Shown: piece after piece, positions 1-64,000 of the stretch
Layout: each line of letters starts with the position of its first letter
Numbering within the stretch: the first letter of the stretch is position 1
Source of the DNA: Flavobacteriales bacterium 33_180_T64
Lineage (GTDB): Bacteria > Bacteroidota > Bacteroidia > Flavobacteriales > Flavobacteriaceae
Assembly (NCBI GenBank): GCA_002162685.1
Contig: MAAQ01000012.1
Coordinates: forward strand, 186,001-250,000
Direction: 5' to 3'
DNA length: 64,000 nt
Notes under the pieces: model-generated
The model's input: only the letters and a program-made list of their open reading frames with translations
Told to the model about the DNA's origin: nothing
Databases searched by the model: none
Made by a program: the position numbers and the translations under genes

Positions 1-199
1 CATAAGGATTTCCCGCTTGTTTTGTTTTTCTATTTGACCAATGTCCCCAAGTAATTGGTGAGATTTTCAAATTTTTAGTATTATAAAAATTTTTCGCCAA
101 AAAAGCTTCCACGAAATGTGTACCTGACCGTGGATGCGAATACACTTTCACTAAATTACCTTTAGTTTTTAATCTAAATAAACGTTTTAGGATATTCAT
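1..199 (-). CDS. Sulfotransferase-like protein, N-terminal fragment cut by the window edge
   Basis: The ATG lies at 199-197 and the frame stays open to base 1, so only about 66 codons are visible. Residues 19-30 read VYSHPRSGTHFV. This matches the 5'-phosphosulfate-binding loop of PAPS-dependent sulfotransferases (usual form YPKSGTTW or SHPRSGTH), in the expected place close to the N-terminus. The family moves a sulfuryl group from PAPS to a hydroxyl or amine of a sugar or lipid in the cytoplasm. The ATG is one base from the stop of the ABC exporter ATPase, so the two are almost certainly co-transcribed and the likely substrate is the exported glycan. The call rests on one motif plus context; the 3'-phosphate-binding motif and the catalytic residues are outside the window. 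Confidence 0.6.
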   Translation of the reverse strand, partial: MNILKRLFRLKTKGNLVKVYSHPRSGTHFVEAFLAKNFYNTKNLKISPITWGHWSNRKTKQAGNPY

Positions 200-200
200 A

Positions 201-1499
201 TTAATCAGGTATATTGAAACTTCCTGGTAATATTGCAATACTCCCAGTTCTATTTAATTTACCAGAACCCCATATATCACCTGCCAAAATATTCAAAGAT
301 GCTGCATTCTCAATGAGGTCAATAAAATTATGAGCATTAGTATCATTTTCAGTAATTAATAGTCTTAAACTATAATCACGTGCTCTCAAATAGAGGTTTG
401 GTATTTCGAGTTCGAAGGTATCTTTCTGTTCTAAATCGGCAAATGAAAATCCCATTTCATCATTGACATAGGATAGTGAAAAATTCATATTAGGATCAAT
501 AAAATTGATGCCAATAAATAATTTTTTATAATTGACCGGTTTATGTTTTTCTAAAGAAACTCTAATTTTAAGATAGTCTCCAGAAATCACTTCATAGACT
601 TCATCCCCTTTTTTATTAAAAAATGAAACATTACTTACTTTCATTTTCTGGTTTCCTTTTCTATCAGTTCTACTTGCTAAATTTATTTGATGTTTATGTT
701 TTTCAGTAGATAAATAAAAATTAACTGCATCATTTTGTGAGCCTTCAAATACAATTTTACCATGCTCTAAAACAAGTGCTCTAGTACATAGACTTTTGAC
801 GGCTGCCATATTATGACTTACAAATAAAACAGTTCGGCCTTCACTATTAGAAATGTCTTGCATCTTACCGATGGCCTTTTTTTGAAATTCGGCATCACCA
901 ACAGCTAAAACTTCATCAATAACTAAAATATCAGGTTCTAAATGTGCCGCAACAGCAAATGCTAAACGCACACGCATACCACTACTATAACGTTTAACTG
1001 GTGTGTCGATATAACGTTCGCAACCACTAAACTCTACAATTTCATCTTCTTTAACCTTAATTTCGGCCTTGGTCATTCCAAGAATTGCTCCATTGAGATA
1101 AATATTCTCACGTCCTGTAAGTTCTGGATGAAACCCTGTACCTACTTCAAGTAAAGATGCTATTCTTCCTCTGGTTTTTATTTCACCAGTAGTAGGACTT
1201 GTTACACGAGATAATAATTTTAACAAGGTGGATTTTCCAGCACCATTTTTTCCAATAATCCCTAATACTTCGCCTTGTTTAACTTCAAAATTAATATCTT
1301 CTAAAGCCCAAACATAATTACTATTAGCTTTAGTGCTTCGATCATTAGTGTCTCCTACTTTTAAGTAAGGGTCTTGTTTTCCTTGTATACGATTCCACCA
1401 ACGATTTAAATCATGACTAATAGTACCTGTACCAACTACTCCGAGTCGGTATTGCTTACTTATGTTTTCGGCTACTAAAATAGTTTTAGGTTGAGTCAT
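201..1499 (-). CDS. Polysaccharide ABC exporter, ATP-binding subunit (Wzt/TagH type) with C-terminal domain
   Basis: The protein has 432 residues. The nucleotide-binding domain fills about 60-270: Walker A GKNGAGKST (83-91), the exporter-specific stretch SLLEVGTGFHPELTGREN (115-132), signature SSGMR (172-176) and Walker B ILVIDE (191-196). The N-terminus carries an extra segment before the domain, as in other Wzt proteins. Residues about 275-432 form an additional domain rich in predicted beta strands, in the position of the Wzt carbohydrate-binding domain that recognises the finished glycan terminus before export. It pairs with the permease three bases upstream and drives transport of a lipid-linked glycan across the inner membrane. 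Homology to Wzt/TagH is clear; binding of a specific glycan end is inferred. Confidence 0.9.
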   Translation of the reverse strand: MTQPKTILVAENISKQYRLGVVGTGTISHDLNRWWNRIQGKQDPYLKVGDTNDRSTKANSNYVWALEDINFEVKQGEVLGIIGKNGAGKSTLLKLLSRVTSPTTGEIKTRGRIASLLEVGTGFHPELTGRENIYLNGAILGMTKAEIKVKEDEIVEFSGCERYIDTPVKRYSSGMRVRLAFAVAAHLEPDILVIDEVLAVGDAEFQKKAIGKMQDISNSEGRTVLFVSHNMAAVKSLCTRALVLEHGKIVFEGSQNDAVNFYLSTEKHKHQINLASRTDRKGNQKMKVSNVSFFNKKGDEVYEVISGDYLKIRVSLEKHKPVNYKKLFIGINFIDPNMNFSLSYVNDEMGFSFADLEQKDTFELEIPNLYLRARDYSLRLLITENDTNAHNFIDLIENAASLNILAGDIWGSGKLNRTGSIAILPGSFNIPD

Positions 1500-1502
1500 T
1501 AA

Positions 1503-2372
1503 TTAAACGGTATCAATAAATGTTTTTTCTGTTCTGTTAAAGATCAATAATCCTACTAAAAATAAGATGATACAAACTGCTAGGGTATAAAAAAAGCCGA
1601 ACCATGTAAATGACCCTGTATTTAATAACATAAATCGAAAGCCTTCAATAATTTGTGTTAATGGATTGAATTCAACAAATAATGCGATGTTTTTTGAAAA
1701 CTTTGCTTTCGCTTCAGAAACAGGATAAGGTACTGCTGAAAGAAACATAAGCAACTGCACTGCAAAACCAACTAAGATTGTTAAATCCCTATACTTAGTT
1801 GTCATTGAGGATATAATCATTCCCAATCCAAGACCTAACATTCCCATCATTATGACATAAATAGGAAATAATAGTATATACCCTGAATTTATACTAAGAT
1901 TCATACCCTGACTATAATAATATAACCAAAACCCAAAGAATATTAATAACTGAATTCCAAACTTCAACAAATTGGATATCGTTATAGATAAAGGAAGTAT
2001 AATTCTAGGGAAGTAGACTTTACCAAAAATATTTTGGTTAGAGGTAAATGTATTAGATGTACCTGTTAAGCACTCTTTAAAATAATTCCAAGCAGTTACA
2101 CCTGCTAAATTAAAGAGAAATGGATCGATGCCATTGGTTTGTATTTGACCTAATTTATTAAAAATTAAAGTAAATATAACTGATGTAAAAAGCGGCTGAA
2201 TAATGTACCATAGCGGACCTAATATGGTTTGCTTGTAAACCGTTACAATATCCCTTTTAACAAATAATATAAGCAAATCACGATATCTCCATATCTCTTC
2301 AAAATTAAAATTAATTAATTTACGTTTGGATGAAATCACATATAGCCATGAATCTTCAGCTTCGGTGTTCAA
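1503..2372 (-). CDS. Polysaccharide ABC exporter, permease subunit (Wzm/TagG type)
   Basis: This 289-residue ABC-2 type membrane protein has about six hydrophobic segments. The family hallmark GPLWYIIQPL lies just before the first one, near residues 52-61. The reading frame can only begin at a TTG (2372-2370): an in-frame stop lies a few codons upstream and no earlier ATG or GTG exists. The N-terminal stretch before the membrane domain (SSKRKLINFNFEEIWRYRDL) is typical of TagG/Wzm proteins, which supports the TTG. It forms the channel for the ATPase encoded immediately downstream and would export an undecaprenyl-linked glycan. A hairpin separates it from the upstream glycosyltransferase, so it may also have its own promoter; only a weak TATATTAG box is visible near 2390. 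Confidence 0.88.
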   Translation of the reverse strand: MNTEAEDSWLYVISSKRKLINFNFEEIWRYRDLLILFVKRDIVTVYKQTILGPLWYIIQPLFTSVIFTLIFNKLGQIQTNGIDPFLFNLAGVTAWNYFKECLTGTSNTFTSNQNIFGKVYFPRIILPLSITISNLLKFGIQLLIFFGFWLYYYSQGMNLSINSGYILLFPIYVIMMGMLGLGLGMIISSMTTKYRDLTILVGFAVQLLMFLSAVPYPVSEAKAKFSKNIALFVEFNPLTQIIEGFRFMLLNTGSFTWFGFFYTLAVCIILFLVGLLIFNRTEKTFIDTV

Positions 2373-2429
2373 TAGTCTAATATTTTGTTTTGGCTAATAT
2401 AAGAAATCAAGAAGAAAATTTGGGTCTAT

Positions 2430-2467
2430 AAAGACTGAGAATCTGTTTAACATGATTCTCAGTCTTT
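2430..2467 (-). terminator. Intrinsic hairpin inside the polysaccharide locus
   Basis: A perfect 14-bp stem (2430-2443 with 2454-2467) closes a 10-base loop and overlaps the stop codon of the upstream glycosyltransferase gene. On the minus strand the stem ends in only three T residues, followed by ATAGACC, so it may be a leaky terminator or a stabilising 3' hairpin rather than a full stop. It divides the locus between synthesis genes and exporter genes. Confidence 0.6.
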
Positions 2468-3953
2468 ACTTTTCCACTTTATAAACTGAAGTGCCTTCAA
2501 ACTCTTGATTGTCTACAATTATATAACCCTTTGTCTTCAATGTATTTAAAATATAATCTTTCTCAGTAAAACTATCCTTATCAATTGTTCTGGTATGTGA
2601 GAAAACAAGCCAAACATTGGGCTTTAAGTTTTCTAAATCTATATCATGATTAGACCAGTTTTCTCGATCGACTTCGGAATAAAATATAGCTTTATGATGC
2701 GCTATCTTGTTATAGTCTTCTTTGTAAAAGTTAAAAGAAACTTTTGACACGCGATATACATAAATCTCATCATCACTTTCTAGATTAGAATTTATATATG
2801 ACATACTTTTTTTAATCTCTTCTTTTTCAATTGGCACTAACTTAATCACAGCTACTAAATTGATAATTAAAGGAATTAGCAATACATAAACAGGCAACTT
2901 AACACCTTTTTCATTTATAAACTGATAGGTTTTATAAATTCCTACAGCCACTAACGTAACTAACAGAGGTATTAAATACAAAATTAACCGTCTATCAAAA
3001 GGATATAATTTAAAATACGACAAACCTAAATGAATACACATAGGTGCTATAAGTAAGACTAATGCCTTCTTATGTCTTAAGTTTGATATAAATCCGATAC
3101 ATAAAAAAAACAGTGTGAAAATCCAATAATTCCCAACCTCTAACAAAACGTAAAGAATAGATTGAATTCTTGTACGAAGGAAATATCTAAACTCCCAAGA
3201 GAATACATCTTGATAGAGAAAGCCAACATTATCGATCCAATAAACAGTCATAGCATCACGAGCAGGATGCTTGTATATAAATAGACTATAATACAACAAG
3301 AAGGAACATAAGCCAGAAATAATTGGAAGTAAACCTGAAAGTGATTTCAACTTTTCTTTAATTATAATATCATACACACCAACCAAACCAACAGCAAATA
3401 ACATAATGACTGCAATGTTAGAAAACCAAACCGACAGAAAAGAGATACAAGTATAAATTATAAGTGACACTCTTGTTTTTGTATTAAAATAAGACAAAGC
3501 ACTTACCAAAACTAACAAGCAAATAAAGGTATCAGACATATATTGCTTTACCTCTATCGAATAATATAGAATAAATGTATTTAGACAAAAAAGAGCTGCC
3601 GATATTAGCGCAATAATTGACGTTTTAAACAGGAGTTTGTTTAATTTATAAATAAGGCCAATTGAGCACAGAAATGATAAAAAGGGAAAAATTCGTAAAG
3701 ACCAATCTGTATTTCCAAAAAGTGTAGCAAAAAAATTTTCAATAAACAGAAAACCGATTGGAGCAACTTGATCTCGTTCTAATGGCAATAATAATTCTGC
3801 ATAATTTCTATCAACAATACTAATAGATAATAATGCTTCATCTAACCATAAGCTTCTAAGATTAAAAAAATTGACAATAGAAATGACAATACCTAAACCT
3901 AATATGGCTATCAGAAATCGTTTTATCCAAATATCACTTTTCTTAATTTGCAT
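2466..3953 (-). CDS. Multi-spanning GT-C fold glycosyltransferase (family 39-like)
   Basis: The 495-residue protein has about ten hydrophobic segments and a soluble C-terminal part from about residue 375. After the first membrane helix it reads RSLWLDEALLSISI. The acidic pair sits in the first extracytoplasmic loop, where GT-C enzymes of the PMT/ArnT (GT39) type keep a catalytic Asp or Glu. The second landmark, ERDQVAPIGFLFIENFF, is also typical of bacterial GT39-like proteins. Such enzymes use polyprenyl-phosphate sugars on the periplasmic face. The adjacent family 2 glycosyltransferase (4764-5483) resembles the enzymes that make polyprenyl-phosphate sugars, so the two could form a donor-maker/user pair that decorates the glycan or a lipid. 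The acceptor is unknown. Confidence 0.72.
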   Translation of the reverse strand: MQIKKSDIWIKRFLIAILGLGIVISIVNFFNLRSLWLDEALLSISIVDRNYAELLLPLERDQVAPIGFLFIENFFATLFGNTDWSLRIFPFLSFLCSIGLIYKLNKLLFKTSIIALISAALFCLNTFILYYSIEVKQYMSDTFICLLVLVSALSYFNTKTRVSLIIYTCISFLSVWFSNIAVIMLFAVGLVGVYDIIIKEKLKSLSGLLPIISGLCSFLLYYSLFIYKHPARDAMTVYWIDNVGFLYQDVFSWEFRYFLRTRIQSILYVLLEVGNYWIFTLFFLCIGFISNLRHKKALVLLIAPMCIHLGLSYFKLYPFDRRLILYLIPLLVTLVAVGIYKTYQFINEKGVKLPVYVLLIPLIINLVAVIKLVPIEKEEIKKSMSYINSNLESDDEIYVYRVSKVSFNFYKEDYNKIAHHKAIFYSEVDRENWSNHDIDLENLKPNVWLVFSHTRTIDKDSFTEKDYILNTLKTKGYIIVDNQEFEGTSVYKVEK

Positions 3954-4001
3954 TACTTAAAATTTGAGTCTCAAAAAGTTAAAAATGACATTTAAGTGCA
4001 G

Positions 4002-4745
4002 CTATTTATTCTTTTTTCCAACCACAATTGTTGAAAGTCCTGCACTATTAAAAATCAATTTATCTATAATCTTAAAAACAGGAACTAACGTATTATATAA
4101 TTTCATTTGTCCGCCAGGAATAGTCTCTTTTTTCATTAAATTACCTGTGACATACCAACCAAATATTCCTATAAAATTAAAATACTGTTTATGAATAATC
4201 GTAAATGCGTTTTTTAAAAACACGGGACTTAATAGTGATTTTGTATAGCGTCTATAATGTCCTAATTCTTTATCAAAACCATTGTATAGTTTCTGATAAG
4301 ATGGCACTAATATAATAAGATGACCACCTGTTCTTAATAGTTTTTTACAATTTTTCAAAGCCAATTCGTCATCAAAAATATGTTCAACAACGTTTAGGGC
4401 AAAAACAGTATCGTATTGTCCAAGATGAGATTTAAATTTTTCATCAAATTCTAAATCTGTCAAATCCATAACTTCAGTTCCTAGAAAACAGGGGTTTTGC
4501 TCAAAGGTAGATGTTAACTTTTCGCAGTAACCTTTTCTAATATCAGTAAGCATTATTTCGAACTGATCTTCCATGAAAAATGTCGAAATATTACCAATCC
4601 CACTACCAATTTCAAGAACTTTCCCTTTACAATATGGCTTAATGGTTTGATACATCCATCTATTAAACTTATCCGCTTTGGCTATTACTTCTAGGGTAGT
4701 TTCACCAATTACATCTTGCTCTTCAAACTTTATTTCTGTCGCCAC
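4002..4745 (-). CDS. Class I SAM-dependent methyltransferase of the polysaccharide locus
   Basis: This 247-residue protein has the SAM-binding motif I VLEIGSGIGN (43-52), an acidic motif II region (MLTDIRKGY) and the post-motif FALNVVEHIFDDE, as in the Methyltransf_11/23 group. The C-terminal third carries a hydrophobic stretch (FNFIGIFGWYVTGNLM) often seen in methyltransferases found beside glycosyltransferases. The only in-frame start before motif I is a GTG (4745-4743), because a stop codon lies seven codons upstream. It lies 18 bases downstream of the family 2 glycosyltransferase and probably shares its transcript. The substrate may be a sugar of the exported glycan or a lipid carrier; the sequence does not decide. 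Confidence 0.8.
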   Translation of the reverse strand: MATEIKFEEQDVIGETTLEVIAKADKFNRWMYQTIKPYCKGKVLEIGSGIGNISTFFMEDQFEIMLTDIRKGYCEKLTSTFEQNPCFLGTEVMDLTDLEFDEKFKSHLGQYDTVFALNVVEHIFDDELALKNCKKLLRTGGHLIILVPSYQKLYNGFDKELGHYRRYTKSLLSPVFLKNAFTIIHKQYFNFIGIFGWYVTGNLMKKETIPGGQMKLYNTLVPVFKIIDKLIFNSAGLSTIVVGKKNK

Positions 4746-4763
4746 TCGTTTCGTTTTTAAGTC

Positions 4764-5483
4764 TTATTTAGAAAATATATTATATTTCAAAATACAGTAT
4801 ATAGCTCTTACACCATCTTTCCAGCCAATTTTTTTTCCATCTTCATAAGTTCTCCCATAATAAGAGATTCCTACTTCATAAATTCTGATATTTTTTATTC
4901 TAGAAATCTTAGCTGTTACCTCTGGCTCAAATCCAAATCGTTGTTCTTTTAGCTTAACACTTTGTATAATTTCCGTTTTAAAAAGCTTATAACAGGTTTC
5001 CATATCTGTAATATTTATACCTGTAAAAACATTTGAAAGTAATGTTAAAAATTTATTTCCGATAGTATGAAAAAAGAAAAGAACTCTATGTGGTTTTCCG
5101 CCAATAAACCGAGAGCCATAAACAACATCTGCCGCCCCATTTAACATTGGTTTTAACAACAAATTATACTCACTAGGATCGTATTCTAAATCGGCATCTT
5201 GTATGACAAGAAAATCGCCAGTAGCTTCTTTTATACCTGTATGTAGCGCAGCTCCTTTTCCTTTATTTTTTTCGTGAGCGTATAGTTTTAATGGAAAATT
5301 TGAGTTTTCGGTTTGGTATTTTAAAATCGATGCTTTGGTATTATCATTTGAGTAGTCATCAACAATGATTATCTCTTTTTCAATATCACCAATTAAGTCT
5401 ACCTCTTTTACTAAATTTAGTATTAAATGAATCGTGTCTTGCTCATTATATACCGGTATAACAATTGAAAGTGTTTTACTCAT
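4764..5483 (-). CDS. Family 2 glycosyltransferase, polyprenyl-phosphate sugar synthase-like
   Basis: The 239-residue GT-A protein begins with the nucleotide-sugar binding region [16 protein letters not shown], followed by [11 protein letters not shown] and the metal-binding DXD as QDADLEYDP. The fragment [11 protein letters not shown] follows, which is characteristic of the DPM1/dolichyl-phosphate mannose synthase-like branch. It has no C-terminal membrane helices, so it is probably a peripheral inner-membrane protein. Its likely reaction moves a hexose from an NDP-sugar to polyprenyl phosphate. The GT-C enzyme encoded two genes downstream is the expected user of such a donor. The start is an ATG, with 46 bases between it and the epimerase stop. 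Confidence 0.82.
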
Positions 5484-5529
5484 TTTATGGTCTTGTAGTA
5501 GGTAAATTTAGTAATTAAAAAGTAATTAA

Positions 5530-6510
5530 TTATTTAATAAAATAATCCCAAGTAATTCCTAATCCTTCCTTTACTGTAAACTGTGGTTTATAGTCTAATA
5601 ATTCATTTGCTTTTGAAATATCTGCCAATGAATCTTTAACATCTCCTTGTCGTGTTGGGCCATAAACTGCATCTACATTAGAATTCGCAGAGTCTTTAAG
5701 AGCGTTCCATAAATAATTAATACTAATACGTTCGCCACAAGCAACGTTGAACACTTGATTTTTCGCTTTTTCTGAGGCAAAAAAACCGCGAACATTAGCT
5801 TGTACAGCATTATCAACAAAAGTAAAATCTCTTGTTTGCTCACCATCACCATTTATTTTAGGAGACTCATTATCTTTTAAAGCTTGCATAAACAAAGGAA
5901 CAACAGCAGCATATGCGCCATCTGGACTTTGTTTTGGTCCAAAAACATTAAAGTATCTTAACCCAATAACATCTGTATTATAAGTTTTTCCAAAGACATC
6001 TGCATATAATTCATTTACATATTTCGTAACAGCATATGGAGATAATGGGTTACCAATATTAGCCTCTACTTTAGGTAATGTTTGACTATCACCATAGGTA
6101 GAACTCGATGCCGCATATACCATTCTTTTTACCGTAGAAGACTCTTTTAAAGCTATCAACATATTTAAAAACCCAGATATATTTACTTCGTTTGTTGTTG
6201 CAGGATCATCAATAGAGCGAGGCACAGAACCTAAAGCGGCTTGATGTGACACATAATCTATAGCTTTCATAGCATCTTTACAAGTTTGCAAATCTCGAAT
6301 ATCACCTTCTATAAGCTCGAATGCTGGATTGCTATGAAACTCTATAAGATTTTCTCTATGTCCATTAGAAAAATCATCTAAAACGCGTACTTTCCTTGCA
6401 TTATTTTTTAAAAGATATTCGACAATATTTGATCCTATAAATCCACCGCCTCCTGTGATAAGAAATGACAATTGACTTAAGTCCTGATTATGGTATTTGT
6501 TTTCGTACAT
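5530..6510 (-). CDS. UDP-N-acetylglucosamine 4-epimerase-like SDR enzyme (WbpP type)
   Basis: This 326-residue extended short-chain dehydrogenase has the NAD-binding motif GGGGFIGS (20-27) and the catalytic S/T plus Y-x3-K set SSSTYG (135-140) and Y159-AVT-K163. The stretch AALGSVPRSIDDP (91-103) is close to what I know of WbpP-type UDP-GlcNAc 4-epimerases. It would interconvert UDP-GlcNAc and UDP-GalNAc in the cytoplasm. Its ATG overlaps the stop codon of the dehydrogenase gene by one base (TAATG), so the two are translationally coupled. The pair gives the standard route UDP-GlcNAc to UDP-GalNAc to UDP-GalNAcA. A different UDP-sugar specificity remains possible. Confidence 0.85.
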   Translation of the reverse strand: MYENKYHNQDLSQLSFLITGGGGFIGSNIVEYLLKNNARKVRVLDDFSNGHRENLIEFHSNPAFELIEGDIRDLQTCKDAMKAIDYVSHQAALGSVPRSIDDPATTNEVNISGFLNMLIALKESSTVKRMVYAASSSTYGDSQTLPKVEANIGNPLSPYAVTKYVNELYADVFGKTYNTDVIGLRYFNVFGPKQSPDGAYAAVVPLFMQALKDNESPKINGDGEQTRDFTFVDNAVQANVRGFFASEKAKNQVFNVACGERISINYLWNALKDSANSNVDAVYGPTRQGDVKDSLADISKANELLDYKPQFTVKEGLGITWDYFIK

Positions 6511-7802
6511 TATAACCTTGCGTCTACTATGTGTTTTGGAAGTAATGATTTTACATCAAATATAACTCCAATATCTGATTTTAACTTTTGCAAATCTAAT
6601 TCTAGAAACTCCTTATGAGATACGGCTAAAACTATAGCATCATAATTATCTTTTAGTTGAGACTTATTATCTAATAAGTCAAACCCGTATTCATGTGTCA
6701 CCTCTTCTTTTGAAGCCCAAGGATCGTAAACATCTACATTAACATTATACGTTTGAAATTCTTCAATAATGTCAATGACTCTAGAATTTCTTATATCAGG
6801 ACAGTTTTCTTTGAATGTAATTCCTAAAACCAAAGCATTTGAATCTTTAATTCTTGCTCCTTTTTTAATCATCATTTTCACAGTCTCTTGAGCTACATAA
6901 CCACCCATGCTATCATTCATCTTTCGACCAGCTAAAATAATTTCGGGGTTATAACCAGACTCTATTGCTTTTTGCGCTAGATAATAAGGGTCTACACCAA
7001 TGCAATGTCCACCAACTAACCCTGGAGAAAACTTTATAAAATTCCATTTGGTTCCCGCAGCTTCTAAAACAGCTTTTGTATCGATATCTAATAATCTAAA
7101 TATTTTAGATAATTCATTAACAAAGGCAATATTAATATCTCTTTGAGAGTTTTCGATAACTTTTGCAGCTTCAGCTACTTTAATAGATGGAGCAGAATGT
7201 GTTCCTGCTACAATAATTGATTTATATAAGTCATCTACTTCTTTAGCTATTTCTGGAGTAGAACCAGATGTTACCTTTAGTATTTTAGTAACAGTATGCT
7301 TTTTATCTCCTGGATTAATACGTTCTGGTGAATAGCCAGCATAAAAATCTTTATTAAATTTTAATCCAGATTGTTTTTCTAATATTGGAACACAAATATC
7401 TTCTGTTACACCAGGATATACTGTAGATTCATAAATAACAATATCTCCCTTTTTTAGCACCTTAGCAACACTTTCACTTGCTTTCACTAGAGGTGTGAAA
7501 ATTGGTTTATTTAAAGCATCTGTAGGCGTAGGGACTGTAACTATATAAATACTAGAATTTTCAATATCGTTTAAATTATTTGATATAAAAAGACCTGTAT
7601 TAGAATTTGAGTCTTGAGTCAAAACAGATTTTAAATAATCATTTTCAACTTCTAGAGTTTTATCTACTCCATTTCTAAGCTCATTGATACGTTTTTCATT
7701 TATATCAAATCCAACAACCATATATTTTTTAGCAAATTCTACAGCTAAAGGCAATCCAACATAGCCAAGACCTAAAATCGTTATTTTTTTTTTGGTATTC
7801 AT
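6510..7802 (-). CDS. UDP-N-acetylhexosamine 6-dehydrogenase (WbpO/TviB type)
   Basis: This 430-residue member of the UDP-glucose/GDP-mannose dehydrogenase family oxidises the C6 hydroxyl of a UDP-sugar to a carboxylate with two NAD+. The N-terminal Rossmann motif is GLGYVGLPLA (11-20). GYSPERINPGDKKH (156-169) is typical of the branch that acts on N-acetylated sugars. The catalytic cysteine is C267 in GGHCIGVDPYY, and the C-terminal domain carries GITFKENCPDIRNS. Coupling to the WbpP-type epimerase points to UDP-GalNAcA as product, although UDP-GlcNAcA is possible. It provides the negative charge of the surface glycan. The ATG start lies six bases after the stop of the sugar transferase gene. 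Confidence 0.88.
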   Translation of the reverse strand: MNTKKKITILGLGYVGLPLAVEFAKKYMVVGFDINEKRINELRNGVDKTLEVENDYLKSVLTQDSNSNTGLFISNNLNDIENSSIYIVTVPTPTDALNKPIFTPLVKASESVAKVLKKGDIVIYESTVYPGVTEDICVPILEKQSGLKFNKDFYAGYSPERINPGDKKHTVTKILKVTSGSTPEIAKEVDDLYKSIIVAGTHSAPSIKVAEAAKVIENSQRDINIAFVNELSKIFRLLDIDTKAVLEAAGTKWNFIKFSPGLVGGHCIGVDPYYLAQKAIESGYNPEIILAGRKMNDSMGGYVAQETVKMMIKKGARIKDSNALVLGITFKENCPDIRNSRVIDIIEEFQTYNVNVDVYDPWASKEEVTHEYGFDLLDNKSQLKDNYDAIVLAVSHKEFLELDLQKLKSDIGVIFDVKSLLPKHIVDARL

Positions 7803-7808
7803 TTTCTC

Positions 7809-8402
7809 TTAAGTAATTGATTTTATAATAAAGTTCAAATCTAAATAAAAACTCCAATTTTGAACGTATTTTTTATTGATTTCGACTTTATCTATCCAAA
7901 TAATCGTTCTATTGTATGTTTCAGGATCAAATTGCTTCGATAATATAGTTTCTTCGTCTCTGTATTTCAAAGTGGCAGGACCTGTAATTCCTGGTTTAAC
8001 GTTTAAAATAATCCTATCATCAGCCATCAATTTATCTGCAAATCCCTGTATATCAGGTCTTGGACCAACAAAACTCATATCACCTATTAAAACATTAAAA
8101 AGCTGAGGGAGTTCATCAATTTTTGTGTTTCTAAAAAACTCACCTAATCTAGTAGCGCTTCTGTTTAGATGTCCTAAATCATGCCTTCCTTTTTTTAAAG
8201 TTCTTAATTTATATATTTTAAATAGTCGTCCATGTTGTCCTACTCTTAATTGCGAAAAAACACCATATTGCTTAGTATCAAGTGTTGCAATTAAAACAAG
8301 TATAATTATTGGTATAATAAATATAGGTAATAAAATTACAGATAATATTACATCAAAAATACGCTTTCCAAAAAGCTGTGTTTTACTTATCACTTTATAC
8401 AC
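7809..8402 (-). CDS. Initiating phosphoglycosyl transferase (PglC/WcaJ C-terminal type)
   Basis: The 197-residue small monotopic phosphoglycosyl transferase has a hydrophobic re-entrant helix at residues 16-41, then QLRVGQHGRLFKIYKLRTL (51-69). The catalytic Asp-Glu dyad D96-E97 lies in KIDELPQL, followed by GDMSFVGPRPD and the C-terminal KPGITGPATLKYRDE. The family loads the first sugar phosphate onto undecaprenyl phosphate at the cytoplasmic face, starting the repeat unit. The frame can only begin at a GTG (8402-8400), because a stop lies two codons upstream. That GTG overlaps the end of the autokinase gene by eight bases, which implies coupled translation. Sugar specificity is unknown; a GalNAc or bacillosamine type is possible. 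Confidence 0.9.
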   Translation of the reverse strand: MYKVISKTQLFGKRIFDVILSVILLPIFIIPIIILVLIATLDTKQYGVFSQLRVGQHGRLFKIYKLRTLKKGRHDLGHLNRSATRLGEFFRNTKIDELPQLFNVLIGDMSFVGPRPDIQGFADKLMADDRIILNVKPGITGPATLKYRDEETILSKQFDPETYNRTIIWIDKVEINKKYVQNWSFYLDLNFIIKSIT

Positions 8403-10866
8403 GCTTTAATAAACGTTTTACGCGCTTTAAAATCGAATTATTATCTCTTTCATGATAAGCGTTTCCATAAACACCATAGCCATAGCCATAACCGTAACCG
8501 TAACCGTAACCATAATTATGATTTGTTTTATGCTTATAGAAATTCAATACAAAGCTAATATTCTTGACTTCACCTGTACGGTGTTTAGCATTAATTAATG
8601 CTAACATCCCTTTCTTAGTATAGTCTAAACGCACCATGAAAATGGTAGCATCTGCATATTGAGTAAGCTCTAAAGCATCAGTTACCAGACCCAAAGGAGG
8701 CGTATCTAATACAATCATATCATAATCCTTTCTTAGTTGGGTAATCAAAATCTTCATTTGACTACTCATTAATAATTCGGAAGGATTTGGAGGCACGGGG
8801 CCTGATGGTACAATATCAAGGTTTTCAATATGAGTACTATATTTAATATCCTCGAAAGAGCTTTCTTCAATAAGATAGTTTACGATGCCTTTATCATTAT
8901 CAATATTAAAATCCCCGAAAATCTTTGGCTTACGCAAATCTAATCCTAATAAGATAGTTTTCTTTCCTGACAAGGCATAAACTGTAGCTATATTGATAGA
9001 ACAAAATGTTTTTCCCTCGCCACTTACTGATGATGTAATCATTAATGTTTTACCATCTGTAGCTTCTAGCTTTTTATAAATGAATTGTAGACTAGAACGA
9101 ATTGATCTAAAGGATTCTGCAACTGCAGATTTAGGTTTTTCAAAAACAATTAAGTTATTCTTGTAATTATATTTTCCAATTAACCCTAAAATTGGAATTT
9201 TTGAAAGTTGCTCAACCTCATCAGAACCATGAATTGTATTATCCAATAAAAAAACAACAAATATGAGAAGCATAGGAATAAAGAATCCCATCATTAAAGC
9301 CATCATATAATTTAAAGACTTATTTGGCCCAATAAGACCTCCTCCAATATCTTTTGCATCATCAATCACAGTAATATCAGATATGTTTGCCGCTTTAACT
9401 ATTGCCGCTTCACTTCTTTTGGCGGTATATACATCATATGCTTCTTGACTAATATCAAGCTTCCTTTGTATTTTTAAAAATTGTTGTTGATCTTCAGGCA
9501 GATCACTTAATTTAGCTTCAAGATTCACAATACTCCTGCTAATCGTAGACAACTGTATGCCAATAGTTTGCTTAGTCGCATCTATGGTTTCTAAAAGCAC
9601 ATTTTTTTCAGAATCAATACGTCTATCCAAATCTTTAAACAATTCAGAGCCTTCTTTTGTAGTGTACTCAAGATTTTGGCGTTCTGCAGCCAAAGCAATT
9701 ATTTTTGACACACTGTTTAAAATATTATGCTCTTGAATCCCTACTGTGGTAGGTGCTGCTATATTGCTGTAATCTGTTTTTGTATTTAAATAATTCTCAA
9801 GGTTATTTAAATAATTTAGTTTTGATTCTTCTTCTTCCTTGGTTAAATCGTATTCTCTTAATTGCGCAGAAATTTGAGAAATCTCATCAGTAACATTAAA
9901 GATTTTATTCTTCTTTCTAAATGAATTCATCTCATTTGTTACATCCTTAAGGTTTGAATTTACAGCAGCTAAACTACTATCAATAAACTTAATTGTATTT
10001 GTTGCGTATAAGTTTTTTCGTTCTAATTCAGACCGACTTAAAATAGCTGATGTTGCATTTAAATAGTCAACAATCTTAGCTTTGTTATTTCCTGAAAGTT
10101 GTAATCTTAAAACTGAAGAGGCTTCAGAAAAAGGTGAAATTATAATATTTTTTTTATAACTATTTACTATGCCATCAAAATTCACAAAGCTTATAAAATA
10201 CTCTGATCCTGGTTTAATCTCCGAGGATGGTTTAGTCAAAATTTGCCCATTTAAAAACGACAAATTAATAGGTTCTCCATTTTTAAATTTCGTATTAAAA
10301 GCTCCAGTAGGCACTTTTACTCTAGATGTTTTTTTATCACTATAGCGTTGCGCTTTTAAATTAGTTTCTTCAAAATTAGTAAAAATTTCAAACTCGTTAT
10401 TATTTAAAAAACGTATACCAATTGGTGTGTTTATTGCCTGACTTCCAGCCTTATCTATATTAAAATTAAATGGAGCTTTTTTATATATATCTTCTTTACG
10501 ATATGTCCCTTGAATTAAATAATTCATATAAAACTGTAAAGAGTCAACTACTTTTTCATTATGACTTCTAGTTTTAATAGCTGTAATTACTTTGCCTACT
10601 TTACCTGAAACACCTCCCCAATTAAAGGAAATACTAGTATTTGCCGTAAAAAAAGGATTTTGATCGTTTTCAACAGAAATTAGAGAATCTAATTTATATA
10701 CATTCTGTTTCCTAACATTTATTAAATAAGCGATTAAAAGTGCCGAACTTATACATATCAATACAAACTTCCAAAGGTTAAGTACTTTAAAAAGATAACC
10801 TTTAAAATCGAAACTGACTCTTCCAGATTCCACACTGTCTATGCCATGATCTTCATTGTAAGCCAT
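8395..10866 (-). CDS. Polysaccharide co-polymerase / tyrosine autokinase (Wzc type) with tyrosine-glycine tail
   Basis: This 823-residue inner-membrane BY-kinase controls chain length and export of surface glycan together with the outer-membrane Wza-like lipoprotein encoded just upstream. Order: cytoplasmic N-terminus, first membrane helix at about 30-48, Wzz-like periplasmic region with a long coiled coil (about 290-480) and a PEDQQQFLKIQRKL segment, second membrane helix at about 520-540, then the kinase domain. The kinase has Walker A SVSGEGKT (GEGKT 616-620), Walker A' LLGLDLRKP and Walker B MIVLDTPP near 718. The C-terminus has seven Tyr-Gly pairs (785-798) plus YG and AY, the cluster that is autophosphorylated in this family. 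The gene starts at an ATG four bases after the stop of the Wza-like gene. Confidence 0.92.
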   Translation of the reverse strand: MAYNEDHGIDSVESGRVSFDFKGYLFKVLNLWKFVLICISSALLIAYLINVRKQNVYKLDSLISVENDQNPFFTANTSISFNWGGVSGKVGKVITAIKTRSHNEKVVDSLQFYMNYLIQGTYRKEDIYKKAPFNFNIDKAGSQAINTPIGIRFLNNNEFEIFTNFEETNLKAQRYSDKKTSRVKVPTGAFNTKFKNGEPINLSFLNGQILTKPSSEIKPGSEYFISFVNFDGIVNSYKKNIIISPFSEASSVLRLQLSGNNKAKIVDYLNATSAILSRSELERKNLYATNTIKFIDSSLAAVNSNLKDVTNEMNSFRKKNKIFNVTDEISQISAQLREYDLTKEEEESKLNYLNNLENYLNTKTDYSNIAAPTTVGIQEHNILNSVSKIIALAAERQNLEYTTKEGSELFKDLDRRIDSEKNVLLETIDATKQTIGIQLSTISRSIVNLEAKLSDLPEDQQQFLKIQRKLDISQEAYDVYTAKRSEAAIVKAANISDITVIDDAKDIGGGLIGPNKSLNYMMALMMGFFIPMLLIFVVFLLDNTIHGSDEVEQLSKIPILGLIGKYNYKNNLIVFEKPKSAVAESFRSIRSSLQFIYKKLEATDGKTLMITSSVSGEGKTFCSINIATVYALSGKKTILLGLDLRKPKIFGDFNIDNDKGIVNYLIEESSFEDIKYSTHIENLDIVPSGPVPPNPSELLMSSQMKILITQLRKDYDMIVLDTPPLGLVTDALELTQYADATIFMVRLDYTKKGMLALINAKHRTGEVKNISFVLNFYKHKTNHNYGYGYGYGYGYGYGVYGNAYHERDNNSILKRVKRLLKRV
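8473..8514 (-). repeat. Seven-copy hexanucleotide tandem repeat encoding the Tyr-Gly tail
   Basis: Seven consecutive six-base units (coding sense TAYGGY) encode (YG)7 in the autokinase C-terminus. Three central units are identical (TACGGT) and the flanking ones differ only at third codon positions. Because the unit is six bases, slippage adds or removes Tyr-Gly pairs without a frameshift. Confidence 0.9.
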
Positions 10867-10869
10867 AAA

Positions 10870-11661
10870 TTATCTATTTATTAATAATATGGTTGTAGTG
10901 ATAATACCTAATAATGATACAATCGTTTGCAAACTCTCTCGTCCAGTTGTTCCTAATCCCCAAGTCTTCTGTTTTACGGGTTTCACATAAATGATATCGT
11001 TAGGTTGGATATAGTAGTATGGAGAATTCATTACTTCTCGATCTGTTAAATCCAACATATGAATCTGTTGTCCTTGTGGATATTGCCTTATAATCTGAAC
11101 TTCTCTCCTATTACCTGTTACTGGTATTTCACCAGAATTAGCAATAGCTTCAAAAATATTAACCCGATCTTTAAAGAGAATTTGAGTGCCAGGAGAACCA
11201 ATTTCTCCACTCGCAGTATAAGTAAGTCCTGCTAATTTTACAGTAACAAAAATATTAGCAGTTTCTTTAAATTGTTCGTCTAATAGTTTTTTTTCTACTA
11301 TTTGCTCAATCTCCTCTGTTGTATATCCAAGAACATTTATCTTACCAAGTGTTGGTATTCTAATATTTCCGTGCACATCAACGGTAAACCCATCAAAATA
11401 AGCACGTTCAGCACTACTTGCGCTTAAATTCTCTTCTCCTGCCGGATTAAGAATAGTTACCGTTTCTTGATCTAGAGCTTTAACCCTTATATTTAAAATA
11501 TCATTTATCTGAATACGATAAGGCTTTTGTTGTTCTTGCATAACCTGACTAGAATCTGTAGCAGTATTTACATTTTGAAGATAAACAATATCTTTATGTG
11601 GTATACAGGATGTCGATAAGATACACAGTAATAATCCTGTAAGCAATAATAGTCTATTCAT
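10870..11661 (-). CDS. Outer-membrane polysaccharide export lipoprotein (Wza/OPX type)
   Basis: I start this gene at the ATG at 11661-11659, giving 263 residues. The frame is open further upstream to 11736, but the internal start gives a clean lipoprotein signal MNRLLLLTGLLLCILSTSC with lipobox LSTSC. A TATATTTG promoter box also lies 23-30 bases before this start, inside the longer version. The polysaccharide-export domain begins at PYRIQINDILNIRVK, followed by SLBB-like segments (GNIRIPTLGKINVLGYT; TYTASGEIGSPGTQILF). A C-terminal hydrophobic helix (about 245-260) may span the outer membrane, as in Wza. It should dock on the autokinase encoded four bases downstream and form the exit pore. 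First gene of the locus. Confidence 0.9.
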   Translation of the reverse strand: MNRLLLLTGLLLCILSTSCIPHKDIVYLQNVNTATDSSQVMQEQQKPYRIQINDILNIRVKALDQETVTILNPAGEENLSASSAERAYFDGFTVDVHGNIRIPTLGKINVLGYTTEEIEQIVEKKLLDEQFKETANIFVTVKLAGLTYTASGEIGSPGTQILFKDRVNIFEAIANSGEIPVTGNRREVQIIRQYPQGQQIHMLDLTDREVMNSPYYYIQPNDIIYVKPVKQKTWGLGTTGRESLQTIVSLLGIITTTILLINR

Positions 11662-11683
11662 TGTTAAGTTACTTGTTGCTTCA

Positions 11684-11691
11684 CAAATATA
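11684..11691 (-). promoter_or_regulatory. Promoter -10 box for the polysaccharide locus
   Basis: TATATTTG on the minus strand fits the Bacteroidota -7 consensus TAnnTTTG exactly. It would start transcription about 15 bases before the chosen Wza-like ATG at 11661. No clear TTG lies at the usual -33 distance, so the match rests on one box. Confidence 0.5.
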
Positions 11692-11813
11692 GTTTATCAC
11701 TATTAATATAAAAATAATTACTTGTTTTTTTAGCAATACCTTTTATACTTTGAATTTATTACAAAAGAAAATGGTAAATCACATAATATCGCTTTCTTTG
11801 TAAAAAAAATCTT

Positions 11814-13682
11814 TTGAATTATCTAACAGTTGAAAACATATCGAAATCTTATGGTGAATTAGAGCTGTTCTCAGACCTATCATTCAGCATACATAAAGAT
11901 GACAAAATTGCATTTGTCGCCAAAAATGGAAGTGGAAAAACCTCAATATTAAATATCCTTTCTAAAGCAGACACACCTGATTCTGGTCAAATTGTTATGA
12001 GAAACGGATTGCGAATTTCTTTTCTTTCACAATCCCCTCATTTTGATCCAAATTTAACCATTAATGATACTATTTTTAATTCAGATTCTCCCCAACTAAA
12101 AATTATTGAGAATTACGAGAAAGCATTATTAAACCTCGAAGACACTGAAGCTTATCAAAATGCTTTTGAACAAATGGATCTTTATAATGCTTGGGAATTT
12201 GAACTTCAGTTTAAACAAATTTTATCACAGCTAAAACTTGATAATCTTGAGCAAAAAATTAACACAATGTCTGGTGGACAAATAAAACGACTTGCTTTAG
12301 CTCAAGCCTTAATTAGCAATCCAGACTTATTAGTCCTTGATGAACCTACCAACCATTTGGATTTAGAAATGATAGAATGGTTAGAACAATATTTTGCTAA
12401 AGCCCAATTCACGCTTTTTATGGTAACGCATGATCGTTACTTTTTAGAACGCGTTTGTAACGAGATTATAGAACTTGATCATGGAAAATTATATACCTAT
12501 AAAGGGAATTATTCATACTACTTAGAAAATAAAGAAACACGAATAGCACAAGAACAAGTAGAAACTGGTAAAGCCAAACAGCTTTTCAAAAAAGAGTTAG
12601 AGTGGATGCGTCGTCAACCTAAAGCCAGAACTACAAAATCGAAGTCTAGAATTGATGATTTTTCAGATATAAAAAAACGTGCTCACCAACGCCGAAAAGA
12701 CCACAAAATTCAGCTAGAGATTAATATGGAACGTCTTGGCAGCAAAATTGTAGAGTTTCATAAAGTCTCAAAAGCATTTAAAGACACTGTGATTCTTGAT
12801 GATTTCGAATACGTTTTCAAACACGGTGAACGTATTGGTATTATTGGAAAAAACGGAACTGGAAAATCTACATTCCTAAACATGCTAACTAACAATTCAC
12901 AACCAGATACAGGTAAGATCATTATTGGAGACACGGTCAAATTTGGTTATTATACACAAGGCGGAATTGAAGTAAAACCAAACCAAAAGGTGATTGATGT
13001 TATTAAAGAGTTTGGTGAATTTATCCCATTAACCAAAGGTCGTCAAATTAGCGCTAAACAATTATTAGAACGTTTTCTTTTCGATGGAAAAAAACAACAT
13101 GACTTTGTCGAAAAATTAAGTGGTGGTGAACAAAAACGCTTGTATCTATGTACGGTTTTAATTCAGAATCCAAATTTCTTAATTTTAGATGAACCAACTA
13201 ATGATTTAGATATTGTAACACTAAATATTCTTGAAGAATTTCTACTCGATTTCCCAGGATGCCTGCTTGTGGTTTCCCATGATAGATATTTTATGGATAA
13301 AGTTGTAGATCATCTATTTGTATTTAAAGGTAAAGGTATTGTTCAAGATTTCCCAGGTAATTATTCCGATTATCGCATTTACGAATCGTCACAACCTTCA
13401 GAAAAAAAAGCTGAAATAGTAAACGCAGGAACTTCAGAAAAAAAAGAAACCCAAAACAAAGCCCAAAAACTATCTTATAATGAACAAAAAGAATACAAAA
13501 ATTTAGAAAGTAAAATCCGTTCGTTAGAATTAGACAAAAAAGTACTCGAAGAAAAATTTAATGACACCTCTTTATCTCAAGAGAAAGTCAATGAACTCTC
13601 ACAACAATTAAAAGCAATAATTGAAGCTATAGAAACCAAAGAAATGCGCTGGTTTGAATTGTCAGAGAAGTTTGAATCTTAA
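11814..13682 (+). CDS. uup: ABC-F family ATPase, Uup type
   Basis: The 622-residue soluble protein has two ABC domains and no membrane segments. Domain 1 has AKNGSGKTS (36-44, Ala in place of the usual first Gly), signature MSGGQIKRLALAQ and LLVLDEPTNHLDLEMIEWLE. Domain 2 has GIIGKNGTGKST, LSGGEQKRLYLC and FLILDEPTNDLDI. A charged linker joins the domains, and the last 90 residues form an Uup-type coiled coil (KNLESKIRSLELDKKVLEEK). ABC-F proteins bind the ribosome E site or act in ribosome or DNA housekeeping; Uup has been linked to transposon excision. The only possible start is a TTG (11814), because stop codons precede it and the first beta strand follows at once. The methyltransferase gene begins two bases after its stop. 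Confidence 0.85.
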   Translation: MNYLTVENISKSYGELELFSDLSFSIHKDDKIAFVAKNGSGKTSILNILSKADTPDSGQIVMRNGLRISFLSQSPHFDPNLTINDTIFNSDSPQLKIIENYEKALLNLEDTEAYQNAFEQMDLYNAWEFELQFKQILSQLKLDNLEQKINTMSGGQIKRLALAQALISNPDLLVLDEPTNHLDLEMIEWLEQYFAKAQFTLFMVTHDRYFLERVCNEIIELDHGKLYTYKGNYSYYLENKETRIAQEQVETGKAKQLFKKELEWMRRQPKARTTKSKSRIDDFSDIKKRAHQRRKDHKIQLEINMERLGSKIVEFHKVSKAFKDTVILDDFEYVFKHGERIGIIGKNGTGKSTFLNMLTNNSQPDTGKIIIGDTVKFGYYTQGGIEVKPNQKVIDVIKEFGEFIPLTKGRQISAKQLLERFLFDGKKQHDFVEKLSGGEQKRLYLCTVLIQNPNFLILDEPTNDLDIVTLNILEEFLLDFPGCLLVVSHDRYFMDKVVDHLFVFKGKGIVQDFPGNYSDYRIYESSQPSEKKAEIVNAGTSEKKETQNKAQKLSYNEQKEYKNLESKIRSLELDKKVLEEKFNDTSLSQEKVNELSQQLKAIIEAIETKEMRWFELSEKFES

Positions 13683-13684
13683 TT

Positions 13685-14455
13685 ATGTTTCAAATTATAG
13701 AATATCTGAAATTTTTATTTAAATCTACCAACCAACATGGAGTACATTCTCCTTTTGTGTATAATTTGGTAACAAAATGTTTTTATGACCATACGAAATA
13801 CCCAGAGTATTCAAAACTCTCAAACTACAGAACAGCTTTACTAAATAACAAACAAACGATTGAAGTCACCGATTTTGGCTCAGGATCAAGAGTGTTCAAA
13901 TCAAATTCAAGAGCAATCAAAGCCATTGCAAAAATGGCTGGGACTTCAAAAAAAAGAGCACAATTACTATTTAGAGTTGTGAACTATTTTAAACCCAAAC
14001 ATACAATAGAACTTGGAACTTCTCTAGGCATTGCTACTCAAGCGATGGCTTTAGGGCATTCTAACAATATTATTATTTCAGCTGAAGGCTGTCCCAATAT
14101 TTCTACAATTGCAAAACAACAATTGGATGATTTCAATATAAAAAATGTTACTATAGAAATAGGTGAATTTGAAACCATTCTTCCGAAGTTAAAAGACAGA
14201 AATTACGACCTTATCTTTTTTGATGGCAACCACAATAAAGATGCAACCTTAAATTATTTCAATACCTTAATTGAAACATCTCACAACGATTCCATCTTCA
14301 TTTTTGATGATATACACTGGTCAAAAGATATGGTTAATGCTTGGGAAACTATTAAAACCCATCCTAAAGTCACAGTAACAATAGACACGTTTTTTTGGGG
14401 GTTTGTATTCTTCAGAAAAGAGCAAGTCAAAGAAAATTTCTACATTAGATTGTAA
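13685..14455 (+). CDS. Class I SAM-dependent O-methyltransferase-like protein
   Basis: The 256-residue protein begins with the stretch FLFKSTNQHGVHSPFVYNLV, which I have seen at the head of a family of Bacteroidota methyltransferases. A Rossmann core follows with motif I as HTIELGTSLGIATQAMALG, the acidic end ISAEGCPNISTI, and YDLIFFDGNHNKDATLNYF with the metal- or substrate-side Asp typical of Methyltransf_24/catechol-OMT-like enzymes. HSPFVYN is the most conserved part. It is encoded two bases after the ABC-F stop and is surely co-transcribed. The substrate is unknown; the neighbour does not indicate one. Confidence 0.75.
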   Translation: MFQIIEYLKFLFKSTNQHGVHSPFVYNLVTKCFYDHTKYPEYSKLSNYRTALLNNKQTIEVTDFGSGSRVFKSNSRAIKAIAKMAGTSKKRAQLLFRVVNYFKPKHTIELGTSLGIATQAMALGHSNNIIISAEGCPNISTIAKQQLDDFNIKNVTIEIGEFETILPKLKDRNYDLIFFDGNHNKDATLNYFNTLIETSHNDSIFIFDDIHWSKDMVNAWETIKTHPKVTVTIDTFFWGFVFFRKEQVKENFYIRL

Positions 14456-14522
14456 CATCAGTTACATTTCAACGTCATATTAAGTATATTGCAATAACAG
14501 AATTAAAAAGCAAATTTTCAGT

Positions 14523-15206
14523 ATGAGTAACGTCATTGAAATTAGAGATATCATTCGTGATTTTCAACTCGGTCAAGAAACCGTTCATGTATTAAAAGGC
14601 ATCAATCTAGATATCGAACTTGGAGACTATGTAGCTATCATGGGACCTTCTGGCTCAGGAAAATCGACACTCATGAATCTTTTAGGTTGCTTAGACACAC
14701 CTACTGCTGGTTCCTATATTCTTAATGGAAAAGATGTAAGTCAAATGAGCGATGATGAATTAGCCGAAATTAGAAATACCGAAATTGGCTTTGTATTCCA
14801 AACCTTTAATTTACTACCAAGAACTACTGCTCTTGATAATGTTGCATTACCAATGGTATATGCTGGGAAGTCTAAATCTGAACGCAACAAACGTGCTGAA
14901 GAAGTATTAACAGATGTTGGTCTTGCAGATCGTATGGATCATAAACCAAACCAACTTTCAGGAGGACAACGTCAACGTGTTGCAGTTGGTCGTGCATTAG
15001 TAAATAAACCTTCTATTATTTTAGCAGATGAACCTACAGGAAACTTAGATTCTAAAACAGGTCATGAGATTATGGCACTTTTTAATGACATCTATAAAGC
15101 AGGAAATACTGTAATTATGGTAACACATGAAGAAGAAATTGCCGCACACGCTAAACGCGTTATTAGACTTCGTGATGGATTGGTTGAGAGTGATACCAGG
15201 AATTAA
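14523..15206 (+). CDS. ABC transporter ATP-binding protein, LolD/MacB/FtsE group
   Basis: This 227-residue single ABC domain has Walker [10 protein letters not shown] (41-49), Q-loop FQTFNLLP, signature [15 protein letters not shown], Walker [13 protein letters not shown] and the H-loop [12 protein letters not shown]. Lengths and motifs place it in the group that powers MacB/FtsX-like permeases (lipoprotein release, macrolide or peptide export, division). No permease is adjacent: upstream is the methyltransferase, downstream two tiny ORFs and then a cobalamin enzyme. It must therefore work with a permease encoded elsewhere, a common arrangement in Flavobacteriaceae. The start ATG lies 67 bases after the previous stop, in an AT-rich stretch with no clear promoter. 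Confidence 0.85.
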
Positions 15207-15218
15207 TTTTTTAGATAC

Positions 15219-15341
15219 ATGCTGATATACATTATTGTCATCGTTTTAATAATAGCCTTTGTTGGCAATGCGTTTAGAGGACGACGATCTAACTATAAAA
15301 ATTCTTACGAGAGAAAAAAGAACAGGCGAAAATTTAAATAA
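15219..15341 (+). CDS. Candidate 40-residue single-span membrane microprotein
   Basis: A 40-codon ORF starts at ATG 15219, 12 bases after the LolD-like stop. It encodes one hydrophobic helix (residues 2-18, LIYIIVIVLIIAFVGNAF) followed by a strongly basic tail (GRRSNYKNSYERKKNRRKFK). This positive-inside pattern predicts a periplasmic N-terminus and a cytoplasmic tail. I do not recognise a family. The architecture repeats in the next ORF, two bases downstream, which makes chance less likely. It could assist the ABC ATPase or be a general small membrane protein; without comparative data it stays a candidate. Confidence 0.45.
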   Translation: MLIYIIVIVLIIAFVGNAFRGRRSNYKNSYERKKNRRKFK

Positions 15342-15343
15342 AT

Positions 15344-15469
15344 ATGATTCCTTTTTTAATTCTTATTGGGCTCTATATATTTATTAGAATCATCACGAAA
15401 ATAAATAAGCGTCAACGACAGATTAAAAGAAAAGGATCTCTATTTAATAAACGTGGTTTTCGTAAATAA
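15344..15469 (+). CDS. Candidate 41-residue single-span membrane microprotein, twin of the previous ORF
   Basis: This 41-codon ORF starts at ATG 15344, two bases after the stop of the preceding micro-ORF. It has the same plan: a hydrophobic helix at residues 2-17 (IPFLILIGLYIFIRII) and then a basic tail with 13 Lys/Arg (NKRQRQIKRKGSLFNKRGFRK). The two share little residue identity apart from their basic tails, so this is similar architecture rather than a clear duplication. I do not recognise a family. From its stop to the cobalamin adenosyltransferase at 15617 I see no further gene. Confidence 0.45.
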   Translation: MIPFLILIGLYIFIRIITKINKRQRQIKRKGSLFNKRGFRK

Positions 15470-15616
15470 ATCAATACCCTTGATCCAAGTCACAAGCTCT
15501 ATTTTCAAAAACTATTTTTTGATATCTAGACAAGCCTGAGGTAATAAGACCCTCAATAAAGGATTAAATTTCAAGAAACCTTTTCGCTTTTAACCCTTAT
15601 CTATTAACTTGCGTAT

Positions 15617-16192
15617 ATGAAAATATATACAAAAACAGGAGATAAAGGCACCACAGCACTTTTTGGTGGTACTCGTGTACCTAAACACCATATTCGTATT
15701 GATAGCTACGGAACTGTAGACGAGCTTAATTCACATTTAGGTCTTATTAGAGATCAAAATATTAATAGCCACTACAAAGACGTATTGATTGATATTCAAG
15801 ATCGTTTATTTACTGTTGGAGCAATTTTAGCAACCGATCCTGAAAAAGCAACACTTAAAAATGGAAAGGATCGACTTAACATTCCTAAAATTTCTGAAAC
15901 AGACATTTTAAAATTAGAGAAAGAAATGGACACCATGAATGATGCACTTCCTCCAATGACACACTTCGTCTTACCAGGCGGACACCAAACTGTGTCATTC
16001 TGTCACATAGCACGTTGTGTATGCAGAAGAGCTGAACGCTTAGCAAGTGCGCTTAACGATTTAGAACCTTTTCAACCCGAAAGTTTAAAGTACTTAAACC
16101 GACTTTCTGACTACCTATTTGTGTTGGCACGAAAGTTGTCATTTGATTTACAAGCCGAAGAAGTAAAATGGATTCCGAAGAAAGAATCCTAA
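15617..16192 (+). CDS. ATP:cob(I)alamin adenosyltransferase, PduO type
   Basis: The 191-residue protein has the PduO/MMAB fold signatures: TKTGDKGTTALFGG (5-18, the ATP-binding N-terminal loop), DSYGTVDELNSHLGLI (28-43), and the C-terminal helix RRAERLAS followed by YLNRLSDYLFVLARKLS. It transfers the adenosyl group of ATP to cob(I)alamin to make coenzyme B12, the cofactor of methylmalonyl-CoA mutase. The MeaB chaperone GTPase of that mutase is encoded at 27460-28539 in the same window, so the organism probably runs a B12-dependent methylmalonyl-CoA step on imported or salvaged corrinoid. It is monocistronic as far as can be seen. Confidence 0.92.
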   Translation: MKIYTKTGDKGTTALFGGTRVPKHHIRIDSYGTVDELNSHLGLIRDQNINSHYKDVLIDIQDRLFTVGAILATDPEKATLKNGKDRLNIPKISETDILKLEKEMDTMNDALPPMTHFVLPGGHQTVSFCHIARCVCRRAERLASALNDLEPFQPESLKYLNRLSDYLFVLARKLSFDLQAEEVKWIPKKES

Positions 16193-16289
16193 AATACCAC
16201 TTTGCAGAATAAGTTATCAGTTCTACTAGGCTTAAACGATTGAAAATGTAAGTTCTTTAAAATTATTATTTAATTAATTGGTTTTTTTC

Positions 16290-16319
16290 TTGACTTTATG
16301 AACTATAATTTTATTTTTG
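16290..16319 (+). promoter_or_regulatory. Bacteroidota-type promoter of the DUF2795-like gene
   Basis: TTG at 16290-16292, a 19-base spacer, and TATTTTTG at 16312-16319 fit the TTG-N19-21-TAnnTTTG consensus exactly. Transcription should start near 16326, giving a leader of about 17 bases before the ATG at 16343. Confidence 0.7.
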
Positions 16320-16342
16320 CAAAAAAATAAACTCATTAAGAA

Positions 16343-16564
16343 ATGTATTGGACATTAGAATTAGCATCTTATTTAAGTGATGCGCCTTGGCCAGCAACGA
16401 AAGACGAATTAATTGACTACGCTATTAGAACAGGGGCTCCTTTGGAAGTTGTTGAAAATCTACAAGCGATAGAAGACGAAGGCGACTCTTACGACTCCAT
16501 TGAAGAAATTTGGTCAGACTATCCGACAGATGAAGACTATCTCTGGAACGAAGACGAATATTAA
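16343..16564 (+). CDS. DUF2795-like small acidic protein
   Basis: The 73-residue protein has MYWTLELASYLSDAPWPATK followed by DELIDYAIRTGAPLEVVENL and a strongly acidic C-terminus (DEDYLWNEDEY). The pattern of a short helical domain with PWPATK-ELIDYA...GAP resembles DUF2795 family proteins, which are common as single genes in Bacteroidota. It is cytoplasmic and probably folds as a small helical bundle. It is flanked by its own promoter (16290-16319) and terminator (16610-16637), so it is a stand-alone unit upstream of secA. The biochemical role is unknown. Confidence 0.75.
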   Translation: MYWTLELASYLSDAPWPATKDELIDYAIRTGAPLEVVENLQAIEDEGDSYDSIEEIWSDYPTDEDYLWNEDEY

Positions 16565-16609
16565 AGTAATTTGATTCATCATATTTACTATTTAGATATA
16601 AGAAAAGTT

Positions 16610-16637
16610 AAAAAGTCTCATGTTAGAGACTTTTTTT
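16610..16637 (+). terminator. Intrinsic terminator of the DUF2795-like gene
   Basis: Stem AAAAAGTCTC (16610-16619) pairs with GAGACTTTTT (16626-16635) around a six-base loop and runs into seven T residues (16631-16637). This is a canonical Rho-independent terminator 46 bases after the stop codon. Confidence 0.88.
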
Positions 16638-16672
16638 GTGCCTTTTTTTTCGCAAAAACATAACACAAATCA

Positions 16673-16680
16673 TATCTTTG
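16673..16680 (+). promoter_or_regulatory. Promoter -10 box for secA
   Basis: TATCTTTG fits TAnnTTTG. No TTG sits about 20 bases upstream (a T-run occupies the place), so the -33 element is weak. Transcription from here would give a leader of roughly 160 bases that contains the palindrome at 16733-16797. Confidence 0.5.
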
Positions 16681-16732
16681 AGGTCTAACACTTTTGAAGA
16701 TAAAAAGTTGACTTAAAAATTTAAAACGTCAA

Positions 16733-16797
16733 CCTGAACTCGTTTCAGGTTCTCACAACAAGAATCAAAAAATATGAGATTCTGAAACAAGTTCAGA
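16733..16797. repeat. REP-like imperfect palindrome in the secA leader
   Basis: Arm 1 (16733-16755) and arm 2 (16775-16797) are inverted copies of 23 bases with four mismatches, around a 19-base loop. The core CTGAAACAAGTTCAG with a flanking TGAGAT is the form of a dispersed palindromic element that I recall from Bacteroidota and other genomes. This copy looks slightly decayed. It can fold into a strong hairpin in the RNA of the secA leader. Confidence 0.65.
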
Positions 16798-16845
16798 ATA
16801 GTGATAAGATCATTTTTATTATCATATTAAATAAAATAAACACAA

Positions 16846-19800
16846 ATGAGTTTTTTAAATTCAGTACTAAAAGCATTCGTAGGAGATAAATCTAAACAGG
16901 ATGTCAAAGCCCTTTCTCCTATTATAGGCCAAGTTAATGCATTTGAACATGCACTTGAGCAATTATCACATGACGAGTTAAGAGCAAAAACAATAGCCTT
17001 TAAAACTCAAATTGCTGAAGCACGTAAGCCGCTTCAAAATACTATTGATCAATTATTAAAAGATGCTGAAGCCACTGATGATATTGACAAAAGAGAAGAT
17101 TTTTATCTAGAAATAGATAAAATCGAGGATGATATGTATGCGGTTACCGAAGAAGTTCTAACCCAAATTATGCCAGAAGCTTTTGCCGTGGTTAAAGAAA
17201 CAGCAAAACGTTTTGTACATAATCCAGAAATTCCTGTAACAGCTAATGAATTTGACCGTTTAATTTCTGGTGATCATGATTATGTGACACTAAATGGAGA
17301 TCAAGCTATTTGGGCAAATTCTTGGGATGCAGCAGGTAAAGCTATTACTTGGGACATGATACATTATGATGTTCAATTAATTGGTGGAGCAGCTATGCAC
17401 CAAGGGAAGATTGCAGAAATGCAAACTGGTGAAGGTAAAACCTTAGTCGCTACACTTCCTGTATACTTAAATGCATTAGCAGGAAAAGGTGTACACCTTG
17501 TAACGGTTAATGATTACTTAGCAAAACGTGATAGCGCGTGGATGGCTCCAATTTTTCAATTTCATGGAATGAGTATTGATTGTATTGATTATCATCAACC
17601 TAATTCCGCAGCTCGTAAAAAGGCATACCGAGCAGATATAACCTATGGAACCAATAACGAATTTGGTTTTGATTATTTAAGAGATAACATGGCGCATTCG
17701 CCAGACGATTTAGTACAACGTCCACATCATTATGCCATTGTTGATGAGGTCGATTCGGTATTAGTCGATGATGCACGTACACCATTAATTATCTCAGGAC
17801 CTATTCCACAAGGTGATCGTCATGAGTTTACTGACTTAAAACCAAAAGTAGACGACATCGTAGCCGTTCAAAGAAAAGAAATGGTAAGTGTTTTAGCTGA
17901 AGCAAAAAAACTCATTGCCGAAGGTGAGACTAAAGAAGGTGGTCTTTTACTATTAAGAGCCTACAGAGGTATTCCGAAGAATAAAGCCTTAATTAAATTT
18001 TTAAGTGAAGAAGGAATTAAACAATTACTTCAGAAGACTGAAAATTTCTACATGCAAGATAACAATAGAGAAATGCCGAAAATTGATGCAGAACTCTACT
18101 ACGTTATCGAAGAAAAAAATAATCAAGTTGAATTAACAGATAAAGGTGTTGAATTCTTATCTGGTAAAGACAATCCAGATTTCTTTGTGATGCCAGAAAT
18201 TGGTATTGAAATCGCAAAAATTGAAGCCAAAGGTCTTAGTAAAGAGAATGAAGCTGAAGAGAAAGAAGAATTATTTAGAGACTTCGGAATCAAATCTGAA
18301 CGTATCCATACACTCAACCAATTACTGAAAGCTTATGCCTTATTTGAAAAGGACATTCAGTATGTTGTGATGGAGAACAAAGTTATGATTGTCGATGAGC
18401 AAACAGGTCGTATTATGGATGGTCGTCGTTATAGTGACGGTTTACATCAAGCGATTGAAGCGAAAGAAAATGTAAAGATTGAAGATGCTACGCAAACTTT
18501 TGCTACAGTAACATTACAAAACTATTTCAGAATGTATCGCAAGCTTTCTGGTATGACTGGTACTGCGGTTACCGAAGCTGGAGAATTCTGGGAAATCTAT
18601 AAATTAGATGTTGTCGAAATTCCAACCAACAGACCAATTGTACGTGATGACAGACAAGATTTAGTATACAAAACCAAACGTGAAAAATATAATGCTGTTA
18701 TTGATGAAGTAACAAAACTCTCGCAAGCTGGTCGTCCAATTTTGATTGGTACAACTAATGTTGAGATTTCTGAACTTTTAGGAAAAATGCTATCCATTAG
18801 AAAAGTACCTCACAATGTATTAAACGCGAAACTTCACAAAAAAGAAGCTGATATTGTTGCTGAAGCTGGTCAACCAGGACAAGTTACAATTGCAACCAAT
18901 ATGGCAGGTCGTGGTACCGATATTAAGTTAATAGATAAAGTAAAAGAAGTTGGTGGTTTAGCCATTGTTGGAACAGAACGTCATGATTCGCGTCGTGTAG
19001 ACAGACAGTTACGTGGTCGTGCTGGTCGTCAAGGAGACACAGGAAGTTCACAATTTTACGTATCTCTAGAAGATAATTTAATGCGTCTATTTGGTAGTGA
19101 GCGTATTGCTAAAATGATGGATAAAATGGGATTACAAGAAGGTGAAGTAATTCAGCATTCTATGATTTCTAAGTCTATTGAACGCGCACAGAAAAAAGTT
19201 GAAGAAAATCAATTTGGTGTTCGTAAGCGTTTATTAGAATATGATGATGTCATGAATGCGCAACGTGAAGTAGTCTACAAACGTCGTCGTCATGCCCTTC
19301 ATGGCGAGCGTCTACGTGTTGATTTAGCCAATATGATTTATGACACTTCGGAAGGCATTACTGAAGCTAATAAAGAAGCAAGCGATTTCAAAAACTTTGA
19401 ATTTGAATTGATTAGATATTTTTCTATGAGTTCTCCTATTTCAGAAGTCGAATTCGAAAAGGGAACCGTTCAAGATATTGCTGGAAAAGTGTATAAAGCT
19501 GCTTTTGAGCATTACAGAGAAAAGATGCAACGTAATGCCGAATTAGCATTCCCAGTGATTGAGAATGTATATATGAATCAGCGTGACAAATACAAACGTA
19601 TTGTTGTGCCTTTTACTGATGGTGTTAAAAACTTACAGGTTGTAACCGACTTAGAAAAAGCTTACGAAACTAAAGGGAAGCAATTAATTAACGATTTTGA
19701 AAAGAACATTACATTAGCTATTGTTGATGATGCTTGGAAAACCCATTTACGTAAAATGGACGAATTAAAGCAATCGGTACAATTAGCAGTTCATGAGCAA

Positions 19801-20202
19801 AAAGATCCGTTGTTAATTTATAAATTTGAAGCTTTTGAGTTGTTCAAGGAAATGATAGACCAAGTCAATAAAGATGTGATTTCATTTTTATTCAAAGGGG
19901 AATTACCTACTGAAACACAGAATACAATTCAAGAAGCAAAAGCACGTAAACAAGAAAAGTTAGAAACGCAAAAAGACGAGATTCCAAATATGGATGAGCG
20001 CGCTGCACAAAGCAGAGCTGCTGGTCAAAACACACAACGCCAACCACAGGTTGTCGAAACTATTGTACGTGACCAACCAAAAATTGGTCGTAACGATCGT
20101 GTGACTATAAAACATGTGATGAGTGGTGAAAATAAAACCGTAAAATACAAACAAGCAGAACCTTTAATTGCTAAAGGCGAATGGGTTCTAATTGAAGACT
20201 AG
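16846..20202 (+). CDS. secA: Protein translocase ATPase SecA
   Basis: This 1118-residue motor pushes unfolded preproteins through SecYEG. The helicase core has Walker A MQTGEGKTLVATLP near residues 190-203, the DEVDSVLVDDARTPLIISGP block near 298-317, and motif TNMAGRGTDIKL with the arginine-rich GTERHDSRRVDRQLRGRAGRQGD. The protein is about 200 residues longer than E. coli SecA. The extra length includes a charged insertion between the DEAD motor and the cross-linking domain (about 330-480), which is usual in Bacteroidota. The C-terminus ends in a positively charged domain (VTIKHVMSGENKTVKYKQAE) and lacks the CxCxSGx8CH zinc/SecB motif. The gene has its own promoter and terminator. Confidence 0.98.
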   Translation: MSFLNSVLKAFVGDKSKQDVKALSPIIGQVNAFEHALEQLSHDELRAKTIAFKTQIAEARKPLQNTIDQLLKDAEATDDIDKREDFYLEIDKIEDDMYAVTEEVLTQIMPEAFAVVKETAKRFVHNPEIPVTANEFDRLISGDHDYVTLNGDQAIWANSWDAAGKAITWDMIHYDVQLIGGAAMHQGKIAEMQTGEGKTLVATLPVYLNALAGKGVHLVTVNDYLAKRDSAWMAPIFQFHGMSIDCIDYHQPNSAARKKAYRADITYGTNNEFGFDYLRDNMAHSPDDLVQRPHHYAIVDEVDSVLVDDARTPLIISGPIPQGDRHEFTDLKPKVDDIVAVQRKEMVSVLAEAKKLIAEGETKEGGLLLLRAYRGIPKNKALIKFLSEEGIKQLLQKTENFYMQDNNREMPKIDAELYYVIEEKNNQVELTDKGVEFLSGKDNPDFFVMPEIGIEIAKIEAKGLSKENEAEEKEELFRDFGIKSERIHTLNQLLKAYALFEKDIQYVVMENKVMIVDEQTGRIMDGRRYSDGLHQAIEAKENVKIEDATQTFATVTLQNYFRMYRKLSGMTGTAVTEAGEFWEIYKLDVVEIPTNRPIVRDDRQDLVYKTKREKYNAVIDEVTKLSQAGRPILIGTTNVEISELLGKMLSIRKVPHNVLNAKLHKKEADIVAEAGQPGQVTIATNMAGRGTDIKLIDKVKEVGGLAIVGTERHDSRRVDRQLRGRAGRQGDTGSSQFYVSLEDNLMRLFGSERIAKMMDKMGLQEGEVIQHSMISKSIERAQKKVEENQFGVRKRLLEYDDVMNAQREVVYKRRRHALHGERLRVDLANMIYDTSEGITEANKEASDFKNFEFELIRYFSMSSPISEVEFEKGTVQDIAGKVYKAAFEHYREKMQRNAELAFPVIENVYMNQRDKYKRIVVPFTDGVKNLQVVTDLEKAYETKGKQLINDFEKNITLAIVDDAWKTHLRKMDELKQSVQLAVHEQKDPLLIYKFEAFELFKEMIDQVNKDVISFLFKGELPTETQNTIQEAKARKQEKLETQKDEIPNMDERAAQSRAAGQNTQRQPQVVETIVRDQPKIGRNDRVTIKHVMSGENKTVKYKQAEPLIAKGEWVLIED

Positions 20203-20270
20203 TCACAAGCGTATTCGGTTTTGTAAACTCAAACGTAAGAATGTCAAATTATAATTAATATAGAATTTAA

Positions 20271-20300
20271 AATCCCGAAGTTAACTTCGGGATTTTTTTT
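20271..20300 (+). terminator. Intrinsic terminator of secA
   Basis: AATCCCGAAG (20271-20280) pairs perfectly with CTTCGGGATT (20285-20294) across a TTAA loop, followed by more T residues to 20300. It is a strong GC-rich hairpin with a T tail, 68 bases after the secA stop. Confidence 0.92.
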
Positions 20301-20436
20301 TAAACTCTACGCGAATCAATTTATTGAAATTTAAATGAATTTAGTAGGATATCAATTTCAGAAACAGGTAGATTCACCTATACAAGCTGTTCATGATTTT
20401 TAGACTTTTGTGTGAAACACATAATTCACTCCAATC

Positions 20437-21582
20437 ATGACAAAAGAAGATATTAATATCAGTTCTATCGAAGAGTTTACAACATTGTTACAACAATGGT
20501 ATACTGCTAACACTCTAGATTTCGCAACAAACTACAATACAGCTGTTGGAAATGTAAACCCAATCCCTGTTGGCACAGATCCTAGTGCTACATACAACTG
20601 GAAAAATGCCACCATTGATGACTTATGTAACTTCTTTAAATCTTGGTACACATGGAATCCAGACATGGCTACAGGGCTAGAATATATCCAAAAATTTAGC
20701 TGGTTATATTACTTAAACCCTCATGGGTTAACTTTTGTTCAATCCTTAATGGGGTATTTAATGACCTATGCATTTGTGGATATAAACGGGCAAAAGATGG
20801 ATAGTGCTGCTTCATTACCATTAGTTGAAGAATGGATGTCTGAATTAGGTTCAAAAATGGATGATTATATTATTCCCGAAGGAGGTTACAAAAATTTCAA
20901 TGAATTCTTTTTCCGTGAATTAAAACCTGGAATGCGTCCTGTAAGTAGTCCAGATGATAATTCGGTAGTTGTATCTCCAGCTGATGCTATTGTAAACATG
21001 ATTGATGATAATTTAGCATTAGATACACCTTTAGAAGTTAAAACACAAAAACTAAACGTAAAACAGCTACTTAATAATTCTTCGTTTGCAAGTGATTTTG
21101 AAGGCGGAACAGCAGTATCTTGTATTTTGATGCCAACAGTTTACCATAGATATCATGCGCCAATTGCAGGCTCAGTTATAGAATCGAATGAAGATGTTTC
21201 TGGTTTCTATTTTGGAATAGACGATTTTCCAAAACTTATTAATGGTGGTAATGTAGGTTACGGTTATGATTACAGTTTATTTGAACATTTTAGACGTGGT
21301 TATCTTATTATTGAAACTCAAAAATTTGGCAAAGTCGCAATGATTCCTGTGGGTTTAAATACGATTTCTTCAATTGTATTTAAAGACAAATTTAAATCGG
21401 TTAGCGCATCGAATCCTATTCCTATTAAAAAAGGAGAAGAAGTAGGCTATTTCCAATATGGAGGTTCCTTAAATATTTTATTATTCGAAAAAGGTTGTTT
21501 CCCTGCCGTTAGAATTCCTCAAGGACAAATTATAGGTACACTTGATGAAAAAGCGGTCACAAAAGCGCAATTCTCTTTCTAA
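20437..21582 (+). CDS. Phosphatidylserine decarboxylase-like pyruvoyl enzyme
   Basis: The 381-residue protein joins an N-terminal helical region (about 1-130, with WYTWNPDMATGLEYIQKF) to a phosphatidylserine decarboxylase domain. The domain shows FFFRELKPGMRPV, VVSPADAIV, MPTVYHRYHAPIAGSV (catalytic His region) and FQYGGSLNILLF. In the last motif Gly-Ser (Ser about 344) matches the self-cleavage site that is LGST in classical PSD; cleavage would make the pyruvoyl cofactor. The family without membrane anchor and with an extra N-terminal domain includes soluble PSD-like and amino-acid decarboxylases, so the substrate could be phosphatidylserine or a free amino acid. No second PSD gene is visible here. 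It faces an M23-fold gene with a shared terminator between them. Confidence 0.85.
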   Translation: MTKEDINISSIEEFTTLLQQWYTANTLDFATNYNTAVGNVNPIPVGTDPSATYNWKNATIDDLCNFFKSWYTWNPDMATGLEYIQKFSWLYYLNPHGLTFVQSLMGYLMTYAFVDINGQKMDSAASLPLVEEWMSELGSKMDDYIIPEGGYKNFNEFFFRELKPGMRPVSSPDDNSVVVSPADAIVNMIDDNLALDTPLEVKTQKLNVKQLLNNSSFASDFEGGTAVSCILMPTVYHRYHAPIAGSVIESNEDVSGFYFGIDDFPKLINGGNVGYGYDYSLFEHFRRGYLIIETQKFGKVAMIPVGLNTISSIVFKDKFKSVSASNPIPIKKGEEVGYFQYGGSLNILLFEKGCFPAVRIPQGQIIGTLDEKAVTKAQFSF

Positions 21583-21606
21583 TCTATACAGTACTAACTC
21601 TTAATT

Positions 21607-21636
21607 AAAACCTGATGGTTAATACTGTCAGGTTTT
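21607..21636. terminator. Bidirectional terminator between PSD-like and M23 genes
   Basis: AAAACCTGA (21607-21615) pairs with TCAGGTTTT (21628-21636) around a 12-base loop, with A and T runs on both sides. It lies between two convergent genes and overlaps the stop codon of the minus-strand gene, so it can serve both. Confidence 0.72.
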
Positions 21637-22330
21637 ACACCATTAATCCTAACAAAAACTCAGGATCAGGGCAATTCATACTATAAAATTCCAAATCCAC
21701 TTTAGAGCACACTCCAGGATAATCACCTATATAGCCTTGCATATCTTTTACAATTTGAAAATGTAAATGTGGTGGATAGTCTCCATTAACATTTACAGCT
21801 CCCAAAGTTGCTATTTGCTCACCTTGCTTAAATTGTTGTCCAACTTTTAAGTCTTGTATAGATTCTATACTCAAATGACCATACAACGTATAAAATTCAA
21901 TACTATCAATTGTGTGTTTTAAAATGATTGTTGGGCCATAGTCACCATGATTTGTATTATTTTTAAAACTATGAACTACAGCACTCAAAGGTGTATAGAC
22001 AGGTGTTTCAGCAGCAATCCAAAGATCAATTCCTAAATGAATATTACGTTGAGTTTCGGGATTAGCAGCATTAAAATAATTGCTCCGGTTGTAAATATTT
22101 CGAGTTTCGAGATAACCTCCAAAAGCAACTTTTGCCGAATTAGTTTTAATATGATTATTAATAAAATCTGCTAAAATTTCCGAAGAAGACACATCAATCA
22201 CATTAAGTGCTTTATTAGTAACCGATAAATCTAATGGAACGTAATCAGATTTTACAATAGAAGGATGTAAAACATAAAATGATTGACGAAATGGATCTGC
22301 TAAAAATTGAGAAAATGTTTTGGGAGTCAT
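21635..22330 (-). CDS. M23-fold metallopeptidase-like protein without signal peptide
   Basis: This 231-residue protein has LysM/LytM-type M23 zinc motifs: HLGIDLW (first His and Asp ligands), LYGHLS and PPHLHFQI (catalytic and ligand His). It has no signal peptide or membrane helix, so it is predicted cytoplasmic, which is odd for a peptidoglycan endopeptidase. The ending GDYPGVCSKVDLEFYSMNCPDP recalls the M23 module that, from memory, sits between a kinase-like domain and a class III aminotransferase in large fused proteins. This would be a free-standing form acting on a small molecule or nucleotide-like substrate rather than on cell wall. It is seven bases from the beta-lactamase-fold gene, hence co-transcribed. 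Confidence 0.78.
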   Translation of the reverse strand: MTPKTFSQFLADPFRQSFYVLHPSIVKSDYVPLDLSVTNKALNVIDVSSSEILADFINNHIKTNSAKVAFGGYLETRNIYNRSNYFNAANPETQRNIHLGIDLWIAAETPVYTPLSAVVHSFKNNTNHGDYGPTIILKHTIDSIEFYTLYGHLSIESIQDLKVGQQFKQGEQIATLGAVNVNGDYPPHLHFQIVKDMQGYIGDYPGVCSKVDLEFYSMNCPDPEFLLGLMV

Positions 22331-22336
22331 AGAAAC

Positions 22337-23845
22337 CTACTCCTTAAGCTTATAGGCTATTTCAAGAGCATTTGCTTTCTCTTCAGCATAGTTTAACGTG
22401 CTATCCATAGCGTAACATTTTCTGAAATTTTCTAGAGCTTGTAAGGTGTCGCCTTTCATTAAAAGCGCATCACCATAACTATCATAAGGATTCGCTGCAT
22501 TTGGAAATTGCTCTATATTTAATTTAAAAACCTGAAGCCCATCTTCTACTCTATCTGATTGTAATAACCTATACCCTAAAACATTGAGTTCTGCTTCTTC
22601 AAAATTATAATCATCAGGACTATTAGTTTTGAGTTCATTATAATATTTGATCCCACTTTCGATATTTTCAGAAAGAATTTTTTCAGCTAGTACATTTTTA
22701 ATATGAGCTTTTGGAATCTCGTATGGTTGGCCTTCTATAAGGTTTGTCACACCTCTCATAATATCTCCAAAATGTTCGGTTGAATTATTAGTTAAAACAA
22801 TGAAACCACTTTTTGAATCAACTTCATTATGCAAAAATGTTGCAAAACCAACCCAACCTCCCGAATGGTTGACCACTTTTGGTTCGCCAGGATTATACTC
22901 TAAAAACCAACCAAAACCATAGCCAAAATACTCACCATCATTGGTTTTTCCTGACACCCAAGCCTCATCTAAATACTCTTTTGAGATAATGCTGTAATTA
23001 GCCAGAGCCATATTCCATTTGTATAAATCGTCTAAAGTTGAATAAATTCCTCCGTCACCTCTAACATCATTAACAATATTATAATCATTAGCAATAACTG
23101 TTTTTTGGTCTAATGCTAGTCGATAACCAAACACACGATTTGGCATCTTTGTATCGATTGCCTCTTGATATTTATATAATGTGGTATTAGTCATTCCAAC
23201 TGGATCAAATATCTGTTCTCTTAAAAAATCTCTAAAGTGTTGACCAGATATGTGTTCAACAATTGAAGCTAGCACTAAATAGCCTGTATTACTATATTCC
23301 CATTTTTCTCCTGGCTGAAAATCTAGCTCAGGATTAACACGGTAAAATTCTTTTAATATTTCGTTATTTCCTAGAATGTAGTTTTTTGTAGAATCGGTTT
23401 TAACAAAGTTCTCGTCTATTAATCGTTCGTAATCTGTAAGACCAGAAATATGATGTAGTAACTGACGAATTGTAATATTGTCATACGGAAAATCGATTAA
23501 AACCGTATTAACATTTTGGTCATACTCTAGTTCACCAGCTTCTTTTAATTTCATAATTGCCATCCCTGTAAATTGCTTACTTACAGAAGCTAATCGAAAC
23601 TGAGAATTCAAATCTAAAGAGTCTACCGGATTTGTAGATCGTAACCCGTTAGCACTTTTAAAAACAATAGCGCCATCTTTATAGATCAGGATATTCCCTG
23701 TTGAAATCCCTTGAGTTTTCATTACACTAACAAACTCAGCATACTCACTTGGAGTATCTTGAACCACTATAACCGTTTCTTTTTTACATGAAAAAAAGCA
23801 TACCAAAATAAGGCATACTAGCGAAAATTGTTTTAATAAAGTCAT
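22337..23845 (-). CDS. Serine hydrolase lipoprotein of the class C beta-lactamase/S12 fold with C-terminal TPR-like tail
   Basis: The 502-residue protein starts with a lipoprotein signal whose lipobox ends at C20 (LVCFFSC). The S12 domain shows S87-VSK90 (SxxK nucleophile and base), YSNTGY (YxN) and HSGGWVGFATF in place of KTG. The family covers D-aminopeptidases, esterases and penicillin-binding-like hydrolases in the periplasm or on the surface. After about residue 385 a helical tail (VLGYRLLQSDRVEDGLQVFK; PYDSYGDALLMKGDTLQALE) looks like two to three tetratricopeptide repeats, a pairing common in Bacteroidota. A short inverted repeat sits directly before the ATG. The exact substrate cannot be read from the sequence. 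Confidence 0.85.
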   Translation of the reverse strand: MTLLKQFSLVCLILVCFFSCKKETVIVVQDTPSEYAEFVSVMKTQGISTGNILIYKDGAIVFKSANGLRSTNPVDSLDLNSQFRLASVSKQFTGMAIMKLKEAGELEYDQNVNTVLIDFPYDNITIRQLLHHISGLTDYERLIDENFVKTDSTKNYILGNNEILKEFYRVNPELDFQPGEKWEYSNTGYLVLASIVEHISGQHFRDFLREQIFDPVGMTNTTLYKYQEAIDTKMPNRVFGYRLALDQKTVIANDYNIVNDVRGDGGIYSTLDDLYKWNMALANYSIISKEYLDEAWVSGKTNDGEYFGYGFGWFLEYNPGEPKVVNHSGGWVGFATFLHNEVDSKSGFIVLTNNSTEHFGDIMRGVTNLIEGQPYEIPKAHIKNVLAEKILSENIESGIKYYNELKTNSPDDYNFEEAELNVLGYRLLQSDRVEDGLQVFKLNIEQFPNAANPYDSYGDALLMKGDTLQALENFRKCYAMDSTLNYAEEKANALEIAYKLKE

Positions 23846-23875
23846 GATATAATTGTTTAACGTAGTGTTATATCA
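23845..23875 (-). promoter_or_regulatory. Inverted repeat abutting the start codon of the serine hydrolase gene
   Basis: TGATATAA and TTATATCA form perfect 8-bp arms (23868-23875 and 23845-23852) with a 15-base loop. In the mRNA the downstream arm ends on the A of the AUG. It could be a weak hairpin that affects initiation, a repressor site, or a weak terminator of the upstream gene. The arms are AT-rich, so chance is possible. Confidence 0.3.
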
Positions 23876-23888
23876 TAAAAATACGTTT

Positions 23889-25463
23889 TTAATTTTTAAG
23901 TATAATATTACTATACTTTGCATTGAGCACAATACTTTTCCCATTACGATTTCCATTGGGATAAAACTCAATAGTCTTTTGAGTGGTTAATTTATTATTT
24001 AATCGCGAACGATTGCCTTTAAAATACACACTATAATCGGTCTTAGGAAGTTTAATAACAGCATCACTATTTTCTAAAACCACATTAAGATTTGTAAAAC
24101 TATCTGTAATATTGAGAATTGATAAATCGCCAAAACTACCATCAATAATCGCATTTCCTATAAGATTATCAATATACATATCAGACGAGTTGCTATTAAG
24201 TCTTAAACTACCAACTGTATTAAGATGTGCATCATCAACGTATTTCAAAATTAATTCACCAGCATTCCAAGTATTGATGTGTACAGGAGAATAAGACACA
24301 TTGATGGAAGTCTCGCTTCCATCAATGTGATTTGCTACTAATGTAGTATGTGATAAATCTGCTTTTAGATTGTAAATTGAAGATATTTTTAATTCACCAT
24401 GTCTTACATTCAAATTCAACTTTGCACCTTTAGGCATTTTAATTTTAATCGTTCGCTTGACATTATCTCCTCGTTCCAAACGTTTTTCAAGATGTAAGCG
24501 ACGTTTTTCATGAATTTCTTGTCTTTTTTCATGAGTTTCATGGCGTTTTTCCATACGTCTTTCTACCATTTCTTGACGTTTGTCCATTGTCTTTTCTCTT
24601 TCTTCCATTCGCTCTTCTAAGACTTTCGCACGCGCTTCCATTTCTTTACCATACTTTTCTCCCCAAACTTCCATCTTTTTAGACCATTCGCCATCAAATT
24701 TCTTCTCAAACTCTTCTCCCCAAGCTTCCATTTTTCTTTCGTAATCTTTACCGAATTTTTTACCAAATTTTTCTCCCCAAACTTCCATTTTTTTCTCATA
24801 AGAAGAAAAGTCTACTTTTGCCATCTCTTTTCCCCAAGCTTTCATTTTTTTACGATCTTTTTCAGGATAGGTTTTACTCCATTTTTCAAGATAAGCATCT
24901 CCATCTTTTTTATAAGCTTCGGTATCAAAACTCACATCAGTAATACCTTTAGGTAGTTCTGGTAATTCTGGAAGTTCAGGAACATCTGGCACATCAAAAT
25001 GAGCCATTTCTGGTAGTTCAGGTAACTCAGGCATTTCTGGCATTTCTGGAAATTCTGAAAGATTTAAGTCTCCTAAAACTTCTAGAACTTCTAAAGATTC
25101 TAACCCAAGATTTAAAGATTCTAAATCGATATGCAAGCCATCAAGGTTCTCCCAAGATCCATGAGATCCATCAGATGTAATTCTTACATTACTTCCTGAG
25201 CCTTCAACTTTAAGATTCCAATGTTTTAAGGCATCTTCTAATTCTTCTTTAGATAATTTTTCACCTTCAATATAAGCTTCAACTTCTAAGGTACTTTTGT
25301 TCCAGGTATCAATCTCTATTTGCACATAACTTGTGTTTAAATCGATAGTAACGTCTTTAGTAACATCTATTTTCTCTGATATTTTAGTTAGTTTTTGCTG
25401 TGCTGAAACACTTAATGTGAAACCTATCAATACTAGGAATACTGTTATATATTTTGTTTTCAT
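23889..25463 (-). CDS. Exported repeat protein of the ECF sigma operon (Pro-Glu tripeptides, 19-mers, heptads, beta-rich C-terminus)
   Basis: I start at the ATG at 25463 (524 residues), because it gives a clean signal peptide MKTKYITVFLVLIGFTLSVS cut before AQQ; the frame could also start 12 codons earlier. Order: short beta region (25-100); leucine-rich segment; Pro-Glu-Leu/Met tripeptides (about 139-172); three full 19-residue repeats starting at M207, M226 and M245, with a partial fourth at M264 (unit MEVWGEKFGKKFGKDYERK); Arg/Glu heptads (305-332, EKRHETH, EKRQEIH, EKRRLHL, EKRLERG); then a beta-rich C-terminal domain resembling DUF4097 / GIN auto-transporter-adhesin heads. Genes placed directly after a sigma/anti-sigma pair are usually targets or sensors of envelope stress. 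I do not know a named function. Confidence 0.75.
   Translation of the reverse strand: MKTKYITVFLVLIGFTLSVSAQQKLTKISEKIDVTKDVTIDLNTSYVQIEIDTWNKSTLEVEAYIEGEKLSKEELEDALKHWNLKVEGSGSNVRITSDGSHGSWENLDGLHIDLESLNLGLESLEVLEVLGDLNLSEFPEMPEMPELPELPEMAHFDVPDVPELPELPELPKGITDVSFDTEAYKKDGDAYLEKWSKTYPEKDRKKMKAWGKEMAKVDFSSYEKKMEVWGEKFGKKFGKDYERKMEAWGEEFEKKFDGEWSKKMEVWGEKYGKEMEARAKVLEERMEEREKTMDKRQEMVERRMEKRHETHEKRQEIHEKRRLHLEKRLERGDNVKRTIKIKMPKGAKLNLNVRHGELKISSIYNLKADLSHTTLVANHIDGSETSINVSYSPVHINTWNAGELILKYVDDAHLNTVGSLRLNSNSSDMYIDNLIGNAIIDGSFGDLSILNITDSFTNLNVVLENSDAVIKLPKTDYSVYFKGNRSRLNNKLTTQKTIEFYPNGNRNGKSIVLNAKYSNIILKN
24468..24845 (-). repeat. Coding repeats: 19-residue units followed by heptads
   Basis: Bases 24675-24845 encode three exact-length 57-bp units, followed by a partial fourth (consensus M-x-x-W-G-E/K-x-x-x-K-x-F-x-x-x-Y/W-x-K/R-K). 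Bases 24468-24551 encode four 21-bp units beginning Glu-Lys-Arg. The regular spacing points to tandem duplication inside the gene. Confidence 0.85.
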
Positions 25464-25527
25464 TTTTTTTGTTTTATTCTGAAATAGACCCTTCATCATA
25501 ATGGCAATAAGCCTTTCAGTGTATTGT

Positions 25528-26127
25528 TTATGTTCTGTTTTTTACTTCTTCCGAAGTGTTTAAATCATGTAACTGTTCTTTTAAGCGATACAATAAATTA
25601 AGACGCAACTTCAAATTATCTATCAATGCACTAACCGTTAATTCATTGGGTCCATTATTAGTTAATTCAACCGATAAACGCTTATATTCTTGATTTAACT
25701 CAGCCAATCTCACAACGTAACCATCAAACAATTCTTTATTTGCTGGAGTTTGTTTTACTTTAGATAACTCTAAATTAATGTTTGCTAAATAGTAATCTTC
25801 TACCTTTTTTAAATCTGGAGAAATATCGCCTAGAGATTTCATTTGAGTTTCACTTCCTAAATTTTCGCTTTTAGAATTTTCTCCTGCGACTTCAGTTCCT
25901 TCTGGTAAAAGAGGTGCATTTAAATATTGAGAGGCTCCAAATCCTAATCCAATTAGAAGCACAATACTTGCTGCAATTTGCAACATACTGAAACGTTTTT
26001 CAACTAATGATTCTTTAGGTAATGCGTCATCTAATTTTTCAAGAAAACGTGCTTCATGACCTTCGCTCATTTTTAATTGCGACTGCTTTTGCTCATTTTC
26101 AAATAGATGTTTAAGATCTTGTGCCAT
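25528..26127 (-). CDS. Anti-sigma factor-like single-span membrane protein
   Basis: The 199-residue protein has a cytoplasmic N-terminal part (1-45, EARFLEKLDDALP), one membrane helix (about 48-68, MLQIAASIVLLIGLGFGASQ) and a helical periplasmic part rich in charged residues (NKELFDGYVVRLAELNQEYK). Its start overlaps the end of the ECF sigma gene by 17 bases, so the two are translated together. This is the standard layout of a membrane anti-sigma factor that holds its sigma factor until a signal arrives. I see no zinc-binding HxxxCxxC motif, so it is not a ZAS-type protein. The function is inferred from layout and context. Confidence 0.75.
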   Translation of the reverse strand: MAQDLKHLFENEQKQSQLKMSEGHEARFLEKLDDALPKESLVEKRFSMLQIAASIVLLIGLGFGASQYLNAPLLPEGTEVAGENSKSENLGSETQMKSLGDISPDLKKVEDYYLANINLELSKVKQTPANKELFDGYVVRLAELNQEYKRLSVELTNNGPNELTVSALIDNLKLRLNLLYRLKEQLHDLNTSEEVKNRT

Positions 26128-26668
26128 TTCTAATAGGTATTAAAAGTTCTTTTAATTTCGATTTTCCTCTAGAGAGTTGTGTTCTTGATGCAATTTCAGT
26201 AATATTTAATATTTCTGAAATCTCTTGATGGTCATAACCTTCAACCAAATATAACATCACGACATAGCGATATTTATCAGGCAACTTGTTAATTGCATCT
26301 TTAACCTCATCTAGGCTCATTGTATCATCTACTAACCATTCGTTTTCATAACTTACATCAACAACTTTGAGGTGCACCTCATCCAATTCTTCTAAATGTT
26401 GTTTCTTGGATTTTAAACAGTCGATACTTTTATTTACAACGATACGTTTTAACCAAGCTCCAAAAGTTACTTCAGCTTTATACTGATTGAGTTTTGCAAA
26501 TGCTTTAATAAAGGCTTCCTGTACGATATCTTCAGCTTCCATAGAATCCTTTACAAATCGCATCGCAACAGTAAACATACCATCACAATATTGATTGTAT
26601 AATTTTAATTGCGCAGTTCGATTATTCTGCTTGCATTGCTCAATAATGTCAACTTGAAATGTTTTCAA
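26111..26668 (-). CDS. ECF RNA polymerase sigma factor
   Basis: The 185-residue protein has region 2 (AQLKLYNQYCDGMFTVAMRFVKDSMEAEDIVQEAFIKAF; the tail DIVQEAFIKAF binds core and the -10 element) and region 4 (INKLPDKYRYVVMLYLVEGY; DHQEISEILNITEIASRTQL, a helix-turn-helix for -35 recognition). There is no region 3, as expected for ECF sigma factors. The frame must start at a TTG (26668-26666), since a stop lies upstream in frame and the first ATG is already inside region 2. It forms an operon with the anti-sigma factor and the repeat protein. The likely trigger is envelope stress, but nothing in the sequence fixes it. Confidence 0.92.
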   Translation of the reverse strand: MKTFQVDIIEQCKQNNRTAQLKLYNQYCDGMFTVAMRFVKDSMEAEDIVQEAFIKAFAKLNQYKAEVTFGAWLKRIVVNKSIDCLKSKKQHLEELDEVHLKVVDVSYENEWLVDDTMSLDEVKDAINKLPDKYRYVVMLYLVEGYDHQEISEILNITEIASRTQLSRGKSKLKELLIPIRNGTRS

Positions 26669-26845
26669 ATCTCTTTTGGTTTGGTTATATACCTCTATAA
26701 CTTTTATTAATCATTTTGAAAGCTATTTTTGGTATAGGTTCACTTTAAAGACGATACAAAAAAGTGAGTGTTGCAAAAATTTGTTGTTTTTTTAAATTTA
26801 ATAAGAAAAACTGAAATCTCAGCGTTATTAATTTAGCATTTAAAT

Positions 26846-26853
26846 TATCTTTG
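26846..26853 (+). promoter_or_regulatory. Promoter -10 box of the DUF2911 gene
   Basis: TATCTTTG fits TAnnTTTG. TTA at 26825-26827 (18-base spacer) is a near match to the -33 element. It would give a leader of about 24 bases before the ATG at 26883. Confidence 0.5.
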
Positions 26854-26882
26854 ATCACAATTTAGCACAATTTTATTTTACT

Positions 26883-27455
26883 ATGAACACGCTTTTTAAA
26901 CGCCTATTACTCACATTGTCTACTGTAGCTGTCGGACTTTTTTTATATTCTTATTTTGTTGAAGATATTTTTTCCAATCGATTGAGTCCTAAAGATACCG
27001 TAGAATTTAGACTCAATGATCTCACACTTGAAATATTCTATAACAGACCTTCAAAAAAAGGACGTGATGTTTTTGGTGCATTAGTCCCTTATAATAAGGT
27101 CTGGCGAACAGGTGCTAACGAAGCAACAACTTTTGAAACAAATAAAAATTTAATAATTAAAGGTATTTATTTACCCAAAGGAAAGTATACCCTTTGGACG
27201 GTTCCTAAAGATTCTGTTTGGAGTGTCCTTTTTAATAAAAAACAATATGCTTGGGGTGTTAACGAAGAAATGCAAGTAATGTGGGATCCTAATTATGATT
27301 TCCTCGAAATTGATGTCCCTATAGAAAAACTAGATGCTACAGTCGAGCAATTTACAATTGCATTTGACAACTCTACAGATAATCTCAAACTTACAATGGC
27401 TTGGGATAATACAAAAATAGCAGTACCTTTAAATGTATTAAAAGACAAAAAATAA
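26883..27455 (+). CDS. DUF2911 family membrane-anchored protein
   Basis: The 190-residue protein has an N-terminal membrane helix (about 6-25, RLLLTLSTVAVGLFLYSYF) that may stay as an anchor. The DUF2911 domain follows, with LEIFYNRPSKKGRDVFGALV, YNKVWRTGANEATTFET and LPKGKYTLWTVPKD. The family is widespread in Bacteroidota, extracytoplasmic, and has no assigned biochemical activity. The MeaB gene follows four bases later, so they share a transcript; I see no functional link that would explain the pairing. Confidence 0.85.
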   Translation: MNTLFKRLLLTLSTVAVGLFLYSYFVEDIFSNRLSPKDTVEFRLNDLTLEIFYNRPSKKGRDVFGALVPYNKVWRTGANEATTFETNKNLIIKGIYLPKGKYTLWTVPKDSVWSVLFNKKQYAWGVNEEMQVMWDPNYDFLEIDVPIEKLDATVEQFTIAFDNSTDNLKLTMAWDNTKIAVPLNVLKDKK

Positions 27456-27459
27456 AGAT

Positions 27460-28539
27460 TTGTCAAAAAAATCTAAATCATCTGCATTGTATAAAAAAAA
27501 AGGTGTATCACAATCTGATATCACCAATGCATCTTCTATTAAAACCATTCAAAACAAAAGAAAACAACAACCAACAGCGAAAGATTTAGTTTCTAAAATT
27601 TTAAATGGAAATATTACAGCGCTGAGTAGAGCTATTACTTTAGTTGAAAGTTCAAATCCAAAGCACCTTAAAAAAGCAAACGAGATTATAAAACATTGTT
27701 TACCTAAGACTAACCAGTCGGTTCGAATTGGTATTACTGGAATCCCTGGTGTTGGTAAAAGCACTTTTATTGAAGCTCTTGGAATACACCTTACAGCTAT
27801 TGGTAAAAAAGTAGCTGTATTAGCTGTAGACCCAAGTAGTAGTTTGAGTAAAGGCAGTATCTTGGGAGATAAGACTAGAATGGAAGATTTAGTAAAAAAC
27901 GACAATGCTTTTATTAGGCCTTCTCCTTCTGGGACATCGCTTGGTGGTGTTGCAAGAAAAACACGTGAAACTATTATTTTATGTGAAGCTGCTGGTTTTG
28001 ATACCATTATTATTGAAACTGTTGGTGTAGGACAAAGTGAAACTGCTGTTCATAGTATGGTAGATTTCTTTTTACTATTAAAAATAGCTGGTGCAGGAGA
28101 TGAATTACAAGGCATTAAACGTGGAATTATTGAAATGGCTGATGCAATTGCGATTAACAAAGCTGATGGCGACAATTTAAAAGCTGCAAAACTAGCTAAG
28201 GTTGAATTTAATAGAGCCTTACATCTTTTCCCTCAAAAAGCATCAGAATGGCAACCTAAAGTGACACTTTGTAGTGCTTTAAAACGTGAAGGTATTTCAA
28301 ATTTATGGTCGCTAATAACAGATTATTTGGATCATACAAAAGAGAATAATTATTTTGAAACTCATAGAACTGAGCAAAATAAATTCTGGTTACTTCAAAC
28401 TATTGAAGAGCGTTTAAAATCTGATTTCTTTAATACACCAAAAATAAAAGAAGCTCTTAAGTCTCAATTACAATTCATAGAAGATGGAAAAACCACACCA
28501 TTCGTTGCTGCAGAATATTTATTAAAACTTAAAAATTAG
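27460..28539 (+). CDS. meaB: Methylmalonyl-CoA mutase-associated GTPase MeaB
   Basis: The 359-residue G3E GTPase has the P-loop GITGIPGVGKST, the family stretch VLAVDPSSSLSKGSILGDKTRM (metal and switch I region), IETVGVGQSE (switch II) and the base-recognition NKAD. MeaB guards and reloads B12 in methylmalonyl-CoA mutase, gating delivery of adenosylcobalamin from the adenosyltransferase, whose gene is at 15617-16192. The frame has no ATG before the P-loop; the TTG at 27460 is the most plausible start and gives the usual N-terminal helices. Its last 11 bases overlap the convergent epimerase gene. Confidence 0.93.
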   Translation: MSKKSKSSALYKKKGVSQSDITNASSIKTIQNKRKQQPTAKDLVSKILNGNITALSRAITLVESSNPKHLKKANEIIKHCLPKTNQSVRIGITGIPGVGKSTFIEALGIHLTAIGKKVAVLAVDPSSSLSKGSILGDKTRMEDLVKNDNAFIRPSPSGTSLGGVARKTRETIILCEAAGFDTIIIETVGVGQSETAVHSMVDFFLLLKIAGAGDELQGIKRGIIEMADAIAINKADGDNLKAAKLAKVEFNRALHLFPQKASEWQPKVTLCSALKREGISNLWSLITDYLDHTKENNYFETHRTEQNKFWLLQTIEERLKSDFFNTPKIKEALKSQLQFIEDGKTTPFVAAEYLLKLKN

Positions 28540-29467
28540 CCTTAAACCATTCTACCTGCTTCTTAACAGCTTCCAACAAAGTTGTTTGCGGATTATAATT
28601 AAGTAATTCCCTTGCTTTATCAATATTAGCTTTAGTACGTGATTGATCTCCTGGACGTTTTGGTATCACATTAAGCGCAATAGATTTTCCTAACATTTTT
28701 TCTACAGCTTCAATGCCTTCTTTAGTGGTATGTTCGACTTCGGTTCCTAGATTAATAATCTCACCATCTACCTTAGATTCATTACCAATCACACTCACCA
28801 CACCATCTACAATATCACCAACATAAGTAAAACTTCTCAGGTGTTTATCACTGCCTTCAAATAACGGAAAAGCTTTGTCTTTTAAGCCTAGATCGATAAG
28901 CTTAGTATACATTTTTTCAGGACGTTCACGTGGACCAATTACTGAGTATAATCGTAATGAGCAAGCTTGCATGTACTGTTCTCTACTTTTTTGAAGTACT
29001 AACTGCTCGGCAGCTAATTTAGTAACACCATAATGCGAAGCAGGCTTAGGAGCAATACTTTCTGGGAACGTAGCTTCTAATCCGTAAATAGATGATGTTC
29101 CAATATTAACAAATAACTTTAAATCGTCACACAATAAGGCATAATCCACTAAATTTTTGGTTGCTATAATATTATTAGTGAAATAATCTTCAAATGTAGA
29201 GCTTACAGAAATTCCGGGTTGTGCCGCAAAATGAAAAATATAATTAACGTCTTTAGGCAGCGTTTCAGCTAAATCATCATCACGCAAATCTTTTTTCAAA
29301 ATAGTGACCCCTTTTTTGATCAACGCTTTCGCATTTAGATTTTTTAATTCTAAACTGTAATAGTCATTAAAATTATCTAATGCTATAACCTCATGACCAA
29401 GGCTTTGCAACCGTTCAGCTGTATGAGAACCAATAAAACCAACTGCTCCTGTAACAAGTATTTTCAT
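28529..29467 (-). CDS. NAD-dependent epimerase, UDP-glucuronate/UDP-glucose 4-epimerase-like
   Basis: This 312-residue extended SDR has GAVGFIGSHTAERL (6-19) as NAD motif, LDNFNDYYSLELKNLN (the region that marks GalE/UDP-glucuronate 4-epimerase-like proteins), AAQPGISVS, and the catalytic SSIYG with Y-GVT-K. It would invert C4 of a UDP-hexose or UDP-uronate. It stands alone, away from the polysaccharide locus, and converges on meaB with an 11-base overlap of coding ends. Sugar specificity cannot be set from these motifs. Confidence 0.85.
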   Translation of the reverse strand: MKILVTGAVGFIGSHTAERLQSLGHEVIALDNFNDYYSLELKNLNAKALIKKGVTILKKDLRDDDLAETLPKDVNYIFHFAAQPGISVSSTFEDYFTNNIIATKNLVDYALLCDDLKLFVNIGTSSIYGLEATFPESIAPKPASHYGVTKLAAEQLVLQKSREQYMQACSLRLYSVIGPRERPEKMYTKLIDLGLKDKAFPLFEGSDKHLRSFTYVGDIVDGVVSVIGNESKVDGEIINLGTEVEHTTKEGIEAVEKMLGKSIALNVIPKRPGDQSRTKANIDKARELLNYNPQTTLLEAVKKQVEWFKANF

Positions 29468-29549
29468 ATATAAGGTTTGAAGCTACAAAATAACAATTTT
29501 TAAATCAAACGAAATCAATAGCAAGTAGATAAAAAGAGTAACACTATTT

Positions 29550-30125
29550 TTACTTAAATTGAAATTTTGATTGTAAATATGTATCTAATTTATAGAATAA
29601 AATTCCAGAAAATGCCCCAAATATCATTCCACTAAAAACATCCAACGGATAATGCACACCGATATAAATCCTACTATAACCCATTGCCACTGCCCAAATG
29701 ATTAAAATATATGGTAAGAATTTATATTTAGACCTGAGCATTAAACTCGTAAACACTGCTACAGCCATAGAATTTGACGCATGGCCAGAGAAATAACCAT
29801 ATTTTCCACCACAATATGATTTCACCAATCTAAACAATCCGTCAATATCACCATTATGGCATGGTCGCAATCTCATGACTAAAACTTTTTTAAAGAGATT
29901 AGTTACTTGATCTGTAAATGTTATCATTAAAGCAATAACCAACAAAGTCATCAAAAACATTTTGGTATTGAGTCGTTTATACATTAAGTATGCTAAAACA
30001 GCATAAAACGGAATCCAGTTAAATTTGGTTGTATAAAACATCCAAAACCCATCCCAAGCACTAGAGCCTAAATTATTTAAATAAATAAATAATTCGATAT
30101 CAAATTCTACTAATTCTTCTAACAT
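29550..30125 (-). CDS. PAP2 family membrane phosphatase
   Basis: The 191-residue protein has about five membrane helices and the three PAP2 signatures: KVLVMRLRPCHNG (K-x6-RP), GYFSGHASNSMA (SGH; Phe replaces the usual Pro) and SRIYIGVHYPLDVFSG (SR-x5-H-x3-D). Such enzymes remove phosphate from lipid phosphates at the periplasmic face; candidates are undecaprenyl pyrophosphate and phosphatidylglycerol phosphate. The ATG overlaps the stop of the small acidic gene by one base, so the two are coupled. Both follow the MATE exporter gene on one transcript. Confidence 0.9.
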   Translation of the reverse strand: MLEELVEFDIELFIYLNNLGSSAWDGFWMFYTTKFNWIPFYAVLAYLMYKRLNTKMFLMTLLVIALMITFTDQVTNLFKKVLVMRLRPCHNGDIDGLFRLVKSYCGGKYGYFSGHASNSMAVAVFTSLMLRSKYKFLPYILIIWAVAMGYSRIYIGVHYPLDVFSGMIFGAFSGILFYKLDTYLQSKFQFK

Positions 30126-30352
30126 TATTCATCGTATCTAGAAACTTCTCTATCATAAAAATCTGTAGCTGCTTGGATTAAATTTTCAGCTTCACTTTCA
30201 ATTTCTTTTTGATCGTGTTCATCAAATTCTTCAAACCACTCCACATCATCATCTTCAAGATTAATTATAAATCTAGGAAATTCGGTATGAATCACATAGA
30301 TAGCATTAGGGTGGTCTGTATTATCACCTAGTATAAATTTTGGTAATTCCAT
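30125..30352 (-). CDS. Small acidic protein of unknown function
   Basis: The 75-residue protein is very acidic, with no membrane helix and no cysteine. Landmarks are MELPKFILGDNTDHPNAIYV, the beta-like IHTEFPRFIINLEDD, then EWFEEFDEHDQKEIESEAE and a helical end AATDFYDREVSRYDE. I know similar short proteins from Flavobacteriaceae but no function. It is coupled to the PAP2 gene (one-base overlap) and lies eight bases after the MATE gene. Confidence 0.7.
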   Translation of the reverse strand: MELPKFILGDNTDHPNAIYVIHTEFPRFIINLEDDDVEWFEEFDEHDQKEIESEAENLIQAATDFYDREVSRYDE

Positions 30353-30360
30353 ATTCTATT

Positions 30361-31743
30361 TTAGTTCTTTGTATTTGACAAAATTAACTTTTTCGTAAGA
30401 TAATTAAATCTAATAAATAATAATATTGCTGCTGTTGTTAAACCTGCTAACAAACCTAACCAGATTCCGAAACTGCCATAAGCATCTTCCTTTCCAAGAA
30501 AATAGCTAATTGGAAAACCTATAACCCAATACGAAATAAATGTAATCACGGTTGGTATTTTCACATCTTGCAAGCCTCTTAATGCTCCTAAAACTACAAC
30601 TTGAATACTATCACTTATCTGAAAAATTGCTGCTGCAATCATTAGTTTAGCTGCAATTGAAACGACTTCGGTGTTGTCTATTAAGTTTTTACTATCATCA
30701 AAATCTACATATAATTTTGGCAAGTCATCATGAAATAAAAAGAAGATAGCTCCAAAACAAACTCCTAATAAGGTAGCCAAAAGGAATAAAGAGAAAGCAA
30801 TACGTCGAAGCTCAAAATATTGGTGTACTCCCTTTTGATTTCCTACTCGTATCATTGATGCAACACTTAATCCCATTGCGACCATAAATGTCATAGAAGA
30901 TAAATTTAATGCTATTTGATTTGCGGCTTGAGGATTTTTTCCTAACAGACCACTTAACCAAATTGCAGCAGTAAAAATAGCGACTTCGAAAAACATTTGC
31001 ATAGCACTTGGTGTTCCAAGATTAATGAGTTTTCTAATCATTAACTTATCTAAAACGAAAAATTTAATATTAGTAACAAAGGCTTTAGATTTTTCTTTTT
31101 TAGTTAATAACCACCATAAGTGAACTACCATTACAAATCTAGAAACTAGTGTTCCGTATGCTGCGCCAACAATTCCCATTTCAGGAAAACCAAATTTTCC
31201 AAAAATTAATATATAATTTAAAATTACATTTATTACGTTAGCCAAAATAGTAGCATACATAGGATATCTAGTCATAGATAATCCGTCACTAAACTGTTTA
31301 AATGCCTGAAAAACAACTAATGGAATTAATGAAAAAGCTACCAAATTTAAATAAGGTAATGCCAATTCGACAACCTCAACCGGTTGCTTCATGAAATACA
31401 ATAAAGGTTTTGCGAAAAACACAAACAAAAACAAAAGTATTCCTAATACTGTGCATAGAAATAAGCCGTGTTTAAAAGATGATTTACCTTCAGAAAAATT
31501 ATGAGCAGCATCGGCTTCGGCTACTAAAGGTGTAATAGCTGTTGAAAATCCAATTCCAATAGACATGGCAATAAACATGAAACTATTTCCTAATGATACT
31601 GCTGCAAGTTCGGCTGTTCCTAATTGGCCAACCATAATATTATCAACAAAACTCACAAAAGTATGACCTAACATTCCTAAAATAACTGGTGCAGCCAATT
31701 TTAAATTATAGTTAAACTCTCTAGTATATTGTGATAAAATCAA
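30361..31743 (-). CDS. MATE family multidrug/metabolite efflux transporter
   Basis: The 460-residue protein has 12 hydrophobic segments in two related halves. Features are PVILGMLGHTFVSFVDNIMVGQLGTAELAAVS in the first helix pair, FKQFSDGLSMTRYP in the middle of the first half, and the second-half signature ALRGLQDVKIPT. MATE proteins export cationic drugs or metabolites in exchange for sodium or protons. The only in-frame start in the right place is a TTG (31743-31741), 20 bases after a TAACTTTG promoter box. First gene of an operon with the acidic protein and PAP2. Confidence 0.92.
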   Translation of the reverse strand: MILSQYTREFNYNLKLAAPVILGMLGHTFVSFVDNIMVGQLGTAELAAVSLGNSFMFIAMSIGIGFSTAITPLVAEADAAHNFSEGKSSFKHGLFLCTVLGILLFLFVFFAKPLLYFMKQPVEVVELALPYLNLVAFSLIPLVVFQAFKQFSDGLSMTRYPMYATILANVINVILNYILIFGKFGFPEMGIVGAAYGTLVSRFVMVVHLWWLLTKKEKSKAFVTNIKFFVLDKLMIRKLINLGTPSAMQMFFEVAIFTAAIWLSGLLGKNPQAANQIALNLSSMTFMVAMGLSVASMIRVGNQKGVHQYFELRRIAFSLFLLATLLGVCFGAIFFLFHDDLPKLYVDFDDSKNLIDNTEVVSIAAKLMIAAAIFQISDSIQVVVLGALRGLQDVKIPTVITFISYWVIGFPISYFLGKEDAYGSFGIWLGLLAGLTTAAILLFIRFNYLTKKLILSNTKN

Positions 31744-31763
31744 AAGATAAAAATTTGGAAGCC

Positions 31764-31796
31764 CAAAGTTAATGTATTTGTTTTGGGTAAAACCAA
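31764..31796 (-). promoter_or_regulatory. Promoter of the MATE operon
   Basis: On the minus strand, TTG (31796-31794), a 22-base spacer and TAACTTTG (31771-31764) fit the Bacteroidota consensus at the long end of the spacing range. The expected leader before the TTG start is about 14 bases. Confidence 0.5.
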
Positions 31797-31871
31797 CGTC
31801 ATTACACTTTAGTTGAAATAAAATCCAATTGTTTGATTATTAAAAATTTATGAACTAAAATTGTTAATAAG

Positions 31872-31900
31872 TTGACTACAAAAAATACGTCATACATTTA
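31872..31900 (+). promoter_or_regulatory. Putative promoter of a small RNA
   Basis: TTG (31872-31874), an 18-base spacer and TACATTTA (31893-31900, one mismatch to TAnnTTTG) point rightwards into a stretch with no reading frame that ends at a terminator at 32025-32050. Confidence 0.35.
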
Positions 31901-31906
31901 CTAAAC

Positions 31907-32050
31907 TCTTATTTTTATCCATAATAAATACCTTATTGTAGTAGGTTAGGTATTTGGGTAGGAACTTTTTTTAGCTATTATTTTAGAGGGATTTAAAAAT
32001 TTTGTTGTTAAAAAACGTTTCATGTAAAAAGAGGCTTTGTCCTCTTTTTA
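31907..32050 (+). ncRNA. Candidate small RNA of about 145 bases in the divergent spacer
   Basis: The 390-base spacer 31744-32133 between the MATE operon and the PD40 gene holds no reading frame worth calling. A plus-strand promoter-like pair (31872-31900) and a perfect 10-bp hairpin with T tail (32025-32050) bracket about 145 bases. A terminator between two divergent genes needs a transcript to end there, and neither neighbour supplies one. The call is inference only; I match it to no known RNA family. Confidence 0.35.
32025..32050. terminator. Perfect hairpin with T tail in a divergent spacer
   Basis: TAAAAAGAGG (32025-32034) pairs with CCTCTTTTTA (32041-32050) around a six-base loop. The A and T runs would let it act in both directions. 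It lies 84 bases before the PD40 gene start. Confidence 0.75.
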
Positions 32051-32133
32051 CTATTTTATAGATTTCATTAATTAACAAAAATTTAAATTTTTGAACTTAC
32101 CAATTTTGTAATTTGTTCCTTTAAATATGTCAT

Positions 32134-33072
32134 ATGAAATCTTTAGTCTTTATTATTCTTTTTTTTAATACTTTAGTTTATTCTCAGTCTGAGAATAAAA
32201 GCACCACTCCTTTCTTGGAAGACATTGTGTCTCAATTCCCTAATGCTAGAGATTTAGCATTATCCCCTAATCTAAATGAAGCAGTTTTCTCTGCTCAAAG
32301 TATTATGGGTGAAGTTTCGGCTTTAGTAAGTGTCACACTAAAAGATGGCAAATGGGCTTCCGAAAAAGTATTACCCTTTTCTGGACGTTATTTCGATATT
32401 GAGCCATTTTTTTCAAAAGATGGATTAACACTTTATTTTGCATCTAACAGACCCTTAGATCATACCTCTCAAACAACAAAAGACTTTGACATCTGGTATG
32501 CTACTCGACCAAAAAAAAATGCGGATTGGTCTGAGGCTAAAAACATGGGAGCGCCAATAAATAGTCAAATGGACGAGTTTTATCCTGTGATAACCAATTC
32601 TAAAAACTTCTATTTTACATTAGATAATAAAAATTTAAAGCGAAAAGACGACATTTATGTTAGCACCTTTGAAAATGGTGTTTACAACACTCCAAAAGTA
32701 TTAAGTGATGCTATTAACTCTGATGGTTATGAATTTAATGCTTACATCGCACCAGACGAATCTTTTTTAATTTACACCTGTTACAATAGAAAAGAAGGCC
32801 TTGGTAGTGGAGATCTATACATTAGCTACAAACAGGACAATGAAGAATGGAGTATCGCAAAAAATATGGGAGAAAATATAAACTCCAACAAAATGGACTA
32901 TTGCCCTTTTGTTGACATAAAAACAAAAACACTATACTTTACTAGTAAACGAAATGCAACAAAAACAACATTTGACACAACACTGGATATTGAAGGTTTA
33001 AAAAAAGTACTTAATAGTTATGATAATGGATTAAGTAGACTATATAAAACCTCCATTATAAAATTCTTTTAA
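32134..33072 (+). CDS. Exported WD40-like PD40 repeat protein
   Basis: The 312-residue protein begins with a signal peptide (MKSLVFIILFFNTLVYSQSE). PD40/TolB-like blades follow: FFSKDGLTLYFASNRP, DFDIWYATR, EFYPVITNSKNFYFT, DDIYVST and YIAPDESFLIYTCY. The repeating unit, [display]-[SNRP]-[DIW/DLY]-[WSEAKNMG], is the one found in front of OmpA domains in Bacteroidota proteins; here no OmpA domain follows, so this is a short propeller-only form. It would be periplasmic or surface-exposed. Function unknown, possibly binding of glycan or peptide. Its stop is one base from the stop of the convergent ATP-grasp gene. Confidence 0.8.
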   Translation: MKSLVFIILFFNTLVYSQSENKSTTPFLEDIVSQFPNARDLALSPNLNEAVFSAQSIMGEVSALVSVTLKDGKWASEKVLPFSGRYFDIEPFFSKDGLTLYFASNRPLDHTSQTTKDFDIWYATRPKKNADWSEAKNMGAPINSQMDEFYPVITNSKNFYFTLDNKNLKRKDDIYVSTFENGVYNTPKVLSDAINSDGYEFNAYIAPDESFLIYTCYNRKEGLGSGDLYISYKQDNEEWSIAKNMGENINSNKMDYCPFVDIKTKTLYFTSKRNATKTTFDTTLDIEGLKKVLNSYDNGLSRLYKTSIIKFF

Positions 33073-33073
33073 C

Positions 33074-34168
33074 CTAAAACCGCCTCCCAAACCATTCTCT
33101 AAATTTATACATCGTTGGAAGCGGATCTTTTAAAAACGACTTAGCTTCTGTATTATTCATTAAAAATGTTTTTTTGAAGATAAATGTAGGTTGACGTTTT
33201 ATTGATTTTAAGACGCCTTTTAATCTCATATAATGAATAGTTTCAAAATCATACTCTGAAATAAAACCATTTAAAGCCAATTGAATTGATAAATGAGGGA
33301 AATTTATGCCAGCACACTCCGAAGCATCTACACTTCCCCAAAAACGTGCATTTATCTCTATAAGCTTGTAATCTTTTGTATTCTCATCATAACGCAAATC
33401 TAAATGCGCCACACCAGACCAATTAAATTTTGACATGATATCCTCAACCACCTTTAGAAGGGTTTCATTCTTTAAAAAATTAAATCCTAACTGTGGCGCA
33501 AAATCATTATGCCCTTTCAAATTTCCTTTTTGAATAGTATGCGTCAACACTTTGCCCTTGAGACATAAAACACTACAATCAACATCATAACCTTCAATAT
33601 ATTCTTGAATAAATAAAGGTCCTTCTATTTGTTTTGGAAAATTAGACAGCGTGTCAATTTTTTTAATACCATCTCCTCCCTTTAAATTTATAGGTTTGAT
33701 AAGAACAGGAAAATTAGCGGCTGAGAAAAACTCATCTTTATTTTTTTCAGAAGTTACATGAAATGATTTAGGATGTGATATATCATTAGTGATAGCAAAA
33801 TCACTAAGTAATTTCTTATCTGTCGCTATTACAAAATCTTTAAATTCCGGTAATGGAATAACCTTTGCTGCTGAATGTATGCTATCAAGATGATTAATAA
33901 AAAAAGCAATTTCTTTTTCAGCAATTGGAATGACTATGGAAATATCATTGGCTTCAATTTCAGAATTAATAACCTTTAACCAATTAGCATCATCACCTCT
34001 TTCGGAAAACTTATAATATGAAGTATACTTAGAATACTTTGTTGCTGTACGCTTCGTGTTCGATAATACAAACAACTTGTAATCTTCTATCTGTGATAAA
34101 CATGTAATCACTGATAAAGCCCAAGTACTGTCGCCATCAGCCACCAAAACGTTACGCCTTGAGCTCAT
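33074..34168 (-). CDS. ATP-grasp domain carboxylate ligase-like protein
   Basis: The 364-residue protein has an N-terminal pre-ATP-grasp domain (RNVLVADGDSTWALSVITCL, then IVIPIAEKEIAFF). The ATP-grasp core follows, with FPVLIKPINLKGGDGIKKI (the ATP-binding lysine strand and glycine loop), LFIQEYIEGYDVDCSVLC and the metal-binding LIEINARFWGS. The class joins a carboxylate to an amine or thiol through an acyl phosphate, as in peptide ligases and CarB-like enzymes. The substrate is unknown, and the neighbours (nitronate monooxygenase-like, subtilisin) give no clear pathway. It has its own TATATTTG box upstream. Confidence 0.8.
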   Translation of the reverse strand: MSSRRNVLVADGDSTWALSVITCLSQIEDYKLFVLSNTKRTATKYSKYTSYYKFSERGDDANWLKVINSEIEANDISIVIPIAEKEIAFFINHLDSIHSAAKVIPLPEFKDFVIATDKKLLSDFAITNDISHPKSFHVTSEKNKDEFFSAANFPVLIKPINLKGGDGIKKIDTLSNFPKQIEGPLFIQEYIEGYDVDCSVLCLKGKVLTHTIQKGNLKGHNDFAPQLGFNFLKNETLLKVVEDIMSKFNWSGVAHLDLRYDENTKDYKLIEINARFWGSVDASECAGINFPHLSIQLALNGFISEYDFETIHYMRLKGVLKSIKRQPTFIFKKTFLMNNTEAKSFLKDPLPTMYKFREWFGRRF

Positions 34169-34204
34169 AAATTTAATCTGAATATTTAATAATTAATAGC
34201 TATT

Positions 34205-34212
34205 CAAATATA
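34205..34212 (-). promoter_or_regulatory. Promoter -10 box of the ATP-grasp gene
   Basis: TATATTTG on the minus strand fits TAnnTTTG, about 37 bases before the ATG. No TTG is visible at the -33 distance. Confidence 0.42.
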
Positions 34213-34217
34213 CTATT

Positions 34218-35165
34218 TTAAAGTATAATGTCATGAGATTGTTTTTGAGCAAACTTGAATTCTAAAATCATATCTTCAACTATCTGAGCAACAGGCTTTA
34301 TATCGTGTATCAAGCCTGCTATTTGTCCAATTTCTAATTCACCATCTTCTAAATCACCTTCAAACATACCGCGTTTTGCTCTAGCTCTACCCAATAAATT
34401 TTTGAGATCTTCTAATGTAGGTGTCTTTTTATATAACTCTTGAATCTCATTAAAGAATTTGTTTTTTATTAACCTAACAGGTGCTAATTCTTTTAATGTT
34501 AATTGAGTATCTCCTTCTTTAGCATCCACAACAACCTTTTTAAAAGCTTGGTGCGCAGACGATTCTTCACTTGCTACAAAACGACTTCCAACTTGTACAG
34601 CATCTGCACCTAAAATCATAACTGCAAGCATAATTTGTCCTGTTGCAATTCCACCAGCTGCAATTAAAGGAATATCTAATTGTTCTTTTACCATTGGGAT
34701 TAATGTCAATGTAGTGGTTTCTTCTCGACCATTATGTCCTCCAGCCTCAAAACCCTCAGCCACAACTGCATCAACTCCAGCATCTTGTGCTTTTAATGCA
34801 AATTTCACACTACTCACCACATGAACAACAGTAATACCTTTATCTTTTAGCCAAGAGGTCCATGTTTTTGGATTTCCTGCAGAAGTAAAAACAATTTTCA
34901 CATCTTCTTCAACAATGATATTCATAATTTCCTCAATATTAGGATATAGCATTGGAACATTAACCCCAAAAGGTTTATTGGTTGCTTTTTTACATTTTTG
35001 GATATGCTCGCGCAGCACATCTGGATACATAGAGCCTGCTCCAATTAAGCCTAGCGCACCTGCATTACTAGCTGCTGAAGCAAGTTTCCATCCACTATTC
35101 CAGATCATTCCTGCTTGAACAATTGGGTATTTAATGTTGAAGAGTTCGGTAATTTTATTTGCCAT
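34218..35165 (-). CDS. FMN-dependent nitronate monooxygenase / FabK-like oxidoreductase
   Basis: The 315-residue TIM-barrel flavoprotein has PIVQAGMIWNSGWKLASAAS near the N-terminus, then GALGLIGAGSM, FGVNVPML, VDAVVAEGFEAGGHNGR (the conserved His region), LIAAGGIATGQIMLAVMILGADAVQVGSRF (phosphate-binding part). The family includes nitronate monooxygenases and the enoyl-ACP reductase FabK; sequence motifs alone do not separate them, but the EGFEAGGHNGR form is used by both. It begins immediately after the stop of the subtilisin gene with no spacer, so the two share a transcript. Confidence 0.82.
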   Translation of the reverse strand: MANKITELFNIKYPIVQAGMIWNSGWKLASAASNAGALGLIGAGSMYPDVLREHIQKCKKATNKPFGVNVPMLYPNIEEIMNIIVEEDVKIVFTSAGNPKTWTSWLKDKGITVVHVVSSVKFALKAQDAGVDAVVAEGFEAGGHNGREETTTLTLIPMVKEQLDIPLIAAGGIATGQIMLAVMILGADAVQVGSRFVASEESSAHQAFKKVVVDAKEGDTQLTLKELAPVRLIKNKFFNEIQELYKKTPTLEDLKNLLGRARAKRGMFEGDLEDGELEIGQIAGLIHDIKPVAQIVEDMILEFKFAQKQSHDIIL

Positions 35166-36773
35166 TTAAGATTTAATAAATTTGAATGTTTTTGATGCTT
35201 CTCCCGATTGAAACGACAAAATATAAACACCAGATGACATCGAAGACACGTCCAACTGACTTGAAGGTTGTATCATATTTTGTTCTAAAATCGTTTTTCC
35301 GAGAATATCATAAATTGTTAATGTTGTATTTTCATTAACTGAAGGAATTTGAATATTTAAAATATTAACAGCTGGATTAGGATATACTTTAAACTCAAAA
35401 AACTCTTCTTCTTGCAAAGACAATCCAATATCTAGGGCTAATTGAAGGTTAGGAATTCCGTATCCTAAAAAATAATCTGGTGTTGTATATTGCGATGCAG
35501 ATTGCCTTACATAATCTTTTATCTCTTCGCTAGTTGCATTTGGTAAGGCTTGCCACAACGAAGCAATCCCTCCTGCCATAATAGGGGAACTAAATGATGT
35601 TCCGTTATTATTAACAATAGTATTTAAATTATCAATTACAAATGCTGCCAATCCTTGAGTTGCAACATCTGGTTTTTGTGTTGGCTGAAATATACTTCCT
35701 TGTGAACTAAATGCTGCATAGTTTCCATCTGCATCTACTGCTGCTATACTTAAAACCCCAGTTCCATCAGCTGGAGCTCCTACACCACTTGCACCAGAAT
35801 TCCCTGCGGAGGACACAACTAAAATTCCTTTTTCATTGGCAATATTTGCACCTCTAGTTATAAAAGTTGTACTTCCATCCAAATCTTCATTTGTATGACT
35901 GTAATTTGTATTTTGATAGTTTTTATAACCTAATGAGCTATTAATAATATGAACACCTAGACTATCAGCACGCTCAGCAGCCTCAACCCAATAGGCTTCT
36001 TCTACTGGTGTTTCGCTAGCGACATCTTCAGTTCTAAATAGATAGTACGACGCATCAGGTGCAGTACCTACAAACTGATCTTGAATAAAACCAGCCATAT
36101 CACTCAACACTTTTGTACCATGATCATTCCCCGTAAAAGCATATACATTATTATTTCGACTAACAAAATCATAGCCATCAAGCAGATCTCCATTATCTCT
36201 TAAACGCTGAAAAGCGCCCATTGTATTTACGTTTGTAAACCCTGCGTCTAGAACAGCTACAACAATACCTTCACCAGTATAATCATCTAAGTGAAGTACA
36301 TTTGCATTGATCATTTCCACTTGGTTTTGGGTATTTCCGTAGTTAAAAGCCACTTGGCTTTCTTCAATTAAAAATTTATCATCGATCTGTTCAACTCTAG
36401 AATTAGAATTTAAACTCTTATCAGCAAATTCAACTGATTCTACAAATGCAAAATCATTAACTAAAGCATTAATATTGTCTATGCTACCACGAACATATAC
36501 TGCATTTAACCATTTTGATTTTGCAAAAACGGTAACACCAGTTTCGGGTACTTTCAACAAAGAGATATAGGTTTCGTTAACAGGAACATCTCGTTCATCT
36601 ATAACAATACCGTGGGTGTTTTTTCTATCTATAGCTTCTTGAGTTAAAATAGAAATTGGATTACTAATTAATGACTCAACATTATCTTTAGCATTAAAGT
36701 ACACCCAAGCATCTTGCTGAGCCATAGCATTATATTGGAATAAGATAACACAAAGGAGTAGGATTTTTTTCAT
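35166..36773 (-). CDS. Secreted subtilisin-family serine peptidase with type IX secretion C-terminal domain
   Basis: This 535-residue protein has a signal peptide (MKKILLLCVILFQYNAMAQQ) and a propeptide to about residue 160. The S8 domain has catalytic D176 (VAVLDAGFT), H218 (NDHGTKV) and S393 (GTSFSSP). The last 75 residues (FKVYPNPAVNILNIQIP; LTIYDILGKTILEQ; LDVSSMSSGVYILSFQSG; KTFKFIKS) form a type A T9SS sorting domain. The protein should be carried across the outer membrane by the type IX system and either anchored to lipopolysaccharide or released. This is strong evidence that the host has T9SS, although no T9SS machinery gene is in the window. Confidence 0.95.
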   Translation of the reverse strand: MKKILLLCVILFQYNAMAQQDAWVYFNAKDNVESLISNPISILTQEAIDRKNTHGIVIDERDVPVNETYISLLKVPETGVTVFAKSKWLNAVYVRGSIDNINALVNDFAFVESVEFADKSLNSNSRVEQIDDKFLIEESQVAFNYGNTQNQVEMINANVLHLDDYTGEGIVVAVLDAGFTNVNTMGAFQRLRDNGDLLDGYDFVSRNNNVYAFTGNDHGTKVLSDMAGFIQDQFVGTAPDASYYLFRTEDVASETPVEEAYWVEAAERADSLGVHIINSSLGYKNYQNTNYSHTNEDLDGSTTFITRGANIANEKGILVVSSAGNSGASGVGAPADGTGVLSIAAVDADGNYAAFSSQGSIFQPTQKPDVATQGLAAFVIDNLNTIVNNNGTSFSSPIMAGGIASLWQALPNATSEEIKDYVRQSASQYTTPDYFLGYGIPNLQLALDIGLSLQEEEFFEFKVYPNPAVNILNIQIPSVNENTTLTIYDILGKTILEQNMIQPSSQLDVSSMSSGVYILSFQSGEASKTFKFIKS

Positions 36774-36844
36774 AGCAATACATATTACAGTTTAAAAGCT
36801 TAGTCGTTTTTAAACATGAATAATTAAGATTTCTTTATTGCAAT

Positions 36845-38032
36845 TTAAGAAATTACTCCCGAACCTACTAATTCGTCATCTAAGTACCATGCAACGAATT
36901 GACCTTCTGTTATGGCGGATTGCGGATTTTCGAACTCTACAAAAAGGCCGTCATCAACTTTATAAAGTATTGCATTTTCAAGAGCTTGACGGTATCTAAT
37001 TCGCGCTTTCACCTGCATAGATTGATCTATATTTAAAATTAAATCTTCTCGAATCCAATGCAATTCATCATTAGTTACAAACAATGCTCTTTTATACAAT
37101 CCAGGATGCTGTTTACCTTGACCTGTATAAATAACATTATCATCAACATCAGTATCTATAACAAATAAAGGTTCAACTGTTCCTCCAACGGCCAGCCCTT
37201 TACGTTGTCCTTTAGTAAAGTAATGTGCACCTTGATGTTTTCCTACTACAATTCCATCTTGTACAGAATACACATTTTTCTTTGCTAAAAACTGAAGTTC
37301 TTCTTCTTTTGTATTGAAATTTGGAGTTTCAACATTATAGCATTCATTTCCCTTAGGAATCTCAACAATAACACCTTCTTTAGGCTTTAATTTTTGCTGA
37401 AGAAACTCTGGCAATCTTACTTTTCCTATAAAACAAAGGCCTTGCGAATCTTTTTTATCTGCTGTCACCAAATCTAATTTGGTCGCAATTTCGCGTACTT
37501 CTGGCTTTGTTAATTCGCCTATTGGGAATAAGGCTTTTGATAATTGCTTTTGAGATAATTGGCATAAAAAATAAGATTGATCTTTATTTGTATCAACACC
37601 AGCTAATAATTGATAAACGTGTTCGCCTTCTTTTTCTATTGTTCCTTTTCTGCAGTAATGACCTGTAGCTACATAATCTGCACCAAGATCAAGAGCTATT
37701 TTCATAAAGACATCAAACTTAATTTCTCTATTACAAAGCACATCTGGATTTGGCGTTCTTCCTTTTTGATATTCGTCAAACATATAATCTACAATACGCT
37801 CTTTGTATTGCTCGCTTAAATCTATCGTTTGAAATGGAATACCTAATTTATCTGCAACAATCATTGCATCGTTGCTATCATCTAACCAAGGACATTCATC
37901 TGAGATGGTTACAGAATCATCGTGCCAGTTTTTCATAAACAAACCAATAACTTCATAGCCTTGCTCTTTTAATAAATAAGCAGCAACGCTAGAATCTACA
38001 CCTCCCGAAAGTCCAACAATAACTCTTTTCAT
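36845..38032 (-). CDS. mnmA: tRNA-specific 2-thiouridylase MnmA
   Basis: The 395-residue enzyme has the PP-loop GLSGGVDSS (7-15), the catalytic cysteine pair C100 ([11 protein letters not shown]) and C200 ([10 protein letters not shown]), and the C-terminal beta domains that grip the tRNA. It inserts sulfur at C2 of U34 in tRNA Lys, Glu and Gln. The region 210-245 ([17 protein letters not shown]) is an insertion found in Bacteroidota MnmA. The ATG lies only four bases after a TAATTTTG box, which suggests a leaderless or almost leaderless mRNA. It is separated from the upstream YwqK-type gene by a terminator. Confidence 0.96.
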
Positions 38033-38036
38033 TTTG

Positions 38037-38044
38037 CAAAATTA
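38037..38044 (-). promoter_or_regulatory. Possible -10 box directly before mnmA
   Basis: TAATTTTG on the minus strand fits TAnnTTTG but ends four bases before the ATG. No TTG at the -33 distance. If used, the transcript would start at or next to the AUG. Confidence 0.38.
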
Positions 38045-38053
38045 AGAAATAAA

Positions 38054-38080
38054 AATAGCAACATAATAATTGTTGCTATT
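38054..38080 (-). terminator. Intrinsic terminator of the MORN-variant gene
   Basis: AATAGCAACA (38054-38063) pairs with TGTTGCTATT (38071-38080) around a seven-base loop. On the minus strand a T run follows. It lies 31 bases after the stop of the gene at 38111. Confidence 0.82.
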
Positions 38081-38110
38081 GTAATTACTTATATTATGTA
38101 TTGACTTAAA

Positions 38111-38809
38111 CTATTGTTTCTTGGGGTTTTTGCTTCTTTTGGTATGGTCTGTCTTTTTTACAAGTTTTCCGCCTGTATAATATTTCCATATTCCATGTTT
38201 TAAACCACTTCTGTAAACTCCTTCTGCTTTAATATTCCCATTAGCATCATAATACTTAGACAGTCCATTAAGCTCATCATTTTTGTATTGAAATACTTTT
38301 AAAATTTTTCCATTTTCAGTATACCAAATAGATGCTCCTTCTAACTTTCCATTTATATAATTAGCTTTTTCAGCCGCTTTTCCATTAGGATAAAACACTA
38401 ACTTTTCACCATCTAACTTACCTTTATCATTATAATATTCTGTAGACATGACAGCATTGCTCTTATTGTGATAATAGACCCACTTGCCAATATGCAGTTT
38501 TCCATTCATTTGCCCTTCACTAATAAGTTTTCCTTTTGAGGATAAAAATTTCACCTCTGCTTTCGTATTAAGTTCATTGAATACTTTTGTCGCACTCAGC
38601 ACGCTTTTGCCTCTATTAAGTACATAAAATTTAAACTCACCTATTTCTTTACCATGAGTAAACTGTCCTTGGTAACGTAACTCTTTAGTTTTATCGAAGT
38701 ATTTTCTCCAAGTACCATGTCGTTTTCCTTCGGCATCAAATTGATTGAAGGTTTGAGCATAAAAAGATGTAGTTAGGGTTAAAAAGAGTATCGTAGCTAT
38801 TATTTTCAT
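38111..38809 (-). CDS. Exported MORN-variant (YwqK-like) repeat protein
   Basis: The 232-residue protein has a signal peptide (MKIIATILFLTLTTSFYAQT) and then about seven repeats of the MORN-variant type found in YwqK family antitoxin-like proteins. Examples are FDAEGKRHGTWRKYFD, RYQGQFTHGKEIGEFKFY, YNDKGKLDGEKLVFYPNGK, INGKLEGASIWYTENGK and YRSGLKHGIWKYYTGGK. The unit is G-x2-hydrophobic-x-GxWxxYxxxG. The protein is periplasmic or surface-located. The YwqK name does not make it a toxin-antitoxin member: it has no partner gene here. Function unknown. Confidence 0.8.
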   Translation of the reverse strand: MKIIATILFLTLTTSFYAQTFNQFDAEGKRHGTWRKYFDKTKELRYQGQFTHGKEIGEFKFYVLNRGKSVLSATKVFNELNTKAEVKFLSSKGKLISEGQMNGKLHIGKWVYYHNKSNAVMSTEYYNDKGKLDGEKLVFYPNGKAAEKANYINGKLEGASIWYTENGKILKVFQYKNDELNGLSKYYDANGNIKAEGVYRSGLKHGIWKYYTGGKLVKKTDHTKRSKNPKKQ

Positions 38810-38889
38810 TTTAATATAAAATTTAAATTATGCTTGATTAGATAACAAACACAGTTATAACGTTAGTAATTTCAAAATGTTATCTTACA

Positions 38890-38922
38890 AAAAAGCTGCC
38901 AAATTAATAGTGACAGCTTTTT
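38890..38922 (-). terminator. Intrinsic terminator of the yidC transcript
   Basis: AAAAAGCTG (38890-38898) pairs with CAGCTTTTT (38914-38922); on the minus strand a run of T follows the stem. It lies 25 bases after the yidC stop. Confidence 0.85.
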
Positions 38923-38946
38923 ATAGTATTCATTAAAAATAATTAT

Positions 38947-40857
38947 TTATTTTTTTCTTCGCTGTTGTGTTTGCTTTTGCTGCTCAGCTTGCTCCATCAT
39001 ATTAGCCATTTTTTTCTGAAATTTATTCTGCTTTTTAGGTTTTGTTTTATTCACCTGTATTTGTGCATGAATTTTATCTTCATCTAATATGTAGTTTTTA
39101 ATCACTAACATAATACCAATACTAATTAAGTTTGAAATAAAGTAATACAAACTTAAACCTGATGCATATTGGTTAAAGAATACCAACATTAATATTGGAG
39201 AGAAATAAATCATATACTTCATCATCTTACCCATATCTGGCATCCCCTCTTGAGTTGGTTGTGAAGCCATTTGTTGACCTGTAGTCATTTTCATATAAAA
39301 GAAAATGGCAATGGCTGCTAAAATTGGAAATAAACTCACATGGTCTCCATAAAATGGTATGGTAAAAGGTAACTCTGCAACGACATCATAAGATGACAAA
39401 TCATCTGCCCAAAGGAAACTTTTTTGACGTAAGGCAAATGCTGTTGGGAAAAACATAAATAAGGCATAAAATACTGGCAATTGAATTAAACCAGGTAAAC
39501 ATCCTGCTAAAGGGCTTGCGCCTGCCTTATTTTGAAGTGCCATTGTTTCTTGCTGCGCCTTCATTTTATTGTCTTTATGCTTTTCTCTAATTGCATCTAA
39601 TTCGGGCTTTAACACCTTCATTTTAGCTTGAGATAAAAATTGCTTATACTGCACAAATGACATTAATAGCTTAATCAAAACGGTCATTACAATAATAGCA
39701 ATACCATAAGGTAAAAAGCCACTCAAGAAACTAAATAGCGGAATAAATAAATGTTTATTTATCCATCCAAAAATCCCCCAACCAAATGGAATACTTTCTT
39801 CTAAATTATGATCATATTGCTTTAGAACCTTACTATCTGTAGGACCGAAGTAAAATTTAAAATTATTATCTGCTTCACCATTTGTAAACGTTAATGGCAA
39901 TTTAGAAGCATATGCTTTTGTGAATATTGTATCAATTTCTTCATCTAGAACCAATGTTTCAGAAGAAATAGTAGCCTTTTTTAAAGATTGATCTGCAACA
40001 AGAATTGTACTAAAAAAGTGTTGTCTATAAGATAACCAACGTACATCTTCAATGAGTTCTTCATCTTCTCCTGCTTGTGCTAGTTTACTTATTTTATCAC
40101 CTTCATGCATGTAAGTTAATCGTGTATAACGATTTTCATAAGTGATACTTTGATCATGACGGTACGTCTTAAGTTTCCAATCTAAATTAATTTCTTGAGA
40201 ACTATTAACGACTGTATTCAATCCTTGAGAGCGAATTGAAAAATCGACCATATAGTCATCTGGTTTTAACTCATAACGGTATTCTAAATACTGAGTCTCA
40301 GATGCTTTAAATTTCATCGAAACAACTGTATTATCACCATTTTTAGTTACAGAAGGTTGAAAATACTGATCCTTAGTATTAAGGATTCTATTATCAGATG
40401 TTGGGAAATTAATATTGAAGGATTCATTTCCGTTTTGAATTAAAGCAATAGGAATAGAATCGTGATTTACAAATTCTTTTAATATCACTTCGGAAAGAAA
40501 ACCACCTTTATTACTAAATTTTAAATCTAATACGTTTGTTTGTACAGTAGTGAAATCATCTGTTGCCGAAGGCAATGTTGCAGCATAGGCAAAAGCACCT
40601 AATTTATTTTTCAAATCTGCTAATCGTGTAGAATCTCCTGGTTTTACAGTTGAATAGTCTTCGGCAGTTGATACTTTAGTGTTTTCTGAAGTTTTATTGC
40701 TAGCTATTTTCTCAGCTTCTACTTGTTCTTGCTTTGCTTTTTCCTGTTCAGCGAGTTCTTCAGGAGTGGGTTGATTTTTCCACATCATGAACAGCAATAT
40801 TCCAAAGATAAGAATGAATCCTATAATAGATTTTAAGTCAAATTTTTTTTCTTCCAT
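38947..40857 (-). CDS. yidC: Membrane protein insertase YidC/Oxa1
   Basis: The 636-residue protein has an N-terminal membrane helix (IIGFILIFGILLFMMW), a large periplasmic beta domain (about 80-355), and the five-helix insertase core from about 370. The core has KLLMSFVQYKQFLSQAKMK, KAGASPLAGCLPGLIQLPVF and FNQYASGLSLYYFISNLISI. The cytoplasmic tail is rich in Lys and Gln (KTKPKKQNKFQKKMANMM ... QQRRKK), which fits ribosome binding. It inserts inner-membrane proteins with or without SecYEG. It follows pyrG by 91 bases on the same strand and is probably co-transcribed with it. Confidence 0.97.
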   Translation of the reverse strand: MEEKKFDLKSIIGFILIFGILLFMMWKNQPTPEELAEQEKAKQEQVEAEKIASNKTSENTKVSTAEDYSTVKPGDSTRLADLKNKLGAFAYAATLPSATDDFTTVQTNVLDLKFSNKGGFLSEVILKEFVNHDSIPIALIQNGNESFNINFPTSDNRILNTKDQYFQPSVTKNGDNTVVSMKFKASETQYLEYRYELKPDDYMVDFSIRSQGLNTVVNSSQEINLDWKLKTYRHDQSITYENRYTRLTYMHEGDKISKLAQAGEDEELIEDVRWLSYRQHFFSTILVADQSLKKATISSETLVLDEEIDTIFTKAYASKLPLTFTNGEADNNFKFYFGPTDSKVLKQYDHNLEESIPFGWGIFGWINKHLFIPLFSFLSGFLPYGIAIIVMTVLIKLLMSFVQYKQFLSQAKMKVLKPELDAIREKHKDNKMKAQQETMALQNKAGASPLAGCLPGLIQLPVFYALFMFFPTAFALRQKSFLWADDLSSYDVVAELPFTIPFYGDHVSLFPILAAIAIFFYMKMTTGQQMASQPTQEGMPDMGKMMKYMIYFSPILMLVFFNQYASGLSLYYFISNLISIGIMLVIKNYILDEDKIHAQIQVNKTKPKKQNKFQKKMANMMEQAEQQKQTQQRRKK

Positions 40858-40948
40858 GTTATATTTAGTTTCTCCAATTGGTTAAGGAGCGATAGCTCGA
40901 GGTTATCAAAAAGCTATCCAATATTAGTTTTATGCCATACTGACACTA

Positions 40949-42571
<1,623 letters not shown>

Positions 42572-42582
42572 TTAAACGCAGG

Positions 42583-42590
42583 CAAATTTA
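42583..42590 (-). promoter_or_regulatory. Promoter -10 box of pyrG-yidC
   Basis: TAAATTTG on the minus strand fits TAnnTTTG and would give a leader of about 14 bases. No TTG is visible at the usual -33 distance. Confidence 0.48.
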
Positions 42591-42726
42591 GGGATTTTGA
42601 ATGAAAGTTTTCAGATTATCCAACAATAGTTTCAACAAATAGCACATTGATTTTTAACATGTTATATTTTTTTTCATTAACTTTAATGCAATTGCATTGA
42701 GATCTTCGACGTAAAACCTCAATATT

Positions 42727-43569
42727 ATGAAAAATTTAGTCCTTTCATTTTTATCACTAACTATTCTATTAACACTCTCATGTCAACCTAATTTAACTGG
42801 TGTTGGGGAAAAGACTTACAGTCAGCAATTAGATAAAATTATGGTTGAACAATTGGGTATAAACGACTCTGTAGATATCGTATCTCCCACTGCTTTTGAA
42901 GTAAGAAGAAACCTGACAAATAATGGTAATGCAGATGTTAATACTGCTTATGTTATTCGTGAACGAATTCAACCTATGGTTTTTAAAGCCATTGTTGGCA
43001 ACTATGGTTTTGATACGATACCAAATGCAATTATTTATGAAGAAACGATTAGTGGTCCACAATTAACGACTTCACAACTTGACTCTATTATTTTTGGTCC
43101 TATTGGCCCTTTAACTTGTGGTATGTATAAAGAAACCATTTCAATTGACACGCTAAATACCGTTAGTGAATCTAACGAATTTGACAATGAATCTATTCAT
43201 TATTTCTTTGTGCCAAGTACTCAAAATTTTGGCTTAACTAAAAACGAACTACTAACTGGAGTACCTCACAGTGATGGTTCTATTACCACAACTACGTTTA
43301 CAATTACAGCTGGAACAAATTTTTCTGTAGATTATGCTCATTTCTCTTATGTTGCAACCGAAGGCTCTACAGCAGTCACTTTCCCTCCTCCTCCTGTTAC
43401 TATTGCTGCGGGAGCGTCTTTAACTATTCGCATGGAAATTAAAGTTATTGAGCACACCTTTTCATCTGGTTTTGAATCTAGCATCAATGGAAAAGTTACA
43501 GCTATTTCAGAAGATGGATGTATCATTAAACAAGAAAGTGCTAAAATATATGTTGAGCATAAAAACTAA
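42727..43569 (+). CDS. Lipoprotein with CARDB-like segment, function unknown
   Basis: The 280-residue protein has a lipoprotein signal MKNLVLSFLSLTILLTLSC (Cys at 19). The body looks beta-rich. The segment ETISIDTLNTVSESNEFDN (about 135-153) resembles the end of a CARDB domain, an adhesion-type fold of cell-surface proteins. A Pro run (TFPPPPVTIAAG) precedes a last beta segment. It is transcribed alone, divergent from pyrG and convergent with the DUF3820 gene. I do not know a function; a surface-exposed structural or binding role is inferred. Confidence 0.6.
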   Translation: MKNLVLSFLSLTILLTLSCQPNLTGVGEKTYSQQLDKIMVEQLGINDSVDIVSPTAFEVRRNLTNNGNADVNTAYVIRERIQPMVFKAIVGNYGFDTIPNAIIYEETISGPQLTTSQLDSIIFGPIGPLTCGMYKETISIDTLNTVSESNEFDNESIHYFFVPSTQNFGLTKNELLTGVPHSDGSITTTTFTITAGTNFSVDYAHFSYVATEGSTAVTFPPPPVTIAAGASLTIRMEIKVIEHTFSSGFESSINGKVTAISEDGCIIKQESAKIYVEHKN

Positions 43570-43635
43570 GCTATTAACATTTTCTATGGCAACCTTCAGT
43601 TTTATACTAATTTAGATTTTAAAGTACAGATGGCA

Positions 43636-43866
43636 TCATTTAGGGTACCTTCTTTTTATATCTCTTATTAAATATTCCAAGCCATTTAATTTTAACTCAT
43701 ATACCTGAGTCAACATATCTCCTAGCGCTCCTTTTGGAAACCCTTTATTATGATACCAAACAATATAATACTCTGGTAGGTCTATTAAATAGCGTCCTTC
43801 ATATTTACCAAATGGCATCTTGGTATGCGCAAGTTTAATTAGAAAATTTTTATCTGGTTGAAGCAT
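43636..43866 (-). CDS. DUF3820 family small protein
   Basis: I choose the ATG at 43866 (76 residues), because it follows the stop of the upstream gene by one base; the frame is open 13 codons further but would overlap that gene. Landmarks are MPFGKYEGRYLIDLPEYYIVW and WYHNKGFPKGALGDML. These match DUF3820, whose FGKYKG...LP..Y..W pattern is also found in C-terminal domains of some exonucleases, including the one at 59605 in this window. Family role unknown; the link to the exonuclease suggests nucleic acid contact. Last gene of the LysM-OsmC-DUF922-DUF3820 run. Confidence 0.82.
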   Translation of the reverse strand: MLQPDKNFLIKLAHTKMPFGKYEGRYLIDLPEYYIVWYHNKGFPKGALGDMLTQVYELKLNGLEYLIRDIKRRYPK

Positions 43867-43867
43867 T

Positions 43868-44410
43868 TTATTTTGATCCAAAAGCACTATATTTTTTAAG
43901 CTCACCTTTTATAAATTCAGACCAAATAGCTTGCTTTTCAACATGTATAGAATTTTGACTTTCTACATCATAAGCATGTTGCATTTTAGCAAGGTTTTCA
44001 TTTGCCTGCTGATGTAAATGTCTTAAATTTTCTTTAATACTCTGAGATACTTTTAACTTTGAAATACCATAACGTAATTGTCTAACATGAAGTTCGGTTA
44101 TATCAAAATGAAGTTGTTCGTGAGCTAAAATATGAGCATCACCTTTAGCTTTGATATACCAAGACTTTTCAGGATAAAAATGCGCTGTAGCATTAGCGTT
44201 AAAACTCATAAATATATCATTACTTTGTTTTACTGAAAACGAAAATGTAATCCCTGAGGCTGTTACTGCAACTGCATCCGAATTTTGTTCTACAGCACCT
44301 TTAAAGTCTGTCCATCTAAGTTTCTTAGATTCATTCCATGTAATAGTTACCTCGTCTTTAGAAGCTGTATTGAAAAGACATAAAACAATAATTAAAAATC
44401 GTAATAACAT
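43868..44410 (-). CDS. DUF922-like predicted secreted zinc protease
   Basis: The 180-residue protein has a signal peptide (MLLRFLIIVLCLFNTASKDE) and a compact domain with the zinc motif HEQLH (97-101), preceded by AKGDAHILA and followed by FDITELHVRQLR. DUF922 proteins are predicted extracytoplasmic Zn-dependent proteases with an HExxH motif. Its start overlaps the stop of the OsmC-like gene by one base, so translation is coupled. No substrate is known. Confidence 0.72.
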   Translation of the reverse strand: MLLRFLIIVLCLFNTASKDEVTITWNESKKLRWTDFKGAVEQNSDAVAVTASGITFSFSVKQSNDIFMSFNANATAHFYPEKSWYIKAKGDAHILAHEQLHFDITELHVRQLRYGISKLKVSQSIKENLRHLHQQANENLAKMQHAYDVESQNSIHVEKQAIWSEFIKGELKKYSAFGSK

Positions 44411-44814
44411 TAGTTTTTCCAGTTAAACGTGATATCTTTTTTAATATCAGGATGTAAACTGTAATGTACAGGACAAGTATTTGCTGTTCTTTCTAAAATC
44501 GTTCTTGTTTTCTTATCGGTTTCAAACGGAAAGTCTAAAATCACTTCAATTTTAGAAATGCGTCTTGGATTGCTTGCCATAGTCTTTGTGACATGAGCAG
44601 TTGTTCCTGTCATATCAATATTTAAATCTCTGGCTTTTATCCCCATAACGGTTATCATACAACTTGCTAATCCTGTAGCAACAGTATCTGTAGGAGAGAA
44701 CGCCTCTCCTTTACCATTATTGTCTGCAGGTGCATCTGTAATGAAAGGATTTTCAGATTTCAGGTGAACGCTTTCTGTTCTTAAATCACCTAAATAAGTT
44801 ACTTTTGATGTCAT
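44410..44814 (-). CDS. OsmC/Ohr-family protein
   Basis: This 134-residue protein has the two redox cysteines of the OsmC fold, C52 in ATGLASCMITVMGIKA and C114 in NTCPVHYSL, in the usual order and spacing. OsmC-like proteins reduce organic hydroperoxides or act as general thiol peroxidases; the narrow Ohr subgroup prefers fatty hydroperoxides. The TVATGLASCM stretch is closest to the broad OsmC-like group rather than Ohr. It overlaps its neighbours by one base on each side, so it is locked into the operon. Confidence 0.85.
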   Translation of the reverse strand: MTSKVTYLGDLRTESVHLKSENPFITDAPADNNGKGEAFSPTDTVATGLASCMITVMGIKARDLNIDMTGTTAHVTKTMASNPRRISKIEVILDFPFETDKKTRTILERTANTCPVHYSLHPDIKKDITFNWKN

Positions 44815-46721
44815 TATTCTGCTTCTACAATGATTAAGTTATCATACTTTACAACATAAACCGCTTCATTATAATAACCGCCAAAGGTCTTTTTTGAGTA
44901 ACGGAATTTATTCTCTACATATTCTGTCTCTACATCACTAGAAGAAGCTTTATACAAATCATCATCACTAGCTAAACGCAATAGCAAATCCATAGTTAAA
45001 TCAAATCCTCGTACAGCATATTTATTTGGACTTACATTATATTCCCGACGATAAGCTCTAATAAAAGCATTTCTTGAGGTTGCTATATCTGCAGTTTTAT
45101 TTACTGAAGGATAATGAAACTTTAAATTAGATAAATGATAATTGGAAATCTCTCTGCCTTCAAAGGCTCTATTTTTGTCTGTAGTCATCAAAATAATCTC
45201 TGTTCCCTCTATATTTAGACCATTAATCAGACTTATCACATTAGAAGCGAAACCTTCATTGTCAGTTTCTAAAAAGACAATATTTTTCCCTTTTTTAAAT
45301 ACATTTTCTAAATCGGTTTGATACACAAAATAAGCTTCTTTTCCTTCTTTATTCTTTCTCGAAAATATTTGTTTTGCTAAAGGAAACTCTGTCACCAACT
45401 TATCGCTAATGGCCTTATGTTTAGAATCGGCAAAAATCACCATATGCCTTGGCATTGAATCTAATTTCACAAAACTTATCATTGTTTCAACTAGTAAATC
45501 ACTTGATGGCACCGTTTGAAACACATTACTATACAAACTAATTGGCATAGAGTAAGGTGACACTACCGGCACATTATCTTTCTTTAACTCTGCAGCTACA
45601 CGATCTAAATTTTTAGGCAATAGAGGCCCTATCACTGCATCATACTCTGAAAAATCATTTGATGATAAAATCTTAGAAATCTCAGAAGGCCGATTTCTTG
45701 TATCAAAGACTTTTAGATCGGTAGAAATCCCTAAACGTTTTGCTGAATCTATAGCTATTAATGCACCTGCGTGAAAATCTAATGACACAGACAATAAGCG
45801 ATCTGTTCTTATCCTCTTTTTTGCTTCCGCTACAGAATCTACATCTATTTTATGAGTTCTATAAGGCAACATTAAGGCTATCTTTTTAGTACTTAAATTT
45901 CTCAAGCTATGAGATAAGTTTGTTTTTTCAACATCTTTAATGACATACTCTATTTTTGCGTTTTGAGGTAAACGTAAAATCATTCCTAACTTAAGTCCAC
46001 TATTTTTTAATTCAGGATTAAGAGCTTCAAGATCTTTTTGAGTTACACCTAGCTTTCTATTGAGCGCCATATAACCTTCACTCTTTAAAACCGTATAATA
46101 GTTATAAGTTTCTTCTACAGACTTCTCTTCATTATCGCTAATATTAGGAACATTAACCTTTTGACCTGGTTGTAAAACTTCTCCAAGTTTTGGATTAAGT
46201 GCTTCCAACTCAGGAACAGTGATTCCAAATTTATAAGCCACTCGCCATTTCCCTTCCTTAGGTAATACCTTATATTTTTTTATGGTATTACTAAACGATA
46301 CTTTATTGACTATAGTCTTAAACTTCGGAATTTTAATTTTGTCCCCTTTCCTAAGGTTTTCAGAATATAAACTTGTATTATACTTTTTTATATCTTCTAT
46401 TTCAACATTATATTTTTTAGAAATACTAAACAGGGTTTCTTTTCGCCTTACTTTATGAGTTTTAAAACTCACAACTTCTTTAGTCTCTTTTGGTACTGGT
46501 TCATTTTTCACTCTTGAAGTAGGAATGATCAATACCGTATTTTCATCAATAGTTTTTTTTGCATCAGGATTAAGTGCATAGATATCAAAAGGCGTCACTA
46601 AATATAGCTTCGCAATACTCTTTATTGTTTCACCTTGTTTTACCTTATGGGTTTTATAATCTTGAGCATATACAGATATGCTACAAAACAAAACAACTAT
46701 GATAAGAATGAGTTTCTTCAT
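44814..46721 (-). CDS. Exported LysM protein with periplasmic-binding-protein-like domain
   Basis: The 635-residue protein has a signal peptide (MKKLILIIVVLFCSISVYAQ). Four LysM-like units follow at about 23-67, 88-133, 148-193 and 209-255, each ending in an IP-like turn (VLIIPTSR, KIKIPKFK, KVNVPNIS, LRLPQN). From about 275 it continues with a type 1 periplasmic binding protein fold (KIALMLPYRTHKIDVDS; YDAVIGPLLPKNLDRVAAEL; VVSPYSMPISLYSNVFQTVP), as in ABC branched-chain amino-acid receptors and LpoA-like PBP activators. Such proteins may bind peptidoglycan and steer synthases, as LpoA does, or bind a ligand. It is the first gene of a four-gene operon. Confidence 0.8.
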   Translation of the reverse strand: MKKLILIIVVLFCSISVYAQDYKTHKVKQGETIKSIAKLYLVTPFDIYALNPDAKKTIDENTVLIIPTSRVKNEPVPKETKEVVSFKTHKVRRKETLFSISKKYNVEIEDIKKYNTSLYSENLRKGDKIKIPKFKTIVNKVSFSNTIKKYKVLPKEGKWRVAYKFGITVPELEALNPKLGEVLQPGQKVNVPNISDNEEKSVEETYNYYTVLKSEGYMALNRKLGVTQKDLEALNPELKNSGLKLGMILRLPQNAKIEYVIKDVEKTNLSHSLRNLSTKKIALMLPYRTHKIDVDSVAEAKKRIRTDRLLSVSLDFHAGALIAIDSAKRLGISTDLKVFDTRNRPSEISKILSSNDFSEYDAVIGPLLPKNLDRVAAELKKDNVPVVSPYSMPISLYSNVFQTVPSSDLLVETMISFVKLDSMPRHMVIFADSKHKAISDKLVTEFPLAKQIFSRKNKEGKEAYFVYQTDLENVFKKGKNIVFLETDNEGFASNVISLINGLNIEGTEIILMTTDKNRAFEGREISNYHLSNLKFHYPSVNKTADIATSRNAFIRAYRREYNVSPNKYAVRGFDLTMDLLLRLASDDDLYKASSSDVETEYVENKFRYSKKTFGGYYNEAVYVVKYDNLIIVEAE

Positions 46722-46766
46722 TTAAAATTTATTTTATTCTTAATTACGCAAAACAATAAAGAGGGT

Positions 46767-48302
46767 TTATTCCCATTCAATTGTAGCAGGTGGTTTTGAA
46801 CTTATATCATATACCACTCTATTAACACCTTTTACTTTATTTATAATTTCATTTGAGGTCTTTTGTAAAAACTCATATGGAAGATTCACCCAATCAGCAG
46901 TCATCCCGTCTGTGCTCTCTACAGCTCTCAATGCCACACATTTTTCATATGTTCGCTCATCACCCATAACACCTACACTGTTCACTGGCAGCAAAATTGC
47001 TCCTGCTTGCCATACTTTATCATATAAACCCCAAGTTTTCAAATTATTGATAAAAACAGCATCGACCTCTTGTAATATACGAACATTTTCTCGTGTTAGA
47101 CTTCCAAGAATTCGAATTGCTAATCCTGGTCCAGGAAATGGATGACGTCCTAAAATATTTTTATCCATCCCCATTGAAGCACCTACACGACGAACCTCAT
47201 CTTTGAATAATGATTTTAATGGCTCTACAATTTTTAATTTCATAAAATCTGGCAAACCGCCAACATTATGATGACTTTTAATTGTTGCACTTGGTCCTCC
47301 TGTTGCCGAAACACTTTCTATTACATCTGGGTAAATAGTTCCTTGTGCCAACCATTTTACATCTTCAATAAGGTGCGCTTCATCATCAAAAACTTCAATA
47401 AACACACGACCAATAGCTTTTCTTTTTAGCTCAGGATCACTTACATCTTCCAAGGCATCCAAAAAGCGTGCCGAAGCATCAACACCTTTAACGTTTAATC
47501 CCATGCCTTCGTATTGTTCAAGCACACTATCGTACTCATTTTTACGAAGCAATCCATTATTAACGAAAATACAATATAGATTTTCACCAATAGCTTTATG
47601 TAATAATATTGCAGCTACAGATGAATCTACACCTCCTGACAATCCTAAAACGACTTTATCATTTCCTAATTGTGCTTTTAGCGCATCAACTGTTTCTTCA
47701 ACAAAAGAATCTGGTGTCCAATCTTGTTCTACATTTGCTATATGCACTAAAAAATTTTCTAACAATTGCTTTCCATCAGTAGAATGATAGACTTCTGGGT
47801 GAAATTGAATTGCATAGGTTGTTTCACCTTCTATTTTAAAAGCAGCATTCTCAACATCATGAGTACTTGCTAATAAAACACCATTAGTAGGTAATTCTTT
47901 AATGGTATCACTATGACTCATCCAGACTTGACTTCCTTTAGAAATACCTTCAAAGAAATGATCATTTTCTTTTACAAAACTCAAATTTGCTCTACCATAT
48001 TCTCTAGTATTTGAAGGTGCTACTTCTCCTCCTGAAAAATGAGCTAAATATTGCGCACCATAACACACTGCTAAAAGCGGTTTTTTAGCTCTAATTTTAG
48101 ATAAGTCAGGATGTAAAACATCTTCTCCTCTTACAGAGTTTGGACTACCTGATAAAATAACAGCTTTAAAGCTTTCTGAATCTACAGGAATTTTGTTAAA
48201 TGGATGTATTTCGCAGTAGATGTTTAACTCTCTGACGCGACGTGCAATAAGCTGTGTGTATTGCGAACCGAAATCTAAAATAAGGACTTTGTTGTGTTGC
48301 AT
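46767..48302 (-). CDS. guaA: GMP synthase, glutamine-hydrolysing
   Basis: The start is set at the ATG 48302 (511 residues), where the sequence [20 protein letters not shown] matches the usual family start; the ATG seven codons upstream adds only MQLLLLH. Domains: glutamine amidotransferase with C80 in LAVCYGAQ and the His/Glu in [12 protein letters not shown]-pyrophosphatase with [10 protein letters not shown]-terminal GMP-binding dimerisation domain ending [20 protein letters not shown]. It converts XMP to GMP. A TACTTTTG box with a TTG at 22-base spacing sits directly before this start. Confidence 0.97.
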
Positions 48303-48305
48303 GTG

Positions 48306-48338
48306 CAAAAGTAATAATTGCATCTAAAACACCGACAA
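48306..48338 (-). promoter_or_regulatory. Promoter of guaA
   Basis: On the minus strand, TTG (48338-48336), a 22-base spacer and TACTTTTG (48313-48306) match the consensus. The box ends three bases before the chosen ATG, so the mRNA may be leaderless. Confidence 0.5.
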
Positions 48339-48357
48339 CAAAACATTAATTTTTATA

Positions 48358-49959
48358 TCAAATTGATAACACTAAAAACTCACCTTTCAATGGTTTTAAG
48401 TCGAGAATTAACTTTGGTATTAATTCATCTCCATATTCCAAATAAAATTCAGAAAAGTTCATGTTTCGTTCTTGCAAACTTTGCCCAGGAAATAGATCAT
48501 TTTGAAGTTCGACAATTCTCTCAAGATAGTCACTTAGCTTTCGCTTTTCTGCTTTTAACAAACGTTTTTCTAAATTTTCTAATCCTTTAATTTGTTTTCT
48601 TTCTTGAGCAGCAACAGCACCTCTAAAAGATTTATCGGTTTGTTCTGCTAATTGATACAAACCTTTAAACTGTTTCTCAAGAGTTGCTTTTTGAGATGAA
48701 AAATCGATATTAATTTCAGAAATACGCTTTGTTACTTTTGTTTTTAAATCGTTTTGTTTTAAGAACAAATCTTTAACCGAAATCTCTAATTTTTGAAGTT
48801 TTTCTTTTTGTTTATCAGTAATTAACACCACCGAATTACGAAGTAACAACATTGGAAACACTACATTTTGTGCTTCAAAATTAGATTTGAGTTGTAACCA
48901 ATATGCCAATTCTCCACCTCCTCCAATATAACAGAGATTGGGCAAAATAATTTCTTGATATAATGGACGCATAATCACATTTGGTGAAAAACGCTCTGGA
49001 AAGTCTGCAACCTCTTTTAGTATCTCACTTTTACTCCATATAATATTTGTATTCTTAACTTTGAAAACACCCTCTATTTCAATAATTCGTTCTCGTAAAT
49101 CTTTAGTAATATAGAACAGATTTATTTCTCTCGGATTAACTTGAATTTTATAATTTCCATCTAAATTATTAAGCTTAGTATTGGCTTGTGTCACATTCTC
49201 AAAAGACGTTTGATTTACTAATTCGTCTTCAATATATGGAATAAAAAGTTGTTTCAATTCCGAATCATTTCCATCAACAATCACCAACCCATAATCTGAA
49301 AATAGCTCATTAACCAAGTACTGCATGGCATAAGTGAGATTGCCATGTTTTAAGTATGCATTTTCAAATAATTGTTTTAAATCTTCAGCATTGGTCGTAG
49401 AATTTAATTGATTGGCAAACACTTCAAATACGGTTTCTAATCCATTAAGATTTAATTCGCCAACAGCTCCAGAAGCAGCTCTATTCCACTGTACTTTTTG
49501 GCCTCTAAAATTGAAATAATTAATTTCATCAAAATCATGATCTTCTGTTGCCATCCAATAGATAGGCACAAAATTTTGATTAGGATATTTCATCTTTAAT
49601 TCTTTACACAAATTGATAGTAGAAACTATTTTATAGAAAAAATAAAGTGGTCCTGTAAATAAATTTAACTGATGTCCTGTTGTAATTGTAAATGTATCAG
49701 CATCATTAAGCAAGTTAATATTACTACGCGTTGCTTCAGAAGCATTAATTGATTTGTATTGATTTTTTAATGATTTCACTAAAACTGTTCGTGTATCTGA
49801 AGTGAACGAATTTTGTTTTTCTTCAATTTGAGCTTTAAAATTTTCAAGATTAGGAAAGCGATTATAAAACGAATTTATCTCGTTTTTTTCGTCTAAGTAA
49901 TCACAAATCAATGAAGAAAAATAATTGGTTTCTCTAAACGGAATACAGTCTGCTGGCAT
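48358..49959 (-). CDS. bshC: Bacillithiol biosynthesis cysteine-adding enzyme BshC
   Basis: The 533-residue protein has the family start IPFRETNYFSSLICDYL, then TTGHQLNLFTGPLYFFYKI (HQ of the HIGH-like site), VPIYWMATEDHDFDEINYF and YIGGGGELAYWLQLK near the middle. The second half contains a long coiled coil (about 385-500). BshC adds cysteine to glucosaminyl-malate to make the thiol bacillithiol, which replaces glutathione in many Bacteroidota and Bacillota. The genes bshA and bshB are not in this window. The ATG start follows a TATCTTTA box. Confidence 0.95.
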   Translation of the reverse strand: MPADCIPFRETNYFSSLICDYLDEKNEINSFYNRFPNLENFKAQIEEKQNSFTSDTRTVLVKSLKNQYKSINASEATRSNINLLNDADTFTITTGHQLNLFTGPLYFFYKIVSTINLCKELKMKYPNQNFVPIYWMATEDHDFDEINYFNFRGQKVQWNRAASGAVGELNLNGLETVFEVFANQLNSTTNAEDLKQLFENAYLKHGNLTYAMQYLVNELFSDYGLVIVDGNDSELKQLFIPYIEDELVNQTSFENVTQANTKLNNLDGNYKIQVNPREINLFYITKDLRERIIEIEGVFKVKNTNIIWSKSEILKEVADFPERFSPNVIMRPLYQEIILPNLCYIGGGGELAYWLQLKSNFEAQNVVFPMLLLRNSVVLITDKQKEKLQKLEISVKDLFLKQNDLKTKVTKRISEINIDFSSQKATLEKQFKGLYQLAEQTDKSFRGAVAAQERKQIKGLENLEKRLLKAEKRKLSDYLERIVELQNDLFPGQSLQERNMNFSEFYLEYGDELIPKLILDLKPLKGEFLVLSI

Positions 49960-49980
49960 AGTTAAGGTTCAATTCTAATG

Positions 49981-49988
49981 TAAAGATA
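49981..49988 (-). promoter_or_regulatory. Promoter -10 box of bshC
   Basis: TATCTTTA on the minus strand has one mismatch to TAnnTTTG, 22 bases before the ATG. Confidence 0.38.
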
Positions 49989-50041
49989 CTGCTCTTAACT
50001 TTTTTTAAGTCCTAAATTTTAGTTAATTCATCAGCAGTTCC

Positions 50042-50049
50042 TATCTTTA
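50042..50049 (+). promoter_or_regulatory. Promoter -10 box of the M14 peptidase gene
   Basis: TATCTTTA (one mismatch to TAnnTTTG) with TTAG at 50019-50022, 19 bases upstream. It is divergent from the bshC box. Confidence 0.42.
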
Positions 50050-50081
50050 CTTAATAACACAATCAATTTAGATTTGAATTC

Positions 50082-52574
50082 ATGATTAAATCAATCACTT
50101 TTATCATTGCATTAGTTTTATCAGCCGTAACTTTTGCTCAAAACCTACAGTCACCTTCACAATTTTTAGGTTATGATTTAGGAAGTAAATTTTCAAGACA
50201 TCATCAAGTCGTTGATTATTTCAAACATGTCGAAAGTCAGAAACCTCTTCAAGTTACTATAGAACAGTATGGTGAAACTAATGAAAGACGACCTTTAATG
50301 TTGGCATTTATTTCTTCTGAAGAAAACATAAAGAACCTTGACAATATTAGAACAAATAATCTTAAAAATGCTGGATTACTTGACGGCTCCTCAACATTAA
50401 ATACTATTGCTATTGTATGGTTAAGCTATAATGTTCATGGTAATGAAGCATCAAGTTCAGAAGCTTCAATGAGCACCATTTATAAGTTACTCACAGAAAA
50501 TCAAGACTATTTAAAAAACACGGTAGTCATTATTGACCCTTGTATTAATCCTGATGGTCGCGATCGTTATGTAAATTGGTATAACGAAACTGCTAGCACT
50601 CCTTATGATATTGATCAGCAAGCAAGCGAACATAATGAACCTTGGCCTGGAGGACGACCAAACCATTATCTTTTTGATTTGAACAGAGATTGGGCTTGGG
50701 CCACACAAGTAGAATCGGCTTCTCGATTAAAAGCCTATAATAAATGGATGCCACATATTCATGTCGATTTTCATGAACAAGGCATTAATGAACCTTATTA
50801 TTTTGCACCAGCAGCTGAGCCTTTTCATGAGGTAATTAGTGATTGGCAACGCGAATTTCAAACACAAATAGGCAAAAATCATTCTAAGTATTTTGATGCT
50901 GAAGGTTGGTTATATTTCACTCGCGAACGTTTTGATTTACTATACCCAAGTTATGGAGACACGTACCCAACTTATATGGGAGCTATTGGTATGACTTACG
51001 AGCAAGCTGGGCATGGTCGTGGAGGATTAGGTATTTTAAATGACGAAGGTGATGTATTAACTTTAGTAGATAGACTAACTCATCATACTGTAACGGGATT
51101 GTCTACAGTTGAAATTTCATCTAAAAACGCTGAAAAATTAAATTCAGAATTTGCAAAATTCTTTAACAACGCTAACCTAAAGTATAAAAGCTATGTTCTT
51201 AAAGGTAATACTGATAAAATTGAACAAGTAACATCACTTTTAGACAAGCATGATATTGATTATGGTTTCGCTCAAAGCGGAAAAGCAAATGGCTATAATT
51301 ATGCCACATCAAGGCAAGGACAAATGAATACCTCTTCAAATGACTTAGTCGTAAACACAAATCAGCCTAAAGGAAAAATGGTAAAAGTTTTATTTGAACC
51401 TAATGCTAAATTAAGTGATTCTCTTACTTATGATATTACAGCTTGGAGTATTCCTTACGCTTATGGATTAGACGCTATAGCAAGTACAAGTTTAATTAGT
51501 CAACAAAAAAGAATTACAGATATTCAAATTCCAACAGTAAATACTTCGGCAACTGGCTATGTTTTGAAATGGAATAATTTAAAAGACGCACAGTTTCTCG
51601 CTGAACTATTAAAGCAAGGTATTAAAGTTCGATTTACTGAAAAACCATTTACGACTCAAGGACAAACATACGATAGAGGTTCATTAATTATTGTTAGAGG
51701 TGATAACAAAAAAATAACCAGCTTTGATTCAAAAGTTATAGATGCTGCTCTAAAACATGAAAGAGATCCTAATGCCATTTCTTCTGGCTTTTCAACTAGT
51801 GGTCCAGATTTTGGGTCTCCCGACATAAAACTAGTTAATCCTCCTAAAATTGCAATACTTTCTGGAGAATACACATCCTCATTGAGCTATGGCGAGTTAT
51901 GGCACTTTTTTGAACAACAGCTCCACTACCCAGTAACCTCTATTAATACGAATAACTTAAATCGAATCAACTTATCAAAATACAATGTATTAATCGTGCC
52001 AAATGGCTATTATGGTCGTTTGTTAAATGATGCGCTTATCGATAAACTAAAAACATGGATTCAATCTGGAGGAAAACTCATTGCTATTGATGGCGCTTTA
52101 AACAGTTTTGCAGACAAAGAAGGGTTTGGATTAAAACGAAATCAAACACAAGATGCGGACAAAGAAAAAGAAGACAACAGACGTATTAAGTATGCAGACA
52201 GAGAACGTGATAATACAAAGAATCTTATCACAGGTGCTATTTTTAAAAGTGATGTAGACAATACACACCCAATGGCGTTCGGTTACAACGACACCTATTT
52301 TACTTTAAAATTAGGAAGTGCATCCTATGCTTTATTAGAAAACGGTTACAACGTTGCTTATCTTGGTGAAAACCCTAAAAATGTTTCGGGTTATGCTGGA
52401 AAAGACGCATTAAAAAAACTTGACAACACTTTAATTTTTGGAGAACAACGTATTGGAAATGGAAGCGTTATTTATATGGCAGATAATGTTATGTTTAGAA
52501 GCTTTTGGGAAAACGGCAAACTATTCCTTGTCAACTCCATTTTTTTTGTAAACAATAACTTGATCGAACTTTAA
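50082..52574 (+). CDS. Exported M14-family zinc carboxypeptidase with glutamine-amidotransferase-like C-terminus
   Basis: The 830-residue protein has a signal peptide (MIKSITFIIALVLSAVTFAQ). The M14 domain follows, with zinc ligands H and E in YNVHGNEASS, the substrate-binding NPDGRDRYVN and LNRDW, a third His in HVDFHEQG, and the catalytic Glu in GMTYEQAGHGRG. From about residue 590 a class I glutamine-amidotransferase-like fold (IAILSGEYTSSLSYGELWHF; YNVLIVPNGYYGRLL; WIQSGGKLIAIDGAL) follows. The same two-domain form is found in many Bacteroidota secreted carboxypeptidases. No sorting domain is visible, so the protein is probably periplasmic. Confidence 0.9.
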   Translation: MIKSITFIIALVLSAVTFAQNLQSPSQFLGYDLGSKFSRHHQVVDYFKHVESQKPLQVTIEQYGETNERRPLMLAFISSEENIKNLDNIRTNNLKNAGLLDGSSTLNTIAIVWLSYNVHGNEASSSEASMSTIYKLLTENQDYLKNTVVIIDPCINPDGRDRYVNWYNETASTPYDIDQQASEHNEPWPGGRPNHYLFDLNRDWAWATQVESASRLKAYNKWMPHIHVDFHEQGINEPYYFAPAAEPFHEVISDWQREFQTQIGKNHSKYFDAEGWLYFTRERFDLLYPSYGDTYPTYMGAIGMTYEQAGHGRGGLGILNDEGDVLTLVDRLTHHTVTGLSTVEISSKNAEKLNSEFAKFFNNANLKYKSYVLKGNTDKIEQVTSLLDKHDIDYGFAQSGKANGYNYATSRQGQMNTSSNDLVVNTNQPKGKMVKVLFEPNAKLSDSLTYDITAWSIPYAYGLDAIASTSLISQQKRITDIQIPTVNTSATGYVLKWNNLKDAQFLAELLKQGIKVRFTEKPFTTQGQTYDRGSLIIVRGDNKKITSFDSKVIDAALKHERDPNAISSGFSTSGPDFGSPDIKLVNPPKIAILSGEYTSSLSYGELWHFFEQQLHYPVTSINTNNLNRINLSKYNVLIVPNGYYGRLLNDALIDKLKTWIQSGGKLIAIDGALNSFADKEGFGLKRNQTQDADKEKEDNRRIKYADRERDNTKNLITGAIFKSDVDNTHPMAFGYNDTYFTLKLGSASYALLENGYNVAYLGENPKNVSGYAGKDALKKLDNTLIFGEQRIGNGSVIYMADNVMFRSFWENGKLFLVNSIFFVNNNLIEL

Positions 52575-52588
52575 AGTTAAAAATTGTT

Positions 52589-53893
52589 CTAGCTCAAAGC
52601 TTCGGCATACAAATCAAAGTCTTCTGCTTCTATAATCTTTACCCTTGTAAATTCTCCAGTTTTCAAGTAAGTACTTGTTGCGTCAATTAAGACTTCGTTA
52701 TCCACATCTGGTGAATCAAACTCTGTACGACCAACAAAGTAATTTCCTTCTTTTCTATCGACGACAACTTTAAATTCTTGTCCGATTTTAGCTTGATTCA
52801 ATTCCCAAGAAATCTGAGATTGGATTTCCATAATTTGATTAGCTCTGTCTATTTTCACATCTTCAGGAACATCGTCTTCCAAATTATAAGCATGTGTATT
52901 TTCTTCGTGAGAATACGTAAAGCATCCTAAACGCTCAAAACGCATAGCTTTTACCCAATCTCTAAGTGTATTAAAATCTTCTTCCGTTTCTCCTGGATAC
53001 CCAACAATCAAGGTTGTTCTAATAGTCATTTCTGGAACTTTAGCTCTAAATTCCTTTAATAGTTTTGTGGTTTTCTCTTTTGTAGTACCACGACGCATAC
53101 TTTTTAAAATAGCATCTGAAATGTGTTGTAATGGAATATCTAAATAATTACAAATTTTAGGCTCACGATTCATCACATCCAATACATCCATTGGAAATCC
53201 TGATGGGAATGCATAATGCAAACGAATCCATTCAATGCCATCAACCTTCACTAGATGTTCAAGAAGCTCGGCTAAATTTCGTTTCTTATATAAATCTAAT
53301 CCGTAATAGGTTAAATCTTGAGCAATCAACACTAACTCTTTAACGCCATTAGCTGCTAATTTTTCAGCTTCGATTACTAAATCTTCTATAGGTGTACTTT
53401 TATGTTTTCCACGCATTAACGGGATAGCACAAAAACTACATGGTCTATCACAACCTTCAGCAATTTTTAAATAAGCATAGTTCTTTGGTGTTGTTGTTAA
53501 ACGCTCACCAATAAGCTCATGCTTATAATCTGCTCCTAAAGCTTTTAGTAATCCTGGAAGCTCAGTAGTACCAAAATATTGATCTACATTAGGAATTTCT
53601 TTTTCTAGATCTGGTTTATAGCGTTCACTTAAACAACCTGTCACAAAAACTTTATCAACCTCTCCTGCTTCTTTTTTTTGCATAAATTCTAAAATAGTAT
53701 TTACACTTTCTTCTTTAGCATTATTAATAAAACCACAGGTATTAATCACTACAACATTACCTTCCTCTTCATGAACAACATCTTTTCCACTGGCTTTTAA
53801 TTGCCCCATCAACACCTCGCTATCATAAACATTTTTACTACAGCCAAGTGTTATAACATTGATTTTGTTTTTCTTAAGTGATTTAGTTCTCAT
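52589..53893 (-). CDS. rimO: Ribosomal protein uS12 methylthiotransferase RimO
   Basis: The 434-residue radical SAM enzyme adds a methylthio group to Asp88 of ribosomal protein S12. The N-terminal UPF0004 domain has three cluster-binding cysteines (TLGCSKN, INTCGF, VTGCLSE). The radical SAM motif is CDRPCSFC, and a C-terminal TRAM domain (EFKVVVDRKEGNYFVGRTEF) follows. I start at the ATG 53893 (MRTKSLKK); a TTG two codons upstream is the only earlier option. A TATCTTTG box lies 18-25 bases before the start. Its stop faces the M14 gene with 14 bases between, and no terminator is visible there. Confidence 0.96.
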   Translation of the reverse strand: MRTKSLKKNKINVITLGCSKNVYDSEVLMGQLKASGKDVVHEEEGNVVVINTCGFINNAKEESVNTILEFMQKKEAGEVDKVFVTGCLSERYKPDLEKEIPNVDQYFGTTELPGLLKALGADYKHELIGERLTTTPKNYAYLKIAEGCDRPCSFCAIPLMRGKHKSTPIEDLVIEAEKLAANGVKELVLIAQDLTYYGLDLYKKRNLAELLEHLVKVDGIEWIRLHYAFPSGFPMDVLDVMNREPKICNYLDIPLQHISDAILKSMRRGTTKEKTTKLLKEFRAKVPEMTIRTTLIVGYPGETEEDFNTLRDWVKAMRFERLGCFTYSHEENTHAYNLEDDVPEDVKIDRANQIMEIQSQISWELNQAKIGQEFKVVVDRKEGNYFVGRTEFDSPDVDNEVLIDATSTYLKTGEFTRVKIIEAEDFDLYAEALS

Positions 53894-53910
53894 AGTCAAA
53901 TTTCAGTTTG

Positions 53911-53918
53911 CAAAGATA
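53911..53918 (-). promoter_or_regulatory. Promoter -10 box of rimO
   Basis: TATCTTTG on the minus strand fits TAnnTTTG, 18 bases before the chosen ATG. The -33 element is not clear (nearest TTG is 27 bases away). Confidence 0.5.
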
Positions 53919-53933
53919 CGCAATGATTTGTGA

Positions 53934-53941
53934 TATATTTG
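53934..53941 (+). promoter_or_regulatory. Promoter -10 box of the serine hydrolase gene
   Basis: TATATTTG fits TAnnTTTG, with a TTG at 53908-53910 (23-base spacer). It is back to back with the rimO box; leader about 50 bases. Confidence 0.5.
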
Positions 53942-53997
53942 TTTTCAAATGATTAAACCTTATTGACAGTTTTAAGTCTTACTCTAAACTACACCCT

Positions 53998-55080
53998 ATG
54001 AAACCTGCTTATCTACTGCTTTATGTTTTGTGTTTTGCATCTATTTTAAACTGTTCTTCAGAAAATACAGAAACTTCAATAGAGCAAGAAGCGCAACCAG
54101 AAAGTATATACTTCCCTCCTATAACTTCAAATGAATGGGAAACAAAATCAATTACAGATTTAGAGTGGAATCAAAATCAAATACAACCGCTTCTAGACTT
54201 TTTAGAAGCAAAGAATACCAAAAGTTTTATACTACTTCACAATGGTAAAATTGTGATTGAATCTTACATGAATGAGCATACAGCAGTAGCATCTTGGTAT
54301 TGGGCCAGTGCAGGAAAAACGCTAACAACCACTGTTTCTGGAATCGCACAAGATGAAGGTTTAATAAACATTGATAACAAAGTATCGGATTATATAGGAA
54401 CAGGGTGGACAAGTATTCCGTTAGAAAAAGAACATTTAATTACTTGTAAAAACTTACTATCAATGAGCTCTGGTTTAGATGATAGCTTAGGTGATGCTAT
54501 TTCGGCAGAAAATCTACAATATAACACAGATGCTGGTGATCGTTGGGCATATCATAATGTTTATGTAAAAATGCAACAGGTTCTTGCAAGTGCTAGTAAT
54601 GAAACATGGACGAGTTATTTTAATTCCAAATTAAAAAATAAAATAGGAATGTCTGGTGCTTGGGTTCCTTTAAACGATTTAAATATTTATTGGAGTAATA
54701 CAAGAAGTATGGCACGTTTTGGCTTAATGATTTCTGCTAACGGAAAATGGGAAGACACACAAATAGTCTCTGAAAACTTTTTAAACGAAGCAACCAATAC
54801 ATCGCAATCCATAAATCAAGCTTATGGGTATTTATGGTGGCTTAACGGAAAGTCGACCTATCATTTACCGCAATCACAATTAGAATTTCAAGGTGAACTC
54901 ATACCTAACGCTCCAAGTGATATGTATTGCGCATTAGGAAAAAATGATCAAAAAATTTATATTGTACCCAGTAAAGATTTAGTTATCATTAGAATGGGAG
55001 AAGCTGCTGATAACACTAATTTTGCACTCTCTACTTTTGACGATGATCTTTGGGAAAAAATAAATGCAGTTATAAATTAA
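53998..55080 (+). CDS. Serine hydrolase lipoprotein of the beta-lactamase/S12 fold
   Basis: The 360-residue protein has a lipoprotein signal with lipobox ILNC (Cys 19). The S12 fold shows S104-AGK107 (SxxK), the helix LLSMSSGLDDS, YHN in DRWAYHNVYVK (YxN) and GKNDQKIYIVPS where KTG is expected. It is shorter than the S12 protein at 22337-23845 and has no TPR tail; the two are distant paralogs. It belongs to the broad group of esterase and D-amidase-like hydrolases. Its last four bases overlap the end of the convergent SRPBCC gene. Confidence 0.82.
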   Translation: MKPAYLLLYVLCFASILNCSSENTETSIEQEAQPESIYFPPITSNEWETKSITDLEWNQNQIQPLLDFLEAKNTKSFILLHNGKIVIESYMNEHTAVASWYWASAGKTLTTTVSGIAQDEGLINIDNKVSDYIGTGWTSIPLEKEHLITCKNLLSMSSGLDDSLGDAISAENLQYNTDAGDRWAYHNVYVKMQQVLASASNETWTSYFNSKLKNKIGMSGAWVPLNDLNIYWSNTRSMARFGLMISANGKWEDTQIVSENFLNEATNTSQSINQAYGYLWWLNGKSTYHLPQSQLEFQGELIPNAPSDMYCALGKNDQKIYIVPSKDLVIIRMGEAADNTNFALSTFDDDLWEKINAVIN

Positions 55081-55505
55081 TTACGTTTTTCAAAAGGAAT
55101 AATAATGTCTTTTTCTATATAGTTTTTTAAACCTTGTAATAATTGAGACCAGCAAAAAGCAGAAAACCTATAGTGATGATTGTTTTCTAACCAATTGATG
55201 TGTGAAAATTTAACTAAAGTTCTATTGTTGTCTTCTTCTAATGTTATTCCGAAAGTTGTACTCATCCAATCGTTATCAGAATTGACCATTTTTAGATAGA
55301 AATGTTCGTTGGGTTTTATGTCTGATACTTTTGCGAACCAGTTATATGTGTCAGTAAAATTAAGATTATAAGTTGCTCCTAATTCTGGTTGCCCTGAAGA
55401 TTTTAATGTCCACCAACTATTTAAATGTTCTGGTAAACAAAACGCATCAAAAACTTGTTGTTTTGATGCGTTAATATATAAATCGAAATAAATATTGTGT
55501 CCCAT
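55077..55505 (-). CDS. SRPBCC (AHSA1/START-like) ligand-binding protein
   Basis: The 142-residue protein begins IYFDLYINASKQQVFDAFC (typical first strand and helix), then PEHLNSWWTLKSSG, FYLKMVNSDNDWMSTTFGIT, and ends in the long helix SAFCWSQLLQGLKNYIEKDI. The fold forms a deep hydrophobic cavity. It lies one base after the ftsY stop on the same strand and is probably co-transcribed, but no functional link is known. It is a distant relative of the SRPBCC protein in the ArsR operon at 62182. Confidence 0.82.
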   Translation of the reverse strand: MGHNIYFDLYINASKQQVFDAFCLPEHLNSWWTLKSSGQPELGATYNLNFTDTYNWFAKVSDIKPNEHFYLKMVNSDNDWMSTTFGITLEEDNNRTLVKFSHINWLENNHHYRFSAFCWSQLLQGLKNYIEKDIIIPFEKRN

Positions 55506-55506
55506 T

Positions 55507-56481
55507 TTATTTAAAGAAACTATCTACAAACTCATATTTATTAAATACTTGTAAATCTTCAAGACCTTCACCAACTCCAATATACTTTACCGGAATTTGA
55601 AATTGATCACTAATACCAATAACAACGCCCCCTTTAGCTGTTCCATCAAGTTTTGTAACTGCCAATGAAGTCACTTCGGTTGTAGCAGTAAATTGTTTAG
55701 CTTGCTCAAAAGCATTTTGACCAGTAGAGCCATCTAAAATTAATAGCACATCGTGAGGCGCATCTCCAACAACTTTTTGCATAACTCGTTTTACTTTACT
55801 TAATTCATTCATTAAGTTAACTTTGTTATGTAAACGTCCTGCAGTATCTATAATGATAACATCAGCATTTTGATTAACACCAGATTGCAAGGCATCAAAA
55901 GCAACACTTGCAGGATCACTTCCCATCTCTTGGCGTACCATTGGCACATCTACACGATCTGCCCAAACCTGAAGTTGATCAATTGCTGCTGCTCTAAAGG
56001 TATCTGCTGCTCCTAGAACAACTTTTAATCCTTGCTTTTTAAACTGATATGCTAACTTCCCAATAGTTGTTGTTTTACCAACACCATTAACCCCAACAAC
56101 CATTAAAACATAAGGTGTTTTCGAACCATCTTCTTGTTTCGGTAATTTTGGTATTTTATAATCTGTGTCTTCGCCAGAATTGGTTTCAGATAATAGACCC
56201 GCTATTTCTTCGCGTAAGATTTTGTTTAATTCAGATGTTCCTAAATATTTATCTTTCGAAACACGCGCTTCGATACGATCAATAACTTTTAAAGTCGTGT
56301 TCACACCTACATCACTGCTTACCAAAATTTCCTCTAGGTCATCTAAAACGTCATCATCTACTTTAGATTTACCAGCAACTGCTTTATTTAATTTTGAAAA
56401 AAACGAAGTTTTCGATTTCTCTAATCCTTTATCTAGGGTTTCTTTTTTTTCTGAAGAAAATATTTTTTTAAAAAAACTCAT
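55507..56481 (-). CDS. ftsY: Signal recognition particle receptor FtsY
   Basis: The 324-residue SRP GTPase has a short charged N-terminal region (FFKKIFSSEKKETLDKGLEK) instead of the long acidic A domain of E. coli. The N domain follows, then the G domain with GVNGVGKTTTIGKLA, DTFRAAAIDQLQVWA, DTAGRLHNK and TKLDGTAKGG. It docks ribosome-nascent chains on SecYEG together with Ffh. The ATG is preceded by a full promoter pair, of which the -33 part lies in the loop of the preceding terminator. Confidence 0.97.
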   Translation of the reverse strand: MSFFKKIFSSEKKETLDKGLEKSKTSFFSKLNKAVAGKSKVDDDVLDDLEEILVSSDVGVNTTLKVIDRIEARVSKDKYLGTSELNKILREEIAGLLSETNSGEDTDYKIPKLPKQEDGSKTPYVLMVVGVNGVGKTTTIGKLAYQFKKQGLKVVLGAADTFRAAAIDQLQVWADRVDVPMVRQEMGSDPASVAFDALQSGVNQNADVIIIDTAGRLHNKVNLMNELSKVKRVMQKVVGDAPHDVLLILDGSTGQNAFEQAKQFTATTEVTSLAVTKLDGTAKGGVVIGISDQFQIPVKYIGVGEGLEDLQVFNKYEFVDSFFK

Positions 56482-56557
56482 TAGTAATTCTTATTTATAA
56501 GTTCTTGTCAAATGTCGCGCCGAAAAATTATTACTGCTATTTTGGCAGAAAACTTTT

Positions 56558-56587
56558 CAAATATAGACATAAAAAAACTGCTTTCAA
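56558..56587 (-). promoter_or_regulatory. Promoter of ftsY
   Basis: On the minus strand, TTG (56587-56585), a 19-base spacer and TATATTTG (56565-56558) fit the consensus exactly. The TTG lies in the loop region of the terminator at 56577-56600, so termination of the ribosomal genes and initiation of ftsY overlap in space. Leader about 70 bases. Confidence 0.62.
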
Positions 56588-56600
56588 AGATGAAAGCAGT
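56577..56600 (-). terminator. Intrinsic terminator of the rpmB-rpmG-DUF4295 transcript
   Basis: ACTGCTTTC (56577-56585) pairs with GAAAGCAGT (56592-56600) around a six-base loop; on the minus strand seven T residues follow. It lies 26 bases after the DUF4295 stop. Confidence 0.88.
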
Positions 56601-56626
56601 TCGTAATCAAATACAAAATACTTGAT

Positions 56627-56779
56627 TTATTTTTTGTTTAAAAAATCACTGACAAACTCTGGTGCCATTACTGACTCAACAAACATGTAAGCGCCAGTTT
56701 TTGGTGACTTTACCATTTTAATCGCTTTAGTAAGTCTTTTAGTTCCTGTTTGTAATGATGCTACTGATTTCTTTGCCAT
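56627..56779 (-). CDS. DUF4295 family protein, probable Bacteroidota ribosomal protein
   Basis: This 50-codon gene reads MAKKSVASLQTGTKRLTKAI at the start and ends FLNKK. The middle has KMVKSPKTGAYMFVESVMAP. DUF4295 is found in Bacteroidota beside rpmG and rpmB, exactly as here. I recall that it has been described as a Bacteroidota-specific large-subunit protein (bL38) in the Flavobacterium johnsoniae ribosome structure, but I cannot confirm this from the sequence. The ATG follows L33 by 43 bases, and a strong terminator follows. Confidence 0.85.
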   Translation of the reverse strand: MAKKSVASLQTGTKRLTKAIKMVKSPKTGAYMFVESVMAPEFVSDFLNKK

Positions 56780-56822
56780 GACTAATATGTATTATTTAAG
56801 CTTTTCTTACGAAAATCTCGAA

Positions 56823-57005
56823 TTATTTAATTTCTTTATGAACTGTCATACGCTTTAAGATTGGATTAAATTTCTTAATCTCCATTCTATCTGGCGTATT
56901 CTTTTTATTTTTAGTAGTAATGTAACGTGAAGTTCCTGGTTTCCCAGACTCTTTGTGCTCAGTACATTCTAATATAACCTGTATTCTATTTCCTCTTTTT
57001 GCCAT
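56823..57005 (-). CDS. rpmG: 50S ribosomal protein bL33
   Basis: The 60-residue protein reads [20 protein letters not shown], with the motif [25 protein letters not shown] (as pieces) and the end [11 protein letters not shown]. It lacks the cysteine pairs of the zinc form of L33 apart from one Cys, so it is a C-minus type. It follows rpmB by 27 bases. Confidence 0.96.
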
Positions 57006-57032
57006 TGTACGTGCCTTTAACGCGTTATGCTA

Positions 57033-57269
57033 TTATTTTAAAAATCCTTTAGATTTCGCTTCTTTAATTGCAGCAAAAATACCGATTTTATTAATGGTTT
57101 TTAATGCTGAAGTTGATACTTTTAAAGTTATCCACTCATTTTGTTCTGGAATATAGAAACGCTTCTTAATTAAATTAGCATTAAATCTACGCTTTGTTCT
57201 ATTCATTGCGTGAGATACGTTGTTTCCAACCATCGCTTTCTTTCCAGTAAGTTCACAAACTCTTGACAT
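57033..57269 (-). CDS. rpmB: 50S ribosomal protein bL28
   Basis: The 78-residue protein reads MSRVCELTGKKAMVGNNVSH, then NRTKRRFNANL and the C-terminal WITLKVSTSALKTINKIGI. This is a typical L28. First gene of the ribosomal run rpmB-rpmG-DUF4295, headed by a clear promoter. Confidence 0.97.
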   Translation of the reverse strand: MSRVCELTGKKAMVGNNVSHAMNRTKRRFNANLIKKRFYIPEQNEWITLKVSTSALKTINKIGIFAAIKEAKSKGFLK

Positions 57270-57341
57270 TTCTTTCTAACTTTATATGATGTTATACTGT
57301 CTATTCTCTAATATCACACTTGGATATTTTTAAACAGGGTG

Positions 57342-57372
57342 CAAATTTAATAAAACTTTGCAATACAGGCAA
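57342..57372 (-). promoter_or_regulatory. Promoter of the rpmB operon
   Basis: On the minus strand, TTG (57372-57370), a 20-base spacer and TAAATTTG (57349-57342) fit the consensus exactly. Leader about 65 bases before the rpmB ATG. One of the best promoter matches in the window. Confidence 0.7.
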
Positions 57373-57382
57373 ACTAAAAGTG

Positions 57383-58630
57383 TTACTTTTTTAAAATTTC
57401 TTTTTGTAACATTTCAAAGGCTTTATTTGCTGCTTTATTAATGACTTTCACACGATGATTCCCAAAACTAAATTTCTCTGAATACACCTTGCTTTTTGTT
57501 GCTATAGCTATATAGACAATACCTAAATCTTCATCTGTATCATCTTTTGTTGGTCCAGCATTACCTGTAGTTGCTATTGCAAAGTCGGTATCTAACAACT
57601 GTAATACATTTTCAGCCATAGCTTTTGCAACCTCTGCACTTACAACAGAATGTTTATCAATGATAGCTTCAGAAACATTAAGCACACTCATTTTCACCTC
57701 TTTAGTATAACTTACAATACTTCCTTTAAAATATTTAGAAGCACCCGAATTTGCTGTAAAACGCTTTGCTATGAGGCCTCCTGTACAGCTTTCAGCTGTT
57801 GCAACGGTTTTTTGTTGTTCAGTTAAATACTTACCAATAACAGCTTCTATAGATAAGTCTTCTTCAAAACCTGTAAAAATATCTTCTATTTGAGATAATA
57901 ACAATTGAATTTGCTTTTTCATTTCAGCTTCAATAATAGCTCTATCATTTCCTTTAGCCGACAATCGTAATCGGACACGTCCTAAACTTGGTAAATAAGC
58001 TAGTTTAATAAACTCAGGCAATTCATTTTCAAAGGTTTCAATGCGTTCGGCCAGAGCACTTTCTCCTAAACCATAGGTTAAAAATGTTTTATGTTGAATA
58101 TAAGGAAACTTAAAACGTGCGCGTAATTTAGGAATAACCTCATCATCAATCAGTGCTTTCATCTCATAAGGAACTCCTGGTAAGGAAATAAAAACAGTCT
58201 TGTTTTTTTCTAACCACATTCCTGGAGCACTCCCGTATTTGTTCATCAACACCTCTGCCTTTGTAGGCACTAAAGCTTGATCTATATTAACTTTAGTAAG
58301 TGGTTTTTTAATAAAAACATCCCAAAGACGTTCTATGTTTTTTCTTACAGAAACATCCTCTTTAAGTGTATCGTTAAAATAGTCGGCTATAGTTTTTTTT
58401 GTAATATCATCTTTTGTTGGCCCTAAACCTCCAGTGACAATTATGATATCGGCATTTGATTCTGCCTCGGTGAGTGCTTTTAAAATATGGGTTCTTTCAT
58501 CTTGTACCGATGTAATTTGATACACTGAAACACCAATTTTATTAAGTTGTTTCGCTATAAATGCCGAGTTTGAGTCTACAATTTGTCCAATGAGAATCTC
58601 ATCACCTATGGTAATAATTTCTGCTTGCAT
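57383..58630 (-). CDS. cinA: CinA-family protein with C-terminal nicotinamide-nucleotide amidase domain
   Basis: The 415-residue protein joins an N-terminal MoCF-like pyrophosphatase domain (TIGDEILIGQIVDSNSAF; VTGGLGPTKDDITKKT; SLPGVPYEMKAL) to a C-terminal CinA domain (ATAESCTGGLIAKRFTA; TTGNAGPTKDDTDEDLG). The C-terminal domain deamidates nicotinamide mononucleotide in NAD recycling; the N-terminal one hydrolyses ADP-ribose or related molecules. Its ATG overlaps the HPt stop by one base. Fused two-domain CinA is the standard form. Confidence 0.93.
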   Translation of the reverse strand: MQAEIITIGDEILIGQIVDSNSAFIAKQLNKIGVSVYQITSVQDERTHILKALTEAESNADIIIVTGGLGPTKDDITKKTIADYFNDTLKEDVSVRKNIERLWDVFIKKPLTKVNIDQALVPTKAEVLMNKYGSAPGMWLEKNKTVFISLPGVPYEMKALIDDEVIPKLRARFKFPYIQHKTFLTYGLGESALAERIETFENELPEFIKLAYLPSLGRVRLRLSAKGNDRAIIEAEMKKQIQLLLSQIEDIFTGFEEDLSIEAVIGKYLTEQQKTVATAESCTGGLIAKRFTANSGASKYFKGSIVSYTKEVKMSVLNVSEAIIDKHSVVSAEVAKAMAENVLQLLDTDFAIATTGNAGPTKDDTDEDLGIVYIAIATKSKVYSEKFSFGNHRVKVINKAANKAFEMLQKEILKK

Positions 58631-58971
58631 TATAGATTAAAGTCTTGTTTTAATTCTGTTGCAGCTTCTTCTACTGCTACAAGTACTAATTCTAATTCTT
58701 TAGAACAGTCTTCGCTACCTTTTTCAAATTTCCCCCAATCTTGAACGACGATTAAATCTTGAAGTACGCCAAGCTCAAATAAATCTATTGTTGGCTTCAT
58801 TTTATGAGCCGCTTGATATGTATTGTAGTAATCTTGCTCATTTACTGCTTTTTTAAGTCGTTCTGCATCTTCTGGCACTTCTTCTAAAAATGCTTCCGCT
58901 AATGATTGTATAAAATCCATATCATTATCTGCTAATTCACGAATTCTTGATAATTTGTAATGTTGTTCCAT
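58630..58971 (-). CDS. Stand-alone HPt-domain protein
   Basis: The 113-residue four-helix protein has the phosphorylatable histidine H56 in YQAAHKMKPTIDLFEL, preceded by FLEEVPEDAERLKKAVNEQD. It matches HPt domains of phosphorelays, which shuttle phosphate between response regulators. No kinase or receiver gene lies nearby; it is placed between the hydrolase and cinA, coupled to cinA by a one-base overlap. Its partner must be encoded elsewhere. Confidence 0.85.
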   Translation of the reverse strand: MEQHYKLSRIRELADNDMDFIQSLAEAFLEEVPEDAERLKKAVNEQDYYNTYQAAHKMKPTIDLFELGVLQDLIVVQDWGKFEKGSEDCSKELELVLVAVEEAATELKQDFNL

Positions 58972-58974
58972 TTA

Positions 58975-59586
58975 TTATTTTACTGTAATTGAAAACAATT
59001 GCTTGTCTTGGATATATCCTTTTAATTTATCGTTAGCAATAACTTTGCCAACTCCTGCTGGTGTTCCTGTAAATATAATATCTCCAATCTTTAAAGTAAA
59101 ATATTTTGAAACATATTCTATGAGTTCGTCAATTTTCCAAAGCATCAAGCTTGTATTTCCATCTTGAACAATGGCATCATTTTTATGCAAACTAAAGTCA
59201 ATATCATCAACGCTTTTAAAATCACTTTTAGGCAACCATTCGCCTATAACTGCAGCACCATCAAATGCCTTAGCCTTTTCCCAGGGCAATCCTTTTGCTT
59301 TAAGTTGCGTTTGCAAATCACGAGCTGTAAAATCGATTCCTAAGCTTATTTGGTCATAATATTTATGTGCAAATTTTTTAGCAATATGTTTTCCTACTTT
59401 ATTAATTTTCACTAAAATCTCTACTTCGTGATGTATATCTTCGGAAAAATCAGGTATAAAAAACGGTTGTTTCTTTAACAGAATAGAAGTATCTGGTTTT
59501 AAAAACACCACAGGATCTGTAGGTTTTTCATTTTCCAACTCTTTAATATGATCTGTGTAATTGCGACCAATACAAATTAGTTTCAT
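58975..59586 (-). CDS. Fumarylacetoacetate hydrolase family protein
   Basis: The 203-residue protein has KLICIGRNYTDHIKELEN, VVFLKPDTSILL, HHEVEILVKI (metal ligand region), GIDFTARDLQTQLKAKGLPW and FTGTPAGVGKV. The family cleaves C-C bonds of acylpyruvates or acts as oxaloacetate decarboxylase, with Mg or Mn bound by the two Glu and an Asp. It follows the exonuclease by 18 bases and precedes the HPt gene by three. The substrate is probably a small acylpyruvate; not fixed here. Confidence 0.88.
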   Translation of the reverse strand: MKLICIGRNYTDHIKELENEKPTDPVVFLKPDTSILLKKQPFFIPDFSEDIHHEVEILVKINKVGKHIAKKFAHKYYDQISLGIDFTARDLQTQLKAKGLPWEKAKAFDGAAVIGEWLPKSDFKSVDDIDFSLHKNDAIVQDGNTSLMLWKIDELIEYVSKYFTLKIGDIIFTGTPAGVGKVIANDKLKGYIQDKQLFSITVK

Positions 59587-59604
59587 TGTCTATAAGTATT
59601 AGTT

Positions 59605-60381
59605 TTAAAGCAACTTATTATTAAACGCCCTCAATTTAATAGCGGTCAATACTTTTTTTGTATACAACGGAAAATCTGCATTAAGTAACCAACCAAAATA
59701 TCCAGGCTCTTTTTCCAAAACATCTGTAACCAATTTTCCTTTATGTTTTCCAAAAGAAAAACACTCAACACCATCTTTATTATAGGCAATAAAACCTGCA
59801 AAATCTGCAAACTTTTTACGTGAGCTAAATTCTGCTAAAAAATCGGCATCGTTTTCTAAGTCTTCATACCTATCTAATTGCGCTTTTAATACTTCATAAG
59901 TCGCTAAAGTATCCGCTTCTGCACTATGTGCATTATCTAGGTTTTTTTCACAATAAAATTTATAAGCAGCACTTAATGTTCGCTGTTCCATTTTATGAAA
60001 AATAGTTTGTACGTCAATAGATTGTCTGTTTTTCATATCAAAATCAACATCTGCACGTAGCATCTCTTCAGCAAGCAAAGGAATATCAAATCGATTTGAA
60101 TTAAAACCTCCTAAATCTGAATCCTTAATCATTTGATAGACTTCTTTAGAAATCTCATTAAACGTTGGCTTACCTGCAATGTCTTCATCTGAAATCCCAT
60201 GAACCAATGTCACATCTGGAGGAATAGGAATTGTTGGATTTACACGTTGTGTGTAAGTTTCTTCTTTTCCGTTAGGATATACTTTTAAAATGGAGATTTC
60301 AACAATTCGATCGTTAGTAATATTAATTCCTGTAGTTTCTAAATCGAAAAAACAAATGGGTTTTGTGAGATTAAGTTGCAT
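59605..60381 (-). CDS. DnaQ-like 3'-5' exonuclease with DUF3820-like C-terminus
   Basis: The 258-residue protein has the DEDDh exonuclease motifs: CFFDLETTGINI (Exo I, D and E), GFNSNRFDIPLLAEEM (Exo II, D) and HSAEADTLATYEVL (Exo III, H and D). After about residue 200 a small domain FSFGKHKGKLVTDVLEKEPG-YFGWLL resembles DUF3820 proteins and the end of ExoX-type nucleases. It is a soluble nuclease for repair or RNA/DNA trimming, not the Pol III proofreading subunit by context. First gene of exonuclease-hydrolase-HPt-cinA. Confidence 0.88.
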   Translation of the reverse strand: MQLNLTKPICFFDLETTGINITNDRIVEISILKVYPNGKEETYTQRVNPTIPIPPDVTLVHGISDEDIAGKPTFNEISKEVYQMIKDSDLGGFNSNRFDIPLLAEEMLRADVDFDMKNRQSIDVQTIFHKMEQRTLSAAYKFYCEKNLDNAHSAEADTLATYEVLKAQLDRYEDLENDADFLAEFSSRKKFADFAGFIAYNKDGVECFSFGKHKGKLVTDVLEKEPGYFGWLLNADFPLYTKKVLTAIKLRAFNNKLL

Positions 60382-60398
60382 GCTATCAATTTTTTAAA

Positions 60399-60406
60399 CA
60401 AAGATA
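60399..60406 (-). promoter_or_regulatory. Promoter -10 box of the exonuclease-cinA operon
   Basis: TATCTTTG on the minus strand fits TAnnTTTG, 18 bases before the ATG. No TTG at the -33 distance (TTC is nearest). Confidence 0.45.
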
Positions 60407-60573
60407 ATGAGATTATGCAGAAATGAATATTTTAAAGGTGTAAAGCTGAAGTATTAATTATTGATTCGTTTTGTCTTGTAGAATTAAAAAGCGAACTTCG
60501 TTGTAAACCGGACATAAACCACTGATTAACAACACCTATTGAAAGCAACAACTAATCCATCAATATATATGTC

Positions 60574-61761
60574 ATGAAAATTAAAACCAATCGTATTGAA
60601 TCTATAGATATTTTAAGAGGACTAGTCATGGTGATTATGGCTTTAGATCATGTGAGGGATTATTCAAATTTCGGCTACCTATACACCGATCCAACTCATA
60701 TGGATACTACAACACCTGCCCTTTTTTTTACAAGATGGATTACACATTTCTGCGCACCTGTTTTTGTGTTTTTAGCCGGAACTTCTGCTTTTTTATACGG
60801 CTCTAAAAAACCATCAAAAAAAGTACTTTCAAAGTTTTTATTTACTCGTGGGCTTTGGCTTGTATTTATAGAATTAACAGTAGTCAACTTTGCTTGGACT
60901 TTTGATATTGGCTTAGGCTTACATATTTTTCAGGTGATATGGGCAATTGGCATTTGTATGATGCTTTTGGCAGGATTAATTTACCTCCATAGCACAGTGC
61001 TAATAATACTTGGAGCGCTTATTCTTTTTGGCCACAACCTCTTAGACAGCATCACTATGCAAGGCAGTGATCCACTTTCTTTATTATGGTATTTTATACA
61101 TCAACAAAATGGTGTCCCCTTAAATAACGGAGAAAGCTTTCTATTTATAGCATATCCATTTTTACCATGGTTAGGAATAATGATTTTAGGCTACTGTTTT
61201 GGCCATTTTTACAAAAAAGGTTTTGATGTAAAGATTCGTAAAAAATGGCTCCTCTATTTAGGCTTGGGCTCTATTGGGTTATTTGTAATTATACGTTTTA
61301 TAAATATATATGGCAATCTAACACTTTGGAGTGAACAAAAAGATGCTGCATATACATTTATGTCATTTTTAAATACAACAAAGTATCCACCATCATTACT
61401 GTACACCTTAATGACACTTGGTCCTGCCATACTGTTTTTACATAGCATTGAATCTGTAAAAAACTGGTTCACAACTATTTTAGTCGTTATAGGTCGTGTT
61501 CCATTTTTTTACTACATCATCCATTTATACATTATTCATCTATTTGGCATAATAGGCCTCATCCTTTTAGGTGAAAATTGGAAAGAAATCATATTCACGC
61601 CTCAACGATTTACTAATGGTTTTTTAGCCGATAAAGGTTATGATTTATGGGTGACTTATGCTATTTGGATTATTACTGTAGCATTACTTTATCCGCTTTG
61701 CAAAGCATATATGATTTATAAAGCAAATCATAAAGACAAGTGGTGGTTGAGCTATTTGTAG
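60574..61761 (+). CDS. DUF1624 / heparan-alpha-glucosaminide N-acetyltransferase-like membrane protein
   Basis: The 395-residue protein has about ten membrane helices. The first cytoplasmic stretch reads RIESIDILRGLVMVIMALDH, then VRDYSNFGYL and a second landmark RWITHFCAPVFVFLAGTSAF. This is the start of the DUF1624 family, which includes the transmembrane acetyltransferase HGSNAT; in that enzyme a His in the ALDH region carries the acetyl group. The bacterial members may acetylate a periplasmic sugar, but the role is unproven. It stands alone between the exonuclease operon (divergent) and the ArsR operon. Confidence 0.82.
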   Translation: MKIKTNRIESIDILRGLVMVIMALDHVRDYSNFGYLYTDPTHMDTTTPALFFTRWITHFCAPVFVFLAGTSAFLYGSKKPSKKVLSKFLFTRGLWLVFIELTVVNFAWTFDIGLGLHIFQVIWAIGICMMLLAGLIYLHSTVLIILGALILFGHNLLDSITMQGSDPLSLLWYFIHQQNGVPLNNGESFLFIAYPFLPWLGIMILGYCFGHFYKKGFDVKIRKKWLLYLGLGSIGLFVIIRFINIYGNLTLWSEQKDAAYTFMSFLNTTKYPPSLLYTLMTLGPAILFLHSIESVKNWFTTILVVIGRVPFFYYIIHLYIIHLFGIIGLILLGENWKEIIFTPQRFTNGFLADKGYDLWVTYAIWIITVALLYPLCKAYMIYKANHKDKWWLSYL

Positions 61762-61805
61762 GTTTTATGGATACAATGAAAATTTTAATAACTATCAAAT
61801 AAAAT

Positions 61806-61836
61806 TTGCGTAACCAAATAGTTACGCTTATATTTG
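61806..61836 (+). promoter_or_regulatory. Promoter of the ArsR operon
   Basis: TTG (61806-61808), a 20-base spacer and TATATTTG (61829-61836) fit the Bacteroidota consensus exactly. Leader about 18 bases before the ATG at 61860. The two palindromes below lie on its spacer and on its start region. Confidence 0.75.
61808..61827. promoter_or_regulatory. ArsR operator 1 (16-bp palindrome inside the promoter spacer)
   Basis: Core GTAACCAAATAGTTAC (61810-61825), extended outwards to GCGTAAC and GTTACGC (7-bp arms, 61808-61827). It lies entirely between the -33 and -10 boxes, so binding would block RNA polymerase. Confidence 0.68.
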
Positions 61837-61851
61837 TAACCAATTGATTAC
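61836..61851. promoter_or_regulatory. ArsR operator 2 (16-bp palindrome over the transcription start)
   Basis: GTAACCAATTGATTAC starts on the last base of the -10 box and covers the expected start site. It differs from operator 1 at three of 16 positions. Centres are 26 bp apart. Confidence 0.65.
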
Positions 61852-61859
61852 ATAATAAA

Positions 61860-62189
61860 ATGAGAAGAGATGTTTTTCAAGCCATTGCTGATCCCGTTAG
61901 AAGAGATATTATTGAGCTAATAGCCAACGAATCTTTAACTGTGAATGACGTAGCTGAACACTTTGAAATCAGTAGACCAGCGATTTCAAAACACATAAAA
62001 ATTCTAAATGAATGCGGCATTATTGAAATTAACAAGAAAGGCAGAGCGCGTTATTGCATGATTCAGCCTCAAAACCTATTACCCGCGTTTTTGTGGATTG
62101 AGCAATATAAAAAGCTATGGGAAGACAAAATAGATTCATTCGAGAATTACTTAACAAAATTACAATCAAAAAACGAACATAATGGATAA
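61860..62189 (+). CDS. ArsR-family winged-helix repressor
   Basis: The 109-residue protein reads MRRDVFQAIADPVRRDIIEL (typical ArsR start) and has the recognition helix region LTVNDVAEHFEISRPAISKH followed by the wing NKKGRARYCMIQPQNL. It lacks the metal-binding cysteine motif of the arsenic and zinc sensors (no ELCVCDL), so the signal is probably not a metal. It belongs to the group that is co-transcribed with an SRPBCC protein; its last eight bases overlap that gene. Two palindromes on its promoter suggest autoregulation. The SRPBCC partner may bind the inducer, but this is inference. Confidence 0.92.
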   Translation: MRRDVFQAIADPVRRDIIELIANESLTVNDVAEHFEISRPAISKHIKILNECGIIEINKKGRARYCMIQPQNLLPAFLWIEQYKKLWEDKIDSFENYLTKLQSKNEHNG

Positions 62190-62646
62190 TACAAACAGAA
62201 CAGTTACCATAAAACGGACTTTTAACGCTCCTATTGAATTAGTATGGAACGCATGGACCACACCTGAACATATTGCACAATGGTGGAGCCCTAAAGGTAT
62301 GACAACAAAAATAGTGGAACACACTTTTGAAATAGGTGGCAAATGGAAGTATGCCATGCCAATGCCTGATGGAAATGAATTTATTGCAGAAGGAGTTTAC
62401 ACTAAAATAGTTGAGCTAGAAAAAATTTATTCTTCTGCCAATTTTAGACCTATGACTGAAGGTGTAGAGATTCAATCTATTTTCAAAAAAAATGGCAATA
62501 AAACTGATTTTACATTTCATGTTATACACCCAACAGAGGCTTATAAAATTCAACAAGAAAAAATGGGGATATTAAATGGCTGGGGTTCTGTTTTCACTAG
62601 ACTAGATGAATTTTTAAACAATAAATTAAAAACAACACGAGTATGA
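62182..62646 (+). CDS. SRPBCC (AHSA1) ligand-binding protein of the ArsR operon
   Basis: The 154-residue protein reads TVTIKRTFNAPIELVWNAWT, then TPEHIAQWWSPKGMTTKIVE, the loop EIGGKWKYAMPMPDGNEF, and ends with the helix LNGWGSVFTRLDEFL. It is a START-like fold with a hydrophobic cavity. Its start overlaps the ArsR gene by eight bases and its stop overlaps the next gene by four (ATGA), so all three are translated as a unit. It probably binds the small molecule connected with the regulator; identity unknown. Confidence 0.9.
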   Translation: MDNTNRTVTIKRTFNAPIELVWNAWTTPEHIAQWWSPKGMTTKIVEHTFEIGGKWKYAMPMPDGNEFIAEGVYTKIVELEKIYSSANFRPMTEGVEIQSIFKKNGNKTDFTFHVIHPTEAYKIQQEKMGILNGWGSVFTRLDEFLNNKLKTTRV

Positions 62647-62882
62647 AAACAATGACTTGCAAACAATTAGGTGGCGCCTGTAACAAAGAGTTTCACGCCA
62701 ATACATTTGAAGAAATTGCAGAGCTAAGCAAAAAACACGGCATGGAAATGTTTCATAAAAACGATGAACTACATTTAAAAGCAATGAGTAACATGCAAGA
62801 GCTAATGAATTCACCCGAAGCTATGAAAACTTGGTTTGATAATAAAAGAAAAGAATTCGAAGACCTCACAGCGAGCAATTAA
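62643..62882 (+). CDS. DUF1059-like small protein
   Basis: The 79-residue protein reads MTCKQLGGACNKEFHANTFE, with two cysteines in CKQLGGAC, and ends in a helical part (MQELMNSPEAMKTWFDNKRK). The start resembles DUF1059 (C-x-LGG-x-C-D). It overlaps the SRPBCC gene by four bases and ends the operon before a strong terminator. Function unknown; Cys-x6-Cys at the N-terminus could bind a metal or take part in redox chemistry. Confidence 0.75.
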   Translation: MKTMTCKQLGGACNKEFHANTFEEIAELSKKHGMEMFHKNDELHLKAMSNMQELMNSPEAMKTWFDNKRKEFEDLTASN

Positions 62883-62906
62883 TTCATATGAACTTGCGCT
62901 AAAAAT

Positions 62907-62938
62907 AAAAAGCACAATCTTTAAAGATTGTGCTTTTT
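62907..62938. terminator. Bidirectional terminator between the ArsR operon and the E2 gene
   Basis: A perfect 32-base palindrome (AAAAAGCACAATCTTT and its complement) with A and T runs on both ends. It lies 24 bases after the plus-strand stop and 21 bases after the minus-strand stop, so it serves both convergent units. Confidence 0.92.
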
Positions 62939-62959
62939 ATTTTATAATTTATTTGCTTT

Positions 62960-64000
62960 TTAGATCTCTCTATCAGAATCCCAAGCCTCTAAATAATCTT
63001 TAACTGCTTTTACAAATTGACCGCCTAATGCACCATTTACAACTCTATGGTCATAAGAGTGAGACAGGAACATTCTGTAACGAATACCAATAAAATCACC
63101 ATCTGGTGTTTCTACAACAGCAGGCACTTTTCTAATAGCACCAAGCGCTAAAATCCCAACTTGTGGCTGGTTAATAATAGGCGTTCCCATAATACTACCA
63201 AAAGTACCAACGTTTGTCACGGTATACGTACCTCCTGAAATATCATCTGGTTTCAATTTATTATCTCTTGCACGGCCTGCTAAATCATTTACTTTTTTAG
63301 TCATGCCAACTAAATTCAATTGGTCTGCATCTTTAATGACAGGCACGATCAAATTACCATTTGGTAAGGCAGCTGCCATACCTAAATTGATATGTTTTTT
63401 CTTAATAATTGTATCGCCTTGTAATGAAATATTCATCATTGGAAAATCACGTAACGCTTTAGCTACTGCTTCCATAAAAATTGGCGTAAAGGTTAAGTTT
63501 TCTCCTTCACGCTTTTTGAAATCGTCTTTAACTTTCTTTCTCCAGTTCCATATGTTAGTTACATCGGCTTCAATAAAACTTTGTACATGAGCTGATGTTT
63601 GTACAGACTCAACCATATGATGCGCAATTAATTTGCCCATTCTTGTCATTTCCATAATTTCATCACCTCCACTTACTACAACAGGAGTTGAAACAGTCTT
63701 TTTGGCTGCTCCATTAGACTGGACAACAGCAACTTTTGGAGTTTCTTTCGCTTCTACTTTTACTTGCTTTGGTTGTGAACTTCTGGTCTCTAAGTAAGCT
63801 AAAATATCATTTTTAGTAACACGTCCATCTTTTCCTGAACCAGGCATTGTATCTAATTCCTCTTGAGAAACGCCTTCTTTCTTAGCTATATTTCGTACTA
63901 ATGGAGAGTAAAAACGATCTCCAGAACTCACTATTGATGTAGCAGATTCTTGAGCAACAACAACTGTTTTTTCTACTTGAGCAACCGCTTCAGATGTGGC
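62960..64000 (-). CDS. 2-oxoacid dehydrogenase dihydrolipoyl acyltransferase (E2), 5' end outside the window
   Basis: The frame is open without a stop to the right edge, so the gene is partial; the GTG near 63931 is internal. Visible parts are a linker (VAQVEKTVVVAQESA), the peripheral-subunit-binding domain (PLVRNIAKKEGVSQEELDTM ... GSGKDGRVTKNDILAYL), a second linker, and the catalytic domain with MGKLIAHHMVESVQTSAHV, TNVGTFGSIMGTPIINQPQ and the active-site SYDHRVVNGALGG. The lipoyl domain lies beyond the edge. Which complex (branched-chain, 2-oxoglutarate or pyruvate) cannot be told; in Flavobacteriaceae a form with this end (WDSDREI) is usually named E2 of the branched-chain type. Confidence 0.93.
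   Translation of the reverse strand, partial: ATSEAVAQVEKTVVVAQESATSIVSSGDRFYSPLVRNIAKKEGVSQEELDTMPGSGKDGRVTKNDILAYLETRSSQPKQVKVEAKETPKVAVVQSNGAAKKTVSTPVVVSGGDEIMEMTRMGKLIAHHMVESVQTSAHVQSFIEADVTNIWNWRKKVKDDFKKREGENLTFTPIFMEAVAKALRDFPMMNISLQGDTIIKKKHINLGMAAALPNGNLIVPVIKDADQLNLVGMTKKVNDLAGRARDNKLKPDDISGGTYTVTNVGTFGSIMGTPIINQPQVGILALGAIRKVPAVVETPDGDFIGIRYRMFLSHSYDHRVVNGALGGQFVKAVKDYLEAWDSDREI

Follow-up and report, generated by a model that had tools for sequence, protein, structure and literature searches.

The window analysed here, a stretch of 64,000 nucleotides from Flavobacteriales bacterium 33_180_T64, contains on its minus strand a gene for a putatively exported protein whose predicted beta-solenoid is interrupted by a long arm, preceded directly and on the same strand by the genes for a sigma factor and an anti-sigma factor (Table 1). 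The three genes are presumably co-transcribed. The open reading frame of the armed protein spans 23889-25499 and encodes 536 amino acids. Its likely start is the inner ATG at 25463, where relatives start too, and the span of 23889-25463 given in a preliminary description of the gene is right. Residue numbers used here count from 25499 and equal those of that description plus 12. The N-terminus, MKTKYITVFLVLIGFTLSVSA-QQ, is plausibly a signal peptide, as judged by its sequence; a lipobox-like motif was found in 0 of 77 relatives of the armed protein, which is probably a soluble protein of the periplasm. In a Pfam and NCBIfam scan, nothing scored above a family cut-off for the armed protein, in line with the earlier remark that no described family has this combination of features. 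Its repeats did not turn out to be a known Pfam coiled-coil family, and the gene is not missing after orthologous sigma factors. Directly after the operon lies an open reading frame for a serine beta-lactamase-like hydrolase (PF00144; 22337-23845, minus strand), and open reading frames of similar length also follow the operon in several relatives.

Table 1. Features of the operon and their positions in the window.
Feature	Position	Strand	Basis
Armed exported Toastrack-type protein (main finding)	23889..25463	-	open reading frame, relatives, model
Putative signal peptide, residues 13-33, A-Q cleavage site	25401..25463	-	sequence; lipobox-like motif in 0/77 relatives
N-terminal beta segment of the solenoid, residues 36-112	25164..25394	-	model strands; colinear with arm-less relatives
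Arm: Pro-Glu-Met/Leu limb, residues 146-184	24948..25064	-	shuffle test
Arm: Trp/Met repeats, residues 213-290, hydrophobic period 3.80	24630..24863	-	lag identity, spacings, period; part of model helix 231-340
Arm: Glu/Arg/Lys-rich part with heptads, residues 291-346	24462..24629	-	21-bp repeat, model
C-terminal beta-solenoid segment, residues 347-536	23892..24461	-	block pLDDT, fold match
Anti-sigma factor, one putative membrane helix, helical periplasmic domain	25528..26127	-	named from place and layout; no Pfam or NCBIfam match above cut-off
Likely membrane helix of the anti-sigma factor, residues 43-69	25921..26001	-	model helix, hydrophobic sequence
Helical periplasmic domain of the anti-sigma factor, residues 99-198	25534..25833	-	model; invariant columns
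ECF sigma-70 factor (TTG start)	26111..26668	-	Sigma70_r2 3.6e-14, Sigma70_r4_2 1.2e-14
ECF-type promoter TGCAAC-N16-CGTCTTTA upstream of the sigma gene	26746..26775	-	no other match in the window at 1 mismatch or fewer; 0.04 expected

A structure model of the armed protein, built from 34 sequences (mean pLDDT 75, pTM 0.53), has beta strands at residues 37-109 and 347-535, short helices at 193-227 and a single predicted helix of 110 residues at 231-340. Block pLDDT is 90 or more in all blocks but one of the C-terminal part, and 61-76 in the long helix, falling to 44 at residues 331-340. The predicted fold is a right-handed beta-helix of the 4QRK type. Structural comparison of the model returned 3lyc_A with a Z of 17.6 (rmsd 3.0, 218 of 241 residues aligned, span 35..536) and 4qrk with a Z of 12.7 (rmsd 2.7, 153 residues aligned, span 36..429). 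Because the 218 aligned residues exceed the 190 of the C-terminal part, the match to 3lyc_A makes use of the N-terminal part too. Foldseek found no match at E 0.001 or better, 4qrk being listed at E 0.011 with a probability of 0.94, and a sequence search of the PDB gave no clear relative (best E 0.018 with alignment A1, none up to E 1 with alignment A3).

Alignment A3 consists of eight arm-less relatives of 278-454 residues. It is headed by L119, a sigma-linked protein scoring 24.8 against the PF13349 cut-off of 22.9, and it aligns with the armed family over the whole length: hhalign of the two gave a probability of 99.65 and an E of 5.2e-25, colinear over 12-533, with the arm as a gap. When the organism's own genome was searched with the A3 profile, the armed protein was matched in two pieces flanking the arm, and two arm-less paralogues were found, both also located after sigma and anti-sigma genes. 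The hhalign result, these paralogues and the fold match over both segments are the reasons for placing the repeats in an arm inserted in the solenoid. Judged by model and alignment, residues 36-112 and 347-536 are one predicted Toastrack/DUF4097-type solenoid, with an arm of ~230 residues between them. The beta-rich DUF4097/GIN-type domain of the preliminary description is supported by the fold and the relatives, but it is split by the arm rather than placed after it. Its layout of signal peptide, stalk and head is rejected, given the fold match over both segments, the hhalign alignment, the two-piece profile match and the paralogues in the own genome. At E 0.05, the 34 members examined matched 18 families between them, none of which was DUF4097, DUF2807 or DUF2154. 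Three proteins (L108, L123 and L124, from three genomes in two genera) keep the arm and the N-terminal strands and lack the C-terminal solenoid, no remnant of which was found before the next gene; the sequence that follows is what we take to be a cysteinyl-tRNA synthetase.

The arm contains three repeat systems. In the Pro-Glu-Met/Leu run at residues 151-184, eight PE[ML] tripeptides are found, a number reached by 0 of 20,000 whole-protein shuffles (shuffle maximum 4); these tripeptides, as first described, are real and correctly placed. Units of 19 residues begin at M219, M238, M257 and M276 and carry Trp at 222, 241, 260 and 279. Shifted by 19 and 38 residues against itself, the protein has residue identities of 0.40 and 0.41, the maximum being reached by 0 of 20,000 shuffles. 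What had been called exact 19-residue repeats are exact in length in this protein, but not in sequence; Tandem Repeats Finder (score of 40 or more) did not list a 57-bp array. The Arg/Glu heptads, at residues ~317-344, proved real as well and are seen by that program as a 21-bp period at 24502-24551.

Hydrophobic residues in the segment 215-290 have a best period of 3.80, equal to 19/5 (0 of 2000 shuffles), so the Trp repeats are not a canonical heptad coiled coil with its hydrophobic period of 3.5. Non-canonical coiled coils with repeats of 11, 15 and 19 residues (hendecads, pentadecads and nonadecads) are reported in PMC10425188. The charged part that follows the Trp repeats has no clear hydrophobic period, its best being reached by 751 of 2000 shuffles. 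A salt-bridged single helix was considered and found unsupported, with 17 i/i+4 acid-base pairs vs a shuffle mean of 17.4. Across the 77 armed proteins, 165 of the 179 spacings between successive Met-x-x-Trp motifs fit 3+4n residues; the spacing is 19 in 120 cases and otherwise mostly 11, 15 or 23. In a hand-thinned set of 49 proteins, the rule applies to 93 of 105 spacings, and to 34 of 46 with 19 excluded. The earlier statement that the units keep exact length thus holds within this protein, but not across the family, where spacings of 11, 15, 19 and 23 occur. Since the spacings follow 3+4n, single helical turns are gained or lost while the hydrophobic seam is kept, and the conserved feature of the arm is this seam, not the length of 19 residues.

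If straight, the 110-residue helix is ~16 nm long (110 residues at 1.5 A). If, as an insertion requires, both ends of the arm also meet at the solenoid, the Pro-rich limb and the short helices must run out about as far as the helix returns, and the Pro-rich limb would pair with the long helix. Limb lengths covary on the tree (r 0.31, p 0.008; 71 of the 77 proteins; raw r 0.22, p 0.07), as they do in the 57 proteins with at least 8 Pro (r 0.52, p 4e-5), a subset chosen afterwards; the covariation is modest and partly post hoc. Proline number has no relation to the length of the second limb (rho 0.04). The second limb ranges from 111 to 213 residues, and arm length is not constant. This natural series of arm lengths offers a way to ask how a periplasmic arm is built and read.

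The model of the anti-sigma factor (pLDDT 82, pTM 0.50) has helices at residues 43-69, 104-123, 128-158 and 162-198. Its periplasmic domain (99-198), which holds 11 of the 17 invariant columns among 69 aligned sequences, is predicted to be a conserved helical bundle. Comparison of this domain with known structures included three CnrX rows at Z 7.2-7.4, many helical bundles scoring equal or higher. In all, 104 loci were gathered. Sixteen were left out, namely L031-L033, whose places equal those of L002, L004 and L005, eleven duplicates within L039-L064, the M56 protein of L038, and L134, a stretch of 100 bases. Of the 88 kept, 77 were counted as armed, the others being L119, L120, L121, L122, L126 (an M56 protein), L127, L128, L129, L130, L131 and L133. 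The anti-sigma gene lies beside the armed gene in all 77 armed loci and the sigma gene in 76, the one miss (L014) being at a contig end, which bears out the link to a sigma/anti-sigma pair made in the preliminary description. A place after these two genes, together with a putative signal peptide, is RseB-like.

Five of the eight arm-less relatives in A3 (L119, L120, L128, L131 and L133) also have sigma and anti-sigma matches upstream. The own genome has three sigma/anti-sigma/Toastrack operons, one armed and two arm-less. Because arm-less versions occupy the same operon place, the general function does not require the arm. The second operon (L163:428-3379, plus strand, G000:C7) is followed by a DUF2807 head GIN protein, and the third (L164:376-3218, plus strand, G000:C23) by a 222-residue putative exported, outer-membrane-like protein.

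Upstream of the sigma gene, the pattern GCAA[CT]-N16-CGTC was found in 66 of 84 loci, with 0.085 expected by shuffling and 0 in reversed sequence; 65 of these are among 76 armed loci and one among eight other loci. The 18 loci in which it is missing include 11 armed ones, nine of which have, by eye, GCCAC, GTCAC or GAAAC at the same 16-base spacing. The full form has one copy in this genome, at the own operon. A search of this genome for a regulon yielded four sites of GCAAC-N16-CGTC vs 11 in the backward control, and 26 vs 41 for TGCAAC-N16-CGTCTTTA with up to 2 mismatches. Ten promoter-like sites were inspected: seven fall within open reading frames of 50 codons or more, one is followed by no such frame over the next 400 bases, and two (L088 and L097) are intergenic and precede a start. 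These last two, with 2 mismatches and of a kind not above control, lie 46 bp ahead of a membrane protein (L088) and 68 bp ahead of a GIN-like exported protein (L097). By sequence, the own operon is thus the only sigma target in sight in this genome. The 12-base form TGCAAC-N16-CGTCYTT is present in 87 of 149 genomes; because the backward control matches in 36 of the 149, the single-target claim is confined to this genome.

Of 149 Flavobacteriaceae genomes, 97 have the anti-sigma type together with the armed protein, 52 have neither and 0 have only one of the two, at cut-offs of E 1e-45 for the anti-sigma factor and E 1e-20 for the armed protein that were set at gaps seen in the tables. Weaker matches were scored as absence, both for the anti-sigma factor (five genomes: G023, G035, G055, G116 and G179) and for Toastrack proteins (E 1e-6 to 1e-12); the 52 include small or incomplete genomes. 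Within the genus of the window, 21 genomes have both and two have neither (23 genomes). Of 395 genomes drawn from the phylum, 51 gave a match, 36 of them outside the family; profile positions 116-327 (the arm) are untouched in these 36 among the matches listed. These results point to a three-part envelope module in 97 of the 149 Flavobacteriaceae genomes sampled; its promoter is easily testable, and its partner protein is not covered by any curated family model (Pfam, NCBIfam).

Toastrack proteins beside stress regulators and, in general terms, beside an operonically linked sigma factor are already in print, with 4QRK named as an example (PMC11237479). This superfamily (DUF4097/DUF2154/DUF2807; LiaG, the LiaF C-terminus and LiaX) is like the armed protein in its beta-helix fold of the 4QRK kind, and the arm-less operon relative exceeds the PF13349 cut-off. 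While an intracellular location is predicted for Toastrack in PMC11237479, the armed protein has a putative signal peptide; its chain is without PspC or another membrane part, its solenoid is split by the arm, and a DUF4097, DUF2807 or DUF2154 match is absent among the families listed for the 34 members. The present operons place exported Toastrack proteins beside sigma factors.

LiaX of Enterococcus, reported to be an exported protein with an alpha-helical and a PF13349 (DUF4097) part that restrains LiaFS (PMC10269926), likewise combines a helical and a DUF4097-type part in one exported chain. However, its helical N-terminal domain precedes the C-terminal DUF4097 domain, a layout that the armed protein, with its helical part inside the beta part, does not have, and LiaX works with LiaFSR, whereas the gene partners here are sigma and anti-sigma factors. 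RseB is described as a protector of the anti-sigma factor RseA that binds to its periplasmic domain (PMC2215328), and the gene order rpoE-rseA-rseB-rseC is reported for Shewanella (PMC4336711). The armed protein resembles RseB as an exported protein encoded with sigma and anti-sigma genes, but is a predicted beta-solenoid with an arm, and Pfam and NCBIfam yielded no RseB/MucB family match at E 1 or lower. In the streptococcal antigen I/II, a helix and a polyproline helix form a stalk (PMC3178794), reminiscent of the helical and Pro-rich limbs of the arm; here, however, the limbs are adjacent within one insertion, with a pairing that is only proposed, and no sequence relation to antigen I/II was found. 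No description of the triad, its promoter, the arm insertion or the seam rule turned up in the open-licence papers searched.

We propose that the gene could be the third member of an autoregulated operon of an ECF sigma factor, an anti-sigma factor and an exported Toastrack protein. Envelope stress would lead the sigma factor to raise the level of the armed protein, whose solenoid would dock on and steady the helical periplasmic domain of the anti-sigma factor, as a feedback brake comparable to RseB on RseA or LiaX on LiaFS. The arm would run out through its Pro-rich limb and back through the long helix, reaching ~16 nm into the periplasm, and would bind a stress signal or a client. Because the own operon is the only target in sight, the sigma factor would have to act through the exported protein. 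A sigma-induced periplasmic protein that is both the output and the feedback brake of the switch is our best reading, and we give it an even chance of being right. The dual role is preferred over a pure effector because of the RseB and LiaX precedents and the conserved periplasmic domain of the anti-sigma factor. One of the alternatives offered in the preliminary description, a protein that reports to the sigma/anti-sigma pair, would fit the evidence from the operon.

It is possible, though on balance we think it unlikely, that the protein is purely an effector, namely a sigma-induced periplasmic chaperone or scaffold comparable to Skp, which has a beta body with helical arms. It would shield envelope proteins or the outer membrane and make no contact with the anti-sigma factor. 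With a single full-form promoter in the genome and no further targets above control, the exported protein is the output in sight; such an output need not touch the anti-sigma factor. The Trp/Phe/Met seam of the arm would suit clients, and the arm is kept where the solenoid is lost. Because L108, L123 and L124 keep the arm without the C-terminal solenoid, the solenoid is not always needed, which suggests that the arm is the working part in these proteins and fits poorly with a solenoid that always docks. However, the exceptionless co-occurrence with one anti-sigma type over 149 genomes and the conserved periplasmic domain of that factor both suggest a partner, and arm-less paralogues stand in the same operon place.

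A further reading, in our judgement doubtful, is a Toastrack solenoid with a two-limb hairpin arm, with the Pro-rich limb leading out and an aromatic-striped helix leading back, that would span much of the periplasm and whose reach or tension would be read by the anti-sigma factor. If this were true, the three repeat systems would work together as a single device, whose arm length would adjust the switch from one species to another. We regard as improbable a structural spacer or sensor of envelope geometry, in which the arm would bridge the cell wall or outer membrane to the anti-sigma factor and reach rather than a ligand would be read: the predicted helix 231-340 of 110 residues (~16 nm if straight) and the covariation of limb lengths on the tree (r 0.31, p 0.008; Pro-rich proteins r 0.52, p 4e-5) argue for it, but arm length varies (second limb 111-213 residues), the raw correlation over 71 proteins is weak (r 0.22, p 0.07), helix confidence in the model is moderate and no peptidoglycan- or membrane-binding domain was matched in Pfam or NCBIfam.

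A surface adhesin with a rigid stalk and a binding head under sigma control would accord with the Pfam name of the DUF2807 head GIN domain, putative adhesin, and with a DUF2807 protein of P. gingivalis for which an adhesin role is reported (PMC10949514), but is very improbable, as the arm is inserted in the body and not between an anchor and a head, and the adhesive tip suggested in the preliminary description finds no support, with a lipobox-like motif in 0 of 77 relatives and no match to a type IX C-terminal secretion domain up to E 1 in Pfam or NCBIfam. A functionless arm arisen by low-complexity drift is hardly credible: although the charged segment 291-346, of 39-68 residues, is the least conserved part within the genus (mean identity 0.45) and is without a hydrophobic period, conservation of the Trp repeats comes close to that of the solenoid (0.70 vs 0.73 and 0.79) and the hand-thinned set keeps the 3+4n rule (93 of 105 spacings).

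M56/BlaR1 proteins were considered as general carriers of an arm-like module and rejected, as four of 30 sampled have at least three Pro motifs and two of these four a charged run. Because only two of these 30 other M56 loci combine a Pro run with a charged run, we treat as anecdotes two M56/BlaR1-type proteins, assigned by Pfam (L038:2807-4702, plus strand; L126:3015-4643, minus strand), in which a long tail rich in Met, Glu and Lys, closely resembling the arm, comes after runs of the PEMPEMPELPE or PEAPEM type.
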